From: Exiguobacterium acetylicum
GTDB lineage: Bacteria > Bacillota > Bacilli > Exiguobacteriales > Exiguobacteriaceae
Reading direction: 5' to 3'
Length of the DNA: 64,000 bases
Assembly: GCF_022170825.1 (NCBI RefSeq)
Contig: NZ_CP081878.1
Location: forward strand, 1,576,001 to 1,640,000
The position numbers and the translations under genes were made by a program. Position 1 is the stretch's first letter; every line of letters begins with the position of its first letter. Positions 1 to 64,000 of the stretch are shown here, piece by piece. The notes beneath the pieces are model-generated. The model saw nothing but the letters and a program-made list of their open reading frames with translations. It ran no database searches and was not told the origin of the DNA.

Positions 1-18
1 TACTTGCGGGATATGTAA
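1..18 (+). CDS. possible 3' end of an upstream gene (partial)
   Basis: The first 18 bases read as five codons followed by a TAA stop (Y-L-R-D-M-stop), just before the ribosome binding site of the next gene. This would fit the tail of an upstream gene in the same operon. The piece is too short to identify, and an open frame this short can occur by chance. Confidence 0.25.
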   Translation, partial: YLRDM

Positions 19-36
19 AGCAGAGGAGACGTCGTC

Positions 37-828
37 ATGCACACTACACAAGTATCCCATTACTGGGTCGGTTCCGACGAACCGTTCGTCGATCAACAAC
101 AAATCGACCAGTTTGGTCCAATTACACTTGGACGTTTCGGTGGTTGCTCAAACAGTGGCCAGTATAAAAACGAAGATGGGGCTGCCATCCTAATCGGAGA
201 TGATTGGGAGATGACCGTCGTTTTAGATGCTCACAAAACAGCAGATAGCGCAGCATTTGTCTTACAGCAATTGGCACAACATGAGTCGCGAATCCGAGAT
301 GATTTAGATGCACCACTTGCTGAAGCATTCGGACGAATCGAGACAACCGTGCTGGATCTGTTTCAAGACCCGGATTTTTTAGCAGCCTGCACAACGTTAC
401 AAGGCGAAACGGCATGTCTGATCGCCGTCCGCAAAGAACGCTTCATCTGGTGGTTATCGGTCGGCGACGTCGTCTTGTATCTGTTTCATTCGGATTTGAT
501 GAAGATGGGACAAGCCGCCTTGAATCAGCGACAGTTCTATGAATGGATTGGACGTGCGAACACATTCGCGTTACCGGTCCCGAGTTATACCCGTGGCGTC
601 CGCGAATTGCGGCAAGGGGAGAACCGATTGTTCGTGACGACGGACGGTCTGCTTGAATGCCCACATGCACCGTATGCTGAACCGAGACAGATCGAGAACG
701 CATTACAATCAGGTGGTGTCGCTGAACTGCTCTCGACGATCGAAGCATATGGCGTTCGCGACAGCACGACGGTCGTCACGTGGACGGTCACGATTGAAGA
801 GACGGTCACTCAACCCAGCGATACATGA
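37..828 (+). CDS. PP2C-like serine/threonine phosphatase domain protein
   Basis: 263 aa soluble protein resembling the PP2C (PPM) metal-dependent phosphatase fold. The N-terminal part has the pattern SNSGQYKNEDGAA near residues 38-50. VVLDAH follows near residue 62, where PP2Cs carry the metal-binding DGHG. TTDGLLE lies near residue 208 and RDSTTVV near 247, matching the late Asp motifs of the family. The usual DGHGG is altered to DAHKT, so catalytic activity is uncertain. The start has a GAGGAG ribosome binding site at about 23-28. The gene ends just before a strong terminator. It may act in protein dephosphorylation or signalling, but its partner cannot be read from the context. Confidence 0.65.
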   Translation: MHTTQVSHYWVGSDEPFVDQQQIDQFGPITLGRFGGCSNSGQYKNEDGAAILIGDDWEMTVVLDAHKTADSAAFVLQQLAQHESRIRDDLDAPLAEAFGRIETTVLDLFQDPDFLAACTTLQGETACLIAVRKERFIWWLSVGDVVLYLFHSDLMKMGQAALNQRQFYEWIGRANTFALPVPSYTRGVRELRQGENRLFVTTDGLLECPHAPYAEPRQIENALQSGGVAELLSTIEAYGVRDSTTVVTWTVTIEETVTQPSDT

Positions 829-830
829 AA

Positions 831-865
831 CAACCCGCGCTCTTGATTGAGCGCGGGTTGTTATT
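831..865. terminator. intrinsic terminator, shared by convergent genes
   Basis: A GC-rich stem of about 12 bp (CAACCCGCGCTC pairing with GAGCGCGGGTTG) with a 5-nt loop is followed by a T-rich tract. It lies between the plus-strand PP2C-like gene and the end of the small minus-strand gene at 864, so it can serve both. Confidence 0.8.
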
Positions 866-1010
866 ATTCTGTTTCAGGCGTTTGTTCCTGTTGCTGATCG
901 AGTTCGACCGGCTCTTGGTCAACAGGTGGCTTTGCTTCAGCCAAAGGGAAGGCGATGCCCGCGCTTGTCAGCAAGGTGATCAAAGCGGCGCTCGTCAACG
1001 TTTGACGCAT
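864..1010 (-). CDS. small secreted or membrane-anchored peptide
   Basis: 48 aa. The N-terminus (MRQTLTSAALITLLTSAGIA) is a signal peptide or single membrane helix. It is followed by FPLAEAK and a Gln/Glu/Pro-rich tail (QEPVELDQQQEQTPETE). An upstream in-frame start at 1067 exists, but the internal ATG at 1010 has an AAAGGA ribosome binding site and gives a sensible export signal. There is no cysteine lipobox. I do not recognise a family. It stands alone on its strand and shares a terminator with the preceding gene. Confidence 0.5.
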   Translation of the reverse strand: MRQTLTSAALITLLTSAGIAFPLAEAKPPVDQEPVELDQQQEQTPETE

Positions 1011-1158
1011 AGTCCAACACGTCCTTTCTGTCTCATTCCGACACCATATTTTAATAATTCTGAACATTCTTCATCGTTTCGTCAAGCAATCTTTTACTTC
1101 CACTACGTATTTTTCCCAAAAACCCAGTATACTTAAACATGAAAAAGGGGGAAATCGA

Positions 1159-1755
1159 TTGAAATTAACGAAAGCCAACACTCGTCTATTAGAAACTGTT
1201 TTACCACGATTGAATCTGAATGTCGCAGAACCAGACCGAACGGAGATTGAAGACCGCCTGCGGGCAGATATCTACGAAGCGCAGCGGAAACAACGACCAT
1301 TTGAGGAGATACACGGTCTATCCGTCGAAGCGCGACTTGATCAGATGATCGCCGAATTACCACAACGGCACCGGATGGAGACGCAAAAGCGATGGACGCG
1401 AAACTACGTCTCATCGATTTTGATGTTCATCTTCATCGAAGGCATCGATGGGTTGTTCCAGTTCGCTTTGATCGATTACTTATTCTTCTCGATCATCGCC
1501 TTGTTCTTGATTGACGCGATGTCACAAGTCATCACGGCGCCGAAAATCAAGCAAGTCAAGCCGAAGGTGTGGATTCAATTCATCATCAGCTTCATATTAT
1601 TCTCAACCTACAAGGCACTGCTCGTAACGGTCTTCCCGGCACCAGACGTCTTGATCCAAGTCAGTGGAACGCCGTCTTATATCATCGGCATCGCGGGACT
1701 GGTCGGTCTTTACATCTACTGGTCAAAGAATCCGTTACGAAAACGCGGCGCATAA
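1159..1755 (+). CDS. DUF1129-like membrane protein
   Basis: 198 aa. About 75 polar N-terminal residues (LTKANTRLLETVLPRL, then a charged helical stretch) precede four hydrophobic segments at about residues 88-105, 108-125, 135-155 and 168-190, ending in a basic tail (KNPLRKRGA). This layout matches Firmicute DUF1129 membrane proteins, whose function is not established. The start is a TTG with an AAAGGGGG ribosome binding site 6-8 nt upstream. The next gene begins 21 nt downstream with its own binding site, so the two are probably co-transcribed. Confidence 0.6.
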   Translation: MKLTKANTRLLETVLPRLNLNVAEPDRTEIEDRLRADIYEAQRKQRPFEEIHGLSVEARLDQMIAELPQRHRMETQKRWTRNYVSSILMFIFIEGIDGLFQFALIDYLFFSIIALFLIDAMSQVITAPKIKQVKPKVWIQFIISFILFSTYKALLVTVFPAPDVLIQVSGTPSYIIGIAGLVGLYIYWSKNPLRKRGA

Positions 1756-1776
1756 TTCGCGAGAGGGGATGGTTGC

Positions 1777-2961
1777 GTGGAGTTCACACATTGGAAACGA
1801 CGACTGCAAGATCATTTCGAACGTATGGGGTTTTCCCTACTGACCGAACGCTTAGCATCGCAGGACATGGTTAAGCTCGAAGCGACACACGGTGCGTTCC
1901 TGTTCTTTCCGGTGACGATCCATCTCTATGAACGATCCGGTTGGAAGATGATCGCGTTTGAAGCAGAGACAGAGGAAGATCCCGAACTCGTCGAGCAACA
2001 GATTGCCTCTTTGTTTCAACTCTTGATGGTGACATTTCAGGAAGAAGAGCGCGAGTTCCTACTCGGATTTCATGCCAATACCGGGCGTTACCTGACAGAC
2101 CGTAATGCGCCCGTCGGACGGCTCGTCCGTCTGATTGAAGAATGTTGGTATGACGGTGACGTACTGCGGGTCGAAACGTTCGAAACGTTTCCGGGACTAT
2201 TCGTCGCCCCACCTTTTGCTCACCAAAGTTATGCCTTCATGCCGGAAGAACGGACGTGGCGCTTATCTGTCGGACGCTCTGGACGACCGGCGAACGACTA
2301 TCGTTTCGACGGAACGATTCTTGCACCGCACCGGCTACCGGAATCCGAGCTATTTACGATGACACCACGGACAGCGCCACTCGAAGACGATCAAGCCATT
2401 CGTCGCCTGCTTGAGAAGGAGCGTCAGACGATTGCTTCGTTTCATGAACGGGCGATGGATACAATCCGCGTATATGATCCATCATTCGGTTTTGCTTGGC
2501 GCGGGACACAGACATTTTTCCACGGTGTCCCGGTCAATCCGTTCGCGCAACGCTTATGGCTCGAAAATGGCGTCACGAGATACCGGATCTTGCAACAAGG
2601 TTCGACACGGTTACTTGCCTCCGGTGAGACCTGTGACGCTGTCATCGAGGTGCTCGATGACGCAGTAAGTAGTGAAGAGCCAGACGGTCAACCCGTCAGT
2701 CCGATTGGTCAACTGATCCTCGGGGTTTGGCAACAAATCGAGTCGGATGAGTCGACGTATATTACGAATGTCGACTGCCGCGGCATCTCACGTACGCAAG
2801 CAGACAATCGGATCCGTCACGCTTTAGCGCGACAGGAGACGATTGAGTGGGTGCACCGGGCACCGAACGAAAATGATAGTTGCCACTTTGCTGGCTTGAC
2901 GTTGACGTTTCCACACCGTCCACCGGGTGTCGTCACGATTGAACGATCAGAAGCAGAATAA
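1777..2961 (+). CDS. hypothetical protein
   Basis: 394 aa, soluble, acidic and rich in aromatic residues, with no signal peptide or membrane helix. I do not recognise a domain. The first 130 residues (WKRRLQDHFERMGFSLL onward) look like an alpha/beta domain with many Glu. The remainder has alternating hydrophobic patterns, with two Cys near residues 286 and 329. The start is GTG at 1777 with a GAGAGGGGA ribosome binding site. It follows the DUF1129-like gene and ends at a bidirectional terminator, so it is probably the last gene of a two-gene operon. Confidence 0.6.
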   Translation: MEFTHWKRRLQDHFERMGFSLLTERLASQDMVKLEATHGAFLFFPVTIHLYERSGWKMIAFEAETEEDPELVEQQIASLFQLLMVTFQEEEREFLLGFHANTGRYLTDRNAPVGRLVRLIEECWYDGDVLRVETFETFPGLFVAPPFAHQSYAFMPEERTWRLSVGRSGRPANDYRFDGTILAPHRLPESELFTMTPRTAPLEDDQAIRRLLEKERQTIASFHERAMDTIRVYDPSFGFAWRGTQTFFHGVPVNPFAQRLWLENGVTRYRILQQGSTRLLASGETCDAVIEVLDDAVSSEEPDGQPVSPIGQLILGVWQQIESDESTYITNVDCRGISRTQADNRIRHALARQETIEWVHRAPNENDSCHFAGLTLTFPHRPPGVVTIERSEAE

Positions 2962-3407
2962 AATGACCCGGCACGTCCGCTATCAAGCAGACGTGTCGGG
3001 TCATTTTTAATGTGTGGGTCGCACCATTCGATTGAACACGACCAATAGAGCATGGCTGTCAGTCCAGCTATTCCAAACGATATCGGTAGATTAAAGGAAT
3101 CCTTCGTTGTAAATGCAAGTAGGATACTAGCGATCAAGACACCCGATAGACCATAACCAAGGACCGTCGGCACAAAAGCTAATGTCGTCGATGATCGGTT
3201 GATGATCATGCCGACGAGGAAGTCGAGCAAAAAACCGGACACCAAGATGATTGGGAAAGCATATAAGACATAAAACAATAATATCGAACTAAACGAATCA
3301 TATAGTGTATCCGGCGACCGCTCCGCTACCGGTGTATAGGAGATGTACGCTAGGACAGTGCAAACGAGAGCGGTGGTCAAGATGACGGCAAGTAATCGTT
3401 TCAGCAT
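2817..3407 (-). CDS. small integral membrane protein, C-terminus probably frameshifted
   Basis: As read, 196 aa with four hydrophobic segments at about residues 5-20, 40-60, 75-95 and 105-120. The overall look resembles small Bacillus membrane proteins of the UPF0715 type, though I am not certain. After about residue 122 the reading becomes polar and cysteine-containing (SIEWCDPHIKNDPTRLL), runs through the terminator and overlaps the convergent gene antisense by 145 nt. One frame over, the DNA reads A-L-L-V-V-F-N-R-M-V-R-P-T-H-stop, ending at 3007 beside the terminator. A single-base indel near 3040-3060 is therefore likely. ATG at 3407 is preferred over TTG at 3410 because AGGAGG lies 7 nt upstream. 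Confidence 0.55.
   Translation of the reverse strand: MLKRLLAVILTTALVCTVLAYISYTPVAERSPDTLYDSFSSILLFYVLYAFPIILVSGFLLDFLVGMIINRSSTTLAFVPTVLGYGLSGVLIASILLAFTTKDSFNLPISFGIAGLTAMLYWSCSIEWCDPHIKNDPTRLLDSGRAGSFYSASDRSIVTTPGGRCGNVNVKPAKWQLSFSFGARCTHSIVSCRAKA
2961..3008. terminator. bidirectional intrinsic terminator
   Basis: A long stem (about 17 bp, one mismatch) joins AAATGACCCGGCACGTC and GACGTGTCGGGTCATTT. A-rich sequence flanks one side and T-rich the other, so it can stop transcription on both strands. It ends the plus-strand gene at 2961. On the minus strand it falls exactly where the convergent membrane-protein gene should end if its frameshift is corrected. Confidence 0.85.
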
Positions 3408-3456
3408 CAAGGTGCCTCCTTTATTTTCCGTTTTGAGTATACCAATTCAAATCAAA

Positions 3457-3483
3457 AAACACACCCTATGCAAGGATGTGTTT
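3457..3483 (-). terminator. intrinsic terminator of the antiporter gene
   Basis: On the minus strand a 10-bp stem (AAACACATCC / GGGTGTGTTT, including one G-T pair) with a 7-nt loop is followed by a T run. It sits 9 nt after the antiporter stop codon. Confidence 0.75.
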
Positions 3484-3491
3484 AGCGCAAC

Positions 3492-4955
3492 CTATAGACC
3501 AAGCGACATAATCAGTCGCCGAACGTCCTGATCCGCTTGTTTCGGTGTCAAAATCAATAGTTGATCGTCTACTAGGACACGTGTCTGACCGCGCGGGGTC
3601 AAGATTTCGTCTTCGCGAATGATGGCGACGACAAGTACGTCTTGCGGCATCTCGATATCCTGCAGTGTCTTCCCGGCAATCAGACTTTTTGCTGAAACCT
3701 GGACTTCAATGATTTCCGCTTGGGGATGGGTGACGGTCATGAATTTCAGGAACGGTTCGACCGTCGTATCGGGCGGCGTCTCAAGTCCCATTCGGCGAAC
3801 GATCCACGGTAATGCCGTCCCTTGTAAAAGGGCGGACGTCATGACGGTAAAGAAGACGATATTGAAAAGAAGCGGTGCTTCCGAAAGACCGCTTGAGAGC
3901 GGATATGTCGCTAAAATAATCGGTACAGCTCCCCGTAGACCGGCTGCCGTGATGACGCTCTGTTCTTTGAACGTATAACGGAACGGAAGTAAAGACAACA
4001 CGACAGCTAGTGGACGAGCGAGCAAAATCAGCGTCAGGACGATGACGGCCGAGACGAACAATGTCCGTGGATCAAGCAACTGTTTCGGAAAGACGAGCAA
4101 CCCAAGCATGATGAACATGCCAACTTCTGCTAAATGCGACAAACTGCCACTAAACCGCTTCAGTGTCTCACGGTAAATCATATCGTGATTGTTGATCCAA
4201 ATTCCTGTCAGATAGACGGCGAGAAATCCACTAGCATGTAAGATCGTTGCGAGACCGTAAGAGAAGAGCGCTCCACTAAACAAGAGTGTTGGGTAGAGAG
4301 CGGACGACGGTAACTGGATTCGATTCAATAACTGCGAAACAGCATATCCAATCGCTAAACCAATAAGTGTTCCGAGTCCCATCTCATAGATGAAGGAGAG
4401 GAGACCAGCACCGATTGAAAATGCTTCCGGAGCTAACGCAAATGAGGTAAACAGAATCGTCAGGAAAACGGCCATCGGATCATTTGTTCCAGACTCCGCT
4501 TCGAGCGTATGTTTCACTTTTGCATCGACCGGTCGTCCACTGAGCAGAGAAAAGACAGCGGCCGCATCGGTCGAGCCGACGAGCGCTCCGATCAGTAAAG
4601 CAACGGGCCAAGAAAAATCGAGGAGAATATGCGCGACGACAGCGATGATGCCGGTCGTTGCAAGGACACCAACGGTCGCAAGCGACAAAGCAGCAGGAAG
4701 GATTTTGCGAAAGTGTGTCCACTTCGTATGCAAACCACCATCAAACAGTATCAGGACGAGCGCCATCGTCCCAAAAAGACGGGCTTGTTCAAAATCACCG
4801 AAGTTAATGAGTCCCGTAACGTCAGAACCAGCAACGATCCCAACAATAACGAACAAGATCAATGTCGGTACGTTCAATCGGACGGCAAACTTTGTTGTAA
4901 TGATCGCAATCAGTAATAACGTTCCTGCGACGAACAAGATTGTACCTTCTTCCAT
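3492..4955 (-). CDS. cation/proton antiporter, CPA1 type with TrkA-C domain (NhaP2/CvrA-like)
   Basis: 487 aa. About 12-13 transmembrane helices span residues 5-390, and a cytosolic TrkA_C (RCK-C) domain covers about 405-487 (TLQDIEMPQDVLVVAIIREDEILTP). Conserved CPA1 motifs are visible: LILFDGGLHTKW near 70, GSTDAAAVFSLLSGR near 127, ESGTNDPMAVFL near 153, and GLRGAVPIILATYPL near 340. The length and C-terminal RCK domain match NhaP2/CvrA potassium/proton antiporters, which export K+ or Na+ in exchange for protons. The start ATG has an AGAGGTGG ribosome binding site. It is monocistronic with its own terminator. Confidence 0.88.
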   Translation of the reverse strand: MEEGTILFVAGTLLLIAIITTKFAVRLNVPTLILFVIVGIVAGSDVTGLINFGDFEQARLFGTMALVLILFDGGLHTKWTHFRKILPAALSLATVGVLATTGIIAVVAHILLDFSWPVALLIGALVGSTDAAAVFSLLSGRPVDAKVKHTLEAESGTNDPMAVFLTILFTSFALAPEAFSIGAGLLSFIYEMGLGTLIGLAIGYAVSQLLNRIQLPSSALYPTLLFSGALFSYGLATILHASGFLAVYLTGIWINNHDMIYRETLKRFSGSLSHLAEVGMFIMLGLLVFPKQLLDPRTLFVSAVIVLTLILLARPLAVVLSLLPFRYTFKEQSVITAAGLRGAVPIILATYPLSSGLSEAPLLFNIVFFTVMTSALLQGTALPWIVRRMGLETPPDTTVEPFLKFMTVTHPQAEIIEVQVSAKSLIAGKTLQDIEMPQDVLVVAIIREDEILTPRGQTRVLVDDQLLILTPKQADQDVRRLIMSLGL

Positions 4956-5114
4956 CCGACCACCTCTTTCTTGATGACATGCTCTTCTTTAAGTATACGT
5001 TACTTTTTGAAAATTTCGAAAAATAACGTCAAAACGAGGTGTACAAACGAACAGAAAAAGGAAAACTAGAAACAGAACATTTCGTTCAAAACGGAACATC
5101 AAGGAGGAAAAGGG

Positions 5115-5987
5115 ATGAACATCTGTATCGTCACAGGTGCCAACTCCGGCATGGGGATGGTCACGATTCAAGAGTTATTAGAGCGAGGAGATCGGGTCAT
5201 CGCTACCGTCCGTTCGCAGAAAAAAGCGACGGCACTCGTGCAACTATTACGGGAACATGGTGTATCGCATACGCAGCTAGAAGTCGAAATCGTCCAGCTG
5301 GATCAACTCGATTCTGTCCGTCAATTTGCGGACCGACTATTCGATATGGTCGGTCGGATTGACCGATTGATCCTGAATGCCGGGGTCATGGTGCCTCCGT
5401 ATCACATTACGAAGGATGGATTCGAATCACAATTCCAAGTCAATTACTTGAGTCACTTCTATCTGATCGAACGCTTATTGCCGCTTCTTGAAAAAGGGAA
5501 CGATCCACGCGTCATCTCGATTTCGTCGCTTGCTGGTGAAGGCGGCTTGATTCGAACCGATGTCGAACTTGAAGCAATCGCCCACGTCAAAAAAGAGCAT
5601 TACAGTCCGATGCGGTCATACCGGGAATCAAAACTCTTGCAGATGATTCATATGCGTGAGCTTGCGGAACAACATGGTGATCAGATCACGTTCGTCAGCG
5701 TGCACCCGGGGATTGTCAATACGGACCTCTTTTACCGCGGCAAATACGGCAAGGTGATGAAGACGTTACTCAAACCGGTCGCACAAGTCGGATACTGGAC
5801 CGGAAAGCTCTATACACCGGAATACGGTGCAAAGACGGCGTTGTATCTGGCAACGACTGACGATCCGCTTGATAACGGTGGCTATTACGCTGACTCCGCA
5901 CCTCGTCTTAGCAATCCAATCGTTGAGGACGACGAATACCGGGCACACGCACGAAATCTATCGCGCCGCTGGGTCGAACTCGCCTGA
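5115..5987 (+). CDS. SDR family NAD(P)-dependent oxidoreductase
   Basis: 290 aa, a Rossmann-fold short-chain dehydrogenase. The cofactor-binding motif TGANSGMG sits at residues 7-14 and LNAGV near 91. The catalytic Ser lies in ISISSLAG near 136 and the YRESK tetrad pair near 172-176. The length and the run of motifs resemble the light-dependent protochlorophyllide reductase/retinol dehydrogenase-like branch of SDRs. The substrate cannot be inferred. An AAGGAGG ribosome binding site precedes the start. The gene is monocistronic between the divergent antiporter and a terminator. Confidence 0.85.
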   Translation: MNICIVTGANSGMGMVTIQELLERGDRVIATVRSQKKATALVQLLREHGVSHTQLEVEIVQLDQLDSVRQFADRLFDMVGRIDRLILNAGVMVPPYHITKDGFESQFQVNYLSHFYLIERLLPLLEKGNDPRVISISSLAGEGGLIRTDVELEAIAHVKKEHYSPMRSYRESKLLQMIHMRELAEQHGDQITFVSVHPGIVNTDLFYRGKYGKVMKTLLKPVAQVGYWTGKLYTPEYGAKTALYLATTDDPLDNGGYYADSAPRLSNPIVEDDEYRAHARNLSRRWVELA

Positions 5988-5995
5988 ACGCAAAA

Positions 5996-6026
5996 AAACG
6001 ACCGGCTCGTGGGAAGCCGGTCGTTT
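5996..6026 (+). terminator. intrinsic terminator
   Basis: The stem AAACGACCGGCT / AGCCGGTCGTTT with a 7-nt loop lies directly after the SDR stop codon. The region from 6027 to 6208 has no gene and should hold the promoter of the GNAT gene. Confidence 0.8.
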
Positions 6027-6208
6027 ACCGTTGTGACGACTGGGGGTCAGATCACTCCTCAAGGATACGTTACATTGAAATAGAATTGTGGAATATGAAA
6101 AAAATCACAAAATAATGGGCAAACGTGAAATCTTGAAGCAAAAAGGTTTTCTTCTCGTGTCACATTCGTTAGGATAGAGAAGAATTTTTTTGTAACAGGA
6201 GGAATAAC

Positions 6209-6694
6209 ATGATACGACTAGCTACATCAAAAGACGTTCGAAACATCGCAACCCTACTTGAGCAAAAAGCGCTCTCACTCAAAGCCAGTGGCAGTAGCCA
6301 GTGGTCTGCTTATCTCGAACAAGACATCGAACAACTCGTCGCGCGAGATTTAGAAGCAGGTCGCCTATATGTCTTTGAGGATCAGAACGAGCTGCTTGGT
6401 TCCGTTGCCCTGCTTCCTTCGCTCGAATGGGATCAATCCTTGTGGGATGATGTAGAAGGTCTGTATATCCATCGAATCGTCGTCAGTGACCGCGCAAAAG
6501 GACGTGGTGTCGGTCGGAAACTACTGGAACATGCGATTGCTGTGACAGAGGACGAAGGGGAAATTCTACGACTCGACTGTGTCGCGACGAACGAGTTTCT
6601 CAATGCGTATTACGCTTCATTCGGATTCGTCTATCAAGGAACACGAGACGGGTTCTCGATTTATGAGTACGAACGCATCGAAGCGACTGCTTGA
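6209..6694 (+). CDS. GNAT family N-acetyltransferase
   Basis: 161 aa. A GNAT fold is shown by the N-terminal IRLATSKDVRNIATLLEQKA, the beta strand LYIHRIVVSD, and the acetyl-CoA loop RAKGRGVGRKLLEHA near residues 95-108. The closing motif is LNAYYASFGF near 135. The acceptor substrate is unknown. An ACAGGAGG ribosome binding site lies 6 nt before ATG. A weak hairpin (CGAAGCGACTG / CAGTCGCTTCG, 6679-6724) overlaps its 3' end, so read-through into the next gene is possible. Confidence 0.85.
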   Translation: MIRLATSKDVRNIATLLEQKALSLKASGSSQWSAYLEQDIEQLVARDLEAGRLYVFEDQNELLGSVALLPSLEWDQSLWDDVEGLYIHRIVVSDRAKGRGVGRKLLEHAIAVTEDEGEILRLDCVATNEFLNAYYASFGFVYQGTRDGFSIYEYERIEATA

Positions 6695-6767
6695 AGCGGT
6701 TCAATCAAGACAACAGTCGCTTCGTTTGGTATGGTAAGAGAAAAAGAACGGTTCAAGGAGTGATCGG

Positions 6768-7817
6768 ATGCGACTGAATATCGGCTTCATCGGCTTTGGC
6801 AAAAGTACGACCCGTTACCATTTACCGTACGTGATGATCGAGGATAATTATCACGTTACCTGGATTTACAATCGGAAAGAAAAACCGGAGCTTTTCGCAT
6901 CCTATCAGGATCGACTGCCGGACGCCCGTTTTACGACGGATCTCTCTGAGATGCTTGCTGACCCGGCACTTGACGTCGTCGTCATCAATACGCCACCGGC
7001 GACTCATTTCGAGTATGCGTTACGCGCGTTGCAGCACCAAAAGCATGTCCTCGTCGAAAAACCGTTCACCGTGACGGAAGAAGAGACACAACGTTTATTT
7101 GCGGAAGCAGCTGCGCAAGGCGTTAAAATTCTCGCCTATCAAAATCGACGTTACGATAGCGACTTCCAAGTCGTTGCCCAAATCATCCGTTCCGGTAAAC
7201 TCGGTCGACTCGTTGAAGTCGTCTCGCAGTTTGACTTATTCCGCCCGGAAGCAGCATCAGCGGACGCTCGGCATGAGAATGGAGCGCTCTACGGGCTTGG
7301 CGTCCATACGCTCGACCAAATCATCGCCTTATTCGGAAAACCGGACAAGGTCGCTTTTGACGTGCGTAGTGTTCGACTACCGAATAATCCAGACGATGCG
7401 TTTGCAATCGATCTCTATTATCCGGAGCTGAAAGTAAGCGTCCGGACGAGTCACGTCGCACTTGCCCCGGCACCACGCTGGATGTTGCACGGGACGAACG
7501 GGACGTTCATTAAACAACACGTCGACCGACAAGAACTTGATCTAAAAGCGAACTACTTCCCAGGGGAAGAAGGGTTCGGTGAAGATTCCGAAGACGATTA
7601 TGGTCGTCTGATTTACCATGACGAACACGGTCACTTACAAGACGTCCGGATCCCGAGTCCCGTCGGCGATTATGGCAAGCTGTATCGTGCCTTTTATCGT
7701 AGTATCGTCGAAGATGCACCGCTGCCGGTGAAAGAAGAGGACACGTTATTCGTTTCTCATCTGCTCGAACAAGCTTTTGCGAAACCATCACCATATATCT
7801 TAACGGTTAAAAATTAA
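6768..7817 (+). CDS. Gfo/Idh/MocA family oxidoreductase, YhhX-like
   Basis: 349 aa NAD(P)-dependent dehydrogenase of the Gfo/Idh/MocA family. The N-terminal Rossmann domain begins FIGFGKSTTRYHLPYV, a sequence I recognise from E. coli YhhX. The family motif VEKPF is near residue 98. The C-terminal alpha/beta domain contains YQNRRYDSDF near 125 and GLGVHTLDQIIALFG near 175, with the likely catalytic His. Members act on sugars, polyols or their derivatives, but the YhhX-type substrate is not established. AAGGAG precedes the start. A strong terminator follows. Confidence 0.85.
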   Translation: MRLNIGFIGFGKSTTRYHLPYVMIEDNYHVTWIYNRKEKPELFASYQDRLPDARFTTDLSEMLADPALDVVVINTPPATHFEYALRALQHQKHVLVEKPFTVTEEETQRLFAEAAAQGVKILAYQNRRYDSDFQVVAQIIRSGKLGRLVEVVSQFDLFRPEAASADARHENGALYGLGVHTLDQIIALFGKPDKVAFDVRSVRLPNNPDDAFAIDLYYPELKVSVRTSHVALAPAPRWMLHGTNGTFIKQHVDRQELDLKANYFPGEEGFGEDSEDDYGRLIYHDEHGHLQDVRIPSPVGDYGKLYRAFYRSIVEDAPLPVKEEDTLFVSHLLEQAFAKPSPYILTVKN

Positions 7818-7844
7818 ATTTTATTTTGATTTCAGGAAGATGAC

Positions 7845-7882
7845 AACTCGACTGCGCCCGTAGGCATGGTCGAGTTTTTTTG
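7845..7882 (+). terminator. intrinsic terminator
   Basis: The stem AACTCGAC / GTCGAGTT with a 16-nt loop is followed by seven T, 28 nt after the YhhX-like stop codon. Confidence 0.75.
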
Positions 7883-8000
7883 ATATAAAGAATGAGTGCA
7901 TTCCTGATTTTTCAGATTTTTCTAAAGAAATGTTGATTATTTTTTCAAAAAGTTGGGAAAAGAGGAGTGTCTCACCAAATCAAAGCATAGGGGGTCTATC

Positions 8001-9077
8001 ATGAAACGATTCTTATCCGCATTGCTCGTAGCGGTTGTCATCGTTGGGGTACTCAGCCCTTCGTTGATCGCTGAGGCCGCGACGAAGTTGACCGTGACGA
8101 CGGACGTCTTGCGTGTCCGTGAAAAGCCGTCGACGTCGAGCAAAATACTCGGGAACGTCTACAAAGGAAACGTCTACACATCAAAAGGAACATCCGGCAG
8201 CTGGTATAAAATCAGCTACAAATCCCGCACAGGTTACATACACAAGGATTATGTCAAATCATCCTCGTCGAAATACACGTCAACGGGTACGAAGTATACG
8301 ACGGTCGGAACGCTCAACGTCCGGACAGGTGCTGGAACGAAGTATAAGGTCGTTGCCCAACTGAATAAAGGTGTTGCTGTCGCAACGTACGGAACGTCAG
8401 GGAGCTGGACGCGGATTCTTTATAAGGGAAGTTACCGCTACATCTCAACACAATACGTATCGAAATCAAAGCCATCGACGTCAACGAAGAAGTTGAATGT
8501 CCCGTACTATAATCAATATTCACTCGGCTATCCGTCGGGTTGTGAATTCGTTTCGTTAAAGATGGCGCTCGAATACAAGAAAAAAGCCGTCTCTGCTGCG
8601 TCGCTTTACAATCAGATGCCGAAAAGCATGAAAAATGCGACATACAAGAATGGAAAGTACTATTGGGCTGATCCTGAAAAGATGTTCACAGGAAATCCAG
8701 CCGGGACACTCGATTACTACAAGAACTGGGGCATCTATCCGAAAGGAATCTTACCACTTGCTAAAAAATACCGCAGTGGTGCAGTTGATATCTCAAAACA
8801 AGGCGTTTCAAAGATCGAACGTGAAATTCGTAGCGGAAACCCGGTCATCGTCTGGGCAACCGTCGATTTCAAGAATCCATACGGCTACTTCTCATGGACT
8901 AAGCCTGATGGTAAGACATTCACGGGTTATCGCAACTATCATGTCATGCTCGTGACAGGCGTCTCAAGCAGCGCGTTTTATGTCTCGGATCCATATCGTG
9001 GCAAATACAGCGTCAGCCGGTCGCAATTCACGTCCGTGTTCAATCAAACAGGACAATATGCATTATCAGTTCGTTAA
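8001..9077 (+). CDS. secreted SH3-SH3-C39-like peptidase protein
   Basis: 358 aa. A signal peptide (MKRFLSALLVAVVIVGVLSP...AEA) is followed by two bacterial SH3 (SH3b) domains at about residues 32-90 and 95-150 (LRVREKPSTSSKILG, then LNVRTGAGTKYKVVA). A C39_2-type cysteine peptidase domain runs from about 165. It shows YPSGCEFVSLKMAL near 178 with the likely catalytic Cys, and NYHVMLVTG near 315 with the His. It is probably a wall-associated hydrolase, its SH3b domains binding peptidoglycan. ATG at 8001 was chosen because it follows an AGGGGG ribosome binding site and starts the signal peptide, unlike the upstream in-frame start at 7953. Confidence 0.85.
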   Translation: MKRFLSALLVAVVIVGVLSPSLIAEAATKLTVTTDVLRVREKPSTSSKILGNVYKGNVYTSKGTSGSWYKISYKSRTGYIHKDYVKSSSSKYTSTGTKYTTVGTLNVRTGAGTKYKVVAQLNKGVAVATYGTSGSWTRILYKGSYRYISTQYVSKSKPSTSTKKLNVPYYNQYSLGYPSGCEFVSLKMALEYKKKAVSAASLYNQMPKSMKNATYKNGKYYWADPEKMFTGNPAGTLDYYKNWGIYPKGILPLAKKYRSGAVDISKQGVSKIEREIRSGNPVIVWATVDFKNPYGYFSWTKPDGKTFTGYRNYHVMLVTGVSSSAFYVSDPYRGKYSVSRSQFTSVFNQTGQYALSVR

Positions 9078-9084
9078 TCGGTTT

Positions 9085-9116
9085 ATCCGGTCGCACTCGT
9101 GCGACCGGATTTTTTG
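9085..9116 (+). terminator. intrinsic terminator
   Basis: A perfect 11-bp stem (ATCCGGTCGCA / TGCGACCGGAT) with a CTCG loop is followed by a T run, just after the C39 protein gene. Confidence 0.9.
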
Positions 9117-9228
9117 ATTACTTTCCAAGTCAGGACTGTTTTCGCTCGAAAATCTACCGTAAAATAAAGGAATTCGCCCGCTAGGTGTGTAAAAGAATGA
9201 CAATGCATCCATGAAAGGAAGTGAAGAG

Positions 9229-10932
9229 ATGGAAGATCCACGGATCACGCGTCTCGAACAGGAGGTCGCAGCGTTACGACAACGGGTTGCAAAACTCGAA
9301 GAACAACATGTCGCCCCCGTCTCACCTGAACCCATTGAACCAGTGTCGAGTACGGTTGAACGCCCGAAACCGCGTCCTGCTTATACGAAACGAAAACCAG
9401 TCGTCCCACAACCGACAATAAAAGAAAAACGATCTCGCGAAGAATGGGAACAAGTCATTGCGACCGTCTGGTTACCACGTATCGGCGCGATCTTCGCGGC
9501 ACTCGGTGCCTTGTTCCTCTTTTCCTATGCATCCGTTGCCGGTTTGATCAGTCCACCGGTCCGAATCGGGAGCGGGGTCTTGATCGGTCTACTCGTCATC
9601 GCTCTTGGCGAATATCAGTATGAGAAAAAACGACGCGAGCTTGGCGTCGGACTCGTCGCGACCGGAACGATCGTCGCCTTAGCGGCATTGTTTGCTGGAA
9701 TGGCCTTATATCAATTTTATCCACCATCTTTAGCGTTCTTACTTGAGCTCGTCGTCGTCTTCATTGCGTACGGTTTAATGCTCTGGATGCGATCACAAGC
9801 CTTGTTAGTCCTTGTGTCCATCACTGGTTTCTTGTTACCGTATTTACAACTATCGGACGATCCGAATTTACCGCTTTTCTTATTATACGAAGTCGTCCTG
9901 TTCGCAGCGATCTTCTTCGCCGTTGATCGACTGAAAGCAAAGAAGGCATTCGTCTTTGCTTGGGTGATCTTTACGATTGCACTCGCATTTGGTCTACTCT
10001 CGTTAGAGCTCTACTGGCTGGATGAACAAGTACCACGACTCGATGAATGGTCTCTATTGCTTGCGACACTCTTTGGTTACGGCGCGACTTCGTTCATCGG
10101 ACGACGGATCCAGTTTCAGCCAAACGTTCCGAGCTGGCTAGCTGGAGGTGTCGTCATACTGACGTTATTGATTCTCGACTGGTCGTTCGGAGCACTTGCG
10201 GCGATTCTATTTGCGGGTGTTGCCTACTTCCTTGCTAAACGACTCAAGGATCCCGCTCAAAACGGAGTCGGTCACGTTGCTTTACTGGTTGCCGTCTTAT
10301 TAATTCCAGCCGACGCCCTCAGCTGGACATACCAGTTGCGTTTCCTCCTGATCGCCGGTTTGATTGCTGCATTTTGGTTCGTTCCGCGAGCGCGGATGCC
10401 GCATCAACGATTGTTTAACGTCGGGTTGTATGTCATCTTCATCTTCTCCGCTGTCGTCGACTATGAAACGTACCAACGGATCGGTCTTTCGTATGCCTTG
10501 ACGGTGCTTGCGATGGTTCTTGCGTCAACCGCATTCGTTTTACTCCTCGTACGAACGCATCATGATCCCGTCTGGAAGGGATCGTGGCAACTCGTACTCG
10601 TCCTTGCTGCGATCGGCGTCTTTACGACCTATACGTTGATCATCATGGAACTACCGTTTTATCGTGGACTTGAGGAAACGGCACGCAGTACGACATTATC
10701 CGCTGCCTATATCGTCCTGGCACTTGTGCTCGTCGCCATCGGACGCATGCGGACATCGTCGACGTGGCGGTTATCCGGATTATTGTTACTGACGGTCAGT
10801 GCCGTCAAACTCTTGCTGTTCGACTTGTCGTTCCTGAGTTTGTTCCAAAAAGCATTCGTCTTCATCGGTTTCGGGATCGTCACGTTCATCATTTCACGGA
10901 CGTATTTCAAAAAACGAAAAGAACAAGCTTAA
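9229..10932 (+). CDS. DUF2339-type polytopic membrane protein
   Basis: 567 aa. An N-terminal coiled coil (LEQEVAALRQRVAKLEEQH) and a Pro-rich linker lead to a PRIGAIFAALGALFLFSYA segment. About 16 or more hydrophobic helices then run to the C-terminus, closing with VTFIISRTYFKKRKEQA. This coiled coil-linker-many-helix layout matches DUF2339 membrane proteins of unknown function. ATG at 9229 is preferred over ATG at 9211 because AAAGGAAG lies 5-6 nt upstream of it. The gene is monocistronic. Confidence 0.75.
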   Translation: MEDPRITRLEQEVAALRQRVAKLEEQHVAPVSPEPIEPVSSTVERPKPRPAYTKRKPVVPQPTIKEKRSREEWEQVIATVWLPRIGAIFAALGALFLFSYASVAGLISPPVRIGSGVLIGLLVIALGEYQYEKKRRELGVGLVATGTIVALAALFAGMALYQFYPPSLAFLLELVVVFIAYGLMLWMRSQALLVLVSITGFLLPYLQLSDDPNLPLFLLYEVVLFAAIFFAVDRLKAKKAFVFAWVIFTIALAFGLLSLELYWLDEQVPRLDEWSLLLATLFGYGATSFIGRRIQFQPNVPSWLAGGVVILTLLILDWSFGALAAILFAGVAYFLAKRLKDPAQNGVGHVALLVAVLLIPADALSWTYQLRFLLIAGLIAAFWFVPRARMPHQRLFNVGLYVIFIFSAVVDYETYQRIGLSYALTVLAMVLASTAFVLLLVRTHHDPVWKGSWQLVLVLAAIGVFTTYTLIIMELPFYRGLEETARSTTLSAAYIVLALVLVAIGRMRTSSTWRLSGLLLLTVSAVKLLLFDLSFLSLFQKAFVFIGFGIVTFIISRTYFKKRKEQA

Positions 10933-10935
10933 CAA

Positions 10936-10978
10936 AGAGCTTGGATTGGTCAAAAATGACCAGTTCAAGCTTCTTTTA
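10936..10978 (+). terminator. intrinsic terminator
   Basis: An interrupted stem (AGCTTG...GGTCA / TGACC...CAAGCT) with an A-rich loop and a trailing CTTTT follows the DUF2339 gene and insulates it from the efe promoter. Confidence 0.7.
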
Positions 10979-10994
10979 CGTACAAAAGTTTTTA

Positions 10995-11024
10995 TTGATA
11001 ACGATTATCATTGTCGTCTATACT
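10995..11024 (+). promoter_or_regulatory. efe promoter with overlapping Fur box
   Basis: A SigA-type promoter is visible: TTGATA at 10995-11000, an 18-nt spacer, and TATACT at 11019-11024. The 15-mer TGATAACGATTATCA at 10996-11010 matches the Fur core TGATAATNATTATCA at 13 of 14 informative positions. The 19-mer GATAACGATTATCATTGTC fits the classical Fur box at 16 of 19. The box covers the -35 and spacer, so iron-loaded Fur should block RNA polymerase and repress efeO-efeB-efeU when iron is plentiful. Confidence 0.85.
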
Positions 11025-11065
11025 AATTAAGGAACTGACTTAATTAGTAACAGGGGGAACTATAC

Positions 11066-11884
11066 ATGAAACAAGCATTATTGATGACAGGGGCGCTCGC
11101 GGTCGTCTTAGCGGGTTGTAGCGAAGCGAAACAAGCAGAGACACCAGCACCGAAAAAGGCGAATTTTGATCAGATCGTCACCGACTACCGGACGTATGCG
11201 ATTAACGAAATCGATACATTCGTCCGTGAGACGGAAAAATTCACAGATGCCGTCCAAGCTGGAAAGCTTGAAGAAGCAAAAGCATTGTACGCACCAACAC
11301 GGATGCATTACGAACGTGCGGAACCAATTGCTGAAGTATTTGGAGACCTCGATCCAAAAATCGATGCCCGAGCAGGAGACGTCAAAGCATCCGAATGGGG
11401 CGGCTATCACCGAATCGAACAAGGATTGTTCGAAAAGGGAACGACGGAAGGTTATGAAGCATACGCGAAACAATTGATGAAAGACGTTCATTTACTACGG
11501 GCGAAGGTCGAGACGGTCGAGGTGACGCCGGAGTTACTCGTCACGGGAGCGACAGATTTACTAAACGAAGTCTCGACGTCAAAAGTGACGGGGGAAGAAG
11601 ATCGTTATTCGCATACGGACTTATATGACTTTGCTGCAAACGTCGAAGGTGCTGAAAAAATCTATGAACTGTTGAACCCAGCACTTCAGAAACAAGACGC
11701 GGCATTATCAAAAGAGATCGCGGCGCGCTTCAAAGATGTCCACGCCTTACTCGACGCCAAGAAAAAGGGTGACGGTTATGTCCTCTATACGAGTCTCTCG
11801 AAACAAGACGTCAAGCAAATGAGTGTCGCGATCAATGAACTCGCTGAACCGCTCTCGAAGATGGGCATCGTACTGGAGGGATAA
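11066..11884 (+). CDS. efeO: iron uptake lipoprotein EfeO/EfeM (imelysin-like M75 domain)
   Basis: 272 aa. A lipoprotein signal peptide (MKQALLMTGALAVVLAGC, lipobox LAGC) precedes one imelysin/M75 domain with the conserved HxxE motif (GGYHRIEQGLF near residue 114) and an Arg/Tyr-rich second half. It lacks the cupredoxin domain of E. coli EfeO, so it is the short EfeM/YwbM type. In B. subtilis the corresponding protein binds iron outside the membrane and passes it to the EfeU permease. First gene of a Fur-box operon; efeB starts 2 nt after its stop. Confidence 0.92.
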   Translation: MKQALLMTGALAVVLAGCSEAKQAETPAPKKANFDQIVTDYRTYAINEIDTFVRETEKFTDAVQAGKLEEAKALYAPTRMHYERAEPIAEVFGDLDPKIDARAGDVKASEWGGYHRIEQGLFEKGTTEGYEAYAKQLMKDVHLLRAKVETVEVTPELLVTGATDLLNEVSTSKVTGEEDRYSHTDLYDFAANVEGAEKIYELLNPALQKQDAALSKEIAARFKDVHALLDAKKKGDGYVLYTSLSKQDVKQMSVAINELAEPLSKMGIVLEG

Positions 11885-11886
11885 GC

Positions 11887-13119
11887 ATGAAACCAATACA
11901 AGAAGGCGTCACGCGACGTGACGTCCTAAAAGTTGCCGGATTGACGAGTCTCGGAGCAGCCCTTTATGCCAGTGGTCTTGAGAAGTTTCTTCCGCGGACA
12001 TTAACCGTAGAAGCGAGTGATCAAGAGCCGTTCTACGGGACGTATCAAGCGGGAATTCTGACGCCACCACAAAATCATGTTCAAGTCGTAGCGTTTGATA
12101 TCAAGACGGAGCGACGTGATGAGCTCGTTGATTTACTAAAACGCTGGACGCGGTTATGTGCCCGACTTGCAGCCGGATTACCGTACGGCGACTCTGACTC
12201 CCGTTACGTTCCACCGGAAGACACAGGGGAGGCAGATGGACTATCTGCCGGTCACTTGACGTTTACGTTCGGTTGCGGTCCGAGTCTGTTCGATGGTCGG
12301 TTTGGGATCAGTCATAAAAGACCGGATGCCCTCAAACCGTTACCGACGTTCGATCTCGACCGTTTAGATGAAAAATGGAGCGGCGGCGATCTTGTCGTCC
12401 AAGTGTGCGGGGACGATGCGCAAGTCGTCTTCCATGCGATTCGCAATCTTGTCCGTGTCGGGCGCGGAACCGTCGCGATGCGTTGGTCACAAGCTGGTTT
12501 CCAGCGTAGTAAAGCAGCAGATGCGTCTGGCGGCACACCACGCAATCTATTCGGCTTTAAGGACGGGACCGGGAATCCCGATGTCTCGAAGAAACAGGTC
12601 CGAAAAGACGCGCTCTTTTGTCAGTGGCAGGATGGGACGCCATGGCTGACGAACGGATCATTCCTCGTCGTCCGTCGCATTCAGATGCATCTTGAAGTCT
12701 GGGACCGGACGATTCTGAAGGAACAAGAACGGACCTTCGGACGCGAACGCGCTTCCGGGGCACCACTTGGTTCAAAAGATGAGTTCGCTTCCGTTACACC
12801 TTCAAAACGACAAGCCCGTGGAGAAGCCGCCTTACCGGCAAATTCGCATACCGCTGTCGCACACGGTGACGGGAAGACAGCGATTTTACGCCGCTCCTAC
12901 TCCTATCAGGACGGAATCGATGAAAAGACGGGGGCACTCGATGCCGGACTGCTCTTTTTATCGTATCAACGTTCGCCGAAACAATTCATCGAGATCCAGC
13001 GCCGGCTTGCCGCACAGGATCGACTGAATGAATACATCACACACCGTGGGAGTGCTATCTTCGCCTGCTTTGGTGGGATCTCGAAAGGAGGCTACATCGG
13101 TGATGCGTTGTTTGCGTAA
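11887..13119 (+). CDS. efeB: DyP-type heme peroxidase EfeB, Tat-exported
   Basis: 410 aa. The N-terminus has a twin-arginine motif (TRRDVLK, Arg10-Arg11) and a hydrophobic stretch, so the folded, heme-loaded protein should be exported by Tat. The DyP signature GFKDGTGNP lies near residue 221, and the downstream Arg-rich SYSYQDG block near 335 is also typical. In the EfeUOB system this protein oxidises ferrous to ferric iron outside the cell; deferrochelatase activity has also been proposed for family members. It is translationally linked to its neighbours: 2 nt after efeO, with the downstream efeU start inside its 3' end. Confidence 0.93.
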   Translation: MKPIQEGVTRRDVLKVAGLTSLGAALYASGLEKFLPRTLTVEASDQEPFYGTYQAGILTPPQNHVQVVAFDIKTERRDELVDLLKRWTRLCARLAAGLPYGDSDSRYVPPEDTGEADGLSAGHLTFTFGCGPSLFDGRFGISHKRPDALKPLPTFDLDRLDEKWSGGDLVVQVCGDDAQVVFHAIRNLVRVGRGTVAMRWSQAGFQRSKAADASGGTPRNLFGFKDGTGNPDVSKKQVRKDALFCQWQDGTPWLTNGSFLVVRRIQMHLEVWDRTILKEQERTFGRERASGAPLGSKDEFASVTPSKRQARGEAALPANSHTAVAHGDGKTAILRRSYSYQDGIDEKTGALDAGLLFLSYQRSPKQFIEIQRRLAAQDRLNEYITHRGSAIFACFGGISKGGYIGDALFA

Positions 13120-14776
13120 TCTTATCCTATTATTCGTACTTCTCACTGCGGGTCTCTACGCGTCGTCTGTCCATGCCGCTTCAACAGACGATCTCTATGT
13201 CGCAATCGGGCAAGCCTTGTCTGCCGTCGCAAGTGAAGATCGCACGGCACTGAATCAAGCGATCGATCAACTGGGTCAAGTAGCTACCGATTTGCCTGAA
13301 CAGCAAACGGCAATCTCAGAGGCTGTGAAACAGGTTGACGCCAAACGGTCGGCACCCTTCCCGGAAGTCCGTCAGCAGCTGACAACTCTCTCGGCTACCG
13401 TCCGGAAACAGGAAGAAGCAGCAAAACCGAAAACGGATCCGGTCGCGAAAGCAAAGGTGAAACAACTACTTGTTCTGACTGAAGAGATGCGTCAGGTCAA
13501 GGCGAGCGATCGTCCAGCAGCGGAGCAACGGTTGTTGACTGCGTGGGCATCGCACGAGAGTCTTGTCCGAAATGACAGTGTTGGTCACTATGGCAACATA
13601 GAGATGGCGCTCGCTTCGATCCGGATTGCAGCAGCGCGCGAGCCCGCGGATACGAAAGAATGGACAGCGGCACTTGATCAGTTTGATGCTGCCGTTCAGT
13701 CTTTCCTCGACGGGGAGCAAGTCCAAGCGAAGAAAACGGGACTTCAGTCGTTGCTGACACCACTTGAAGAGGCGCAAACCGCACTTGCGACAAACGACTT
13801 ACCAAAAGCGAAACAGTCACTTGAAGCATTCTTGAAGACATGGCCGCGCGCAGAAGGCGAGGTCCGAACACGCAATGAAGGGCTCTATTCCAAGCTTGAG
13901 TCGGATATGCCGCTGTTACTTGCCCGCCTGACGCCTGAGACACGGGAAACGACCGCACAAGAACTCGAGTCATTCGAAAATGCTATTGCACAATTACAAA
14001 CGAAGACCCACTATACGTTCGTCGACGCGATGCTCGTCATGTTGCGTGAAGGTCTTGAAGCGTTACTGATTGTCAGCGCACTCGTTGCCTTCGCGCGGAA
14101 AAGTCAATCGAAACAAGAAGGTAAAGTCTGGGCAGGTGCTGGTCTTGGTCTGATTGCGAGCGGTCTGTTAGCGCTTATCTTACAGACGGTCTTTAAGGCT
14201 TCGTTCGCAGCAACGGGGCGGGAACAAATCGAAGGCTATACGGGTATCGTCGCAGTCGTTGTCATGTTGTTCGTCGGCTACTGGTTGCATTCAAAAAGCG
14301 CTGTCGCCAAACGAAAACACTTTTTGTCGACGCTTTCGACGACATCGCTCTTCTTCGTCAGTTTCTTGACGATCTTCCGGGAAGGTGCCGAAACGTTGTT
14401 GTTCTATATTGGAATGGCACCAGCGATGACAAAGACGGCCTTATTATCAGGGATTGCTCTCGCAATCCTCATCATCGGGCTTGTCTCATATGCCGTCATC
14501 CAGATCGGTGTTCGCTTACCAATCCATCGTCTGTTCCAAGTCGCGTCATGGTTGATTTATCTGATGGCGTTTAAGATTCTTGGGACAAGTCTCCACGCGT
14601 TGCAACTGACGAACGTCTTGCCAATTCATCCGATTAATGGACTTGGAACGGTTGGCTGGCTTGGTTTTTATCCGACGCTTGAGACGCTGCTGCCACAAGT
14701 CGTTCTCATCGTGCTGATTGCCTTGTTTACGATGTGGCAAAAGCGACGCGCAGCATCGATCCTGACAGCAGCTTGA
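13103..14776 (+). CDS. efeU: FTR1-family iron permease EfeU with N-terminal extracellular domain
   Basis: 557 aa. A signal peptide (MRCLRNLILLFVLLTAGLYA...VHA) precedes about 270 residues of helical, Glu/Gln-rich extracellular domain. The FTR1 permease follows with about seven transmembrane helices. The two iron-binding REXXE motifs are present as REGLE near residue 314 and REGAE near 426. It should import ferric iron delivered by EfeO/EfeB. The start is uncertain: GTG at 13100 lies 8 nt from the AAAGGAGG site and ATG at 13103 lies 11 nt from it. The gene overlaps efeB by about 17 nt. Gene order O-B-U differs from the U-O-B order of B. subtilis. Confidence 0.92.
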   Translation: MRCLRNLILLFVLLTAGLYASSVHAASTDDLYVAIGQALSAVASEDRTALNQAIDQLGQVATDLPEQQTAISEAVKQVDAKRSAPFPEVRQQLTTLSATVRKQEEAAKPKTDPVAKAKVKQLLVLTEEMRQVKASDRPAAEQRLLTAWASHESLVRNDSVGHYGNIEMALASIRIAAAREPADTKEWTAALDQFDAAVQSFLDGEQVQAKKTGLQSLLTPLEEAQTALATNDLPKAKQSLEAFLKTWPRAEGEVRTRNEGLYSKLESDMPLLLARLTPETRETTAQELESFENAIAQLQTKTHYTFVDAMLVMLREGLEALLIVSALVAFARKSQSKQEGKVWAGAGLGLIASGLLALILQTVFKASFAATGREQIEGYTGIVAVVVMLFVGYWLHSKSAVAKRKHFLSTLSTTSLFFVSFLTIFREGAETLLFYIGMAPAMTKTALLSGIALAILIIGLVSYAVIQIGVRLPIHRLFQVASWLIYLMAFKILGTSLHALQLTNVLPIHPINGLGTVGWLGFYPTLETLLPQVVLIVLIALFTMWQKRRAASILTAA

Positions 14777-14794
14777 TCCATTTTTCAATTTCAG

Positions 14795-14819
14795 GTTTCA
14801 TCTATTATGTTTCGGGTAT
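14795..14819 (+). promoter_or_regulatory. SigB-type promoter of the YflT-like stress gene
   Basis: GTTTCA at 14795-14800, a 13-nt spacer and GGGTAT at 14814-14819 match the SigB consensus GTTTAA-N12-15-GGGWAT with one mismatch. It sits about 45 nt before the stress-protein start codon, so the gene should be induced by general stress. Confidence 0.8.
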
Positions 14820-14862
14820 AACTTCCTATCAGCAGCTTGCTGCATGAAGGAGAGGGATTTTT

Positions 14863-15324
14863 ATGCTTGAAACACGCATCGTACGAAACATGACCGCTGT
14901 CGACGCAGAAGTGACGAGCCTCAAATCAAGTGGTTATTCGAATAAACAGATTTACATCTTTGCAAAAGACGAAGAACTCGCAGAACGAATCGCGAACGAT
15001 ACACAAACATTACCGTATCGTGTGACGAAAAAGTCGTTCTTTGAGACACTTTTGTCAGCCGTCCGGAGTAACCGGAATGACCGGATTGCGCAGTTGTCTG
15101 AACTCGGTATGACGAAGGATGTTGCTGAAGGGCTAGAAGACGAAGTCCGTCACGGTCGGATCGTCATTGTTGGATCGAAGTCTGATTTACTGAACCCAGC
15201 GTTTGCAGCATCCTACGTGACAGATGAAGCAACCGATTATGGAGCTGGTGTACCTAAGCTTGAGGATGAGGAAACGACGACGACGTTACCCGCGGATCAA
15301 AATGTGAAGTTAAAAGATGAATAA
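14863..15324 (+). CDS. general stress protein, YflT (Gsp17M-like) domain
   Basis: 153 aa, soluble. The N-terminal half matches the YflT/heat-induced stress protein domain (AEVTSLKSSGYSNKQIYIFAKDEE, then RIVIVGSKSD at about residue 100). The acidic, threonine-rich tail (EDEETTTTLPADQNVKLKDE) varies in this family. YflT-type proteins belong to the SigB general stress regulon in B. subtilis. Their molecular role is unknown. The SigB-type promoter upstream agrees with the assignment. A ribosome binding site (AAGGAGAGGG) precedes ATG, and a strong terminator follows. Confidence 0.85.
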   Translation: MLETRIVRNMTAVDAEVTSLKSSGYSNKQIYIFAKDEELAERIANDTQTLPYRVTKKSFFETLLSAVRSNRNDRIAQLSELGMTKDVAEGLEDEVRHGRIVIVGSKSDLLNPAFAASYVTDEATDYGAGVPKLEDEETTTTLPADQNVKLKDE

Positions 15325-15331
15325 TACTTAG

Positions 15332-15368
15332 ACCTCCTGTTTCTCAGTCTAGAGACAGGAGGTTTTTG
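15332..15368 (+). terminator. intrinsic terminator
   Basis: A long stem, ACCTCCTGT.TCT pairing with AGA.ACAGGAGGT, followed by TTTTTG directly after the stress gene. Confidence 0.88.
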
Positions 15369-15417
15369 TTTAGCCTCTTCTTGGAAGGGAATGGGAAAGA
15401 TGAGAGGAGGAAGGACG

Positions 15418-15783
15418 ATGCATTTCTTGTATGTCGGCTATTATAATGCGGAACAGATGGACGCCTTATCGAAAGACGAAATCGATACGTTGATGGCTCG
15501 ATGTGACTCCCTAATGGAGATCTTCAATGAACAAGTCAACGTCATTTCAGACTGGCACCCGGGTTTAGCGACACGAGCGATTTATTGGCGCGATGGGGTC
15601 GTACAGACAAAAGAAGAACCGGATCGCTCAAAGGGAGAACAGATTGGTAGTTTGATCGTCTTTGAAGCACGCGATTTTGATCAGGCGATGGAACTCGCCT
15701 CTCTTCACCCGACGACTCAAGTCGCTGAAGGGGAAACGTACGGTTGGCGCGCTGAAGTCCGACCGTTATCGGAGGAATCCTGA
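15418..15783 (+). CDS. YCII-related protein
   Basis: 121 aa, single YCII-like alpha+beta barrel domain. Recognisable features are the N-terminal strand MHFLYVGYYN, the middle block SLIVFEARDFDQAMELASLHP near residues 80-98, and the closing WRAEVRPL. YCII proteins form dimers, and some family members have hydrolase or dehalogenase-like roles, but no function can be assigned here. ATG at 15418 is chosen over 15391 because GAGGAGG lies 7 nt upstream. Its stop overlaps the next start (TGATG), so the pair is translationally coupled. Confidence 0.75.
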   Translation: MHFLYVGYYNAEQMDALSKDEIDTLMARCDSLMEIFNEQVNVISDWHPGLATRAIYWRDGVVQTKEEPDRSKGEQIGSLIVFEARDFDQAMELASLHPTTQVAEGETYGWRAEVRPLSEES

Positions 15784-16079
15784 TGTACGGATTGTTAACG
15801 ACATTTACGACCCAACCTGGGCAACGCGATCAAGTCACCCGTTTACTCCTTGAGGCAGCAACTTCGTTAGAAACACATTTAGACTGTCGCCAGTATATCA
15901 TTAGTATTTCCGATGAACCCGATGTTTTATATGTTCGTGAAATCTGGACGGATGCCAGTGCTCATCTTGCGTCCTTAGAGTTACCCCTGACACGCCAATT
16001 GATTGCGCAAGCACGACCATTGCTCCAACATGTCGAACGCGTTCTTGAGGATCGTCCCATTGGAGGAAAAGGCTTATGA
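15783..16079 (+). CDS. ABM-domain monooxygenase-like protein
   Basis: 98 aa, one antibiotic biosynthesis monooxygenase (ABM) domain. Visible features are MYGLLTTFTTQPGQRDQVTRLL at the N-terminus, YIISISDEPDVLYVREIWTD at about residues 38-58, then SAHLASLELPLTRQLI. Members of this dimeric ferredoxin-like fold act as cofactor-free oxygenases or as small stress proteins. It overlaps the YCII gene by one base and probably works with it, since both have the same small alpha+beta barrel fold. Confidence 0.75.
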   Translation: MYGLLTTFTTQPGQRDQVTRLLLEAATSLETHLDCRQYIISISDEPDVLYVREIWTDASAHLASLELPLTRQLIAQARPLLQHVERVLEDRPIGGKGL

Positions 16080-16084
16080 CGGTA

Positions 16085-16119
16085 AATAAAAACCCCTTCT
16101 TTCACAAAAAGAAGGGGTT
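16085..16119. terminator. bidirectional intrinsic terminator
   Basis: An 11-bp stem (AACCCCTTCTT / AAGAAGGGGTT) with a 7-nt loop. The better T-rich tail is on the minus strand, serving the gene that ends at 16127. It also closes the plus-strand YCII/ABM pair. Confidence 0.8.
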
Positions 16120-16126
16120 GAATCAT

Positions 16127-16444
16127 TTAAGGCGTTGTCCATTCGATATCAATGACGTCCGACGCTCGAACCATTCGGCGCATACCGGTCGACGTGACGA
16201 GTTCAATCGTTCCCCGATCGTGGAAAATCGCTTGAATCGAACCGGATACCGTATCGAGTTGTTTTAATCGGACCTGGACCGTTTGTCCTGTCCGGACGGC
16301 ACGTTCCATGATGTGTTGCAAAGAGAGACGATCACGAGTAAGTGTCTCTTCGCGTGATTGATACAAATGTTCAAGATGAAGGATGTGCTGGCGTGAAGTC
16401 AGTTGTTTCCACTTGCGATTCGATCGTTTTTTAGATGCGAACAT
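16127..16444 (-). CDS. hypothetical protein
   Basis: 105 aa and basic. A positively charged helical N-terminus (FASKKRSNRKWKQLTSRQH) is followed by about 50 residues of alternating hydrophobic pattern from residue 50 (TVQVRLKQLDTVSGSIQAIF, then RGTIELVTSTGMRRMVRASDVI). That half looks like a small SH3- or Sm-like beta barrel, loosely similar in style to YolD-like proteins. No family is certain. The start ATG has a clear AGGAGGTGG ribosome binding site. It might bind nucleic acid, judging only from charge and fold type. Confidence 0.5.
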   Translation of the reverse strand: MFASKKRSNRKWKQLTSRQHILHLEHLYQSREETLTRDRLSLQHIMERAVRTGQTVQVRLKQLDTVSGSIQAIFHDRGTIELVTSTGMRRMVRASDVIDIEWTTP

Positions 16445-16522
16445 GGCTGACCACCTCCTGAATTGAGTCGTACGCTAGATCGTCGTGCGCTCTCTTCAGA
16501 TATTTCCCTTCACGAATAATGC

Positions 16523-17059
16523 TTAAACGCGCACATCTGACATTTTTTCACGGAACGCTGATATGGCTGCGATGGCTTGCTCATCTTGCTCGACCTCGCC
16601 CGGTGCATTTCCTTCAGCAAGAATCGCTGTCTCAAGCGTTGCGCCGAGGAACGACGCGATGTGTTCAAACTGCGTGACGAGCGCCTGTCCTTTAACGCGT
16701 GGATTGTCTCCACCGACTGCGATCAAATGGAATCGTTTCCCTTGCATCCGGCGTTTGAAGTCGAGTTCGTCGTCGCGGAGTGACTCACTGAATCGGTCGA
16801 TGAATAATTTCATCTTCGTCGACATCGAGTACCAGTAGATCGGCGTGATGAACAGGATATCATCGTGAAGAAGCATCTCTTCGACGATTCGACGATAGTC
16901 ATCTCCAATCGGCAAGAACCCTCCATGGTGACGTCGGTCCTCAATCGGCTGGATCGAAACGTTCGCTAAATCGACCGCGGTGTGTGCGACACCTCTTAGT
17001 GCCTCTTCTCCAAGCCATTCACTGTTTCCTTTGCGGGAACTCCCGAAAATCGTATACAT
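16523..17059 (-). CDS. NAD(P)H-dependent FMN reductase (flavodoxin-like fold)
   Basis: 178 aa. The flavodoxin-like fold is shown by the N-terminal phosphate-binding loop IFGSSRKGNSEWL at residues 4-16 and by DILFITPIYWYSMSTKMKLFIDRF near 68-90, a hallmark of NADPH-dependent FMN reductases and related quinone reductases. Met at 17059 is preferred over 17068, because the AAAGGAG site lies 9 nt before it and would abut the upstream ATG. Monocistronic. Likely a cytosolic flavin or quinone reductase. Confidence 0.82.
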   Translation of the reverse strand: MYTIFGSSRKGNSEWLGEEALRGVAHTAVDLANVSIQPIEDRRHHGGFLPIGDDYRRIVEEMLLHDDILFITPIYWYSMSTKMKLFIDRFSESLRDDELDFKRRMQGKRFHLIAVGGDNPRVKGQALVTQFEHIASFLGATLETAILAEGNAPGEVEQDEQAIAAISAFREKMSDVRV

Positions 17060-17204
17060 AACGTGCATCTCCTTTTGAATTCGACCTTTTTATTCTATGC
17101 CAAACTGCACTGTCAATACACCGATATGCTCACAATTGGTTTTGAATACGGGTTTTGCGGAAAAAGACAAGAAGACGAAAAACGAATAGGGGAGGAACAG
17201 TCGA

Positions 17205-17873
17205 ATGGAGAGAAGTACGCTCATTGCGCTAGAAAAACACTTATACGCTATCCACCTCGAGATGGATGGACTGGCGCGTTTGATCACGAAACAATTGATT
17301 CACTTAAGCCAAGTGGCTGCATCCGTCGAACATTTTCGACGGATGAGCTTTGATATTTATAAACATCGGACGTCACTCGAACAGATTCCGTCACAAGTCT
17401 TGTATGAGACCGCACTGGATTACGAAGACTGGCTCGATGAGGAGTTTGATGAGATTCCTGCGAGCTGGCAACTTGCGACAAAAGAGGCAGAGGCACTTGA
17501 GCAACTGTGGTGGTTCGAGTTCTCCCGCATTCAAGCGGAACTCGAAGACTGGCTCAGTCTTTATCTGATTCGCCGAATTCGAGAAGATGTCCGCTACATG
17601 CCACCCGTGATTGAAAAGAATGCCTATGCCTTATCAGAGGATGCTAGACACGTCTTTTGGCGTCTTCTGCAACGCTCCGTCGCGAAACCTTCATCAAAAA
17701 TCAAGGCGAATCAACTGTCATGTCGAATGGGTATCTCAGAGATCGCACGTTGCGCCCGACTTAACCAGGACCGAACGCGCCGCGCCATTGGTGAACTGAC
17801 GACTCGCGGTCTGATTGCGATCGAGGAAGACGACGAGAAGCTGAAGATGCGACTCCGGCTTCAAGTCATCTGA
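17205..17873 (+). CDS. hypothetical protein with C-terminal helix-turn-helix
   Basis: 222 aa. The first 130 residues are helical and rich in Trp and acidic residues (EDWLDEEFDEIPASWQLA, then EQLWWFEFSRIQAELEDWL). The last 60 residues look like a winged helix-turn-helix (MGISEIARCARLNQDRTRRAIGELTTRGLI), typical of transcriptional regulators. No known family is evident. An AGGGGAGG ribosome binding site precedes ATG. It ends 13 nt inside the convergent hydrolase gene. It could be a DNA-binding regulator, but nothing in the sequence shows its target. Confidence 0.6.
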   Translation: MERSTLIALEKHLYAIHLEMDGLARLITKQLIHLSQVAASVEHFRRMSFDIYKHRTSLEQIPSQVLYETALDYEDWLDEEFDEIPASWQLATKEAEALEQLWWFEFSRIQAELEDWLSLYLIRRIREDVRYMPPVIEKNAYALSEDARHVFWRLLQRSVAKPSSKIKANQLSCRMGISEIARCARLNQDRTRRAIGELTTRGLIAIEEDDEKLKMRLRLQVI

Positions 17874-18712
17874 TTCAAGGCGATGAACCGCTCAATCATC
17901 CGTTCATCGCGGCGCGCGGATGGACCAATCCAGATCAGGTGCCCTGGACTCTTCGATTCAATGAACTGCGCATGACGGATGACTCGTCGTGCATGTTCCG
18001 CGTGCTCGAACGGAACGGCACGGTCTGATTTCGAATGGACGATCAACACCGGACAAGCGACGGCTTCGAGTCGTTCTCGTTCTAAGTCTTGCGTAATATC
18101 AAACAAGACACCTCGTCCAGGACCGTTTTGGAGACCCACTTCATACAATAACGATGCATCCGTCTCACTGATGTGAGTACGGATTGTTTCGCGTGGTAAC
18201 AGACTCGTCATCTCTACCATCCGGACAGCTGCTTCTTCGGGAAACTTGCGAATCTTATCCTTCACATAGGTCCAGAGTCCCCACTGAATGAACTGTAAAG
18301 GACGCTGTAAAACTGGTTGAACGAGAAGGCGATGATAGGGAAGCGAGATCCGATGGGTCATCGCACAAGCTAAGACGAGTGCTTGAACGGCTGCATCTTG
18401 ACCAGCAAGTGCAATAGCCGTCGGTCCACCTGCTGAGATCCCGTAAACCGTGTAACGGTCGATGTGACGGGACGCAAGCCACCCTGCATAAAATGTGGCG
18501 AGTGCCTCCGGACTGTCTGCTAGTTGGAGCGGCGTTCGTCCGTACCCGGGACGTGACGGAACGATGACGCGATATCCTGCCTCAATTAACTTTTCGACAT
18601 GGTAGACTTCCCGGTAATCCGACTGCGTTCCATGGATCAACAGGATGACGGGACCACTCCCACTATCCCGATAATCAAAGCGCTGACCGTTCCATTCTGC
18701 GATATAATGCAT
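17861..18712 (-). CDS. alpha/beta hydrolase
   Basis: 283 aa. The alpha/beta-hydrolase fold shows the oxyanion-hole block LLIHGTQSDYREVY near residue 28, the nucleophile elbow YGISAGGPTAI near 93 (Ser in GISAG), Asp in VHSKSDRAVPFEHA near 225, and His in SKSPGHLIW near 255. No signal peptide. The substrate is unknown. It has no strong ribosome binding site, only a weak TTAGGAGAA about 9 nt before ATG. Divergent from the WYL regulator, which may control it. Confidence 0.83.
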   Translation of the reverse strand: MHYIAEWNGQRFDYRDSGSGPVILLIHGTQSDYREVYHVEKLIEAGYRVIVPSRPGYGRTPLQLADSPEALATFYAGWLASRHIDRYTVYGISAGGPTAIALAGQDAAVQALVLACAMTHRISLPYHRLLVQPVLQRPLQFIQWGLWTYVKDKIRKFPEEAAVRMVEMTSLLPRETIRTHISETDASLLYEVGLQNGPGRGVLFDITQDLERERLEAVACPVLIVHSKSDRAVPFEHAEHARRVIRHAQFIESKSPGHLIWIGPSARRDERMIERFIALNQMT

Positions 18713-18825
18713 CCAAATTCTCCTAACTCTTAATATTTACCATTTTATTGTTAATATCAAATTTATTTTCATGTATACTGTAAAGTATAACCAAACCATT
18801 GTGACTTAGGAAATGAGGATGCGTA

Positions 18826-19830
18826 GTGTCAAACGAAAAATTAACGAACCGTGACCGCTTACTTGCTGTACGAGAAATCTTCGAACGTCAGTCGGATGAA
18901 GATCATACCTTGACGCTTGAGGAATTGAGCATGGAACTCTCGAAACGAGGACTGATCGAGAAGCTATCCCGAAAATCGTTGAAGGATGATATTGCGGCAC
19001 TTGCCAAATCAGGTTTTGACGTCGTCGCAGAAGAAACGAAGAATGGACTTGCCATTCCGTATCATCTCGTCAGTCGTCCCTTTGAGCATCATCAGCTCCG
19101 TCTGCTTGTCGATGCAATCGCGAGCGCAAAATTCATCTCAGAAAGTGAGACGACGGCGCTCGTCCAGACGATTCAGTCACTGACGAGTGACAAGATGGCT
19201 GAATCACTCCAGCCGGTCCTCCATACCGTCAAAAAACCAAAAGGCATGACATCGCGCTCGATTGATACGATCCAAAAAGCCATCAGTGACGGTTTCGTCA
19301 TCAGTTTCCAGTATCAAGGGAAATTCAATGAACGGACGCGGAAATTCGAATTGCGAAAAGACGGGGAGCACTATCTCGTCTCACCAGCACATCTGTTGAT
19401 GGATAACGGCAACTATTATTTGATTGGACGCGACGAACGGATCAAACAGATTCGGACGTATCGGGTCGACCGGATTGTCGACTGTAAGCCATTCGAACCA
19501 GTCGAAGAACCCGTTCATGTCGAACCGAATTACTTAAGCAACATGTTCAATATGTATGGAGGGGAAAATGAGCAACTGACGCTCAAATTCCAGGAGAGTC
19601 TGATGCCGACCGTCGTCGACCGGTTTGGAACCGACATCCGGTGCCGTCGCCTTGACGACGTCTGGTTTGAAGTTAAAGTCGATGCACTCTTTTCAGATGG
19701 TTTCATGATGTGGCTGATTCAGTTCGGTAATCAAGCAGAAATCATCGCACCTGTCGAGCGACGGGAGACATTTAAACAAAAGGTGACAGGTCTTGCGACG
19801 ATGTATCAAATCGAAACGCCGGCCTTATAA
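18826..19830 (+). CDS. WYL-domain transcriptional regulator
   Basis: 334 aa. The N-terminal winged helix (NRDRLLAVREIFERQSDEDH...LSKRGLIEKLSRKSLKDDIAAL) is of the DeoR/HTH_11 kind used by WYL proteins. The central WYL domain is near residues 145-215 (ISFQYQGKFNERTRKFELRKDGEHYLVSPAHLL), with HYLVSP in place of the canonical WYL triad. A WCX-like C-terminal domain follows (LTLKFQESLMPTVVDRFG onward). WYL regulators sense ligands, often nucleic acids or nucleotides. The start is GTG at 18826 with a weak GAGG site 7 nt upstream. The divergent hydrolase gene is the nearest possible target. Confidence 0.8.
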   Translation: MSNEKLTNRDRLLAVREIFERQSDEDHTLTLEELSMELSKRGLIEKLSRKSLKDDIAALAKSGFDVVAEETKNGLAIPYHLVSRPFEHHQLRLLVDAIASAKFISESETTALVQTIQSLTSDKMAESLQPVLHTVKKPKGMTSRSIDTIQKAISDGFVISFQYQGKFNERTRKFELRKDGEHYLVSPAHLLMDNGNYYLIGRDERIKQIRTYRVDRIVDCKPFEPVEEPVHVEPNYLSNMFNMYGGENEQLTLKFQESLMPTVVDRFGTDIRCRRLDDVWFEVKVDALFSDGFMMWLIQFGNQAEIIAPVERRETFKQKVTGLATMYQIETPAL

Positions 19831-19836
19831 AATATG

Positions 19837-19874
19837 AAGCAAGGTTCACTTGACCGTGGATCTTGCTTTTTTTC
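19837..19874 (+). terminator. intrinsic terminator
   Basis: The stem AAGCAAGGTTCAC / GTGGATCTTGCTT with a 6-nt loop is followed by a T run after the WYL gene. Confidence 0.82.
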
Positions 19875-19990
19875 TAATCTTGTCAACAAAAAAATTTGTC
19901 GTTTTTTGTCGGATATTCATATTTGAATATTTTCAGCTGAAAGTTCCAGTTACTATTAAGGGTATCTGATACTTATGTAGGAGGAACGAC

Positions 19991-20317
19991 ATGCAACAGA
20001 TGGAAAAAAGCCGATCAAACGGGATGAAGAAACTAGGTGCTTTCCTCTTCTTCGTTTGTTTATCCTATACGTCTTGGTACTTATTCTCACTTTTTGTCTT
20101 TCATCTCGTGTTTCCTGAAGATGTCGTGACATCACTAGATATCGTCGTGTTCGGATTCAGTCCGGTCATCGCTCTTGTTGTCACTATCGGCTCGTTACGT
20201 CTGATCGAACGGCACATGAAGCCTAAATTCACACCGCTTTTGTTCATCGGGTATACTCTTTCGACAAGTGTCCTGGTTTATTACTCAATTGCTAACGCGC
20301 TTCTGCCCCGACTGTGA
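19991..20317 (+). CDS. small three-helix membrane protein
   Basis: 108 aa with three hydrophobic helices at about residues 14-37, 50-70 and 80-102. The first carries many aromatic residues (FLFFVCLSYTSWYLFSLFVF). The N-terminus is basic. No family is recognised. The ribosome binding site TAGGAGG lies 6 nt before ATG. A GGGTAT box about 30 nt upstream resembles a SigB -10, but its -35 partner is poor. A second tiny membrane-peptide gene follows 64 nt downstream. Confidence 0.55.
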   Translation: MQQMEKSRSNGMKKLGAFLFFVCLSYTSWYLFSLFVFHLVFPEDVVTSLDIVVFGFSPVIALVVTIGSLRLIERHMKPKFTPLLFIGYTLSTSVLVYYSIANALLPRL

Positions 20318-20380
20318 CTTGCAACTCCTAAGCAATTGGCATATGCTACGCTTATAGTTTGCTAGGTAAGGGGGGATACG

Positions 20381-20491
20381 ATGAACGCACAGTATATCCT
20401 CGACTGGATGCCGCTCGTGATTCCTGTCGGTGCCATCGTCTTTATTGTCATCATTGCGAAAAAAGCTTCGAAAATCGATGCTGAAAAGTAA
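20381..20491 (+). CDS. 36-residue single-pass membrane peptide
   Basis: An open frame of 36 codons from ATG at 20381 to TAA at 20491. It has a strong AAGGGGGGA ribosome binding site 6 nt upstream and a terminator overlapping its stop. The peptide begins MNAQYILDWMPLVIPVGAIV, continues into a hydrophobic helix (FIVIIA) and ends in a charged tail (KKASKIDAEK), so it is a single transmembrane helix. A possible promoter (TTGCAA-N17-TATGCT) precedes it. The function is unknown. It is easily missed because of its size. Confidence 0.6.
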   Translation: MNAQYILDWMPLVIPVGAIVFIVIIAKKASKIDAEK

Positions 20492-20518
20492 AAAGACTCC
20501 AATTCGGGAGTCTTTTTT
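20491..20518 (+). terminator. intrinsic terminator
   Basis: The stem AAAAGACTCC / GGGAGTCTTTT with a 5-nt loop and a T run overlaps the last base of the membrane-peptide gene. Confidence 0.85.
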
Positions 20519-20560
20519 GCGTTTCCTCTATTCAGTTACTCTGCTAGCGTCTTTTGTGCG

Positions 20561-21283
20561 TTAATCGAGTTGTTTTGTTGGGGCTAAGACGATTTCACGG
20601 ATATTGACATGTTGTGGCTGTTCGAAAGCGAATAGGACGGTATCCGCGACGACTTGTGGATCGAGTCCACCATCAATCGACTGTTTCCATTCGTTATAAC
20701 CGTCCTTGATCGTGTCACTTGTCGTATGACCGAGTAATTCCGTTTCGACGACACCTGGGGCAATCGTCATGACACGAACGCCGTGCGATGCGACTTCTCC
20801 CCGGACGTTTTCACTCATTGCATGAACGGCAAATTTCGTCCCGACATATGCGGCGTGGTCGGCGAACGTCTTTTTACCAGCAATTGAGCTGATATTGATG
20901 ATCGTACCGGTCTTGCGCTTCACCATCGATGGAAGAACGGCCTGCATACCGTGTAAGACACCAAGTGCATTGACATCAAACATCTCGTCCCATTCTGCTG
21001 GGTCTTGCGTGTCGATTTGACCAAGAAGCATGCGACCGGCATTGTTGATGATTGCTTCGACCGGACCGAACGCTTCCGTCGCTTCTGCTAACGCAGCGTC
21101 GAGAGCAGCGCGGTCAGTTGCTGCGACTTGGCGGATCAAGACATCGTCTGAGGCTAGACTCGCAAGACGGTCAATTCGACGTCCAAGCAATAAGACACGG
21201 TACCCTTTCTGAATGAATGTGTGAGCAATGGCATGCCCGATTCCTGACGTGGCACCGGTGATCGCGATGAATCCTGTTTTCAT
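20561..21283 (-). CDS. SDR family oxidoreductase
   Basis: 240 aa classical short-chain dehydrogenase. TGATSGIG lies at residues 9-16, INNAGRM near 80, INISSIAG near 133 with the catalytic Ser, and YVGTK near 148-152 with the catalytic Tyr and Lys. The length is typical of YdfG/clavaldehyde-type SDRs. The substrate is unknown. It is transcribed divergently from an HxlR regulator, an arrangement in which the regulator normally controls the reductase gene. An AAGGAGACG ribosome binding site precedes ATG. Confidence 0.87.
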   Translation of the reverse strand: MKTGFIAITGATSGIGHAIAHTFIQKGYRVLLLGRRIDRLASLASDDVLIRQVAATDRAALDAALAEATEAFGPVEAIINNAGRMLLGQIDTQDPAEWDEMFDVNALGVLHGMQAVLPSMVKRKTGTIINISSIAGKKTFADHAAYVGTKFAVHAMSENVRGEVASHGVRVMTIAPGVVETELLGHTTSDTIKDGYNEWKQSIDGGLDPQVVADTVLFAFEQPQHVNIREIVLAPTKQLD

Positions 21284-21367
21284 GATATCGTCTCCTTATT
21301 TGATATGATAAATTGAAGATAACAGAGGGAAGTCGTTCCGAAAAGTACGCACTTTTTGGTCAGTGAG

Positions 21368-21381
21368 TTACCTTTTGGTAA
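21368..21381. promoter_or_regulatory. candidate HxlR operator (inverted repeat)
   Basis: The near-perfect inverted repeat TTACCTTTTGGTAA lies in the 113-bp gap between the divergent SDR and HxlR genes. A second, degraded copy (AAGTACGCACTTTTTGG) lies about 30 nt upstream. HxlR-type regulators bind short inverted repeats in such divergent gaps, so this is a plausible site, but it is not proven. Confidence 0.4.
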
Positions 21382-21396
21382 GGGAGTGGGTGTACT

Positions 21397-21747
21397 GTGT
21401 ATTTAAATGAGTTCGACGCGACGATGCGACAGATACAAGGCAAGTGGAAAGTGATGATCTTATATGAACTACATGAAGAAGGAACGGTGCGTTTCAATAC
21501 GCTCGAGCGTTATATCCAGGACGTCTCACCGAAGACGCTGACGCAACAATTGAAGCAACTCGAGCAAGATGGCTTGATCACACGGACCGTCTATCCGGAA
21601 GTACCACTACGCGTCGAATATGCCTTGAGCGCGAAAGGTACATCCTTGATTCCACTACTCGATGCGATTTGCGACTGGGGACTTGCGACGACGCCCCGGA
21701 ACCAATTGATGCGGACGTTATGCGACGACGAAGCCCCTGCTCCATGA
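21397..21747 (+). CDS. HxlR-family transcriptional regulator
   Basis: 116 aa. One HxlR winged helix is seen: IQGKWKVMILYELHEEGTVRFNTLERYI, followed by VSPKTLTQQLKQLEQDGLITRTVYPEVP and YALSAKGTSLIPLLDAICDWG. The N-terminal cysteine that redox-sensing HxlR/YodB proteins often use is absent. The only Cys are near the end, so a thiol-switch mechanism of the YodB kind is unlikely. The start is GTG. It probably controls the divergent SDR gene. Confidence 0.87.
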   Translation: MYLNEFDATMRQIQGKWKVMILYELHEEGTVRFNTLERYIQDVSPKTLTQQLKQLEQDGLITRTVYPEVPLRVEYALSAKGTSLIPLLDAICDWGLATTPRNQLMRTLCDDEAPAP

Positions 21748-21759
21748 GCAAGGGCTTTT
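21731..21759. terminator. intrinsic terminator between convergent genes
   Basis: A stem AAGCCC.TGCT / AGCA.GGGCTT overlaps the end of the HxlR gene and is followed by TTTTCG. It lies 3 nt before the end of the convergent MoxR operon. Confidence 0.65.
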
Positions 21760-21761
21760 CG

Positions 21762-22736
21762 TTAGCGTTCGATTTGTTCACGTACTTGCCGGCGGAACGT
21801 TTGAATATCGTAGGCAGGTTCACTTGGACTAAACTCGATCCCGTCAATCAGACGCGCGTTTTGGACCGTGTCCGGGAACTCGATTCGTGTTAACCACTCA
21901 AGCGTCGTCTCCTCATGCCGTCTTGGGAAAGCTTGCTCGAGCTGAGAAGCGATCTTCAGTAATGGATGATGACTATGACGTTTAGGAGCATGTGCCCGTA
22001 CTTGTTTTGACTGCTTAACGGTTTGTTCTCTTTCGATTGCTACGACTTTTCGTTTTCGGATGACATAGAGGGTGATGGCAACAAGGATCACAGTCAGAAG
22101 CGTCGTCGCGATCCATAGCCAATCCGGTGTTCCTGCCTGGACGGCAGCTTGCTCTACATCTTGAACACCTTTGATATTCTCTAGTCCCATCGCCCGATTC
22201 GTCATTGTGTCTGCTTCTCGACCAAGCGGTTCCGTCCAAAGGAACAGTGAACCGAAGGCTTCAAACAGCGGACGAATCGCACTCGTGACCGATCCGACGA
22301 GTGCTTCTTTTGTAAGTCGAAAGACGAATGCGATGATGAGTCCCGCACTCAGTACGATTGCAATCGTCGGGAAGATGCGTCGCCATTCTGTCATGTACGT
22401 GACGACGAAGGGATAGGCGACGACAAGGAGCAGGAGGAAAAAGGCACCAATCGGTGGTGTCATGCCTGGGAATAGAACCACCGCGACACCGATGATCAGC
22501 GCACTTGCAGCGTAACGCCAGGTGGAGTCGACTGTATCGAGAAACGCAGACCACGCGACGAAGATGAAAGCTAAGACGCTTGCTAGGGGAGAGAGGAAAA
22601 ATAATCCCCCAGCTACGAGTAGCTGTAGACCAATCCGGAGCGAACGGTGTGGCACGAAGGCAAGTACCGGGAAAACGAGCGCTAGGTAAAACGGAACGGG
22701 TAATAGACTCGCTAGGAACATCCACCAGAGGATCAT
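21762..22736 (-). CDS. membrane protein of the MoxR-DUF58 operon (DUF4129-like tail)
   Basis: 324 aa. Five to six transmembrane helices occupy about residues 1-150, one more lies near 213-232 (WLWIATTLLTVILVAITLYVI), and a soluble tail of about 90 residues follows. The tail (HPLLKIASQLEQAFPRRHEETTLEWLTRI) resembles the DUF4129 tails of transglutaminase-like proteins found in MoxR-DUF58 operons, but the transglutaminase domain itself is missing. Its start overlaps the DUF58 stop by 4 nt. Probably the membrane partner of the MoxR chaperone-like system. Confidence 0.6.
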   Translation of the reverse strand: MILWWMFLASLLPVPFYLALVFPVLAFVPHRSLRIGLQLLVAGGLFFLSPLASVLAFIFVAWSAFLDTVDSTWRYAASALIIGVAVVLFPGMTPPIGAFFLLLLVVAYPFVVTYMTEWRRIFPTIAIVLSAGLIIAFVFRLTKEALVGSVTSAIRPLFEAFGSLFLWTEPLGREADTMTNRAMGLENIKGVQDVEQAAVQAGTPDWLWIATTLLTVILVAITLYVIRKRKVVAIEREQTVKQSKQVRAHAPKRHSHHPLLKIASQLEQAFPRRHEETTLEWLTRIEFPDTVQNARLIDGIEFSPSEPAYDIQTFRRQVREQIER

Positions 22737-23779
22737 GCGCTCACTCCTTTCTGCCGGTGACCGAGATGGATCTCCGCCGTCGTCGACGGCACGCTACGCT
22801 GCAATCGTTTCGTGAAGTAACGGCGCTCAAGCGGTAAATCGTACTCTGAAATCCGAGCAAGACATTCCATCGTTCGCAAGAATTGATGTTTTCCTGTACC
22901 AGACGGGACATGGTACCACTGACCCGACCGATTGACCATCGAGATCCAGAGGCTGTAGGACGCGCCTTGCTTCTCGAGTTCACGAATGATCGTCGCAGCG
23001 CGAGATAAGAGTTTCTCGAAGTCTGAGCGAAGGGCGAGCCCGTCTGCGGATAAGCCATCAACGATCACGGCATAATCATGATTACGTTTGCGGTCATATT
23101 GATACGAGTACAATTCGTTCGTCTTCGCATAGGCGGACCAATAGATCGATTTCGCATCGCCGGAGTAGGGTACAACGGAATGGAAACTTGATCGATCGGT
23201 GAACGGACTTGACCGATCGATCGTCTCACCCGGAATCATCCGCTCATTCCATTCGACGGACGCTGGTGCAAAGTCGGGGAAGACGTGACCCAGCTCATGG
23301 ATATCAAGCGTCACATAGATCGTCGTCAGATGAAACGGATCCGAAATCATAACGTCAAACGATTGAATCCGGATCGTTCCCCGGTGGGCAGCGATGACGT
23401 CGATTGAAAACGGAACGGTCGTCTGTTTACCGACATACAAATGTTGACGCCAAAATTGACTGCTCGCATCAGGAAGCTTGATCTGATCTCCGAGTAATCC
23501 GGAGATCGTGATCCGACCGAGCGGTAGCTTCGTCGTGTTCGACAGCTCGAACGGTATCTGGATTGTTTCTTCCCGAAACGCCCGAACCGTCTCAAGGAGT
23601 TTGACACGGATCCGCTTCGCGACATATTCGAGATAATAGGGCATCACCCAGCCATATAATGTATAGGCAAATAACAAAGCCGCGATCCAGACGGGACCAT
23701 AAAGTCCGATGATGATCCCACTTGCACCTGTCATCGTAAGAATGATGAGGTTAAAGCCTTTTGGTATGATCAATTGCAT
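22733..23779 (-). CDS. DUF58 domain-containing protein
   Basis: 348 aa. Two membrane helices lie at about residues 10-45. A DUF58 core follows with FPDFAPASVEWNERMIPGE and the family block GDAKSIYWSAYAKTNELYSYQYDRKRNHDYAVIVDG near 205-240, which continues into a von Willebrand A-like fold. The conserved G-D-x-x-x-I-x-W-x-x-x-A-K pattern is clear. DUF58 proteins occur with MoxR ATPases and are thought to help fold or insert substrates. It overlaps its downstream neighbour by 4 nt and lies 3 nt after MoxR. Confidence 0.85.
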   Translation of the reverse strand: MQLIIPKGFNLIILTMTGASGIIIGLYGPVWIAALLFAYTLYGWVMPYYLEYVAKRIRVKLLETVRAFREETIQIPFELSNTTKLPLGRITISGLLGDQIKLPDASSQFWRQHLYVGKQTTVPFSIDVIAAHRGTIRIQSFDVMISDPFHLTTIYVTLDIHELGHVFPDFAPASVEWNERMIPGETIDRSSPFTDRSSFHSVVPYSGDAKSIYWSAYAKTNELYSYQYDRKRNHDYAVIVDGLSADGLALRSDFEKLLSRAATIIRELEKQGASYSLWISMVNRSGQWYHVPSGTGKHQFLRTMECLARISEYDLPLERRYFTKRLQRSVPSTTAEIHLGHRQKGVSA

Positions 23780-23782
23780 CGT

Positions 23783-24691
23783 TTACACCTCAGTCGGGAC
23801 AGTCAATGAATCAAGGACCTGCTCGACGAGACGTTCGTTCGACAGCTTCAGTGTCGCCTCGAGTGTCAGGACCAGTCGGTGAGCAAGCAAGGGCGTCGCC
23901 AAATGTTTGACGTCTTCCGGTGTCACGTATGTCCGCTCCTGCATCCAGGCACGTGCTTTTGCTGCTTTTAAGAGAGCGAGCGTTGCTCGAGGACTCGGTC
24001 CAATCTCCACGTCACGATGGGCACGGAGAGCGTCACAGACGTCGAGTAAGTAGTTTTCGACGCTGTCCTCAATCGAGACAGCAACGACCTCTTCTTTCCA
24101 GTCATTCAGCTGTTCGAGTGGGATTTGCAGATCGGCTGCTGTTAAGTGTGCCCCGCGTAATAATGCTTTTTCCGCCTGACGTGTCAGAGGAGCAAACGAC
24201 AACTTGAACAAGAAGCGGTCGAGCTGTGCATGAGGCAACGGGAACGTACCGTGTCCGTCGAACGGATTTTGCGTTGCGATGACAAGAAAGTGTTGTGGTA
24301 GCGTATACGACGTATCCCCAATCGTCACTTGCGCTTCTGCCATTGCTTCAAGGAGTGCGGATTGAGTCCGTGGTGTCGTCCGGTTGATCTCATCGACGAG
24401 TACGATATTTGCAAACAACGGACCAAAGCGTTGCTCGAACGACCCTGTCAGCGGATTGAACAGCTCCATCCCGAGTAGATCAGTCGGTAACGTATCCGCT
24501 GTACATTGAACACGTGAGAATTTGGCGTCAAGTGTCTGCGCTAGTGCTTTGGCTAGCGTCGTTTTACCGGTCCCCGGGCGGTCTTCTAGTAAAATATGCC
24601 CTTCAGCGAGCAAACCCATCAATAAATGATCAATCACGTCGTCCTGACCAAGGACAGATTGTTTAAGTGATGTACGTAATGTTTGAAACAT
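23783..24691 (-). CDS. MoxR-family AAA+ ATPase
   Basis: 302 aa. AAA+ ATPase of the MoxR family. The N-terminal helix VLGQDDVIDHLLMGLLAEGHILLEDRPGTGKTTLAKALAQ holds the Walker A (residues about 35-44). Walker B is NIVLVDEINRTTPRTQSALLEAM near 107, and the sensor 1 Asn lies in VIATQNPFDGHGTFPLP near 155. A start at 24691 is chosen because AAAGGGGGAA lies 8 nt before it, and because the 43 residues of the longer reading have no MoxR features. MoxR ATPases are chaperone-like and act with DUF58 proteins in maturation of protein complexes. Confidence 0.88.
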   Translation of the reverse strand: MFQTLRTSLKQSVLGQDDVIDHLLMGLLAEGHILLEDRPGTGKTTLAKALAQTLDAKFSRVQCTADTLPTDLLGMELFNPLTGSFEQRFGPLFANIVLVDEINRTTPRTQSALLEAMAEAQVTIGDTSYTLPQHFLVIATQNPFDGHGTFPLPHAQLDRFLFKLSFAPLTRQAEKALLRGAHLTAADLQIPLEQLNDWKEEVVAVSIEDSVENYLLDVCDALRAHRDVEIGPSPRATLALLKAAKARAWMQERTYVTPEDVKHLATPLLAHRLVLTLEATLKLSNERLVEQVLDSLTVPTEV

Positions 24692-24914
24692 GGATGATTC
24701 CCCCTTTAAGATGCATCGTATTTCTAAAGTGTACGAAAATTCAGAAAAAACTGCTAGTAGTTTTCCTAAAACGATTAACCTAGAAATACGTCTCTTATCT
24801 ATACTACCAGTTTCATCCAAAAGTTTCGTAAAATATCAAAAAATTTGAAACAGGATAATTAATTTACTTAGCGAATACAAGAGATATAGTTATTAGAATA
24901 GGGAGGATGGAGAG

Positions 24915-25121
24915 ATGAAACAACATACGACGGAATCCAATACTACTCTAGGCGAACATCATAATGTCGCTCACAGTCCAATCGATGCGTATCAACGTGC
25001 TGTTGCCGGAGGTCCACCGATTCGTCGACTACCGATCGGATTACGGATACTCACCTATATGCTCGCTACCTTATTCACAGCAGGGATCATCGCTGGGCTC
25101 GTTATCAGTCTACTCGGTTAA
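24915..25121 (+). CDS. small single-pass membrane protein
   Basis: 68 aa. A polar N-terminal half (HHNVAHSPIDAYQRAVAGGPPIRRLPIG) precedes one transmembrane helix (ILTYMLATLFTAGIIAGLVI) close to the C-terminus, so the bulk is probably cytosolic. No family is recognised. The ribosome binding site AGGGAGG lies 9 nt before ATG. It is divergent from the MoxR operon. Its stop codon abuts the terminator of the convergent DUF3006 operon. Confidence 0.55.
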   Translation: MKQHTTESNTTLGEHHNVAHSPIDAYQRAVAGGPPIRRLPIGLRILTYMLATLFTAGIIAGLVISLLG

Positions 25122-25152
25122 AAAAGACTCCCTCAGTGTCCTGAGGAAGTCG
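25121..25152 (-). terminator. intrinsic terminator of the SatD-DUF3006 operon
   Basis: On the minus strand the stem GACTTCCTCAG / CTGAGGGAGTC (one mismatch) with a 4-nt loop is followed by six T, just after the DUF3006 stop codon. Confidence 0.8.
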
Positions 25153-25154
25153 CT

Positions 25155-25370
25155 TCAATCTTCAAAGAGATCATCCATCAACGCGGTGATCTCTTTTTTG
25201 CGTGCATTCGTCTCATCACGCAGGATGCGAATCGATCGCCCCGTCCAGTCCAATCGATCACCAATCGTTGCTTGGCGCGGTAAGCGACTTTTCGGTAACG
25301 TAATCGTCTCGCGTTCGTCCGTCTCACAAATGGCTAAATCATCTTCAAAATCAGATAGGGTGAGCCGCAT
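25155..25370 (-). CDS. DUF3006 family protein
   Basis: 71 aa, acidic, one small beta-rich domain. The family pattern is visible: LTLSDFEDDLAICETDERETITLPKSRLP followed by ATIGDRLDW. DUF3006 proteins are commonly encoded beside ComEC-like metallo-beta-lactamase proteins, as here. ATG at 25370 follows a GGAGG site by 8 nt and is preferred over GTG at 25379, which lies within that site. Last gene of the five-gene SatD operon. Confidence 0.75.
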   Translation of the reverse strand: MRLTLSDFEDDLAICETDERETITLPKSRLPRQATIGDRLDWTGRSIRILRDETNARKKEITALMDDLFED

Positions 25371-25391
25371 CTGATCCACCTCCGCATTCGA

Positions 25392-26258
25392 TTATTCCGG
25401 TCGTAAATCGGTCCGGTTTGATTCCTTGATCCCGTTACCGCTTGAGATATACTGAATCGTTCCGTTTTGATCCGTTCGATCAGCCGTAATCCGTTCCGTC
25501 TTCAATGCTTGTAAGACAGAGGGGCGCGGATGACGGTAGGCGTTGTCCGCGCCAGCTGAGATCAAGGCTCGTTTTGGGGCGACGGCTTGTAAGAAGGGCA
25601 GGGAGGACGATGTCTCTGCTCCGTGATGACCCAGTTTCAGAACATCGGCGCGAAGCTCTTCAGCCGACTCAAGCAATTGTTGCTCGGTCCGAATCGGCGC
25701 GTCCCCCATGAAGAGGAAGCGGTCCTGTCCATTCTCGACGCGAAGGACGGCGCTCCAACTGTTGAGATCCTGTGTTCCGTCCGTTAAGGGAGCAAGGAAC
25801 GTAAAACGTGCCGACTCACTCGGTATCTTAAGACCTGCTTTGACCGACTTGATCGTTACGCCTTCGCGTTTGACGGCAAGGAGGAAGTCGCGATACGTCT
25901 CCGTCGTATGCGTGACGCGCGGGGCATAGACACTCTCAACCGGAAACGCATCGAGGACCGTATCAAGTCCACCGATATGATCAGCGTCTGGATGTGTCGC
26001 AACAATCGCCGTCAAGCGTTTCACACCGAGTTCATTTAAATAGCGGACGACATCTTCCCCTTTTCCGTTATTCCCGCCATCAATCAAAATTGCATCTTCT
26101 TTCGTTCGAATGAAGGTGCTATCTCCTTGACCGACATCAAAACCATAGACCTCCATCTGTCCTGCTGTCGGGGCAGGGGGTGTCTCTTCATCCCGTGTCG
26201 TATAGAAAATGACGATCAAGCAAAGTGCTAGTAAAATCGTTGATCCCCACTTCAACAT
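25392..26258 (-). CDS. ComEC-like MBL-fold metallohydrolase, membrane-anchored
   Basis: 288 aa. A signal-anchor helix (WGSTILLALCLIVIFY) is followed by an extracellular metallo-beta-lactamase domain. Features are YGFDVGQGDSTFI near residue 38, LIDGGNNG near 58, the metal-binding ATHPDADHIGGL near 85, FLFMGDAP near 175, and VLKLGHHGAETSSS near 198. This is the C-terminal domain of ComEC/Rec2 as a separate protein; family members have been proposed to be nucleases or hydrolases at the surface. It overlaps the phosphatase gene by 7 nt. Confidence 0.85.
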   Translation of the reverse strand: MLKWGSTILLALCLIVIFYTTRDEETPPAPTAGQMEVYGFDVGQGDSTFIRTKEDAILIDGGNNGKGEDVVRYLNELGVKRLTAIVATHPDADHIGGLDTVLDAFPVESVYAPRVTHTTETYRDFLLAVKREGVTIKSVKAGLKIPSESARFTFLAPLTDGTQDLNSWSAVLRVENGQDRFLFMGDAPIRTEQQLLESAEELRADVLKLGHHGAETSSSLPFLQAVAPKRALISAGADNAYRHPRPSVLQALKTERITADRTDQNGTIQYISSGNGIKESNRTDLRPE

Positions 26259-26842
26259 GTCGGTTCTTCTTTCTCAAACAAATAAAGCATACCGTTGCGC
26301 GGATGACCGAACCGTGGTCCGCGGTAACCGCGACGCCTCAAGGCAGCACGCATCAAAATCATCATGCCACCATGACCGACGAGTAAGACCCGTTCATCGT
26401 CTTCAAACATCAATTGATTCAACAGGACCTCGATTCGTTCATTTGCCTCTTTGATCTCTGCTTGAATCCGTTTGCTGAATGGGGCAGCGAGTCGACCGAG
26501 AATTGCCCAGCCGAGGAATGGCAAGCGTAGATTCGATCGAATCGTCGGAAATGGCACTTCCCGCAGGAGATCGGTCACGATGATTTCTTTGTCATAGACG
26601 CTCTGAGCCGTCTGGACGGCACGCGGCATGCTACTGGCATAACAGACCGTCCAATCAATCTGACCGAGCTCTACAGGCTGAATATCGATGTCTGACGTAT
26701 CATAGCGTTCAATCCACTTTTCAATATCACTGGCACTGATCCAGCCTTTCGTCGGGTATCCTTCTGTCACCCGGTGATGTCTCACTAATCCAATTTGTTT
26801 CATGCTTCGTGCGACGGTCAAGACCGTCTCCCTCACTTTCAT
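26252..26842 (-). CDS. histidine phosphatase family protein
   Basis: 196 aa. The phosphoglycerate mutase-like fold shows LVRHHRVTEGYPTKGW at about residues 19-34, where the usual catalytic RHG/RHA is RHH. YASSMPRAVQTAQ follows near 68 and LLVGHGGMMILM near 155 with the second catalytic His. The start at 26842 has a weak ribosome binding site and lies 7 nt after the DUF3307 stop, so translation is probably coupled. Met14 is an alternative start. The substrate is unknown. Confidence 0.78.
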   Translation of the reverse strand: MKVRETVLTVARSMKQIGLVRHHRVTEGYPTKGWISASDIEKWIERYDTSDIDIQPVELGQIDWTVCYASSMPRAVQTAQSVYDKEIIVTDLLREVPFPTIRSNLRLPFLGWAILGRLAAPFSKRIQAEIKEANERIEVLLNQLMFEDDERVLLVGHGGMMILMRAALRRRGYRGPRFGHPRNGMLYLFEKEEPTC

Positions 26843-26849
26843 TCATCGT

Positions 26850-27644
26850 TTAAAGTGCGACACGGATTGCAAGTCCACATAAAATCGCCCCTAAAATACT
26901 AAGCAAACTCCCGATGATGTAATATTCCGCAAAGCGGCGATCTTCAAACTGTTTAAAACGGGCTAGTGCCTTCAAGGCGATAATGAATCCGATGGCACCG
27001 GTTGCGTTCGTGACGACGAGCAGGGTGATGATCGCCCGTTCGACGAGACCGATATAACGCCCAATCCCGTTCAATTCCGTCGTATAACTGCGGGCGGAGT
27101 CTTCGACTTCATGTGTGACGGTTCGCGAGACGCCGTCTAATTGCTCCTTACGTGTCACTTTCCGCTCAAAATGCGCTTCAATCAACCGCGGAGCAAATGG
27201 CGCGAGCATCAAAGCGATTCCGTGACCAAGTAGTTCTGTCGTCACTAAGCTGAAGCAAAGAATCCAGAGAACTTGCTCCGGTCGCGAGAACGACAGTGAC
27301 CAATCAATCGGGACGAACAACCACGTCAAGGCAATGATAGCAGCGATATGTAACGCTTGATCGATCCAATAAGCAACGGCTTGCTTCACGCGACGTTTGA
27401 GCGGGGAGGCATCGAGTAGGGCGTGAAACACGAGAATACTCCCTCCAAGCAACCCAGCGTCTTCTAGGCTTAACGTCCCCCGTATGACGAAGAACGCAAA
27501 GACAAGCAGCATCAAAACGCTGTGGACAGCAAGGTGCTGGACTAAAAACCGTCGATTTCGATGTTTGTGCAGTGCCATCCGTTTCGTCTGCAAGGGAAAG
27601 TCAGCAAGCAGATGGACAAGTAACAGACTGAGTAAGACGGTCAC
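26850..27644 (-). CDS. DUF3307 membrane protein, SatD partner
   Basis: 264 aa with six to seven hydrophobic segments. The N-terminal DUF3307 motif is MTVLLSLLLVHLLADFPLQTKRMALHKH, followed by LVQHLAVHSVLMLLVFAFF. Conserved His and Asp residues sit near the membrane face. The second half has a soluble loop (ERKVTRKEQLDGVSRTVTHEVEDSA) before two further helices. Its function is unknown. In streptococcal sat clusters a membrane protein also follows SatD. It overlaps satD by 4 nt (ATGA), which suggests a fixed pairing of the two products. Confidence 0.78.
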   Translation of the reverse strand: MTVLLSLLLVHLLADFPLQTKRMALHKHRNRRFLVQHLAVHSVLMLLVFAFFVIRGTLSLEDAGLLGGSILVFHALLDASPLKRRVKQAVAYWIDQALHIAAIIALTWLFVPIDWSLSFSRPEQVLWILCFSLVTTELLGHGIALMLAPFAPRLIEAHFERKVTRKEQLDGVSRTVTHEVEDSARSYTTELNGIGRYIGLVERAIITLLVVTNATGAIGFIIALKALARFKQFEDRRFAEYYIIGSLLSILGAILCGLAIRVAL

Positions 27645-28288
27645 CGAATCGCCTCCCAGACTTGGAATTGCTCTAGTGCCTGTGTTAAGGCGGTTTCGAG
27701 ACGCTTACGTTGCTTACGCTGTGAGCGGGAAACAAGCTTCGCGACATTCGCGCGGGCATCTTGTTCCTTAAAGCCCATTTTCAGACCAATCTCTTCATAC
27801 GTATCATCCGGATATTGATCCATCAACCGGTGCAGTTCAATCTGGCGATCCGTTTTTCCAAAGTACGCTGGATAAAGCATCTCAAGATAACCGTTCAGCA
27901 GGGCGGTCGGTAAGTAGGGCGGTCCAGCAAACGCAATCCGTGACGAGAGCGTCTTCGCTTGCTCCTGTGCTTCAAACGCATGAATGATCGCACTACCATT
28001 GGCTTCTTCGGCTTGAATCGTCGAGATCGTCTCATATTGTCCAAAACCAATCCCGATGTAGCCCGGTAAGTCTTGATTCAACAGTTGCAGGATGATCGGA
28101 TAACTCACTGGATAATCCGCAAATACAGCCAATAAACTGTCACCAGACTTGATTTGAAACGGAACGATACTTGCTGGGAATGCCACGTTTAACTCATCAG
28201 CCAGTGTTCGGAGTGTCTGCAATAACACTTCTTTACTTGAATAATCGCGGGAGCCTTTGACATCAAATGATAAGGCGACAGCTTGCAT
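27641..28288 (-). CDS. satD: SatD family protein, cyclase-like fold plus C-terminal helix-turn-helix
   Basis: 215 aa. The SatD family was named from a Streptococcus acid-tolerance cluster. The N-terminal part (ALSFDVKGSRDYSSKEVLLQTL, then FQIKSGDSLLAVFADYP and LPGYIGIGFGQYETI) has the strand pattern and GDSLLAVF block of nucleotidyl-cyclase-like domains. The C-terminal 60 residues (TYEEIGLKMGFKEQDARANV) look like a helix-turn-helix resembling sigma region 4. I infer that it may be a sensor and DNA-binding autoregulator. An AGGAGG site precedes ATG. First gene of the operon, directly downstream of three phased palindromes. Confidence 0.75.
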   Translation of the reverse strand: MQAVALSFDVKGSRDYSSKEVLLQTLRTLADELNVAFPASIVPFQIKSGDSLLAVFADYPVSYPIILQLLNQDLPGYIGIGFGQYETISTIQAEEANGSAIIHAFEAQEQAKTLSSRIAFAGPPYLPTALLNGYLEMLYPAYFGKTDRQIELHRLMDQYPDDTYEEIGLKMGFKEQDARANVAKLVSRSQRKQRKRLETALTQALEQFQVWEAIR

Positions 28289-28308
28289 AGCAATTCCTCC
28301 TGTCTAAA

Positions 28309-28388
28309 TGTTGCCACTAAATCGGCAACATTTCAATTGTTACCGATAAAAAGGTAACATTTTCGGTGTTACTGTTATTAGAGTAACA
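28309..28388. repeat. three 22-bp palindromes phased at 29 bp, candidate operator array
   Basis: Three inverted repeats lie upstream of satD at 28309-28330, 28338-28359 and 28367-28388. Each has 7-nt arms separated by 8 nt: TGTTGCC/GGCAACA, TGTTACC/GGTAACA and TGTTACT/AGTAACA. Start-to-start distance is exactly 29 bp both times. The common half-site is TGTTRCY. The array begins 20 nt before the satD start and ends about 100 nt upstream, where the promoter must lie. The arms vary while symmetry is kept, which is the signature of protein-binding sites rather than chance repeats. Confidence 0.8.
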
Positions 28389-28519
28389 AAAAATGACGGG
28401 GAAGACCAACAGGACGATGGACCGATTTTTTAACGACAGGGGGATTGATCAATAAGACTCAACTCTCATTTTTTTATTCAAGTTAACATAACATATATTA
28501 TCAATAGTTATAAGAATCT

Positions 28520-28554
<35 letters not shown>

Positions 28555-28559
28555 AAAAC

Positions 28560-28587
28560 AAAAAAACACGGGATTAACCGTGTTTTC
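28560..28587 (-). terminator. intrinsic terminator of the Nudix gene
   Basis: On the minus strand the stem AAAACACGG / CCGTGTTTT with a 6-nt loop is followed by a T run, overlapping the Nudix stop. Between it and the palindrome array (28389-28559) I see no gene. A 20-codon open frame from 28393 has no ribosome binding site. Confidence 0.82.
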
Positions 28588-29044
28588 GACAATCATACGG
28601 ACGTGTCCGTTCCAATCGATGAATCAAACGATCTAAGAAAATATGATGGCGGCGTTCGAGTTGCGTGATCCGTTCAAGCGGCAACCACGCGAAATCAAAG
28701 AAATCACCGCAATCCTGACCGTCACCAGCAACGCAATGCGTCCAGCGGTTCTCTTGGCATTCAATGTGTGCATGGTAGAAATACGTGTAATGGACTCGCA
28801 TGCGCTCTGGGTACCGCATCTCTTCTTCGCCGACATACTGGACGGATGCTAACGAGAGACCACTTTCTTCAAGCGTCTCACGAACAGCCGCTTCTTTTGC
28901 GATTTCAGCATCTTCGATCGTACCTGCGGGGATCTGCCAATCACTCTCAGGAGCCGATTGTGGATGAAAAACAAGAAGTTCCCATCCGTTAGGTTTTTCC
29001 CGAGTGATATAGATTGCTACTTTTTCGCGACGTCTGAATTTCAT
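28574..29044 (-). CDS. Nudix hydrolase
   Basis: 156 aa. The Nudix box is present (GTIEDAEIAKEAAVRETLEESGL at about residues 43-65, with the REx2EE core as RETLEES), so it should cleave a nucleoside-diphosphate-linked substrate with Mg2+. The preceding WQIPAG and the following strand VQYVGEEEMRYPERMRVHYTYFYHAH fit the fold. The substrate is unknown. Start Met at 29044 is chosen because GGAGAGG lies 8 nt before it; ATG at 29050 is an alternative. Monocistronic. Confidence 0.85.
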   Translation of the reverse strand: MKFRRREKVAIYITREKPNGWELLVFHPQSAPESDWQIPAGTIEDAEIAKEAAVRETLEESGLSLASVQYVGEEEMRYPERMRVHYTYFYHAHIECQENRWTHCVAGDGQDCGDFFDFAWLPLERITQLERRHHIFLDRLIHRLERTRPYDCRKHG

Positions 29045-29307
29045 CTTCATCACCTCTCCAAGGTCGGCAGATTGCACAACAAGCAGCTAAAGGGACGGTC
29101 CCGTAGCTGCTTGATTGATTGACGCTATAAGCAAAGCTGCGGAGACGCGTGACCCGCCGCTTGATTGTGACGAATCGTGACCTGACTATTTCTTCTATTG
29201 TAGCCGTTATTGGTCAGTGTTTCAATTTGTAAACGATATTTCGCACCATAAATCTCAAAATTCCGAGCATTCGTCTCAAAAACCCTCTCTCCTGCCCCGC
29301 TAGATGC
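29045..29307. other. 263-bp gene-free segment with hairpin, possible repeat or RNA
   Basis: This gap between parC and the Nudix gene holds a strong hairpin at 29082-29112 (AAGCAGCTA / TAGCTGCTT arms with an internal GGGAC/GTCCC stem). On the minus strand there is also an open stretch of about 60 codons with no ATG, ending at a TAG near 29130 (it contains RLQIETLTNNGYNRRNS and HNQAAGHASPQLCL). It could be a remnant gene, an interspersed repeat, or a structured RNA. None can be chosen from this window alone. Confidence 0.4.
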
Positions 29308-29337
29308 AAAAAAGCTCCCCCGTTAACCGGAGGAGCC
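29308..29337 (-). terminator. intrinsic terminator of parE-parC
   Basis: On the minus strand the stem GCTCCTCCGG / CCGGGGGAGC-like (TTAA loop, one mismatch) is followed by six T, 6 nt after the parC stop codon. Confidence 0.85.
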
Positions 29338-29342
29338 GCGTC

Positions 29343-31748
29343 TTATCGTGTATACCAATCGAGCAATGGACCGAATTTATCTTCGTCATAGGCGAACGAA
29401 CCGTTCGACAGGCGGTCGAGGAACGATAAAGAGCCGATTTGGATCGTTTTCTCCTGCTCTTTCCCGCTGAGAACCAATTCTTTCGCTTGCGTGACGTCAA
29501 TAAGTGCTGCGACTTGGTGTGGTTTTGATTTCAAATCACGGAGCAACTGTAAGCCACGGAGCGCACGGCTTGAGACTTGGAACTGATCCGCGAGGCGCAT
29601 CTTCTTCAAGGCACCCCGTTGCGTCAAGAGAACGATCTGTGGTGCTTCCTTAAAGCCAATCGTACCGGCGACAACATCCTGATCCTTCAGGTTGATCGCT
29701 TTGACACCAGCTGCCCGGACACCAACGACTGGGACGTCGTCTTCCGTGAACCAGAGACCGAAGCCGTTCTGTGTCGCGAGGAAGAGGTCGGTTTGACCCG
29801 TCGAGACCTGCGCATACAAGACTTCGTCGTCTGCCTTCAGACGGACGCCTTGGAGCGGTTTTGACTTCCGCTGGGCATTGTAGTCACTCAGTTTCGAGCG
29901 TTTAACCATCCCTTGGCGTGTGACGAACAAACAATGCTGCGCTTCGTCGAACGAACGGACGAGATCTGCCGAGAGAACTCGGTCGCCTGGTTCGAGTGGA
30001 ACGAGGTTCGCGACGTGTTGACCGCCATCTTTCCATTTCGTATCCGGCAATTGATGGACTGGAATCAGCAAGTAGTTCCCGCGAACGGTCCAGACGATCA
30101 AGTGATCGGTCGTCATCGCTTGTCCTTGGAGCAACGGACGATCTTGTTCCTTCAAGTCTGGCAAGTCGTTCGAGGCGCCGAATGAACGGAGTGACGAACG
30201 TTTGACATAGCCGTTTTTCGATAGGAAGACCATCGTTTCCTCGACGGCGATCATGACTTCCGTCTTCAGCTTCAGTTCTTCAACTTCCGCTTCAATCGTC
30301 GAACGACGTTTGTCGGCGACTTGTTCTTTTAAGACCGTCAATTCCTTGATGATGAGACGATTTCGGGTCTTTTCATCGTTGAGGATCTTCTCGAGACGAG
30401 CAATTTCCTTCTCGAGTTTTGCCGCTTCTTCCTGCAACTCAACGATATCGGTATTCGTTAACCGGTAAAGCTGGAGCATGACGACGGCTTCCGCTTGACG
30501 GTCCGTGAAGTTGAACCGCGTAATCAGCTTGTCCTTTGCGTCCGCTTTGTTTGAAGCAGACCGGATCAAGGCAAGTGTCTCATCGAGGACAGAGATCGCT
30601 GTCATCAAAGCAGAGACGACTTCCTGACGACGTTTCGCTTGTTCGAGATCAAACGCTGTTCGGCGGATGACGACTTCCTTAACGTGTGCGAGATAGGCAT
30701 CGAGCAGCGTCAAAACGCCCATTTGCCGTGGTGTCCGCTCGTGAATCGCGACCATGTTGTAGTTATAAGCGATTTGTAAATCCGTCTGTTTGAGATAGAA
30801 GTGCAAGACACCTTCTGCATCCGCTTCCTTCTTCAACTCGATGACGACCCGTAACCCGTCGCGATCGGTCTCGTCGCGAACTTCTGCAACCCCTTCGACC
30901 TTTTTATCGAGACGGAGTTCTTCCATCCGTTTGACGAGGTTCGCTTTGTTGACCTCATACGGCAGTTCGGTGATGACGATTTGTTGACGACCGCCACGCA
31001 GTGTCTCGATCGTTGAGCGCGAACGGATGATGACCTTACCACGTCCTGTCTCGAACGCCTTCTTGATGCCATCAAGCCCTTGGACGACACCACCGGTCGG
31101 GAAATCAGGCCCTTGCATATGTGTCAACAAGTCATCAACGTTCTGGACCGTACCAGAGATCCGACCGATCGCAGCATCGAGGACTTCTCCCGCGTGGTGC
31201 GGTGGAATCTCGGTTGCGTAACCAGCTGAAATCCCCGTCGAACCGTTCATCAGCAAGTTCGGCAATAGTGACGGTAAGACGAGTGGTTCTTCTGTCGTAT
31301 CATCGAAGTTGAGCGTGTAATCGACGGTCTGTTTGTTGATCCCGTCGAGAATCAGACTTGAGACTTTCGACAGACGAGCTTCCGTATACCGCATTGCTGC
31401 CGCACTATCACCGTCGATTGATCCGTTGTTTCCTTGCATATCGATCAACGGATAACGCAGTTTCCACTCCTGGCTCAGACGGACCATCGCTTCATAGACC
31501 GACGAGTCACCGTGTGGGTGGTAGTTACCGATGACGACACCGACCGTCTTCGCTGATTTTCGGTAAGCACGGTCGAACAAATTACCTTCCGTATGCATCG
31601 CGTAGAGAATACGGCGTTGTACCGGTTTCAGACCATCCCGAGCATCCGGTAAAGCGCGATCTTGAATGATATATTTCGAATAACGACCAAACCGGTCGCC
31701 GACGACTTGCTCGAGCGACAGGTTCAGGATGTTTTGTAGATTAGACAT
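29343..31748 (-). CDS. parC: DNA topoisomerase IV subunit A
   Basis: 801 aa. The cleavage-religation subunit of topoisomerase IV. The N-terminal block [21 protein letters not shown] and the quinolone-determining region [20 protein letters not shown] are intact. The Ser-Ser pair and the acidic position that change in quinolone-resistant strains look wild type. The catalytic Tyr should be in the MRYTEARLS block near residue 120. Coiled coil and beta-pinwheel C-terminal regions follow ([14 protein letters not shown]). Its start overlaps parE by 8 nt, giving coupled synthesis of the two subunits that decatenate daughter chromosomes. Confidence 0.96.
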
Positions 31749-33711
31749 GTTCGTTCACACTCTCTTTCGTCACGTGCTCGTTCTCGATGATCGAGAGGTC
31801 TTCTGCAAGACCGAAGGCGACATTGTCTTCGATCCACGTCCGGCGGTGTCCGACGTTATCGCCCATTAGGACAGATACGCGTTTTTCAGCAACCGCAGCA
31901 TCGTCAATCGTGACCCGAATCAATGTCCGTGTCTCGGGATCCATCGTTGTTTCCCAGAGCTGCGGTGCATTCATCTCCCCGAGTCCTTTGTAACGCTGGA
32001 TCATATAACCTTTACCGAACTTCTTCGTCGTTTTCTTGAGCGTCTCTTCGTCCCAGACATATTCGAACTTCTCCGATTTGCCTTTCCCTTTTGAGACACG
32101 ATAGAGCGGTGGTAAGGCAACGAAGACCTTCCCAGCGTCGATTAATGGACGCATGTAGCGGAAGAAGAACGTCAGCAACAAGACTTGGATGTGCGCGCCA
32201 TCGGTATCAGCATCGGTCATGATGATGACTTTGTCGAAATTACAATCTGACAAGTCGAAATCAGCTCCGACACCGCCGCCAATCGCGTGAATGATCGTGT
32301 TGATCTCTTCATTCTTCATGATATCGGCGAGTTTCGCTTTTTCCGTGTTCAAGACCTTACCACGGAGTGGAAGGATCGCTTGGAATGTCCGGTTTCGTCC
32401 TTGTTTCGCGGAACCACCGGCAGAGTCACCCTCGACGAGGAACAATTCATTCTTGTCCGCGTTCTTTGAAGCCGCAGGTGTCAGTTTTCCGTTCAAGATG
32501 CTCGAACGTTTCTTCTTTTTCCCGTTACGTGCTTCTTCGCGCGCTTTGCGTGCTGCTTCACGAGCTTGCGCGGCACGGATCGCTTTTTTGATCAACAGTG
32601 TCGCTGTTTGTGGGTTCTCTTCCAAGTACGTCGAGAGACGACGGCTAATAACAGCGTCACAGCTCGTCCGTGCTTCCGGTGAACCGAGTTTTGACTTCGT
32701 TTGTCCTTCGAACTGGAGGAATTCTTCTGGAATCCGGATTGAGACGATCATCGTCAACCCTTCGCGGATATCGTTCCCGTCAAGGTTTTTATCCTTTTCC
32801 TTCAAAAGCGTGTTCTTCCGGGCATATTCATTCATGACACGTGTCATCGCGGTTTTCGCACCAACTTCGTGTGTGCCACCGTCGCGTGTCCGGACGTTAT
32901 TGACGAACGAAAGAACGTTTTCCGAGTAAGCATCCGTGAACTGGAAGGCGATGTCGACTTCGATCTCGTTTTCCGTTCCTTCGAATGCGACTGTCGGATG
33001 AAGCGTATCTTTATCATCATTCAAGTACTGGACGAACTCACTGACACCGTCTTCATACTGGAAAATATCTAATTTATCGGACCGTTCGTCCGTCAACGTA
33101 ATCTTCAGACCTTTCAGCAAGAAGGCCGATTCGCGTAAGCGTTCCGCGAGCGTATCGTAGTTGTATGTCAACGTACTGAAGATTGAGCCATCTGGTTTAA
33201 AGTAAACGCTCGTTCCTTTTTGACGCGTCGTACCCGTTTCAACCAGCGTCGTCTTCGGAATCCCACCGTTTTCAAACGTTTGCTCATATTGTTTCCCGTT
33301 ACGGAAGATCGTCACTTTCAAATCCGTTGATAAGGCGTTAACAACCGACGCCCCGACGCCGTGTAAACCACCGGACGTCTTGTAACCACCTTGACCGAAC
33401 TTACCACCGGCGTGTAAAACCGTGAAGATGACTTCTGCTGTTGGTTTACCAGACGCATGCATCCCTGTTGGCATTCCGCGTCCATGGTCACGAACCGTAA
33501 TCGCATTATCTTTATGAATCGTTACATCAATTTGTTCCCCGAATCCTGCAAGCGCCTCATCGATAGCGTTATCAACGATCTCGTAGACGAGATGGTGAAG
33601 TCCACGGTGATCGGTTGAACCGATATACATACCTGGGCGCTTCCGGACTGCTTCGAGTCCTTCGAGCACCTGTATGGCATCATCATTGTAGTTATTTAAG
33701 TCTGTCGCCAT
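31741..33711 (-). CDS. parE: DNA topoisomerase IV subunit B
   Basis: 656 aa. The ATPase subunit. The GHKL ATP-binding site shows [17 protein letters not shown] near residue 42, DHGRGMP near 74 and [15 protein letters not shown] near 114. The TOPRIM part has [16 protein letters not shown] near 428 and [12 protein letters not shown] near 500. AKQGR followed by [28 protein letters not shown] is the ParE rather than the GyrB form. GAGGTG precedes the start. A LexA-like box lies about 45 nt upstream. Confidence 0.96.
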
Positions 33712-33752
33712 TCATTTCACCTCAAAATTCAAAATTACGACGACGTTTTTTA

Positions 33753-33766
33753 CAAACGTTCGTTCG
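33753..33766 (-). promoter_or_regulatory. LexA/SOS-like box upstream of parE-parC
   Basis: On the minus strand the 14-mer CGAACGAACGTTTG matches the Bacillus LexA consensus CGAACRNRYGTTCG at all but one informative position. It lies about 45 nt before the parE start, where a promoter must be. I recall that the B. subtilis parEC operon has been placed in the LexA regulon, which agrees, but this site is untested. Confidence 0.5.
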
Positions 33767-33840
33767 TTATTTCGAGTAGTCTGTCTCTAATTGTAGGCAT
33801 CTTCTTGCTTCCTGACAAGCATAACCTATAAAGCGCATGA

Positions 33841-33873
33841 AAAAAGACACCTTCACGGACGGGTGAAGATGCC
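33841..33873 (-). terminator. intrinsic terminator
   Basis: On the minus strand the stem GGCATCTTCACC / GGTGAAGGTGTC (one mismatch) is followed by a T run, just after the CoA-binding protein gene. Confidence 0.75.
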
Positions 33874-33890
33874 TAAAATCGTGCGATGAC

Positions 33891-34292
33891 TCACAGATAT
33901 TGATGCTCAATCTTGATACAACGATTCTCAATATATGGAATACCAGCACCAAGTGCTAGGCTCTCTGCTTCAACGCTCGAGAGACCGAGTTGATTCCAAA
34001 TCATTCCGACATCACCATGAGCGACAGCATCTTTTGCAACATCCGCTAAAAACTCAGAGCGACGGAAGACGTCGACGATGTCGATGTGTCCTGGAATGCT
34101 CGCGACGGTTGGATAGACTTTTTGACCGTTCCATTCGTTTAACGTCGGATTGACCGGAATGACTTCGTATCCATGTTGGACTAAGTAGTCCGCAATCCAG
34201 TTCGCAGTCTTCCCGGAATCACTCGAGACACCGACGACGGCAATCCGTTTTGCGTCCTTCAAATATTGACGTGCTTGTTGATCGGTAATCAT
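33891..34292 (-). CDS. CoA-binding protein, YccU-like
   Basis: 133 aa, one CoA_binding (succinyl-CoA synthetase-like) Rossmann domain. Visible features are AKRIAVVGVSSDSGKTANWIADYLVQHGYEVIPVNP at residues 11-46, VYPTVASIPGHIDIVDVF near 57-75, and MIWNQLGLSSVEAESLALGAGI near 95. It resembles E. coli YccU and B. subtilis YneT, whose function is not settled; binding of CoA or a nucleotide is the family prediction. An AAGGGGGAG site precedes ATG. Monocistronic. Confidence 0.85.
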   Translation of the reverse strand: MITDQQARQYLKDAKRIAVVGVSSDSGKTANWIADYLVQHGYEVIPVNPTLNEWNGQKVYPTVASIPGHIDIVDVFRRSEFLADVAKDAVAHGDVGMIWNQLGLSSVEAESLALGAGIPYIENRCIKIEHQYL

Positions 34293-34409
34293 CTAGAACT
34301 CCCCCTTATGAAAATAACTCTTGCCTAACAGTCTATACCCGAACCAAGATGAAGTATGCGAAATCGAGCACGTTTTCGACGTTTTTCAGAAATCGTCTTG
34401 AAATCAAAT

Positions 34410-34456
34410 GAGTCGACCGATGACCCGTCGAACGAGTTCTCGATGCAACTGAGAGC
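34410..34456 (+). repeat. 47-nt repeat copy A
   Basis: First of two colinear 47-nt elements (the second is at 34573-34619). The outer 18 nt (GAGTYGACCRATGACCCG) differ at two positions between copies, and the last 17 nt (TCGATGCAACTGAGAGC) are identical. The middle 12 nt differ almost completely. The element lies in the 430-bp gene-free segment upstream of the Xer-type recombinase gene. Confidence 0.75.
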
Positions 34457-34572
34457 GAAATTGAATATTCATTCTTTTTTGATGGATTAGTTTACATAAT
34501 ATTATTATTGTTGTTATACGCATTTTATTAGGTTAAAAACACTTAAATTCTCTATAAAATCTCACGTGCATC

Positions 34573-34619
34573 GAGTTGACCAATGACCCGCCTGGCACCT
34601 TGTCGATGCAACTGAGAGC
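34573..34619 (+). repeat. 47-nt repeat copy B
   Basis: Second copy of the 47-nt element, starting 163 nt after copy A, with the same length and conserved ends but a different 12-nt core (CCTGGCACCTTG against TCGAACGAGTTC). In this copy the flank adds an 8-bp inverted repeat TGCATCGA/TCGATGCA across the core. The AT-rich stretch between copies A and B carries two Xer-arm-like 11-mers. Confidence 0.75.
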
Positions 34620-34640
34620 TCCCTGTCTGACAATTTAACA

Positions 34641-34666
34641 TTGCGTGAAATAACTATTTCACGCAA
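34641..34666. repeat. 26-nt perfect palindrome, candidate dif-like or operator site
   Basis: Arms TTGCGTGAAAT and ATTTCACGCAA, 11 bp each, surround AACT. The direct repeat TGTCTGAC flanks the palindrome at 34624-34631 and 34672-34679. It lies about 57 nt before the start of the Xer-type recombinase gene. The core GAAA-TAACTAT-TTC recalls the dif_SL sites next to xerS in streptococci and lactococci, as I remember them. It could also be a regulatory operator or a stem-loop in the leader. Confidence 0.55.
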
Positions 34667-34722
34667 ACAAGTGTCTGACGTACCAACGTTTGGTATACTA
34701 CCACTAGAGGGGTGATTGTCGG

Positions 34723-35763
34723 ATGAGTTTATTTAAAAACCTAGGAAAAACGATACATAAAACGACCGTTTCGGCTACAGCACCAGCGATTCCCGGTTAC
34801 GAGCGGATGCCACGCTTCATTCAGTCCTATTTGGATCAGTTAGCAGCAAAACATTTCTCATTAGCAACGATGCGCCGCTACGTCTACGACTACGAAGCGT
34901 TCTTTCAATTCGTTGCAACGGCGTCGGGTGAAGAAGTGACGGCGCGCGAGATTCCGCTTGAAGCGTTCGTCGAGATCGATGCAGCGGGGATCGAAGCTTA
35001 TGCCGAATACCTGGCCTTAACGAAACAAAATGCACCGAGCGTCATCAACCGGAAATTATCAGCATTACAGTCGTTATTCCGTTATTTAGTCGATACAGGT
35101 CAACTGTCGGAAAATCCGGTCGCAAAAGTCAATCGACCAAAACAAGCGAAACGGGAACCGGTTTACCTGACGAAACGCGAATGGGATGAATTGATTCAGT
35201 TGTTACCTTCGAACGTCGAGATGAATGCCCGGGAAGCATCACATTATGAACGCGATCGCGTCCGTGACGTGACGTTGTTCCAACTGCTCGGTTATAGTGG
35301 AATGCGTTTGAGTGAGATGACACAACTCGTCTGGAATGATGTCGATTTCCACGAAAACACACTCCGTGTCATCGGGAAAGGTAATAAAGAGCGACTGATT
35401 CCGCTCGCGAAACCAGCCCGGATCGCCTTACGCAAATACGCGATTCATTATCAGATGCCAACGAGCGGCGCCGTGCCTGTCTTCCAAAAACACGGGAAAC
35501 CACTCAGTCCACGGGCAGTCCAGCATATTTTGCAGCGGCACACGGAACGATTGAAACCGGTCCTGCCCTTTTTAGAACGCAAAAAAATTACACCACATAA
35601 ACTGCGGCATACGTTTGCGACACGACTTGCGACCGGTGGGGTCGACGTTCTGACGATCCAGCAGCTACTCGGTCACGAATCCGTCGCAACGACACAAGTC
35701 TATGCCCATATCGGTGATTCCGAGAAAAAACGTGCCGTCGATTTATTTGATGGTGAACGATAA
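34723..35763 (+). CDS. tyrosine recombinase, XerS/XerC-like
   Basis: 346 aa. The N-terminal SAM-like domain runs at about residues 25-130 (RFIQSYLDQLAAKHFSLATMRRYVYDYEAFFQF, then INRKLSALQSLFRYL). The catalytic domain carries the family residues: Arg in SGMRLSE near 191, Lys in GKGNKERLIPL near 215, HKLRH near 293-297, LGHES near 315, and the nucleophile Tyr in TTQVYAHI near 327. An N-terminal extension before the core-binding domain and INRKLSALQSLFRYL are XerS-like. The role is probably chromosome dimer resolution. A TATACT -10 lies about 28 nt upstream, overlapped by the palindrome ACCAACGTTTGGT. Confidence 0.85.
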   Translation: MSLFKNLGKTIHKTTVSATAPAIPGYERMPRFIQSYLDQLAAKHFSLATMRRYVYDYEAFFQFVATASGEEVTAREIPLEAFVEIDAAGIEAYAEYLALTKQNAPSVINRKLSALQSLFRYLVDTGQLSENPVAKVNRPKQAKREPVYLTKREWDELIQLLPSNVEMNAREASHYERDRVRDVTLFQLLGYSGMRLSEMTQLVWNDVDFHENTLRVIGKGNKERLIPLAKPARIALRKYAIHYQMPTSGAVPVFQKHGKPLSPRAVQHILQRHTERLKPVLPFLERKKITPHKLRHTFATRLATGGVDVLTIQQLLGHESVATTQVYAHIGDSEKKRAVDLFDGER

Positions 35764-35793
35764 TCATATTATGTTAACTAAGGGAGGAATAGC

Positions 35794-38403
35794 ATGAATT
35801 ACGGGCTCAGTGAACGCAAAATCAAACAAATGTCTGATGCCTATGCTTTTCGACGGGGTAAGAAGTATGTCGCTGCCCGAAAGGTCACGTTGCACAATTA
35901 CCGGATGGGTGACGAACTGATCGAAGCGAGCGTCGACGGCGAGGAACGATTTACGGTCACCGTCCGCGTCAAAGCGCATGGTGTCGACGCCGGCTGTAAT
36001 TGTCCTTCGCTTGCGATGGATACGTCATTTTGCGGACATATCGTCGCCGTTTTACTGGCGATGCATCATGTACAGGCACACGGGACACCAACCCCGCTGT
36101 CACCGCAAATCCGTCCCTTCACGGCGATTCAAGTCGATGACGCCGGCGCGCGCCATTATTTACGCAGTCTTACGCCTGACCGTCGGGTGGCGATTCATTT
36201 CGAACTGACCGGCCCCGTCGTGACGCTCAAACGATTGACGGACAATCAACAGCATCAACTGTCCCTGCCCTACTTCGATCGGTTGCTTGAACAGACGGAG
36301 TATTTGCAGCGGGTCGCCGATGTTTCGTTCAGTCCTGATTTGCAGGAACGAATCGTCTCCGGAACGCCAATCGTCAAGTTGCATCTTGACCGAACGGCTC
36401 AGGAAGTCGAAGTCCGCGTGACATTCGATTACGGTGGTATTCAACTCAACCCTTTGGACGAAACAATCTACGCAGGACGGGATCAAGTAACGGAGCAGAG
36501 TGTCTTACGCTTCTTACGAGAATTTCAAGCGACGGCTCGGGACTCACGCTACATCATCATGAGTGACACAGCGCAGTATGCTTTTCTACGGAGTCTGCTA
36601 GACGAACGGGTCGCACTCGGTCACTTAGAGTTATTCGCGACGCAAGCGATTCGGACGACATTACCGAAAGGACCATTTCATCCGCGGATCGAAGTCGACG
36701 TGACGGACCGATTCGACTGGCTCGTCTTCAACTTTTCGATGGACGGGATTCCAGAAGATGAGCTAAAACGTGTCCTAAAGTCGCTCGTCTTACAAAAACG
36801 CTATCACCGCTTGAAATCCGGACAGTTCGTTTCCCTTGAGACACGTGCCTTCCAGCAGTTACAACGGGTCCTCGCCCAGATGGACGCGAGTGAACGAGAC
36901 TTACGTGACGGGCGGATTGTCTTACCTGCCGTCCGAAACATGAAGCATCTGATGGGTGCCTCTGTCCTCCATCTGCACGCCGATTTGCTCGAGAAATGGC
37001 TTGAATTGAAATCGGGACAAGGAATCCGGCTCGACTTGCCGAATTCGTTAGAATCACGACTCTATCCGTATCAACGGACGGGCATTCAATTTCTGAAGAA
37101 TTTAGAGGCAACAGGGTGTCACGGGATTTTAGCCGATGAGATGGGGCTCGGGAAGACGATTCAAGCGATTGGTTATATAGCAACAATCCCTGAGTGTCGT
37201 GCACTCGTCGTCGCACCAGCGTCACTGCTCCGCAACTGGGAGGCAGAACTGAAGCGCTTTTTACCCGATCGACCGGTTCATATCGTGACGGGTTCTCAAG
37301 CCAGCCGACTCCGCGAACTGGAGCACTTACCTGAAGATACGGTGACAATCGTCTCCTACACGACGCTTCGAAGCGACGTCCGTCGCCATCCTATGTATGA
37401 CGTCGTCTTTTTTGACGAAGCCCAGCACTTAAAGAATCCGCAAGCACAAACGGTCAGTCAACTGCGACATCTGCAAGCAAAACGTCGATTTGCCTTAACG
37501 GGAACGCCGCTCGAGAATCGTCCGCGTGATATCTGGTCGATCTTTCATGTCTTATTCCCGGAATTACTCCCGGATTTAGCGACGTTTGAGAAGTGGTCGT
37601 TTGATGACATGCAACAGTTCATCCAACCGTTCTTATTGCGACGTGAGAAACAAGATGTCTTACAAGACTTACCGAAGAAACAGATCGAGCATCATTATGT
37701 CGAGCTCGGACCGAATCAAAAACGGTTATATGCGTCGTATCTCGCCAAACTACAACTCGAGACGCTGCAACATTTAGACGAGACGAAACGCGAAGATCGT
37801 TTGAAGTTACTGGCTGGCTTAACGCGGTTGCGGCAAATTTGCAACGATCCGGGATTATTTGTCGAGGGGTACACGGGGGAAGCGACAAAACGAACCCGTC
37901 TGCTCTCACTAATTGCCGAAAAACGAGCTGCAGGAAAGCGAATCTTGATTTTCTCGCAGTATACGCAAATGCTCGAGCGTATCCGCTCGGATCTCGCGCA
38001 ACGTCACCTCCCCCACTTCCTGTTGACGGGCGAGACACCGCTCGAAGACCGGTTAACGTTGTGCGATCGGTTCAATGACGGGGAAGTTGATCTCTTCTTG
38101 ATTTCCCTTAAGGCAGGTGGAACGGGACTGAACCTCGCGTCCGCTGATACCGTCATTCTCTTTGATAGTTGGTGGAATCCAGCTGTCGAACAACAAGCAG
38201 CTGACCGTGCCCACCGGCTTGGACAACAGTCTGACGTAACAGTCATCAAACTGCTGACTCGCGGAACAATCGAAGAGAAAATGACGGAATTACAAGATCG
38301 AAAAGCTCAGATGGTCGATGCCGTCCTGACGGCTCCAGACAGTGAGGCCTTGACCGTCAAAGAACTCGTTCATCTCGTAGAAACAAAGGAGGAACAACGG
38401 TGA
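35794..38403 (+). CDS. SWIM zinc finger - SNF2 family DNA-dependent ATPase
   Basis: 869 aa. A SWIM zinc finger is near residues 68-80 (CNCPSLAMDTSFCGHIVAVLL, pattern C-x-C...C-x-H). About 300 residues of linker lead to an SNF2 core: Walker A DEMGLGKTIQ near 445, DEAQ in VVFFDEAQHLKNP near 542, LTGTPLENRP near 568, then helicase C with GTGLNLASADTVI near 778 and AADRAHRLGQ near 807. These proteins translocate on duplex DNA without strand opening; SWIM-SNF2 proteins are common in Firmicutes but their role is unclear. It starts 30 nt after the recombinase gene and overlaps the next start by 4 nt. Confidence 0.92.
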   Translation: MNYGLSERKIKQMSDAYAFRRGKKYVAARKVTLHNYRMGDELIEASVDGEERFTVTVRVKAHGVDAGCNCPSLAMDTSFCGHIVAVLLAMHHVQAHGTPTPLSPQIRPFTAIQVDDAGARHYLRSLTPDRRVAIHFELTGPVVTLKRLTDNQQHQLSLPYFDRLLEQTEYLQRVADVSFSPDLQERIVSGTPIVKLHLDRTAQEVEVRVTFDYGGIQLNPLDETIYAGRDQVTEQSVLRFLREFQATARDSRYIIMSDTAQYAFLRSLLDERVALGHLELFATQAIRTTLPKGPFHPRIEVDVTDRFDWLVFNFSMDGIPEDELKRVLKSLVLQKRYHRLKSGQFVSLETRAFQQLQRVLAQMDASERDLRDGRIVLPAVRNMKHLMGASVLHLHADLLEKWLELKSGQGIRLDLPNSLESRLYPYQRTGIQFLKNLEATGCHGILADEMGLGKTIQAIGYIATIPECRALVVAPASLLRNWEAELKRFLPDRPVHIVTGSQASRLRELEHLPEDTVTIVSYTTLRSDVRRHPMYDVVFFDEAQHLKNPQAQTVSQLRHLQAKRRFALTGTPLENRPRDIWSIFHVLFPELLPDLATFEKWSFDDMQQFIQPFLLRREKQDVLQDLPKKQIEHHYVELGPNQKRLYASYLAKLQLETLQHLDETKREDRLKLLAGLTRLRQICNDPGLFVEGYTGEATKRTRLLSLIAEKRAAGKRILIFSQYTQMLERIRSDLAQRHLPHFLLTGETPLEDRLTLCDRFNDGEVDLFLISLKAGGTGLNLASADTVILFDSWWNPAVEQQAADRAHRLGQQSDVTVIKLLTRGTIEEKMTELQDRKAQMVDAVLTAPDSEALTVKELVHLVETKEEQR

Positions 38404-38930
38404 CCCTTGATCTCCTGCTTGGTTATCTCATCGGTAGCATGCTCGGTGGTACGCTCTGGAAGTACATCAGCCGCACTGATTTGGCACAGGTCGGATCCGG
38501 AAATATCGGCGCCCGCAATGCCCATCGCGCCGGTGGAATCCCGGCCTTTTTATTCGTCTACCTATTTGATGCCGCAAAGACAGTCCTTGCCTTGCATCTA
38601 ACGGACACGTTTTACCCCGTCGTTCTTGCCGTGCTCATCGGTCACTTGTTTCCGCTGTTTCATCCGCGGAGCGGCGGCAAAGGGTACGCTGTGTTTTCGG
38701 GAATCGTCTTTGCCATTACGCCGTGGGCATATCTTGCCGGACTAGGCATACTCGGTCTGTCTTATCTCGTAACGAAAGATAGCGTCAAAGCAGGGCTGAT
38801 TCCGGTTGTTCTGCTCCCGTTACTCCCTGTCTACTTTGACGCGGGACCCATCAATATCTTGTGTACCGTTGCCGTAAGTCTACTTGTCCTGTGGGCTCAT
38901 GATGCACTTCACAAGCCAGTCATTACATAA
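38400..38930 (+). CDS. PlsY-like glycerol-3-phosphate acyltransferase paralogue
   Basis: 176 aa with about five membrane segments. The three PlsY motifs are recognisable: GSGNIGARNAHRAGG near residues 37-51 (canonical GSGNIGATN), GHLFPLFHPRSGGKGYA near 88-103 (canonical FxGGKG), and a less clear third motif near 140-150. PlsY transfers acyl groups from acyl-phosphate to glycerol-3-phosphate. Altered residues at motif 1 (ARNAH for ATN) suggest a paralogue with another acceptor. Start GTG overlaps the SNF2 gene stop by 4 nt. The next gene begins 12 nt after its stop, so the three are an operon. Confidence 0.78.
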   Translation: MTLDLLLGYLIGSMLGGTLWKYISRTDLAQVGSGNIGARNAHRAGGIPAFLFVYLFDAAKTVLALHLTDTFYPVVLAVLIGHLFPLFHPRSGGKGYAVFSGIVFAITPWAYLAGLGILGLSYLVTKDSVKAGLIPVVLLPLLPVYFDAGPINILCTVAVSLLVLWAHDALHKPVIT

Positions 38931-38942
38931 GGAGGACGTCTC

Positions 38943-40493
38943 ATGATCGACTTTTCCATTGCCACCGCTTCGGACGCGGAAGCAATCCATGAACTGAACT
39001 ACCTCACCTTCACAGAAGAGATTCCGCAACACCAACCGAACACCGAACGGAAACGGATTGACCGGTTTCATGATCAAAATACCTATCTGATCGGCAAGGA
39101 AGACGATCGACTCGTCGCGATGATTGCTATTCGGAAGCATCGCCCTTTTTCGCTTGAAGAAAAAGGCGTGACGTTAGACGAGACACTGACAGACCCAGCG
39201 GAAATCCGCTTACTCAGCGTTCGACCCGAATACCGCAATAGCCGTACGTTCATGCAATTGATGCGCTTTTTGATGGTCTACTTAGAACGGGAGACGATTG
39301 ATCATGTCTATATCAGTGGTACAACACGAGAAGCGAAACTATATGCGCGGTTCGGCTTCACACCAATCGCACCGACGCTTGGTAATGGAGATGCTCAGTT
39401 CGTACCGATGTTGTTGTCGCGCGCGACATACGAACGATCCGTCATCGCGGACGTCTTACGTCCCCTACATTTTCTCGCGGGACCAGTCGAAGTCGCGCCG
39501 ACGGTTCGCCAAGCGGCGCAACAAGCACCACGCCCACATCGAACAGCATCGATGCGACAACTTGATCAAGACTTACGCGGTCGAATGCGTCAGTTGCTGG
39601 ATCTCCCGCATGTCTCAATGGCTGTCGGTAGCGGCACCCTTACGAACGATATCGTGGCGCAACAACTCAGCGGATATGGGTTGATCCTAAACGGCGGTGA
39701 GTTTGGTCAACGTTTGATTGATCACGCGGCACGTGCCGGGAAGTCATTTGATATCCACCTGCTTCCGCTTGGTCATCCAATCAACGTGGAACAACTTGCA
39801 CATCAATTGAATGAGACGAAGTATGACTGGGTCTGGTTAACGCATTGTGAGACGTCGACGGGTGTCCTCTATGACCTCGATGCGGTAAAAGAGCTGCTAC
39901 CTCAACGAACCGCACTCGTTGTGGATGCAATCAGCGCCGTTGGGACCGGTCGTTTTTCATACGCTGGCTGCACTTTCGTCACGACCGTTTCCGGAAAAGC
40001 GATTGGGGGATTACCAGGTCTTGCGTTCATCGGGCACGTAGATCGCGTCTTACCTTCTCCATCTATTCCACGTTATCTGGATCTCGGTCTATATGCGGAT
40101 GGGATTGCTTTTTCTGGCTCCTCGAATCTGTTGCTCGCTTGTCAGGCAGCACTGGATGCTCTCGATCTTGATCAAGCCGCAATCAAGATGACCTATCTCG
40201 AGCAAGCCGTCCGCGCAACTGGCTTTCAATTGCTTGCTCAACAAGAAGCACAAGCACCAGGCATTCTAACGATCGTCCATCCGTCAGCAACTGATTTAGG
40301 CGATGCTCTGCGGATTCAGGGTTATCATGTTCAATACGCAAGCGACTATCTTGTTCGCAATCAGTGGCTCCAAATTTCGACGATGGGACAGACGACGATA
40401 CGGCAAATGGAACGTCTCATCCGTGTGTTAGTCCGTGAAAATCAACGAATCAACATAAAAAACGAAAAAAACGAAAGACCTCTCAACCCTTGA
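38943..40493 (+). CDS. GNAT N-acyltransferase fused to class V aminotransferase
   Basis: 516 aa with two domains. Residues 1-160 are GNAT-like (IATASDAEAIHELNYLTF, then EIRLLSVRPEYRNSRTFMQLM and AKLYARFGFTPI). Residues about 175-500 are a fold-type I, class V PLP aminotransferase. LHFLAGPVEVAP begins it, HCETSTGVLYDL lies near 300, LVVDAISAVG near 325, and the Schiff-base Lys is probably in TVSGKAIGGLPG near 350. The class V half resembles 2-aminoethylphosphonate/alanine-glyoxylate transaminases. The N-terminal half looks like N-acyl-amino-acid synthases. I infer a coupled transamination and acylation on a small amine. Last gene of the SNF2-PlsY operon, ended by a terminator. Confidence 0.8.
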   Translation: MIDFSIATASDAEAIHELNYLTFTEEIPQHQPNTERKRIDRFHDQNTYLIGKEDDRLVAMIAIRKHRPFSLEEKGVTLDETLTDPAEIRLLSVRPEYRNSRTFMQLMRFLMVYLERETIDHVYISGTTREAKLYARFGFTPIAPTLGNGDAQFVPMLLSRATYERSVIADVLRPLHFLAGPVEVAPTVRQAAQQAPRPHRTASMRQLDQDLRGRMRQLLDLPHVSMAVGSGTLTNDIVAQQLSGYGLILNGGEFGQRLIDHAARAGKSFDIHLLPLGHPINVEQLAHQLNETKYDWVWLTHCETSTGVLYDLDAVKELLPQRTALVVDAISAVGTGRFSYAGCTFVTTVSGKAIGGLPGLAFIGHVDRVLPSPSIPRYLDLGLYADGIAFSGSSNLLLACQAALDALDLDQAAIKMTYLEQAVRATGFQLLAQQEAQAPGILTIVHPSATDLGDALRIQGYHVQYASDYLVRNQWLQISTMGQTTIRQMERLIRVLVRENQRINIKNEKNERPLNP

Positions 40494-40518
40494 TTTCAAG
40501 GAGTTTTGAGGTCTTTCG
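40472..40518 (+). terminator. intrinsic terminator
   Basis: The outer stem CGAAAGACCTC / GAGGTCTTTCG encloses a shorter inner stem (CCTTG / CAAGG). It overlaps the end of the aminotransferase fusion gene. The T tail is short, so termination may be incomplete. Confidence 0.65.
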
Positions 40519-40541
40519 ACTTTAAAAAAATAAAAAAAGAG

Positions 40542-40568
40542 GTTTAAGGATTTAAAACATAGGGGTAT
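40542..40568 (+). promoter_or_regulatory. SigB-type promoter of ctc
   Basis: GTTTAA at 40542-40547, a 15-nt spacer and GGGTAT at 40563-40568 match the SigB consensus exactly. It implies a leader of about 200 nt before the ctc start. The ctc gene of B. subtilis is a classical SigB target. Confidence 0.85.
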
Positions 40569-40783
40569 AAACTCACTAGCACCGCATCAAACCGGTGACT
40601 TACTCACACATGTTTCTCAATATCAGCGTAATGACCTGGGAGAGAAATGCAAAGTCACGAAAGCGTCAGATTCAAGAGAGTCTGAAACCGATTGTCTTAG
40701 CATACTTAAATTGTTCAGGACTTGTCCTGCTCCTACATTCATTACCTTTTGAGGGCTATACCAAATTCAAGGGGGAAATGAAC

Positions 40784-41461
40784 ATGTCAGTTAAATTAAC
40801 AGCCGAAAAACGCGAGGTACGTCCACGCTCACTCCGTAAACAATTACGTCATGAAGGAAAAGCTCTTGGTGTCGTGTATGGTTACAAAGTGGAAAGTACA
40901 CCAATCGCATTTGAAGAAAAAGAATTGCTTAAAATCGTCCGAGAAAACGGTGAGAACGTCTTGATTTCACTTAAACTCGACGGTAAAAACATCAACGTCT
41001 TGATTAACCGTCGTGACATGGATGTCTTCACACCAACCGTCGATCACGTCGAATTCATCGCCGTCAAAATGGATGAAGAAACAGAAGTCGAAGCAGACGT
41101 TGTACTCGTTGGTGAAGCAGCTGGCGCTAAAGTTGGCGGTTTCCTATCACAAACACTCTTTAAAGTAACAGTTGCAGCTACACCAGATAAATTACCAGAG
41201 AACGTCGAAGTTGACGTCACGAACCTCGAAATCGGAGATTCAATCTCTGTAGCCGATCTTCCAGAACAAAAAGATTTCCGTATCGTCACTGAAGGTGACA
41301 TTCAAGTCGCAGCAGTCGTCGAGTCTACACTTGAGCAAGAGCTTGAGGAAATCGAAGAAGCAGAAGCTGAGGCACAAGCTGAAGCAGGCGAAGACAACGA
41401 AGCAGAAGCAACAGAAGAGTCTTCAGAAGAAACAAAAGAAGACAACGAAGACAACAAATAA
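40784..41461 (+). CDS. ctc: 50S ribosomal protein L25 / general stress protein Ctc
   Basis: 225 aa. The N-terminal L25 domain ([30 protein letters not shown], then [24 protein letters not shown]) binds 5S rRNA. A TL5/Ctc beta domain follows ([22 protein letters not shown]...[23 protein letters not shown]). The tail from about residue 190 is very acidic (almost only Glu, Ala and Asp). ATG at 40784 is chosen because AAGGGGG lies 8 nt before it; in-frame starts upstream are unlikely. A SigB-type promoter precedes it, consistent with stress induction of a ribosome-associated protein. Confidence 0.92.
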
Positions 41462-41471
41462 GCTGTTCAAC

Positions 41472-41500
41472 GGTACGCCCTCGTGGCGTATCGTTTTTTT
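41472..41500 (+). terminator. intrinsic terminator
   Basis: The stem GGTACGCC / GGCGTATC (with a G-T pair) and a CTCGT loop, followed by seven T, lies after ctc. Confidence 0.82.
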
Positions 41501-41560
41501 GTGTCTTGACAAGAGACACCAGATTGCCTAAAGTGAACAGCGTATCAACTATTACCATAT

Positions 41561-41642
41561 CCACTAGGGGAGCCCATCGGCTGAGACGATTCACTTCGGA
41601 CCCTTCGAACCTGATCTAGTTCATACTAGCGTAGGAAAGTGG
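41561..41642 (+). ncRNA. TPP riboswitch (thi-box)
   Basis: The leader of ykoE carries the thi-box landmarks in order: P1 arm CCACT, then CTAGGGGAGCC, CGGCTGAGA, CGGACCCTTCGAACCTGATCT, ACTAGCGTAGGAAAG, and the closing AGTGG. Binding of thiamine pyrophosphate should favour the terminator just downstream (41687-41722) and so lower expression of ykoEDC. The 41643-41686 stretch probably contains the antiterminator. Confidence 0.93.
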
Positions 41643-41686
41643 AGCGATCACATCCAATGACTCCTGCTACGCGCAGTTTTTCTGAG

Positions 41687-41722
41687 GACCGCTCTCTTTT
41701 TTGCGGAGGGCGGTCTTTTTTG
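41687..41722 (+). terminator. riboswitch-controlled terminator
   Basis: The stem GACCGCTCTC / GAGGGCGGTC with a T-rich loop and a T run lies between the TPP aptamer and ykoE. It is placed as the expression platform. Confidence 0.82.
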
Positions 41723-41754
41723 GCGTCTCCCCCACTCTAAGGAGGACGTACCTA

Positions 41755-42327
41755 ATGCAACACTGGAAAATGAAAGAAATCATGGTCATGATGATGCTCG
41801 CCGTCGCTTGCGGTGTCATCTATCTCGGCTGGTCGACACTTTGGTTACCGATGTCTGCGATCTTCGGTCCCGTCGGTGCTAACTGGATGTTCGGAATTTG
41901 GATCATCGCAAGCCCGCTCGTCGCAGCAATCATTCAAAAACCAGGTGCTGCCCTCATCGCGGAAATCGTCGCGGCAGCCGTCGAGCTGTTCACGGGTAGT
42001 CACTTTGGCTTATCGGCTCTACTGATCGGGGTCTGCCAAGGACTTGGTGCGGAACTCGTCTTCGCGATGACGCGTTATCGCCGTTATGACACCTGGACAT
42101 TGATGTTGTCTGGTGTCGGAGCAGCCGTCGGAAGTATCGTCTACAGTCTGATTGCAAACGGATTCAGTTATTATACGACGACGACGTTACTCGCGACGAT
42201 TGGCTTACAATTGATCAGCGGTGCGTTACTTGGTGGCTTACTCGCATGGATTCTCGTCCGTCGTCTCGTTGCGACTGGTGTGTTAAGTGGTTTTGCAGCC
42301 GGACGTGTGAAACGGGAGGTCGCATGA
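41755..42327 (+). CDS. ykoE: thiamine/HMP ECF transporter substrate-binding membrane subunit YkoE
   Basis: 190 aa with five to six membrane helices. The sequence MKEIMVMMMLAVACGVIYLGWS and the FGPVGANWMFGIWIIASPLVAAIIQKPGAALIAEIVAA stretch are typical of the YkoE S component. It should bind a thiamine precursor (hydroxymethylpyrimidine) or thiamine and hand it to the ECF energy-coupling module. ATG at 41755 follows a TAAGGAGG site. It is controlled by the upstream TPP riboswitch and overlaps ykoD by 4 nt. Confidence 0.92.
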   Translation: MQHWKMKEIMVMMMLAVACGVIYLGWSTLWLPMSAIFGPVGANWMFGIWIIASPLVAAIIQKPGAALIAEIVAAAVELFTGSHFGLSALLIGVCQGLGAELVFAMTRYRRYDTWTLMLSGVGAAVGSIVYSLIANGFSYYTTTTLLATIGLQLISGALLGGLLAWILVRRLVATGVLSGFAAGRVKREVA

Positions 42328-43853
42328 TTATCGTCGACGACCTCAGCATCCGCTATCCCGGTCAAATGAAATCTGTGCTCGATCATATAACGCTAACGAT
42401 CGACCAAGGAACGACACTTTTGCTTGGGCGCAGTGGAAGCGGAAAAACGACATTGCTTCATGCGCTTGCTGGATTAACGCCAGAGGTAATCGAAGTCGAA
42501 CAGACCGGCACCGTCACTCGGTCCGGTTCGGTCGGAGTGCTGTTCCAAAATCCAGAAGAACAGTTTTGTACGGAAACGATTGGACGGGAAATTGCCTTTA
42601 GTTTAGAAAATCGGTCGATTCCACGTGCGGAGATGGATGAACGAATTGAGCAGTTGCTGGCACTCGTCGGTCTTCCCCTCCCCTTTTCGACACCAATTGC
42701 TAGTCTCTCTGGGGGAATGAAACAGCGACTGGCGCTCGCCGCGGTCCTAGCGCTCGAGCCGACGATCTTATTACTCGATGAACCAACGGCTCAGATTGAC
42801 CCGATCGGGCAACACGAGCTGATGGCGTTGATCTTTCGGATTCAGAAAGAACATGATTTAACGATCGTCTTGATTGAACACCAACTCGATGTCTGTTTGC
42901 CGTATGTCGATCAGATCATCTTACTTGAAGATGGATCGGTGACTGCGACGGCGCATCCGCAGGATTTGTTCCCGCAGGCGTATACAGAGCTTCAATCGAA
43001 AGGGATCGCTGTTCCCTCTTTGTATCCGTACACGTTAGAGACGTTACCCATAGATGGACCACAAGCAGCGCGACTTCACGTGCTTCCTCCAGTCGATACA
43101 GCAGGCATTCCCTTGTTACACGTCGCTGCATTATCGACGAAAGCCCCTTACCCGCTGACCGATGCGACATTTTCCCTGAAGACGGGAGAATGGGTGATGC
43201 TGCTTGGGGCAAACGGATCCGGGAAAAGTACGTTGCTTGCAACACTCGGTCGGTTGCTCTCGCATCAAGGAACATATCGGTTCCAAGAACGTCCGGCTCA
43301 GCGTTACTCCCGGAGACGCTTTTATGAGCACGTCGGCTATGTCTTTCAACAACCGGATCTGCAGTTTCTCAAACTGACGGTCGAAGCGGAAATCGACTGG
43401 AGTCACCGGGCAGCGACGAGTGATGAGCGTACAGCGTTGCTCGAACGGCTGGAACTAGCATCTGTCAAACAGCAGTCACCGCTTGCGCTTAGTACGGGGC
43501 AACAACGACGGCTCAGCGTCGCGACGATGCTCGGGCAGACGAAGGATGTGTTGTTGCTCGATGAACCGACGTTCGGACAGGATGGATTGACGACACGGCG
43601 ACTCATGGAACAGTTGTTGACGGAACAACAAAACGGAACGACGCTCGTCATGGCAACGCACGACATGGAACTCGTCGCTCGATACGCGGATCGTGTCCTC
43701 GTCATGGAGCAAGGGCGGATTGCCTTTGACGGACGTCCGAGCGGGTTGTTCGCTGACGTTCCGTTACTCGAACGCTGTCAACTACAACGTCCACTTACGT
43801 ACCAATTCCAGGAGGTGAAGCGACATGCAGACGAACGCGTCACTGTTCGCTAA
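42324..43853 (+). CDS. ykoD: ECF transporter tandem ATPase YkoD
   Basis: 509 aa with two ABC ATPase domains. Domain 1: Walker A GRSGSGKTT near residue 36, signature LSGGMKQR near 130 and Walker B ILLLDEPTAQ near 150. Domain 2: Walker A GANGSGKST near 295, signature LSTGQQRR near 390 (with T instead of G at the third position) and Walker B VLLLDEPTFGQD near 408. It supplies energy to the YkoE/YkoC complex. Start ATG overlaps the ykoE stop; the next gene starts 29 nt before its end. Confidence 0.93.
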   Translation: MIIVDDLSIRYPGQMKSVLDHITLTIDQGTTLLLGRSGSGKTTLLHALAGLTPEVIEVEQTGTVTRSGSVGVLFQNPEEQFCTETIGREIAFSLENRSIPRAEMDERIEQLLALVGLPLPFSTPIASLSGGMKQRLALAAVLALEPTILLLDEPTAQIDPIGQHELMALIFRIQKEHDLTIVLIEHQLDVCLPYVDQIILLEDGSVTATAHPQDLFPQAYTELQSKGIAVPSLYPYTLETLPIDGPQAARLHVLPPVDTAGIPLLHVAALSTKAPYPLTDATFSLKTGEWVMLLGANGSGKSTLLATLGRLLSHQGTYRFQERPAQRYSRRRFYEHVGYVFQQPDLQFLKLTVEAEIDWSHRAATSDERTALLERLELASVKQQSPLALSTGQQRRLSVATMLGQTKDVLLLDEPTFGQDGLTTRRLMEQLLTEQQNGTTLVMATHDMELVARYADRVLVMEQGRIAFDGRPSGLFADVPLLERCQLQRPLTYQFQEVKRHADERVTVR

Positions 43854-44547
43854 ACTCAATCCTGTCATCAAGGGGAGCGGATTGTTTTTGATCATGTTTG
43901 CCTTGATTGCAACGAATGACTGGATCAAGACGTTGGTGTTCCTGAGTTTTGCTATCGCCTTGCTACTCCTCTCCGGATGGGGTCCCGTCGATTTCTTGAA
44001 ACGGCTCGCACCTTACAGTCTATTATTCTTATTGACGTTCTGGATGATGGCGGCGTTTGGCAAAGGTACGAACACGCTCTGGTCGTTCGGTTGGTTTCAT
44101 GTCACGTCGGAAAGTGTCATGCACGGCTGGTTACTTGCCTTACGGATGGCAACGTTCGTTTGCTTAAGTTTCGCTTTCGTCACGACGACCGATGCGACCC
44201 GGTTCGTGATGAGCTTAATTCATCAGGCAAAGGTATCGCCCCGCTTCGCATATGGGTTCCTTGCCGGAATTCGCTTTTTGCCGCAACTGGTCGAAGAAGT
44301 CCGGGTCTTGCGGCAAGTCCGGATGATTCGGAGCGTGCACAGTCGCTTTCCTGGTGATGCGTTCCTATCAATCGGCTTACCACTCTTCTCGCGATCTATC
44401 CAGCGGGCAGAACGGATGGCAATCGCCATGGAAGCCCGTCATTTTTCAGCTGAGCGGACGTATTACGAGGTACCGGTCGTTCAGCGTCAGGACATCGTCT
44501 ATCTCATGGTCATCCTCCTGTTCATCAGTCTTGTCTTTTGGCTATGA
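43825..44547 (+). CDS. ykoC: ECF transporter transmembrane subunit YkoC
   Basis: 240 aa with five helices. The family T-component coupling motifs appear as RMIRSVHSRFPGD near residue 168 and MAIAMEARHFSAERTYY near 197, which replace the Ala-Arg-Gly motifs of other T components. An AGGAGGTG site inside the ykoD 3' end precedes ATG. It links YkoE to the ATPase. It is probably the last gene of the riboswitch-controlled operon, since the next gene lies 55 nt further with its own ribosome binding site. Confidence 0.9.
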   Translation: MQTNASLFAKLNPVIKGSGLFLIMFALIATNDWIKTLVFLSFAIALLLLSGWGPVDFLKRLAPYSLLFLLTFWMMAAFGKGTNTLWSFGWFHVTSESVMHGWLLALRMATFVCLSFAFVTTTDATRFVMSLIHQAKVSPRFAYGFLAGIRFLPQLVEEVRVLRQVRMIRSVHSRFPGDAFLSIGLPLFSRSIQRAERMAIAMEARHFSAERTYYEVPVVQRQDIVYLMVILLFISLVFWL

Positions 44548-44602
44548 TTACCGCCACCCGTATCCGGGTACACTCTAGCAAGACAGATTGAAGGAGAACG
44601 AC

Positions 44603-45634
44603 ATGAAACGAATCCTCTTGATTGGTGCAGGGCACGCTCACCTGCATTGCATTACCAATGGAACAACAGAAGACGTCGAATGGCTGGTTTTAAATGCCTC
44701 GACGCATCAGTATTACTCGGGTATGTACTCCGGGCTTGCTGACGGAACGTACGACATTGATGAGATCCGTGTCGACGTCGCTGCCTTATGTCGCGCCTAT
44801 GATAAACAGTTCATCGAAGAGATCGTCATCAAAATCGACCCCGTCGAAAAAGTCGTCTTCGGTGCATCCGGCAGACACTATGCCTATGACGTCGTCTCGA
44901 CGAATATCGGCTCGTTCGATTGGTCGGAAGATACGACACGATTATCGATCAAACCGAACTACCGGTTACCGGATACATTAAAGCGTCTGCAACAAGCAAA
45001 GCGTCCAGTCTTGATTGGAAGCGGTGCAGCGGCCGTCGAGATGGCGGCGTCCTTGAAAGTGGCGGATGTGCCGATTACACTGATCACGGATCCCGAGTTA
45101 CTTTCAGGACACCCCGCAGCGGAAGCGATTGCGAGACGCTTACAAGAACTCGATGTTCATTGGATTCGAGAACGGCCACTGAACGAGGCGTCTCCTCTCC
45201 GCTTTTCACATCATCCACCAATCGAGTCAGATGCGATCATCCGCTTAACAGGTGCGAAAGCTCCGGCATTGTTTGCAGATAGTAAGCTGTTCACGGAAGA
45301 CGGATTTCTACTCGTCAATGAGCAGTTGCAAGCGCTCGATCATCCAAGTCTGTTTGCTGCGGGTGACGCGGCGACCCTCGTCGCTTATCCCGATATTCCA
45401 AAGAACGGCGTCACAGCTGTCCGGCAAGCACCGGTCTTACTGGCAAACCTCTTACGGTACGTCCAGGAAGAGGCACTGCAAACGTATTGTCCACAAAAGA
45501 ACTATTTGACGATTTTATCGATGGGACCACGTCATGCGGTTTCCCTGTATGGTAAATCTTACTCAACTAATCGACTTGGTTGGTACCTGAAGCGCTGGAT
45601 CGATCAACGGTTCATGCGGAAGTATCGCCCTTAA
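44603..45634 (+). CDS. NAD(P)/FAD-dependent oxidoreductase, type II NADH dehydrogenase-like
   Basis: 343 aa. The FAD-binding dinucleotide fold starts ILLIGAGHAHLHC at residues 4-16, a second NAD(P) motif VLIGSGAAAVEMAASL is near 134, and the FAD-closing motif LFAAGDAATLV lies near 250. The GAGHAHL form is that of the small NDH-2-like or SelD-linked flavoproteins. It probably oxidises NAD(P)H, passing electrons to quinone or an unknown acceptor. AAGGAG lies 6 nt before ATG at 44603. A strong terminator follows. It may be co-transcribed with ykoEDC. Confidence 0.8.
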   Translation: MKRILLIGAGHAHLHCITNGTTEDVEWLVLNASTHQYYSGMYSGLADGTYDIDEIRVDVAALCRAYDKQFIEEIVIKIDPVEKVVFGASGRHYAYDVVSTNIGSFDWSEDTTRLSIKPNYRLPDTLKRLQQAKRPVLIGSGAAAVEMAASLKVADVPITLITDPELLSGHPAAEAIARRLQELDVHWIRERPLNEASPLRFSHHPPIESDAIIRLTGAKAPALFADSKLFTEDGFLLVNEQLQALDHPSLFAAGDAATLVAYPDIPKNGVTAVRQAPVLLANLLRYVQEEALQTYCPQKNYLTILSMGPRHAVSLYGKSYSTNRLGWYLKRWIDQRFMRKYRP

Positions 45635-45662
45635 AAGCGTGCGCCGGCGCACGCTTTTTTTG
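45633..45662 (+). terminator. intrinsic terminator
   Basis: The perfect stem AAGCGTGCGC / GCGCACGCTT, with a 2-nt CG at its centre, is followed by a T run. This is one of the strongest hairpins in the window. Confidence 0.9.
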
Positions 45663-45705
45663 TACATAAAAACAAGCCATGGACGGGTGTCCACAGCTTG
45701 TTGGA

Positions 45706-46524
45706 TTAGACGGTTTGATTTCCTTTAACGTACGACAGCAACGTTTCGTTGAACTTATCTTGTTCATCAAGCAACATACCGTGCCCACTCTCTTCGAAGA
45801 CTTCAAGTCGTGCATGTGGGATTCCCTTTTGCATTTCTTCCGCGAACTCGAACGGACAGACTTGGTCTTTTTTACCGTGGATGATTAACGTATCAACTTT
45901 GATGTTTTCGAGTTTTCCACGCAAGTCCTCATCGCGTAATGCGATTGCTGACTGAATCGTACCGTGGGACGAAGCAGCGATGCTAAGACCGTGGAACCAT
46001 TGTTGGAGTGGTTCTGGATGCTCCTTCGCAAAGAAGATTTCCCCGAATCCTTTGAGCATCGACGGACGATCTTGTTTCGTGTCGGCAATCAACGCATCGA
46101 CTTCTTCTTTTGTCATCCCGTATGGATAACCGTCGCGTTGTGTAAAGACAGGCGCTGCGGCTCCAGCGAGGACAAGTTTACTGACTTTTGAATCCCCGTA
46201 TTGCAAGAGATAGGACAAGGCGATTCCTCCTCCCATCGAGAAGCCAAGCAACGTGACGTTCGTTAATTTCAGCTGTTCGATGACTTCATTAATGTCGGAC
46301 GCCATCGTCTTATAATCGTATCCCGTTGCTGGTGCATCTGATTTGCCATAACCGCGATAATCAATCCCGACGTAACGGTATCCTTCTTCGACGAGCAGAT
46401 TCTTTTGATACTCGAACATATTGTTGTTGGCCGGCCAGCCGTGTAAAAAGACGACCGGTTGACCCGACCCGACATCCTCGACATAAATCTTCGTGCCATC
46501 AACTGCTTGAATGAATGTACCCAT
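45706..46524 (-). CDS. alpha/beta hydrolase, chloroperoxidase-like
   Basis: 272 aa. It begins MGTFIQAVDGTKIYVEDVGS, the usual start of this non-heme chloroperoxidase/esterase-like group. HGWPANNNMF holds the oxyanion hole near residue 27. The nucleophile Ser is in LGFSMGGGIALS near 96, Asp in HGKKDQVCPFEFA near 222, and the His in ESGHGML near 252. ATG at 46524 is preferred over 46527 because GGGGG lies 7 nt upstream. It has a SigB-type promoter, so it is likely a stress-induced hydrolase. Confidence 0.83.
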   Translation of the reverse strand: MGTFIQAVDGTKIYVEDVGSGQPVVFLHGWPANNNMFEYQKNLLVEEGYRYVGIDYRGYGKSDAPATGYDYKTMASDINEVIEQLKLTNVTLLGFSMGGGIALSYLLQYGDSKVSKLVLAGAAAPVFTQRDGYPYGMTKEEVDALIADTKQDRPSMLKGFGEIFFAKEHPEPLQQWFHGLSIAASSHGTIQSAIALRDEDLRGKLENIKVDTLIIHGKKDQVCPFEFAEEMQKGIPHARLEVFEESGHGMLLDEQDKFNETLLSYVKGNQTV

Positions 46525-46568
46525 CATAAAACCCCCATAGAAATAGATTGACCGTGCATGCATCTATT

Positions 46569-46593
46569 ATTCCCGAGTCAAGAGATATCAAAC
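46569..46593 (-). promoter_or_regulatory. SigB-type promoter of the alpha/beta hydrolase
   Basis: On the minus strand GTTTGA, a 13-nt spacer and GGGAAT match the SigB consensus GTTTRA-N12-15-GGGWAT. It lies about 45 nt before the hydrolase start. Confidence 0.75.
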
Positions 46594-46678
46594 ATCTTGA
46601 TGTTGAATCTTTATAGAAAATTCTGTCTATTCTAGAAATTATGGTAAAATATAGTCATTAGCATAAAGGAGGGGTTTC

Positions 46679-47941
46679 ATGAGACGCTTTATACATACCG
46701 GTATTCTCGCAGGAGCAGTACTACTTGCCGGATGCGGTAAAGAACAATACTTAGACCTTACATATGACGCCAATTACTGGGGCGGTATTTCGACTACCTT
46801 TGATGGTCAAGAGATACCGGATCTCCCGAAAAAACAAACCGCTGCTTTGTTGAAGGCCTGCCAGCAAAAACCTGATATGAAGCACTTACCTGATCGATAT
46901 GTGCAACATGAAGGATTTGACTTATACTTCCTGCCTACGAGTGTCCAAGGGCGCGAGTTCCAACACGTTCGTTTCCTATCAGACGAAAAAAAGGACTATC
47001 TGGCCTGTCAGCCGATTCGCCATGCGGATTATGCGGTCCATCAGATCAAGCGCAGTGATTATCCATTCGTCGATTGGTCAAAACAACCAGTTAAAGCTAA
47101 ATCGACAGTCGTTCGCTTTGGATCCGTTCCAAAAGAAGTAATGGATCAACAAAAACAGGAAAACGAAGAAAGTAAGCATTTGAAAGAGATAGGACGTTAT
47201 CTTTTCCCGTCCTATCAACTATCTTTACCACCGGAAGGTCAATTTATTATTTTTGGAGAAGAAGACGGAAAAGAACGCACCTTCTTCGAGACGACCGAGT
47301 CGCTGTCCGGATCCGACTTGAATATCTCTTTCCGCCACAGCCCAAAAAACGGGATGCAGTCCGCAATAATAGATCTCACAGTAAGCGGAACACGCGAGGG
47401 AAACTTTTCAGTAATTCAAGAGTATGCGCAAGGGCAATCTTACCAGATTGAACGTAAAAAATTACCTGATGCCCTCTCGCCAAATCAAACGATTCACTTA
47501 GCAACCGTTCAAAAACTAGAAAAAGATAAAGTCGTCCAGGAAACCCCCATTTATATGCGTCTTAATAAGTCATACAAAAAACCATTAAATTTTAAATATG
47601 CTTTTATCAATATCAGGCAATCCAGCTATGTCGGTTTCATCCACCAATCACCAAAACAGCTCATCGATAGCGATTATAAGTTCGTCTCGGCAATACCGGA
47701 TAAACTAGCCAAAAAAATCGCTCAGGAATTAAAAGAAACCGAAGTGATGGAGCCACAAGGCACAAAACTAAAGCAGAAAAAATTGACGTTGATGCGCGAA
47801 GGGAAAAGCCAAACGTTCGAGTTATATGAACGCAAACGCGCCAAAAAACTTGAAATCTATGTCGTTAAACCAGGATCAAAGAACGGTGCAAAGCTGTCAG
47901 GTACGACCAGTGAAGCACTTAGTGAGGTGCTTAATCAATGA
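46679..47941 (+). CDS. lipoprotein of unknown function, tandem paralogue 1
   Basis: 420 aa. A lipoprotein signal peptide (MRRFIHTGILAGAVLLAGC, lipobox LAGC) is followed by a large extracellular region that I cannot assign. About 12 residues after the Cys comes YDANYWGGISTTFDG. A second Cys pair (KACQQKP, YLACQPIR) is shared with the next gene, suggesting a disulfide. The C-terminus (LSGTTSEALSEVLNQ) also matches its neighbour. The codon use is richer in A and T than around it. An AAAGGAGG site precedes ATG. It overlaps the next gene by 4 nt. Confidence 0.65.
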   Translation: MRRFIHTGILAGAVLLAGCGKEQYLDLTYDANYWGGISTTFDGQEIPDLPKKQTAALLKACQQKPDMKHLPDRYVQHEGFDLYFLPTSVQGREFQHVRFLSDEKKDYLACQPIRHADYAVHQIKRSDYPFVDWSKQPVKAKSTVVRFGSVPKEVMDQQKQENEESKHLKEIGRYLFPSYQLSLPPEGQFIIFGEEDGKERTFFETTESLSGSDLNISFRHSPKNGMQSAIIDLTVSGTREGNFSVIQEYAQGQSYQIERKKLPDALSPNQTIHLATVQKLEKDKVVQETPIYMRLNKSYKKPLNFKYAFINIRQSSYVGFIHQSPKQLIDSDYKFVSAIPDKLAKKIAQELKETEVMEPQGTKLKQKKLTLMREGKSQTFELYERKRAKKLEIYVVKPGSKNGAKLSGTTSEALSEVLNQ

Positions 47942-49203
47942 ACAAACGTTACTGGATCGGACTAACACTTGGAGCGACACTAGCATTAAGCGGTTGTCAA
48001 AGTGATGCGCCGAATTTCAAATGGGGTTACTTATCGCAAATGTATGACGGAGGGCAATTCAACGAAAAAGAATCTCGCACCTTGTCTGCTAAAGAACGAA
48101 CTGTCATACAAAAAACGTGCGCGTCTAAAGTGAGCGATGCACCTACCGATTACGCTGTCGGCGATATCTATTCCGTCATGATGACGAATCCGTTCGAGGA
48201 TTATGAAGGTCAAACCGTTCGTTACGTCAAAGCTGGAAAAAAGACGTATTTATATTGTCAGACATCGTTTAAAGGCGGGTACTATCCATTACCAAAGAAA
48301 GACGATGTCTTCAAGAAGACTGCTCTGACTCCACAGCGGAAGAACTTTAATATGAAGCCTACTGTATTAAAAAAAGACGATTGGTTTAATCCTGATGAAA
48401 CGATCGCAGATCATTCTGCTCGAACATTAGAACTTCCAGGATCAGGTTACCTTGTCATCGAGGCGACGGATGTCACAAAAAAAGATACACGTACGACGTC
48501 TTTCGTATATGCGAATTCTCTGACACCGTTCACCCGTGATGTCGATCTCTATCTCATCTATAATCAACAATTTGATTCTACGTATGACGTGATGGTGCGC
48601 TTGCCTGAGTTATACGGCGGACGTCATGCCGAACGCCCGATTCATTCAATGAAACAACCAGGAAAGGTCCGGTTCGTTCCAGGTGACGGCACACCGGAGC
48701 ATTACGGGACGCTCATCGCAACGGAGAAAAACGGACGCGAATACCGCTATGAACTGTCGATTCGACATACGATGGAACGACCATCTGAACTTCAAGAGCC
48801 GGAACAGACAGCAGACGACATCGTTGCGGATAATCAAGAAGTGACGCTATTCCATCAAAGACAGTTCTCGCATGTCCGTTTTGAAGAAGATGATCAAGGA
48901 AATCGTATTTCGGAGAAAGGTCTCGATTGGGACCATATGATCATGATGACGAGTGATGAATCCGGGAAATTAAAAAAAGCAATCAAGACAAGTGAACAGG
49001 CTGACGTACGAGGAAAACGGGCGAAGTGGAAATACTTGACGTTCCGAGATGGAGTGAAAGGACAACAATACGAAGTTTATCTCGATAAGCGTGTCAAAAA
49101 GACCGATGTTTATTTAAAAGATCCGAAGCGTGACGTGTCGATTCACCTATCGGCGACAGGTCGTGACATCCTCCTTCCTTTGTTCGAGCAATACGAAAAA
49201 TGA
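47938..49203 (+). CDS. lipoprotein of unknown function, tandem paralogue 2
   Basis: 421 aa. The lipobox LSGC sits at the end of MNKRYWIGLTLGATLALSGC. The layout is the same as the preceding protein: a Y-D-G-G motif (QMYDGGQFN), Cys in QKTCASK and YLYCQTS at matching places, and a similar end (IHLSATGRDILLPLFEQYEK). The two are clearly diverged duplicates, as judged by eye. ATG overlaps the stop of the first. The function is unknown; both should be anchored to the outer face of the membrane. Confidence 0.65.
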   Translation: MNKRYWIGLTLGATLALSGCQSDAPNFKWGYLSQMYDGGQFNEKESRTLSAKERTVIQKTCASKVSDAPTDYAVGDIYSVMMTNPFEDYEGQTVRYVKAGKKTYLYCQTSFKGGYYPLPKKDDVFKKTALTPQRKNFNMKPTVLKKDDWFNPDETIADHSARTLELPGSGYLVIEATDVTKKDTRTTSFVYANSLTPFTRDVDLYLIYNQQFDSTYDVMVRLPELYGGRHAERPIHSMKQPGKVRFVPGDGTPEHYGTLIATEKNGREYRYELSIRHTMERPSELQEPEQTADDIVADNQEVTLFHQRQFSHVRFEEDDQGNRISEKGLDWDHMIMMTSDESGKLKKAIKTSEQADVRGKRAKWKYLTFRDGVKGQQYEVYLDKRVKKTDVYLKDPKRDVSIHLSATGRDILLPLFEQYEK

Positions 49204-49204
49204 C

Positions 49205-49441
49205 TCACGCCATGAAGACGAGATGTTGCAGCAAATAAATCAAGGAACACCAGAAGATGAAAGCAATCCCCTCTCTTAACCACTCTTTACGCGTCAACGG
49301 TTCACGTAAGAAGGACACGCAAGCGAATAGTAAGACGAAGAAGTAGAGATAAATGAAGCCACCGCTCGTCAAGAAACCAAAGAGCAGGATCATACCACCG
49401 AGGACGGACAGGCTAGAGACAACAGGTTTACGATAGACCAT
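49205..49441 (-). CDS. small membrane protein
   Basis: 78 aa with two to three hydrophobic segments (LSVLGGMILLFGFLTSGG, FIYLYFFVLLFACVSFL and FIFWCSLIYLLQHLVF), the last after a charged loop (REPLTRKEWLREG). No family is recognised. It ends 2 nt after the convergent lipoprotein gene. The start has a GAGGTGG-like site. Probably expressed alone. Confidence 0.55.
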   Translation of the reverse strand: MVYRKPVVSSLSVLGGMILLFGFLTSGGFIYLYFFVLLFACVSFLREPLTRKEWLREGIAFIFWCSLIYLLQHLVFMA

Positions 49442-49517
49442 GCGATGCCACCTCGCTTCATCTAGTTTGTTAGATTATACCCAGATTACGGAAAAACAAT
49501 CTATTGTAATGTACTAG

Positions 49518-49556
49518 ACAACACCCCTTGAGAGGCATCCTCCCAAGGGGTGTTGT
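49518..49556 (-). terminator. intrinsic terminator
   Basis: A perfect 13-bp stem (ACAACACCCCTTG / CAAGGGGTGTTGT) with a 13-nt loop lies just after the HmoA-like gene on the minus strand. The T tract is weak, but the stem is strong. Confidence 0.65.
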
Positions 49557-49559
49557 TGT

Positions 49560-49889
49560 TTATTCCACGACGGCACTGTGATCAGCGACGATCGCATATT
49601 CCGTAACGGTATTCGACGTCACGAGCGGTTTGACTTCGGATGTCCCGTTATCCCGCTTATGGTGCACGCCTTTGTACGCTTGACTCTCTTGCCATGCATG
49701 GAATGCTGCTTGATTCGACCATGTCGTCATGATCGTGACGATGTCTTCTTCTTCCTGACTGATATCGACGAGGACTTGCATCCGGTGGAACCCTTCCATC
49801 CGTTCAATTCCTTTCGTCGTCTTAAAACGCGCTGCAACCTGATCTGCTGCATCTTTGACGACGTGTAACTGGTTCATGACGATCCACAT
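49560..49889 (-). CDS. ABM-domain monooxygenase, HmoA/IsdG-like
   Basis: 109 aa. The ABM fold shows MWIVMNQLHVVKDAADQVAARF at the N-terminus, with Asn6 in the position used for heme propionate contact in IsdG-type enzymes. MEGFHRMQVLVD follows near residue 32, then TTWSNQAAFHAWQESQAYKGVHHKR near 57, with the Trp and His expected for heme-degrading HmoA. ATG at 49889 follows a GGGGGAAGG site. It may release iron from heme; a plain stress role is also possible. No iron-regulator box was found nearby. Confidence 0.75.
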   Translation of the reverse strand: MWIVMNQLHVVKDAADQVAARFKTTKGIERMEGFHRMQVLVDISQEEEDIVTIMTTWSNQAAFHAWQESQAYKGVHHKRDNGTSEVKPLVTSNTVTEYAIVADHSAVVE

Positions 49890-49920
49890 GTTACCTTCCC
49901 CCTTTTTCGTCTTCAGTATA

Positions 49921-50544
49921 CTAGAAGTCACGGGTCGTAGAAAACGCGGATGCGTTATCGCTTGGTAACGTTAAGCGTTGGATCGTCTCTTTTCCGTCAA
50001 CGCTCGTCGCGATCATCTCGAAATAGAGCGAATGCGGGAAGGCATCCGGTAACGGTTGGACAGTATGGAAACGTTCCTGATCTGCTACCGACAATGAGCG
50101 TTGCATCGGACTAAGCGGCGCTTCGCCTTCAGCCGTCGTCTTATACGGCTCGAACCGGATCGATTTCATTTGTTTCGAACCATTCATGCCGTAGGCGACA
50201 AGGTATCGACCTTCGTCCGTCGTCAACAAGCGACCTTCAAACCAATCCTTCTCCCTCGACTGTTTCGAGCGAATGATTCGGTCGATTCGTTGTGCCTCAT
50301 CGGTTTGTTGCAGGAGCAAAAACAAACGGTCGTGTTTCGCTTCAAGATACGCAACGGCGTAATGGTCAGACAGTCGTTCGACGAAGTAGACGTCGCGCGC
50401 TTCAATCGGCGTGTTCGTCATCTGTGTATATAACCGGGCGACTTGCTTCGCCGTAAAGGAAGCGGTCTCTTGACGTGGTTGCATTCCCGTCAGCGTTCCG
50501 AGCACGAGACCGAACAATAAGATGAGGAAAAGACGCCGTTTCAT
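49921..50544 (-). CDS. secreted or membrane-anchored hypothetical protein
   Basis: 207 aa. A hydrophobic N-terminal helix (RRLFLILLFGLVLGTLTGM) serves as a signal peptide or anchor, with no lipobox Cys. The rest is polar, mixed alpha/beta and unidentified (FTAKQVARLYTQMTNTPIEARDVYFVERLSDHYAVAYLEA). Its ATG overlaps the GNAT stop by 4 nt, so it is expressed with the GNAT gene. The function is unknown. Confidence 0.55.
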   Translation of the reverse strand: MKRRLFLILLFGLVLGTLTGMQPRQETASFTAKQVARLYTQMTNTPIEARDVYFVERLSDHYAVAYLEAKHDRLFLLLQQTDEAQRIDRIIRSKQSREKDWFEGRLLTTDEGRYLVAYGMNGSKQMKSIRFEPYKTTAEGEAPLSPMQRSLSVADQERFHTVQPLPDAFPHSLYFEMIATSVDGKETIQRLTLPSDNASAFSTTRDF

Positions 50545-50972
50545 CGGTCGACCTGCTTGACGAGCAGATGGTAACTGGCACCCGGCGGAAAATCGTCGAT
50601 CCGTCCGACTTCGACGAATCCGTGTCGTTCATAAAATGGAAGCGCTTGAAAGGAGAAGGTCTCAACGCGGATGTGCTTGACACCCGCTTCACGTGCCCAA
50701 GCCTCCAGTCGATGGAGTAACATCGTACCGATGCCACTTCCCCGCTCCTCCTCGACGACGAAGAACCATTCGATATGTAACCAGCCCCAGTAGACTTCCC
50801 CTGAAATACCGCCGATGCGATGATCGTTACGATTCGCAAATAAAGTAATGCGTTGTGTCCCCTCTGCACGTTTTGTCGCATGAAACGGTGAACGCTCGAC
50901 ATTGTATTGACGCACTTGTTGTCGCAACCAGTCCTGTCCGTCTTCATTTTCATTTAGTTGAAATTGTAGCAT
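50541..50972 (-). CDS. GNAT family N-acetyltransferase
   Basis: 143 aa. A compact GNAT domain with WLHIEWFFVVEEERGSGIGTMLLHRLEAWAREAG at about residues 62-95 (acetyl-CoA loop RGSGIG). The closing block is ALPFYERHGFVEVG near 110. It resembles the small GNATs often annotated as detoxifying or acetyl-CoA-dependent aminotransferases. The substrate is unknown. The start has an AAGGAG site. It is the first gene of a two-gene operon with the secreted protein. Confidence 0.82.
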   Translation of the reverse strand: MLQFQLNENEDGQDWLRQQVRQYNVERSPFHATKRAEGTQRITLFANRNDHRIGGISGEVYWGWLHIEWFFVVEEERGSGIGTMLLHRLEAWAREAGVKHIRVETFSFQALPFYERHGFVEVGRIDDFPPGASYHLLVKQVDR

Positions 50973-51016
50973 AGCCGAACTCCTTTCTTGTTATAGTAGT
51001 AATGGAGGTGAATACG

Positions 51017-51802
51017 ATGGAACCCACGTTCCAGATTGATTGTACGAAGTGTTTTGGTTTATGTTGTACGGCACTCGCTTTTTCGAAATCCAGTGATTTT
51101 GGTCACGATAAACCAGAAGCGACACCGTGTCGTAATCTTGATGCGGATTACAGTTGTCGTATCCATGATCAGTTACGTGACAGCGGCTACAAAGGCTGTA
51201 CCGTCTATGATTGTTTCGGTGCGGGACAACATCTCTCACAGCAGACGTTTCAAGGCGATTATGCACCCAAGCGACGCCAAGCGATCTATGCTGCCTTCCC
51301 GAAGATGGTTCATTTGTTTGAAATGATGTGGTACATAACCGACGGGAAACGCGATATCACGCGTGACATCCATGATCAACTCGATGAGATGCTTGCCGCA
51401 ATGACCCGGTATGCGGCATTACCAGCCGAGCAATTTGAACGGCTTGATTTAATGTCTGTTCGTCAAACCGTCCGACCGCTCCTTGAATCGATTGCATCGC
51501 GTGTTCAAGCTCAGTATAGCGGAAGACGCGATCAGACACCACGTGACTGGGTCGGAAAACAGCTACAAGGACGTGATTTCTCAGGTGCCAGTGTTCAGAA
51601 TCAGTGGTTGCTTGCGACGAACTTGTCGCGCAGTAACTTGCGCGGAGTCAACTTTCTCGGAGCTGATTTGCGAGACTGTAACGTCAAAGACGCGGATCTG
51701 ACAGACGCGCTCTTTTTGACACAGGCACAAATCAATGCGGCAATCGGCAATGCCGCGACACAGTTACCGCGTCGCTTACTCCGTCCGTCGCATTGGCGTT
51801 AA
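51017..51802 (+). CDS. pentapeptide-repeat protein with N-terminal Cys cluster
   Basis: 261 aa. The N-terminal 85 residues carry a cysteine-rich motif (IDCTKCFGLCC at residues 6-16, later CRNLDADYSCRIH and GCTVYDCFG) like those of YkgJ-type putative metal-binding domains. The C-terminus has a short pentapeptide-repeat block from about residue 190 (LQGRDFSGASVQ, then LATNLSRSNLRGVNFLGADLRDCNVKDADLTDALF). This domain pairing occurs as a known bacterial family without defined function. ATG at 51017 is chosen because GGAGGTG lies 6 nt upstream. Confidence 0.75.
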   Translation: MEPTFQIDCTKCFGLCCTALAFSKSSDFGHDKPEATPCRNLDADYSCRIHDQLRDSGYKGCTVYDCFGAGQHLSQQTFQGDYAPKRRQAIYAAFPKMVHLFEMMWYITDGKRDITRDIHDQLDEMLAAMTRYAALPAEQFERLDLMSVRQTVRPLLESIASRVQAQYSGRRDQTPRDWVGKQLQGRDFSGASVQNQWLLATNLSRSNLRGVNFLGADLRDCNVKDADLTDALFLTQAQINAAIGNAATQLPRRLLRPSHWR

Positions 51803-51820
51803 ACAGAAACGAATGATAAA

Positions 51821-51860
51821 GAGGCACGTTTTCGATTGACGACCGAAAGCGTGCCTCCTT
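51821..51860. terminator. bidirectional intrinsic terminator
   Basis: The stem GAGGCACG.TTTCG / CGAAA.CGTGCCTC with a 9-nt loop is followed by CTTTT. It lies between the pentapeptide protein and the convergent nucleotidyltransferase. Confidence 0.82.
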
Positions 51861-51877
51861 TTAAATGCTTGTGCTTG

Positions 51878-52609
51878 TTATCTTTTACCTAGCGTAAAGC
51901 CGTCAAAATAACGCCCGCCGAATGGTGCGAGATAATCATCGACTAACGCGACGACTTCTTGTCGGTCATCCGATTGATAATACAACTCGAATGCCACTAT
52001 ATGTCGACGCGCATAGTCTTCGTCAAACTCCGCGAGTGCGCGGATCGCCCACTTCCCTTGTCCGATGTAGCGACGATTGGCGCGAAGGACGAATTCGATG
52101 CTTTGTTCATACAAACGCGACGCAATCGCAAGACCCTCCGCGCGATACGTCACACTCTCGAAATCGTCGAGCACATCACTTAAAAAATACCGTGCGCGCT
52201 CTTGTTCTGCATTCGTCCAAGCGATTGGTCCGTCTGCCAATTGCTGAACAGCTTCCTTGCGGATAAACGCAAGGTGCGGATGATCTTCGATCGTCCAACT
52301 GTCCGCAATCATTCGTTGCAATGACGGGCGACCACGTTCCCGGTCACTCTCGAAAAACGGCTGAATCGTTTCAAAGGAGTGGATGAATGCTTCGACCGGC
52401 ATACCGTCATGGATGAACGACTCCCGAAACGCTTGTCGTCGACTTGCTTCAAAGATGATCAAATCGACGTCTGACTGGGCGGTCGCCTGCCCTCGTGCAT
52501 GACTGCCGGCAAGTAAGACGGCACAGTGATCCGGATACCGCGACGCAACGAGCGGCATGATCCAGTCTTGCCACTCGTCGTGTGTCCACTCAATCTTCAA
52601 TTTGTTCAC
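51878..52609 (-). CDS. nucleotidyltransferase-domain protein
   Basis: 243 aa. The nucleotidyltransferase signature GSHARGQATAQSDVDLIIF is near residue 33-51, with the GS motif and the two catalytic Asp of the polymerase-beta-like fold. The remaining residues are helical, as in the aminoglycoside or kanamycin nucleotidyltransferase-like group, but the substrate is unknown. No clear ribosome binding site exists. GTG at 52609 overlaps the preceding gene by 20 nt; TTG at 52600 is possible and 52651 is less likely. It is probably translationally coupled to that gene. Confidence 0.65.
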   Translation of the reverse strand: MNKLKIEWTHDEWQDWIMPLVASRYPDHCAVLLAGSHARGQATAQSDVDLIIFEASRRQAFRESFIHDGMPVEAFIHSFETIQPFFESDRERGRPSLQRMIADSWTIEDHPHLAFIRKEAVQQLADGPIAWTNAEQERARYFLSDVLDDFESVTYRAEGLAIASRLYEQSIEFVLRANRRYIGQGKWAIRALAEFDEDYARRHIVAFELYYQSDDRQEVVALVDDYLAPFGGRYFDGFTLGKR

Positions 52610-53063
52610 CAATGCCGGAGAAGACAGCCAGTTCGTCACCTGGCACAGCAACGATCGTTGCGTCAGCTCGGTGTGGTGCGAGACCGATATCGATCGCCCA
52701 AGACTCGTAATATGTATCCGACCCGTTCAAGACGAGCGTTTGTCCGTTGCTGAACGTCAAGAATAGATGCGGTGCGGTCTTCCCGATCCGGACACCTGTG
52801 ATCCGTTCTGCGTGAAGCGAGACGATCAAGTGCAACATCTCTTCCTTCGTTGCATGGCGGACGACCCAATCCTGCGTCGTCTCAACATCCCCATAAAACA
52901 AACGATCCGTCTCGATCCGGAGTCGGAGTTCAGGAGCTGTCGTATCGAATAGATTGATAAACTCCAGCGTGACGTATCCTGCGACATGGACCGTTGCTAA
53001 TTGTGTACCGATGAAATACGTCTTTAAAAGTTGACGGGCGAGTTGATGATCTTCTTTATTCAC
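52590..53063 (-). CDS. hypothetical protein
   Basis: 157 aa, soluble. An N-terminal helix (NKEDHQLARQLLKTYFIG) is followed by alternating strands (VAGYVTLEFINLF, ELRLRIETDRLF, ITGVRIGKTAPHLFLTFSNGQTLVLNG). No family is recognised. GTG at 53063 follows a TGAGGTG site by 7 nt and is preferred to GTG at 53072. The next gene starts before its end, so the pair is an operon of hypothetical protein and nucleotidyltransferase. Confidence 0.55.
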   Translation of the reverse strand: MNKEDHQLARQLLKTYFIGTQLATVHVAGYVTLEFINLFDTTAPELRLRIETDRLFYGDVETTQDWVVRHATKEEMLHLIVSLHAERITGVRIGKTAPHLFLTFSNGQTLVLNGSDTYYESWAIDIGLAPHRADATIVAVPGDELAVFSGIGEQIED

Positions 53064-53210
53064 GATGAGCACCTCATTTAGAAAAGAATGAATGATAGAA
53101 CAATAAGTCCGATCAGCTTACTTCCACTCAATTTACCACAAATTAGTCGAACCGAACATGAGAAGAAAGACGTGTTTTCGGTTTTTTGCGGCACGAAGGC
53201 AAGAATACGG

Positions 53211-53246
53211 TATACTGATGAGGAACTGACGTCGATCTTGATCGAC
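53211..53246 (+). promoter_or_regulatory. promoter -10 and palindromic operator of the recombinase-like gene
   Basis: A TATACT -10 at 53211-53216 (with a weak TTGCGG -35, 19-nt spacer) is followed by a perfect inverted repeat GTCGATCTTGATCGAC at 53231-53246, which sits in the leader between the start of transcription and the ribosome binding site. Such a position suits an autorepressor. Whether the downstream recombinase-like protein binds it is unknown. Confidence 0.55.
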
Positions 53247-53263
53247 AGAGAGGAGCTCACTTC

Positions 53264-53833
53264 ATGCAATATTTCTACATGAGACCCTACCCGGATGATC
53301 CAGATTGTTCTATGCAACAAGCAGAAGCGGACCGGATCGATGTGACGACACGTGTCATCGAGACCCATGATTCGGCCAAACGACGAACGGAACTCGAACA
53401 GATGCTTGAGACGCTTCAGGCGGGCGACGAAGTCATCGTCACGCATCTCTATGTCTTAGCAGACTCGACGCGACATTTAATCGAGATGCTCGAGCACATG
53501 GAGGCACGTGGTGCAACGATCTGGTCGCTTCGCGAACAGATTCGGACGAACGAGCGGGCATCCTTGTCTTTTCTTGAAACAGCAAGGCATCTCGTTCAGT
53601 TACAAAGTGACGTCATCAGTATGTCGACCCGTGCCGGAATCACAAAGGCGAAAGAACAAGGGAAACAGACGGGGCGTCCCCGGAAAGCAGACGAGAACGT
53701 CCGTCGCGCGATTGCGATGTATCAAAGTAAAAACTATTCGCTCGCAGACATACGTGAACAGACGGGCATTAGTAAAAGTACACTGTATCGTTATCTCGAG
53801 AGTGAGACGATCGATACAACAGACAAAGGCTGA
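53264..53833 (+). CDS. serine-recombinase homologue with lost active site
   Basis: 189 aa. The resolvase/invertase fold is seen in the E-L-E-Q-M-L-E-T-L-Q-A-G-D-E-V-I-V block and in the long E helix (LVQLQSDVISMSTRAGITKAKEQGKQTGRPRKA). A resolvase HTH closes the protein (SLADIREQTGISKSTLYRYL). The catalytic parts are degenerate. Canonical RVS near the N-terminus is R-P-Y, so the nucleophile Ser is missing. Canonical D-R-L-G-R-S is Y-V-L-A-D-S, so both catalytic Arg are missing. It probably binds DNA but cannot recombine. It follows a palindrome in its own leader. Confidence 0.75.
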   Translation: MQYFYMRPYPDDPDCSMQQAEADRIDVTTRVIETHDSAKRRTELEQMLETLQAGDEVIVTHLYVLADSTRHLIEMLEHMEARGATIWSLREQIRTNERASLSFLETARHLVQLQSDVISMSTRAGITKAKEQGKQTGRPRKADENVRRAIAMYQSKNYSLADIREQTGISKSTLYRYLESETIDTTDKG

Positions 53834-53858
53834 TTTCCACTATGGAATCAGCCTTTTT
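53825..53858. terminator. intrinsic terminator between convergent genes
   Basis: The stem AAAGGCTGATTtCCA / TGGAATCAGCCTTT (one bulge) is followed by TTTT. It overlaps the end of the recombinase-like gene. Confidence 0.8.
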
Positions 53859-53859
53859 G

Positions 53860-54267
53860 TTAGCTATTTTGTTTTAATGTGTTACCGAGCCATTTTTGGA
53901 GGGCTTTTCCACCTTCATAAAATGAGCTATCGCGTAATTCATACGTATGACCGCCTTGTTCGATCAAGTCGAGGAACGTATTCCCGACGTCTCGGTTTTC
54001 CCATTTCCGCTGGTCCGTCAAATACTTGAAGCCGAAGTTACATTCAACGTTGAAGATGATATGGAACGGTTCTTTAAACGATTGAACGGCACGGATCATC
54101 TCAATCAAAATCATTCGTTTCGGTGATGACGCTTCGAATGTATCGAACAATGTCGTTCGGCGTCCGTGAAATTCGATGACGCGGATCGCACGACCGGTAT
54201 CGGCTTTAAAGTCATAACTCGTTCGAATCGAGACGATGATCTCGCGTTGGTCTGGTTGTACTGGCAT
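53860..54267 (-). CDS. hypothetical protein
   Basis: 135 aa, soluble and slightly basic. It has EIIVSIRTSYDFKADTGRAIRVIEFHG at the N-terminus, SSPKRMILIEMIRAVQSFKEPFHIIFNVECNFGFKYLTD in the middle and YELRDSSFYEGGKALQKWLG at the end. The strand-helix pattern with SSPKRM and acidic positions loosely recalls ribonuclease H-like folds, but the assignment is weak. ATG at 54267 follows an AAAGGAAGC site; the longer reading to 54345 adds residues without support. A TATAAT-like -10 lies about 30 nt upstream. Confidence 0.6.
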   Translation of the reverse strand: MPVQPDQREIIVSIRTSYDFKADTGRAIRVIEFHGRRTTLFDTFEASSPKRMILIEMIRAVQSFKEPFHIIFNVECNFGFKYLTDQRKWENRDVGNTFLDLIEQGGHTYELRDSSFYEGGKALQKWLGNTLKQNS

Positions 54268-54411
54268 GGTGTATCGCTTCCTTTCTCTCGGTCGATTATA
54301 GCATGGACCTCCTAAAATGTAATAGAGCTGATGATTCAGTCTCAAGAAGGATTGTCGTACCCTAAAAATTGTCTTATACTAAAATTACCAAATACATAAA
54401 GGAGCGTTTTC

Positions 54412-54795
54412 GTGAAACATCTATTTTCGATACTCCTCTCGGCGAGTCTGTTGTTTACCGGGTGCTATTGCTCCCTTGAAGAACGCACGGACGAGCCACA
54501 CTTTAAATCCCGCGCCCGCTCGATCTCCTCGTATCATACCTTCGATATTGAATATGCGAAAGGACTACGTAAGGAGCAGGTCTCAAACCGTACGGTCACC
54601 GTGACGGATTCAAATGGTGAGCGGATGCAAACAGAGATTGAAGTTCTGGACGGCAAAGAAATTCGAATCAAACCACCGCGCACAGGATACAAAAAAGGAC
54701 GTCGCTACATCATCCACATTCGAGATTCGATCGACGCCCGGAAACAAGTACATACGAATACGATTCGAGAACGAACCTTCACTGTCGACCGCTGA
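54412..54795 (+). CDS. small lipoprotein with Ig-like domain
   Basis: 127 aa. A lipoprotein signal peptide (MKHLFSILLSASLLFTGC, lipobox FTGC) is followed by one domain with the strand pattern YHTFDIEYAKGLRKEQVSNRTVTVTDSNGERMQTEIEVLDGKEIRIKPP and GYKKGRRYIIHI. This is the bacterial Ig-like pattern (SbsA/Big_5 type) seen at the surface of Bacillales. The start is GTG with AAAGGAGCG upstream. A terminator overlaps its 3' end. The function is unknown. Confidence 0.65.
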   Translation: MKHLFSILLSASLLFTGCYCSLEERTDEPHFKSRARSISSYHTFDIEYAKGLRKEQVSNRTVTVTDSNGERMQTEIEVLDGKEIRIKPPRTGYKKGRRYIIHIRDSIDARKQVHTNTIRERTFTVDR

Positions 54796-54817
54796 CAGCC
54801 AAGGTTCGTTTTTATTT
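54771..54817 (+). terminator. intrinsic terminator
   Basis: The arms ACGAACCTT and AAGGTTCGT are separated by a loop of about 25 nt with its own small stem and are followed by TTTTATTT. It overlaps the end of the lipoprotein gene. Confidence 0.6.
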
Positions 54818-55339
54818 GGAACGAGCCGGGAAAACGGTGTAACTGATCGAGATGACGCCATCGATTACAAGAACGAGTCCCCACAGTTGTAACGTCCGCA
54901 AGAGGCTTTCCGTTTGTTCGGTATTTCCGAGCCAGAGAATCATGGCTCCGAGCAAGGCACCGCCAATCAAGAATGCCAGGATGTGCCGATAGAATCCGTT
55001 GCGTTCCCGTCGCGCTCGCGACATCCGTTCCTTTGCTACTTGTTCCTTGAGGATCACCCGACGATACATCCCGTCCGCCCAAGCAATCATCTGCTTTCCG
55101 AATGCGAGTGAGACGCCGATGTAAATCGCAGCAAGACCGTGCGCAAGCGTCGCGGTACTGCCGCGACTTAAATCAAATACTGTTAAGAGCAGTAAAACGA
55201 TATCAATGACCGGCGACATCGCCATGAGACGAAAACCGAGCTTTTCTCGCCTGAATCCATAACGAACGATTAATCCTGCAACGATGAATACCCAAAACAG
55301 AATTTCACAACAAACGATGGCCCACGCGACGAGTTGCAT
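54812..55339 (-). CDS. YmcC-like membrane protein
   Basis: 175 aa. Three helices at about residues 2-26, 35-55 and 62-85 (AWAIVCCEILFWVFIVAGLIVRYGFR, MAMSPVIDIVLLLLTVFDLSRG and ATLAHGLAAIYIGVSLAFGKQMIAWAD) are followed by a charged loop, then two more helices. The FDLSRGSTATLAHGLAAIYIG block matches what I remember of B. subtilis YmcC. Its function is unknown. ATG at 55339 is chosen because GGAG lies 9 nt upstream. Divergent from the TetR gene. Confidence 0.7.
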   Translation of the reverse strand: MQLVAWAIVCCEILFWVFIVAGLIVRYGFRREKLGFRLMAMSPVIDIVLLLLTVFDLSRGSTATLAHGLAAIYIGVSLAFGKQMIAWADGMYRRVILKEQVAKERMSRARRERNGFYRHILAFLIGGALLGAMILWLGNTEQTESLLRTLQLWGLVLVIDGVISISYTVFPARSK

Positions 55340-55436
55340 TGTGATCATCTCCTTTTTTAATACGACTGTATCATAAAGATAACATCACCCGTCTCAATTG
55401 ACCAGTCTTTTTAATACATTCGTGCTAAAAAAGCTG

Positions 55437-55450
55437 ATATACTGAATGTA
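55437..55450 (+). promoter_or_regulatory. -10 element giving a probable leaderless tetR transcript
   Basis: TATACT at 55437-55442 ends only 6 nt before the tetR ATG at 55450, and no ribosome binding site is visible. Transcription would start at or next to the start codon. The -35 (TACATT, 17-nt spacer) is weak. Confidence 0.4.
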
Positions 55451-56049
55451 TGCCAAAACAAGTCAACCACGAAGAACGAAAACGCCTTATCGCGGAAGCA
55501 ACGTGGCGTACGATTTCTCATGTCGGTATTGAACAAGCCAGTGTCCGGACGATTGCCAAGGAAGCCGGTCTCTCGCTTGGAGCACTACGGTATTATTTCA
55601 CGACCCAAGAAGAATTGCTCCGTTTCTCGATGCAACTCGTCCAAGAACGGGTCCAAGCACGCATCACAACCATTTTCGAGAGAGGAGGAACACCAGAAGA
55701 GACGTTATGCGACGTCTTACTCGAAGTCTTGCCGTACGCACCTGAGCATCAGCTGGAGATGCAGGTCTGGTTCCAATTCATGCTGTCTGCGTATGCGTCG
55801 CAAGCGACGGAGAATCCGGACGATATTTACCACATGTGTCACGTATTACTGACACGGATTCCGGACGGTACGCTCCGAGCAGGTATCGACATCGAGCTTG
55901 AGAGCGAACGACTCGCAGCACTCGTTGATGGATTAGCCTTTCATGCGCTGTTTCGCCCGGAACGTCTCCCGAAAGAACGTCTGCGTCATGTCCTTGTCCA
56001 TCACTTGAATGCCTTATTCGTCCGTCCTTTAACGATAGACGACAAATAA
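55450..56049 (+). CDS. TetR-family transcriptional regulator
   Basis: 199 aa. The N-terminal TetR helix-turn-helix is at residues 8-55 (ERKRLIAEATWRTISHVGIEQASVRTIAKEAGLSLGALRYYFTTQEELL). The C-terminal helical ligand and dimer domain has the LALVDGLAFHAL pattern of TetR_C_6-like BetI-type regulators. The target is not shown. The convergent ABC-MATE operon and the divergent YmcC-like gene are its neighbours. There is no ribosome binding site, and a -10 lies just before ATG. Confidence 0.85.
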   Translation: MPKQVNHEERKRLIAEATWRTISHVGIEQASVRTIAKEAGLSLGALRYYFTTQEELLRFSMQLVQERVQARITTIFERGGTPEETLCDVLLEVLPYAPEHQLEMQVWFQFMLSAYASQATENPDDIYHMCHVLLTRIPDGTLRAGIDIELESERLAALVDGLAFHALFRPERLPKERLRHVLVHHLNALFVRPLTIDDK

Positions 56050-56089
56050 CCCGATATGCCTTCGTTTATATGAAGGAATATCGGGTTTA
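56049..56089. terminator. bidirectional intrinsic terminator
   Basis: The stem ACCCGATAT.CCTTC / GAAGG.ATATCGGGT with a 7-nt loop lies between the convergent tetR and MATE genes. Confidence 0.85.
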
Positions 56090-56090
56090 T

Positions 56091-57380
56091 TCATGGTTTC
56101 GCTTCTACGAGAATCAACGATACGGAGCGAATCAAAAAGAACGTCAGAAACGCTACCCAGACCCCTTGATTGTCAAAACTTGATGTCAACAGGAGCACAA
56201 TCGCAAAACCGATCCCTGCTTGAATCATCGAGTTCCGGACTGGAGTTGCCTCGACACGTCCAGCAAAAATTCCTTCATAGATCATCGCCCACCCGGCAAT
56301 CAGCGGTAGGACGATGATCCAGAGGTAATGGTCGCGTGCCGCGTCAAGTATCGCCTCTTCTGAAGTAAACAACTGAAGGAGTGGTGTCTCAAGGAATAGA
56401 AGCACAAGCGACCAGAAGACGACCGAGAAGAATCCAAACGTCCGTGCCAAGCGGACACTCATCCGGTATCCGGTCTGATCTTGATCTCCTCGTGCACGAC
56501 CGACGAGAACTGTTGATGCATGACCAAGTCCACCGAACCAATAAGAGATCAGATACTGAATCTGCAGGAGAATCGCATTGGCTGCGAGGATATCCGGTCC
56601 GAATTGTCCCCCTGCTCGTGTGAACCATCCGGTAACAAGTAACAGGAAAATCGTTCGGATGAATAAATCACGATTGACGCGAAAGAATTGCCGGTAGGCT
56701 TTCCAATCCGTCAAGGCACGTAGTTCGTCGCGCGTCATCGACAACTGACTTCGAATCAGATAGAGACTGCAGACGACGATACTGATTTCCGCGATGACGG
56801 TCGCAACGGCAATCCCAGTAACACCTGCATTTAGTCCGTAGACGAATCCGACATCGAGTACGACGTTGACCCCGATACTGAACAGTTGGACGAACAAGGC
56901 ATGTTTGACTTGCCCCGTCCCAATCAACCAGCCAAGTAACGCATAGCCCATCAAGACGAACGGTGCGCCGATCATCCGGTACGAAATGTACGTCTTGACC
57001 GTATCCAGCAAATCAGCGGGTGGTGCAAGTAAATAGAGTCCAACCTGTTCAAGCGGTTGCCGGAACACTAGAATGAGTAACCCGATACAGGCTGCTAAGA
57101 ACAGCGGTCGGTAAAGCGAAGTCCGCAAAGCATGGACGTCATTTGCACCACTCGCTTGGGCACTGAATCCTGTCGTACTGACTTTTAAGAAGCCGAATAA
57201 CCAGTAGATCGTATTAAAGAAGACAGCACCGACCGCGATGCCGCCGATTGCTTGCGGATCACCGGATTGTCCGATGACGACCGTGTCCGTCACACCAAGT
57301 AACGGTGTCGCAATACTTGAGAGGATCAGCGGATAGGCAAGTAACCAAAACGTTTTGAGGGTCGGTTGTGTGTTCACCAT
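56091..57380 (-). CDS. MATE family efflux transporter, DinF-like
   Basis: 429 aa with 12 transmembrane helices. MATE features are FWLLAYPLILSSIATPLLGVTDTVVIGQSG at the start, IGGIAVGAVFFNTIYWLFGFLKVSTTGFSAQASGA near residues 41-78, and GWLIGTGQVKHALFV near 150. It is of the DinF branch, which exports small organic compounds against a Na+ or H+ gradient. It is the last gene of the ABC operon and overlaps the preceding ATPase by 7 nt. This suggests the exporter works with that importer, for example by secreting a metallophore that the ABC system takes back. Confidence 0.88.
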   Translation of the reverse strand: MVNTQPTLKTFWLLAYPLILSSIATPLLGVTDTVVIGQSGDPQAIGGIAVGAVFFNTIYWLFGFLKVSTTGFSAQASGANDVHALRTSLYRPLFLAACIGLLILVFRQPLEQVGLYLLAPPADLLDTVKTYISYRMIGAPFVLMGYALLGWLIGTGQVKHALFVQLFSIGVNVVLDVGFVYGLNAGVTGIAVATVIAEISIVVCSLYLIRSQLSMTRDELRALTDWKAYRQFFRVNRDLFIRTIFLLLVTGWFTRAGGQFGPDILAANAILLQIQYLISYWFGGLGHASTVLVGRARGDQDQTGYRMSVRLARTFGFFSVVFWSLVLLFLETPLLQLFTSEEAILDAARDHYLWIIVLPLIAGWAMIYEGIFAGRVEATPVRNSMIQAGIGFAIVLLLTSSFDNQGVWVAFLTFFLIRSVSLILVEAKP

Positions 57381-58111
57381 GTCCCGGCCTCAACGAAGCG
57401 TTGTGTATAAGAACCACCGGATTCCAGTCGATCAATCAAATCAACAGCACGACCATCGCGTAAGACGAGTATTTCCGAACACAGACGCCGGATGAAATCG
57501 ATATCGTGTGAAATTAATACAAAACTGACACCGAGTGTTTGTTGCAAGCGTTCCAGTAGTTCGATGATATGCGCCCGGGATACGACATCAAGCCCTGTCG
57601 TCGGTTCATCCATCACGATGACGTCGGGTTCGATTGAAATCGCGCGGGCGATTGCGGCACGCTGAATTTGTCCTCCACTCAATTGGTGAGGAAGTCGATC
57701 GAATAGTCGTGCCTCTACCCCGACAGCAAGTCCAAGTGCCGAAATAAGATCCTCTTCTGATGTCGCTGGAAAATGCCGCAAGATTGGACGATGACAACGA
57801 AACGGTTCAAGAATCGATTCCCGAACCGTCCATTCTGGATTAAAGGATGCGAGGGGATGTTGAAAGACAGCTTGAATAGCTCGTCGTTTGTTTTTTCCCC
57901 CACTCGGAAATGCCTTTCCATGCAATGAAACCGCACCTTGAGAAGGTTCGAGTAGACCAAGAATCACTCGTCCGAGTGTCGTTTTCCCACTCCCACTTTC
58001 ACCAATGATGCCAAATGACGACTTTGCCATCACTTGAAACGAGATATGCGAAAGGATGGACTGCTCCTTAATCTGATAAGTAAGATCTGTTACGGATAAG
58101 ACGGATGACAT
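57374..58111 (-). CDS. ABC transporter ATPase, Opp/Nik type (second NBD)
   Basis: 245 aa ABC ATPase. Walker A GESGSGKTT is near residue 37, the Q-loop AVFQHPLASFNPEWTVRE near 80, signature LSGGQIQRAAIARA near 143, and Walker B VIVMDEPTTGLD near 165. The AxFQxPxxSxNP block is typical of oligopeptide/nickel-family ATPases of the OppF/NikE kind. An AAAGGAAGAG site precedes ATG. It overlaps its upstream neighbour by 22 nt and MATE by 7 nt. Confidence 0.9.
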   Translation of the reverse strand: MSSVLSVTDLTYQIKEQSILSHISFQVMAKSSFGIIGESGSGKTTLGRVILGLLEPSQGAVSLHGKAFPSGGKNKRRAIQAVFQHPLASFNPEWTVRESILEPFRCHRPILRHFPATSEEDLISALGLAVGVEARLFDRLPHQLSGGQIQRAAIARAISIEPDVIVMDEPTTGLDVVSRAHIIELLERLQQTLGVSFVLISHDIDFIRRLCSEILVLRDGRAVDLIDRLESGGSYTQRFVEAGTW

Positions 58112-58836
58112 GAACTCTTCCTTTCTTCCATTGTTGTATGATGCGCTTGCATCAAGGTCATCGTGAACGGATGACGACTTTGCTCAATCATCTCTGGTGT
58201 TCCCGTCTCGACGATTCGCCCTTCCTGCATCAAGACGAGCTGTTCGCCATAGTGTAAAGCAGGTCCTAATTCATGGGTGACGAACAAAATCGTTGCTCCG
58301 TACTGGTGTTGGTATTCGGTCAACCAGTCGAGTAAACGACGTGTCAACACAGGATCAAGCGCTGTCGTTAACTCATCGGCCAAAATCAACCGCGGTTTTA
58401 AGGCGACGGCAAACAGGATCGCGAACCGTTGCAATTGCCCACCGCTTAATTCTGATGGAAACCGGTCCAACCAAGCAGAGTCCAACTCGAGTGTTCGTAA
58501 GACGTCATCGATGTGAGATTGATCAATCTTTTGTCCATGCGCACGATACGTATCCCGTAGCATCTGACGCATCGTTAAAAACGGAACAAACGCATCCGTG
58601 TATTGTTGAGGAATGTAACCGATATCAAGACCTCGTCGAAGTGGTTCATCTGAAAGGACCTCCCCGCTAGAGGACATCCCGTCCGGCAATCGATCTAGTA
58701 ATCGTTTAAGCAGGAGTGTTTTTCCACTTCCGCTCGCTCCGACGAGACAAATGAATTGATGAGCCGGCAGCGATAGGTTCACATCATGCAGAAGGACGTG
58801 TTTCGCCCGAACGTGTAAGTTCCGTATCTGAATCAT
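58090..58836 (-). CDS. ABC transporter ATPase, Opp/Nik type (first NBD)
   Basis: 248 aa. Walker A GASGSGKTLLLKRLLDRL near residue 34, Q-loop IGYIPQQYTDAFVPF near 73, signature LSGGQLQRFAIL near 129 and Walker B LILADELTTALDP near 152. Glu in the Walker B is followed by Leu instead of the common Pro. It resembles NikD/OppD. It has no large C-terminal extension, so the Opp-type FeS or zinc tail is absent. An AAGGAGG site inside the permease 3' end precedes ATG, and the gene overlaps the permease by 53 nt. Confidence 0.9.
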   Translation of the reverse strand: MIQIRNLHVRAKHVLLHDVNLSLPAHQFICLVGASGSGKTLLLKRLLDRLPDGMSSSGEVLSDEPLRRGLDIGYIPQQYTDAFVPFLTMRQMLRDTYRAHGQKIDQSHIDDVLRTLELDSAWLDRFPSELSGGQLQRFAILFAVALKPRLILADELTTALDPVLTRRLLDWLTEYQHQYGATILFVTHELGPALHYGEQLVLMQEGRIVETGTPEMIEQSRHPFTMTLMQAHHTTMEERKSSCHPSYP

Positions 58837-59611
58837 CTGGTTGTCCTCCTTTTTTCTTCATCCACCGGGTCCACCCCATCGTCGCAACGACGGTGAGGAC
58901 GATACACGCACCTGGTAAGAGCATGAGTCGAGGAGCCGAACTGAAATAAGGACGCCCTTCGTTTAACATTGCTCCCCATTCTGGAAATGGTGCCTGGACA
59001 CCAAGACCGATATAAGAGAACGCTGACAAGAATAAAATGACTTTCCCGACATCCAAACTCATCAAAACGAGGACTTGACGGATGATGGGAGGAAGGATGT
59101 GGCGTCGTAAGATCATCTTGCCTGTTAGACCATTAATGCGTGCCATGCTAATGAATGGCTTTTGAATCGTCTCGGTCACAAGTGTTTCACTTAATCGCGC
59201 ATAGGATATCCATTTGATCAGTAAAACGGCAAAGATTAAACTTTGTGGACTTGCACCGAATAATCCAGCGATGACAAGTGCAAGGACGGTATCCGGAAAA
59301 ATGACGAGTCCATCTTCTAATCGATGAATCAATCGTTTGAGTCGTCCACCGTAAAATCCTGAAAGACAACCCAGGAAAGTACCGATGATTGCAGTGAGCA
59401 GAACCGTCGTCAAGCTGAATCCTAAGGATATCAAACCAGCTAAAAAAAGACGAGCTGCGAAATCTCGTCCTAAGCCGTCTGTTCCGAGCCAATGTTCAAT
59501 AGAAGGGGGTTCAAGTCTCTTCGTTACGTTTGTTATAAAAGGATCATTGATTACGGTACATGAAATAAATAGTAGTAAACATCCCCCAAAAACCAACATT
59601 CTTTTTTTCAT
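58784..59611 (-). CDS. ABC transporter permease, Opp/Nik type (NikC-like)
   Basis: 275 aa with six membrane helices. The DppC/NikC N-terminal helix LVFGGCLLLFISCTVI is followed by HWLGTDGLGRDFAARLFLAGLISLGF, the family start. The EAA-type coupling loop SMARINGLTGKMILRRHILPPI is near residue 170 and IGLGVQAPFPEWGAMLNEGR near 215. ATG at 59611 overlaps the NikB-like stop by 4 nt; a TTG at 59632 is less likely. It forms the channel with the other permease. Confidence 0.9.
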   Translation of the reverse strand: MKKRMLVFGGCLLLFISCTVINDPFITNVTKRLEPPSIEHWLGTDGLGRDFAARLFLAGLISLGFSLTTVLLTAIIGTFLGCLSGFYGGRLKRLIHRLEDGLVIFPDTVLALVIAGLFGASPQSLIFAVLLIKWISYARLSETLVTETIQKPFISMARINGLTGKMILRRHILPPIIRQVLVLMSLDVGKVILFLSAFSYIGLGVQAPFPEWGAMLNEGRPYFSSAPRLMLLPGACIVLTVVATMGWTRWMKKKGGQPDDSDTELTRSGETRPSA

Positions 59612-60543
59612 CGGTGTGTGCCCCTTTTCCAATCTGGTCGTAATGCCCGGTTCAGCGACCGGATCCCTTGATGCAAGACGAGAATGACGCCTGTCGTCAG
59701 CAAGATATATCCTTGGATCAGCGGATAATCACGTTGTAAGATTGCATCGACCATCAACTTCCCGACACCCGGATACGCGAATAGGACTTCAAGGACAACA
59801 ACGCCTCCGGCAAGACTACCGAGCGTCAGACCGAATACGGACAGAACCGGTGGCATACTCCCCCGTAATGCATAACGCCAAAGAATCGTCCGCTCGTCTA
59901 CACCACGAATCCGTGCCAATTCAATATACGGTTGATCCAATTCACGCCGTAAATTCAGTCGAATCAATGGAATATAGACGCTCGCAAGGGGAAGACCAAG
60001 CGAAAGTGCCGGGAGAACGAGTGACGTCATCCCCTCTCGTCCCATCACGGGAAGCCAGCCAAGACGGATGGCAAACAGATCGACGAGTAGCAGACCAATC
60101 CAAAAACCAGGTATCGCCGCACCCGCGACGCTGACGGCGTTTGCAAATCGCACGACGCTTCGGCTCGTTGTCAAGGCACTCCCGATTCCAAGTGGTAACG
60201 CGATCAGTAATGCAATCGCAATCCCTCCTAATGTCAGTTCTACCGTCACGAGATAACTCTCGCGCAGCATCTCGATGACCGGTCGTCCGGTTTGTAACGA
60301 GTCCCCAAACCGTAAAGTGAGGATATCTTGGAGCCACCGGACGTACTGGACGAGCAACGGCTGATCGTATCCTAATTCACGGCGTGCGGCCTCGATTTGT
60401 TCGGGTGTTGCTGATAATTCATCGATATTTAATAACGTTAAAACCGGATCTCCCGGTAACAAACGTAATAAACTAAAACAGCTGAACGTCATGATGAGCG
60501 TAAATAAACCGAGCGATAACAATCGCTTGACGATCGGTTGCAT
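59608..60543 (-). CDS. ABC transporter permease, Opp/Nik type (NikB-like)
   Basis: 311 aa with six membrane helices. The OppB/NikB pattern LIMTFSCFSLLRLLPGDPVLTLL is followed by EQIEAARRELGYDQPLLVQYVRWLQDILTLRFGDSLQTGRPV, standard for this family. The EAA loop is IELARIRGVDERTILWRYALRGSM near residue 212. It pairs with the NikC-like permease. Its start ATG shares one base with the stop of the substrate-binding protein gene, and its own stop overlaps the next start. Confidence 0.91.
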   Translation of the reverse strand: MQPIVKRLLSLGLFTLIMTFSCFSLLRLLPGDPVLTLLNIDELSATPEQIEAARRELGYDQPLLVQYVRWLQDILTLRFGDSLQTGRPVIEMLRESYLVTVELTLGGIAIALLIALPLGIGSALTTSRSVVRFANAVSVAGAAIPGFWIGLLLVDLFAIRLGWLPVMGREGMTSLVLPALSLGLPLASVYIPLIRLNLRRELDQPYIELARIRGVDERTILWRYALRGSMPPVLSVFGLTLGSLAGGVVVLEVLFAYPGVGKLMVDAILQRDYPLIQGYILLTTGVILVLHQGIRSLNRALRPDWKRGTHR

Positions 60544-62060
60544 TATTCGTTCACCTGAAGCGTATTCGTGATCATGTAGTACTCACTTTTTTCTGTCTTC
60601 CACCCTTTGACACGTTTGCCGTCATACGCAACAAGCGTTGAAGGATGGAGCAAGAAGCTATTGTAGCGATTTTGATCGACATATCGTGCGATCTGCTCAG
60701 CAAGGCGTGAACGCTCATCGATCTTAATCGTCCGGTTCAACGTCTCAATCTGTTTTGTCAAAGCAGGATCCGAAACGCCACTGAAGTTCAGTCCTCCCTT
60801 TGGATGATAGGTCGCATTCAAGTAATACCCGGCATCGCCACGTGGAGCTGTCAGGTTACTGTACGTCGCAATGTCCCAGTCCCGATTGCTCGCCATGTAT
60901 TCTTCTGGTACATCGATTTGTTTGATCTTGATCGTCACACCGATTTTTTTCGCCTCGTCTTGGATGACTTGGGCAATCATCGGTAAGTCAGGTCGAGCGG
61001 CATACGTTAGTAACGTTAACGTTAAGGGACGACCGTCTTTTTGCATGAATCCATCTTGTTTTGTGTAACCAGCTTGCTTCAACCATTCTTCTGGTGTCTT
61101 CTGCTCTTGCTTCGGATAATCTGGAGCAAACGGGAATGACGAAAGGAACGGACCGCGCGCTTTAACAGCATACCCCTGCAGAACATGGTCGACGAGTTGT
61201 TGTCGGTTAATCAAGGCGTCGATCGCTTGTCGAACTTCAAGCGATTGCATCGGTCCGTTCACGACATTCATCGTCAACTGATGAACGCGGAACGTATCCG
61301 TCGCTTGAACCGTCAACCCTTCAGCCTTTAACTGTTTGACACTCTCAATCTCCGGACGATAGACGATATCCGCTTGCCCGGCACGTAAGGCATTCGTTCG
61401 TGCGCCAGCGTCTTCATTGAAGACGAAATCGACGGAATCGAGTTTTGCTTGTGCTTGCCAGTACGATTTAAAGCGTTTTAATTCAACTTTTGTTCCTGGA
61501 GCGAACCGGTCGACTTGAAATGGACCTGTTCCCATCGGTTCCTTCGTCACACCGCTTGCCTCCGTATCGATGATCGCTGTGTTCGGATTGACGAGTTCCG
61601 AGATGAACTCTGGATAAGTCGTTTTTGTTTGGATAAGCAGATCCGGTCCGTCTGTTTTGATCGTCTCGATGTTCAAGGCATTTTTGACACCCGGATTTTC
61701 CTGAATCGAGCGTTCAAGAGACGATTTGACGGCAGCTGCATCAAGTCGTTTTCCGTTATGGAACGTCACGTCGTCTTGTAAGACGATCCGCCATGTTCGT
61801 TTTCCTTCATAGGACCATTTTTTTGCGAGCCACGGTTCGACCGTCAATCGTTCGTCATCAAGACGGACGAGCGTCTCTGTTACTCCCGCGCGGAGCGGAA
61901 CATAACTACTGTCCCGATGTGGGTCGAGTGATTGGGTCGCGAAGTTATAAACGAACGTCAAATGATTTTTCTCTTGTGATGTATCAGAAGCAACACAACC
62001 GGCAAGTGCCAAACCGAGGAAGACACTACCGATGAGGCTTGTTGTTTTATATGTAGACAT
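60543..62060 (-). CDS. ABC transporter substrate-binding lipoprotein, NikA/CntA-like
   Basis: 505 aa. A lipoprotein signal peptide (TSLIGSVFLGLALAGC) precedes an SBP_bac_5 (family 5) fold: FVYNFATQSLDPHRDSSYVPLRAGVTETLVRL, then KRTWRIVLQDDVTFHNGKRLDAAAVKSSLER near residues 88-120, GTGPFQVDRFAPGT near 187, and QSLEVRQAIDALINRQQLVDHVL near 270. Such proteins bind peptides, nickel or metal-metallophore complexes. Zur-like boxes in the promoter favour a zinc or zinc-metallophore cargo by inference. It is the first gene of the operon, with AAAGGTGGAG before ATG. Confidence 0.88.
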   Translation of the reverse strand: MSTYKTTSLIGSVFLGLALAGCVASDTSQEKNHLTFVYNFATQSLDPHRDSSYVPLRAGVTETLVRLDDERLTVEPWLAKKWSYEGKRTWRIVLQDDVTFHNGKRLDAAAVKSSLERSIQENPGVKNALNIETIKTDGPDLLIQTKTTYPEFISELVNPNTAIIDTEASGVTKEPMGTGPFQVDRFAPGTKVELKRFKSYWQAQAKLDSVDFVFNEDAGARTNALRAGQADIVYRPEIESVKQLKAEGLTVQATDTFRVHQLTMNVVNGPMQSLEVRQAIDALINRQQLVDHVLQGYAVKARGPFLSSFPFAPDYPKQEQKTPEEWLKQAGYTKQDGFMQKDGRPLTLTLLTYAARPDLPMIAQVIQDEAKKIGVTIKIKQIDVPEEYMASNRDWDIATYSNLTAPRGDAGYYLNATYHPKGGLNFSGVSDPALTKQIETLNRTIKIDERSRLAEQIARYVDQNRYNSFLLHPSTLVAYDGKRVKGWKTEKSEYYMITNTLQVNE

Positions 62061-62076
62061 TGTTCTCCACCTTTAA

Positions 62077-62125
62077 TTCGGAATAATTACGTTTTACATC
62101 ATATCGTAACGATTCCGATTTAACA
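62077..62125 (-). promoter_or_regulatory. SigA promoter with two Zur-like boxes
   Basis: On the minus strand TTGTTA (62120-62125), a 17-nt spacer and TATGAT (62097-62102) form a good promoter. Box 1 fills the spacer: TCGTAACGATTCCGA at 62103-62117 as read on plus. Box 2, TCGGAATAATTACGT at 62077-62091, covers the likely start of transcription. Each matches the Bacillus Zur core TCGTAATNATTACGA at 12 of 14 informative positions. Zinc-loaded Zur should repress the operon. Fur-box (TGATAAT) and Mnt-type patterns fit less well. Confidence 0.7.
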
Positions 62126-62163
62126 AGTGCCTTTCCTATTTCTCTATATTTTTTAAATGATAC

Positions 62164-62212
62164 AAAAAAATATACCGGAATGTACAAGTCATTTGCTTGA
62201 ACGTTCCGGTAT
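62164..62212 (-). terminator. intrinsic terminator of the chemoreceptor gene
   Basis: On the minus strand the stem TACCGGAACGT / ACATTCCGGTA (one mismatch) with a 17-nt loop is followed by TATTTTTTT. Confidence 0.75.
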
Positions 62213-62223
62213 AATGAATTCAT

Positions 62224-63138
62224 TTATAAAACGTCGACGAACTGTTTCGCCTGGCGCTCCAGTTGTTTGGCAGAATCGGCTAACTGATCGAACTCACTGA
62301 CTGTATGCTCGAGTTGACCGGTACTGTCCTTGACCTTGCTTGAAATCCGCTCGATACTGTGCGAGACGTCCTCAATTCGCGCAACGATCCCTTCGATATT
62401 GTCCTTGATTTCCCCGATCGAGTGAGACACCTTGTTCGACAGGTTTCGAACTTCGGTTGCAACGACATCAAATCCGCGCCCGTGTTCACCAGCGCGTGCC
62501 GCCTCGATTGCCGCATTTAAGGCAAGTAGATTCGTCTGCGCGGCAATATCCCGGATCGTCTTGACGATGTCGGTGATTGAGTTGGCATCCTTTCGTAAAG
62601 CAACAAGACTCGATAAGTTGTCGACCGATTCCGCCTCGACTTGTTGGACGGTCGCAAGGACGTTCAGACCGTCCTGACGACCACTTTCCGATTTGACCGT
62701 CAAGAACGCTGATGTTTCGTTGAGTTCAGCCGCCATTCGTAAGACGTCCTGTTGGCGAATCGTGATGTCTGATGCAATTTTCGACACACCGACGACCCGG
62801 CGCCCGTCATCCGAATAAATCGGCATGTACGTCGCTTCGAGCCACTTCTGTTGACCATCGGCAGCTCGTCGTTCGATCTTGTCCTGATACGTGATTCCCT
62901 GCATTAATTTGCGCCAAAACAACTCGTAATCCGGACTGTTGACGTACGCTGGAAAGCAGAGATCACGATGATATTTTCCGATTAATTCTTCCACCTCGTA
63001 CCCCATCGTCCGGGCAAACAGTTCATTGACATATGCGACTTTCCGTCGATCGTCAAACCGGATGATGGCTAGATTTTGCTCGATTGCTCGAATGACTTGT
63101 GTGTCAGTAACGTGAGCTGCCTGTTCTTGCATCGACAT
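62224..63138 (-). CDS. soluble PAS-domain methyl-accepting chemotaxis protein
   Basis: 304 aa without membrane helices. A PAS domain is at about residues 14-125 ([39 protein letters not shown], then [22 protein letters not shown]). A short MCP signalling domain follows. Its hairpin tip is [36 protein letters not shown] near residue 195-230. The length is far below that of a membrane chemoreceptor, so it is cytosolic, perhaps an Aer-like redox or energy sensor. The heme or flavin ligand is not evident. An AGGGAGGAAT site precedes ATG. Confidence 0.85.
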
Positions 63139-63253
63139 GCCGATTCCTCCCTGGATTCAAACTCAAGGTTATAATGCCCTATTGTCATATTATCCCTTAT
63201 ATCGACAAGTCCCTGCCATTTTAAACTGTAATCTAGTAAATAAAATATGATGT

Positions 63254-64000
63254 TTAATACGCACTCCATCCACCGTCCGCGACGACGATCGCCCCGTTAA
63301 TAAAGCTCGCTTCATCGGACACCAGAAACAATGCCAATTTTGCGATCTCATCCGGATGACCGGCACGTGGGTTGAGTCCCATGCCGAGCATCGCGCGACC
63401 CATTCCGAATTCATTCAGATTCGTCATCGATTGCCCGATATTCGTCTCAACGGCTCCGGGTGCGATCCCATTACACCGAATCCCATCTCCTGCATAAAAG
63501 AAGGCGGTGTTTTTCGTCAGACCGATGACGGCATGTTTCGATGCCGTATAGGCAGCTCCTGCTCGGGCACCGTTCAGACCACCGATCGAAATGTTATTGA
63601 GGATCGTACCTCCTCCGACTTCTTTAAAATGCTTGACTGCTTCACGCATCAAACGCATCGTTCCCGTCGTATTGACGGCAAGAACGTGATCCCATCGTTC
63701 ATCTGAGATATCTGCTACGCCTTCCATCCCGTCCATGATTCCAGCGTTATTGACGAGAACATCTAGCTTTCCATAAGCATCGATTGTCTGTTTAACGAGT
63801 TCTCCTGCTGCACCGAGCTTTGCGATGTCACTCGCAACAGCCATCGCTTCTCCGCCTGCTTCCTTGATTTCGGTAGCGACGCGTTCGACGGTTTCTAACC
63901 GAATGTCCGCTGCGACGATTCGTGCGCCTTCTTGTGCAAACAATTTTGCCATTGCTTCACCCATTCCAGAACCAGCACCCGTGACGATGATCGTTTTTCC
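63254..64000 (-). CDS. SDR family oxidoreductase, 5' end beyond the window
   Basis: At least 249 codons, cut by the window edge. The nucleotides before the first internal ATG encode IIVTGAGSGMGEAMAKLF, a complete SDR glycine motif, so the real start lies upstream of 64000. LVNNAGIM follows, then TILNNISIGG with the catalytic Ser and YTASKHAVIGL with the Tyr/Lys pair. The C-terminus (GHPDEIAKLALFLVSDEASFINGAIVVADGGWSAY) is classical for the 3-oxoacyl reductase-like group. The substrate is unknown. Confidence 0.88.
   Translation of the reverse strand, partial: GKTIIVTGAGSGMGEAMAKLFAQEGARIVAADIRLETVERVATEIKEAGGEAMAVASDIAKLGAAGELVKQTIDAYGKLDVLVNNAGIMDGMEGVADISDERWDHVLAVNTTGTMRLMREAVKHFKEVGGGTILNNISIGGLNGARAGAAYTASKHAVIGLTKNTAFFYAGDGIRCNGIAPGAVETNIGQSMTNLNEFGMGRAMLGMGLNPRAGHPDEIAKLALFLVSDEASFINGAIVVADGGWSAY

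Follow-up and report, generated by a model that had tools for sequence, protein, structure and literature searches.

Phased palindromes upstream of satD as a probable operator of the SatD protein in Exiguobacterium and more distant lineages

The satD gene of Exiguobacterium acetylicum is preceded by three palindromes set exactly 29 bp apart. We estimate at about 0.83 the probability that SatD itself binds this array cooperatively and represses the operon formed by satD and the gene of a DUF3307 membrane protein. Coordinates refer to the window, that is, the whole 64,000-nucleotide stretch of DNA that was analysed, and the features of the locus are the following:

28562-28587, minus strand: terminator-like hairpin closing the upstream NUDIX gene (terminator scan)
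28367-28388, no strand: candidate operator site 1, farthest from satD, TGTTACTGTTATTAGAGTAACA, TGTTACT-N8-AGTAACA
28338-28359, no strand: candidate operator site 2, middle, TGTTACCGATAAAAAGGTAACA, TGTTACC-N8-GGTAACA
28309-28330, no strand: candidate operator site 3, next to satD, TGTTGCCACTAAATCGGCAACA, TGTTGCC-N8-GGCAACA
28296-28301, minus strand: satD ribosome-binding site AGGAGG, recognised by sequence, kept in relatives, 8 bp from site 3
27641-28288, minus strand: satD, 215 aa, predicted palm domain (~1-135) and predicted C-terminal helix-turn-helix (~145-190); proposed array binder
26850-27644, minus strand: DUF3307 membrane protein, second gene of the operon (Pfam PF11750, E 1.6e-15)

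The palindromes have a 7-8-7 layout (read on the plus strand), with arms that are perfect in all three sites, and the period of exactly 29 bp occurs twice. An earlier note on this DNA had described 22-bp inverted repeats starting at 28309, 28338 and 28367, with 8-nt spacers and a 29-bp period, and a check of the sequence reproduced them exactly. The pattern TGTTRCY-N8-RGYAACA matched the three sites with 0 mismatches, always carried at least two mismatches elsewhere in the window and had no other exact match in the whole genome (3.36 Mb). Likewise, TGTTAC-N10-GTAACA occurred exactly twice genome-wide, both times inside the satD array. The palindrome array is far beyond chance expectation. Relaxed single-site matches showed no excess in the genome (126 versus 190 for a reversed-pattern control). 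We know of no regulator whose motif fits TGTTAC-N10-GTAACA and, as the motif is also confined to satD, a known-motif reading was discarded. The array lies between satD and the terminator-like hairpin; since this hairpin closes the upstream NUDIX gene, satD probably has its own promoter, and the array probably sits in the satD promoter region, where the earlier note had placed it. The DUF3307 start and the satD stop share 4 nt in what is a two-gene operon at the window locus, and a similar membrane-protein gene follows satD closely in nearly all lineages.

Conservation analyses placed satD in 19 of the family's 38 genomes, every one of them from genus g1 (Exiguobacterium). TGTTAC-N10-GTAACA was found in exactly these 19 genomes, there only at satD, and the 19 sister-genus (g2) genomes yielded neither satD nor the motif; this split of presence and absence amounts to one event between two genera. 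Loss of the array upstream of satD in relatives, the outcome that the earlier note had named as speaking against its proposal, was looked for: all 19 congeners with satD retained the three sites with the 29-bp period at SatD identities of 67-99%, one of them (L027) with sites 1 and 2 set 30 bp apart. When 17 distinct Exiguobacterium upstream sequences were placed in a common 29-bp register, arm conservation was 100%, 99% and 87% for sites 1, 2 and 3, respectively, and that of the linkers 56-64%. A search for the double site with 0-2 mismatches found no second strict target in Exiguobacterium outside satD. Matches with 3 mismatches, three of them in the satD-less sister genus, look like chance, though one of these places turns up in four related genomes.

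Site 3 was frequently asymmetric in relatives (22 of 119 positions), its halves remaining near TGTTACC while the pairing was broken. This bears on whether the palindromes could instead be RNA hairpins in the satD leader, acting through attenuation or mRNA stability, a reading to which we give almost no weight. Each palindrome could fold into a 7-bp stem with an 8-nt loop, and a terminator scan flagged site 2, though solely on the strand opposite satD. However, changes that spare the half-sites and break the pairing favour DNA half-sites over an RNA hairpin, a function in RNA would not obviously call for exact 28/29-bp phasing, and promoter boxes predicted inside the array in other lineages would leave most of it untranscribed.

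Distant satD genes were located with the Pfam SatD profile and an Exiguobacterium profile; SatD is widespread in the phylum, with profile matches in 68 of the 398 genomes sampled. Upstream of these genes we found arrays of like geometry with different half-sites: ATGTC (TGTC) flanking TTATAA in Streptococcus and part of family f49, GATTC in families f34, f47, f49-g235 and f61-g209 (Lactobacillales), GTTGAT/ATCAAC in f30 and f37, RTATAC/GTATA in f41-g142, ACTTGTC in f14, ATCAAGG in f5-g6, ATCAAC/GTTTAT in f61-g195 and g189, and TTTCACC in clostridial lineages. A genus-weighted direct-repeat scan of the 130 bp upstream put 11.1 of 27 genera at a lag of 29 and 8.7 at a lag of 28, with all remaining lags at ~1.5 genera or less. 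When palindrome and period were fitted together, the best period was 28 or 29 bp in 20.8 of the 27 genera; nine control windows taken at these loci yielded 1.2-3.9 genera, and shuffled sequences ~9%. A later phylum-wide sample, drawn outside the first set as a check, gave 28/29 bp in 15.4 of 49 genera versus ~4.6 expected from the shuffle rate; these two periods predominated among its strong fits, such as TTTCACCCATTAAAGGGTGAAA at 29 bp. No array was found at several satD loci (f32, f36, part of f5 and part of the clostridial set); a later position of satD in its operon there may be part of the reason. The persistence of the geometry with other letters upstream of distant satD genes argues for a DNA-binding protein under selection, as had been proposed from the window alone. 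Two further observations concern satD itself: L141 (G489:C9) carries three near-identical tandem 29-bp units (GGAATAAGTTTAAGATATTCCATTAAATA) upstream of satD, and genome G487 (contigs C3, C5 and C6) has two satD copies of identical score plus a broken one.

The half-site letters also inform on which protein binds. Half-site classes and recognition-helix classes of SatD co-occurred, also across host families: the helix IGQSSV(N/S)KAL accompanied GATTC half-sites in four host families (operator similarity 0.83-0.90) and, within f61, the IGQSS and FSNQTISKRL helix classes went with unrelated operators (similarity 0.08). Over 18 genera, operator similarity correlated with helix-turn-helix identity (r 0.42, p 0.0005), and the correlation persisted once N-terminal identity and host family were removed (r 0.27, p 0.005), helix-turn-helix similarity being partly confounded with the overall SatD phylogeny. 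Half-site sequence thus tracks the SatD recognition helix better than the host family in these comparisons, whereas a dependence on the host would be expected if the regulator were encoded elsewhere. This speaks for SatD, the candidate binder named in the earlier note, and makes it quite improbable that a separate transcription factor encoded elsewhere binds the array, with satD merely its target. Such a factor would, moreover, serve a single operon, as the motif stands nowhere else in the genome, and the geometry accompanies satD everywhere while the letters vary. On its side, binding by SatD is deduced from sequence, and the satD-less sister genus could equally be without such a factor.

Streptococcus offered two natural experiments. 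In G163, a genome that gave no satD hit (L145, G163:C1:1184400-1188900, near position 1987), the topA-trmFO junction is without satD and its partner and retains two satD-type operators phased at 28 bp, which look like the deletion scar of a satD operon. In addition, L146 (G237:C11), L147 (G173:C2) and L148 (G245:C20), from three genomes, each carry a second operator pair, located in front of a small lipoprotein gene that matched nothing in Pfam; this gene would be a probable second SatD target in some streptococci. The two operators of this pair are also 28 bp apart, so the geometry is maintained at the second target.

The position of the predicted promoters suggests what binding would do. For Streptococcus and a number of f49 loci, the top promoter prediction was TAGACA or TGGACA, 17 bp and TATAAT, its -35 box coinciding with an operator half-site and its -10 box falling in the spacer of the next operator; TTGATT, TTCACT or TTGATA half-sites likewise serve as the predicted -35 box in other Lactobacillales. 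With these boxes situated within the array, binding would close the promoter, and autorepression of satD-DUF3307 is the most likely role of SatD. A scan of the Exiguobacterium satD upstream region found no clear sigma-70 promoter, so repression would hold there by analogy. We consider it unlikely that SatD activates the operon or is switched by a nucleotide ligand between activation and repression. Sites placed ahead of a weak promoter could bring in the polymerase, and the lack of a consensus promoter in the Exiguobacterium scan would suit such a role, but in Streptococcus, f49, f47, f34 and f61 the half-site is the predicted -35 box and the sites span -35 to -10, which points to occlusion.

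The window protein scored 13.5 bits against Pfam SatD (PF16264), below the cut-off of 29, and was filed as a divergent relative of this family, which is named for the secretion-and-acid-tolerance gene of Streptococcus mutans. Intermediates connect it by homology to accepted members: the G073 locus was matched by Pfam SatD above the cut-off (30.9 bits) and by the Exiguobacterium profile (E 2.6e-24), and G115 by both profiles, with Pfam SatD below the cut-off. In a full-length alignment, D9, G49-D50 and Q149 were shared. Family and window protein share the D and GD motifs, a predicted C-terminal helix-turn-helix and a DUF3307-like membrane protein encoded next, while they differ in the sub-cut-off score and in the operator letters.

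In the AlphaFold model of SatD (pLDDT 81.5), residues 1 to ~135 are predicted to adopt the class III cyclase/GGDEF palm fold (Foldseek E 3e-4), with structure matches (VIA Z) to Ma1120 (12.3 over 118 residues), Rv1264 (11.7) and GGDEF domains (~11). D9 and G49-D50 were invariant in 16 diverse SatD members, and D9 and D50 presumably occupy the sequence positions of the two metal-binding aspartates of class III cyclases, the fold being that of a predicted model and the aspartates being matched by sequence position. Ligand binding or catalysis by the palm domain is plausible. SatD is only ~15-20% identical to the cyclases Ma1120 and Rv1264 and, unlike them, appears fused to a helix-turn-helix. 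A profile of 26 SatD C-termini matched the DNA-binding domains of Mos1 transposase (E 1e-6), DeoR (4e-5) and ZitR/AdcR, with weaker matches to those of HipB, LrpA, Cro and sigma factors; several homologues also gave sub-threshold Pfam matches to the sigma-70 region 4, Cro or WhiA helix-turn-helix. The window SatD alone had no helix-turn-helix match in Pfam, and a Foldseek search with the isolated C-terminus returned nothing significant, so the assignment rests on the sequence profiles and on the C-terminal helices placed in the AlphaFold model. These matches to solved helix-turn-helix proteins and the predicted helices bear out the earlier description of a helix-turn-helix-like C-terminus.

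We infer from these data that SatD binds the array and does so cooperatively, that the outcome is repression rather than activation and that a ligand takes part. SatD would be a one-component regulator combining a nucleotidyl-cyclase/GGDEF-type palm domain with a C-terminal helix-turn-helix, and one dimer would occupy each 22-bp palindrome (7-bp half-sites, 8-bp spacer). The half-site centres advance in steps of 15 and 14 bp in 29-bp arrays and of 14-15 and 13-14 bp in 28-bp arrays. A period of 29 bp corresponds to ~2.76 helical turns; as this is not an integral number, neighbouring dimers would lie on different faces of the DNA, and cooperativity along a single face was rejected for that reason. 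Adjoining dimers could nevertheless touch because the half-sites alternate in orientation every 14-15 bp, and the array would then form a short, near-regular ladder over the promoter, with neighbouring SatD dimers in contact. Array-bound SatD would obstruct RNA polymerase and so repress satD and the DUF3307 membrane protein gene and, in some streptococci, also the small lipoprotein gene, and this repression is probably tuned by a nucleotide or some other ligand that the palm domain binds. A bolder scheme, which we regard as doubtful, gives SatD two functions, as an active nucleotidyl cyclase or (di)nucleotide synthase and as its own transcription factor. Palm domains and helix-turn-helices would build a short helical ladder along the evenly spaced, alternating half-sites, nucleotide turnover would set this assembly, and SatD would restrain DUF3307, a membrane effector, in such a way that loss of satD alone is harmful, in an addiction-like or membrane-stress module across Bacillota.

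Autoregulatory helix-turn-helix proteins with phased operators are of an already known kind; unusual here are the sensor domain and a geometry kept far beyond the sequence. PucR/CdaR one-component regulators combine a GGDEF-like domain with HTH_30, and SatD resembles them in having a predicted GGDEF-like sensor and a C-terminal helix-turn-helix within one regulator. Unlike them, it is much smaller, belongs to a different operon and gave E ~0.1 with HTH_30 in two homologues and no match in the window protein, in no case above the cut-off. Autoregulated toxin-antitoxin operons such as Phd/Doc and CcdAB carry a multi-site operator across their own promoter, and the satD operon shares with them a small first gene for a (here predicted) DNA-binding protein, an overlapping second gene and the multi-site operator. 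A further likeness is that satD of S. pyogenes, a single gene, is reported to be essential yet accessory (PMC11323703), which, speculatively, would fit a repressor restraining a harmful partner. In contrast to the known antitoxins, SatD has a predicted cyclase-type fold, and DUF3307 is not known to be toxic.

The literature searched contained no paper on SatD as a regulator, on a SatD operator or on the SatD fold, and the family is undescribed as a regulator there. The array gives SatD a probable molecular role where none was found in that literature; it would make the DNA code of SatD readable in several lineage versions, supply a candidate regulon and place a protein of cyclase/GGDEF fold among the one-component transcription factors. 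The arrays also form a natural operator series in which the letters vary and the 22-bp and 28/29-bp geometry stays constant, useful for studies of regulator-site co-evolution.

Regarding the neighbourhood of the operon, PADLOC gave no match for the SatD or DUF3307 proteins of the window, and a defence-system reading was dropped. The DUF3307 protein matched, over its N-terminal half, phrog_2470 (E 2e-14), a family of phage membrane proteins in the category moron/host takeover. SatD matched no PHROG family, and a phage origin was rejected. Downstream of the operon (25392-26842) lie a histidine-phosphatase-family gene and a gene for a metallo-beta-lactamase-fold protein resembling the C-terminal part of ComEC, both possibly co-transcribed with the operon.
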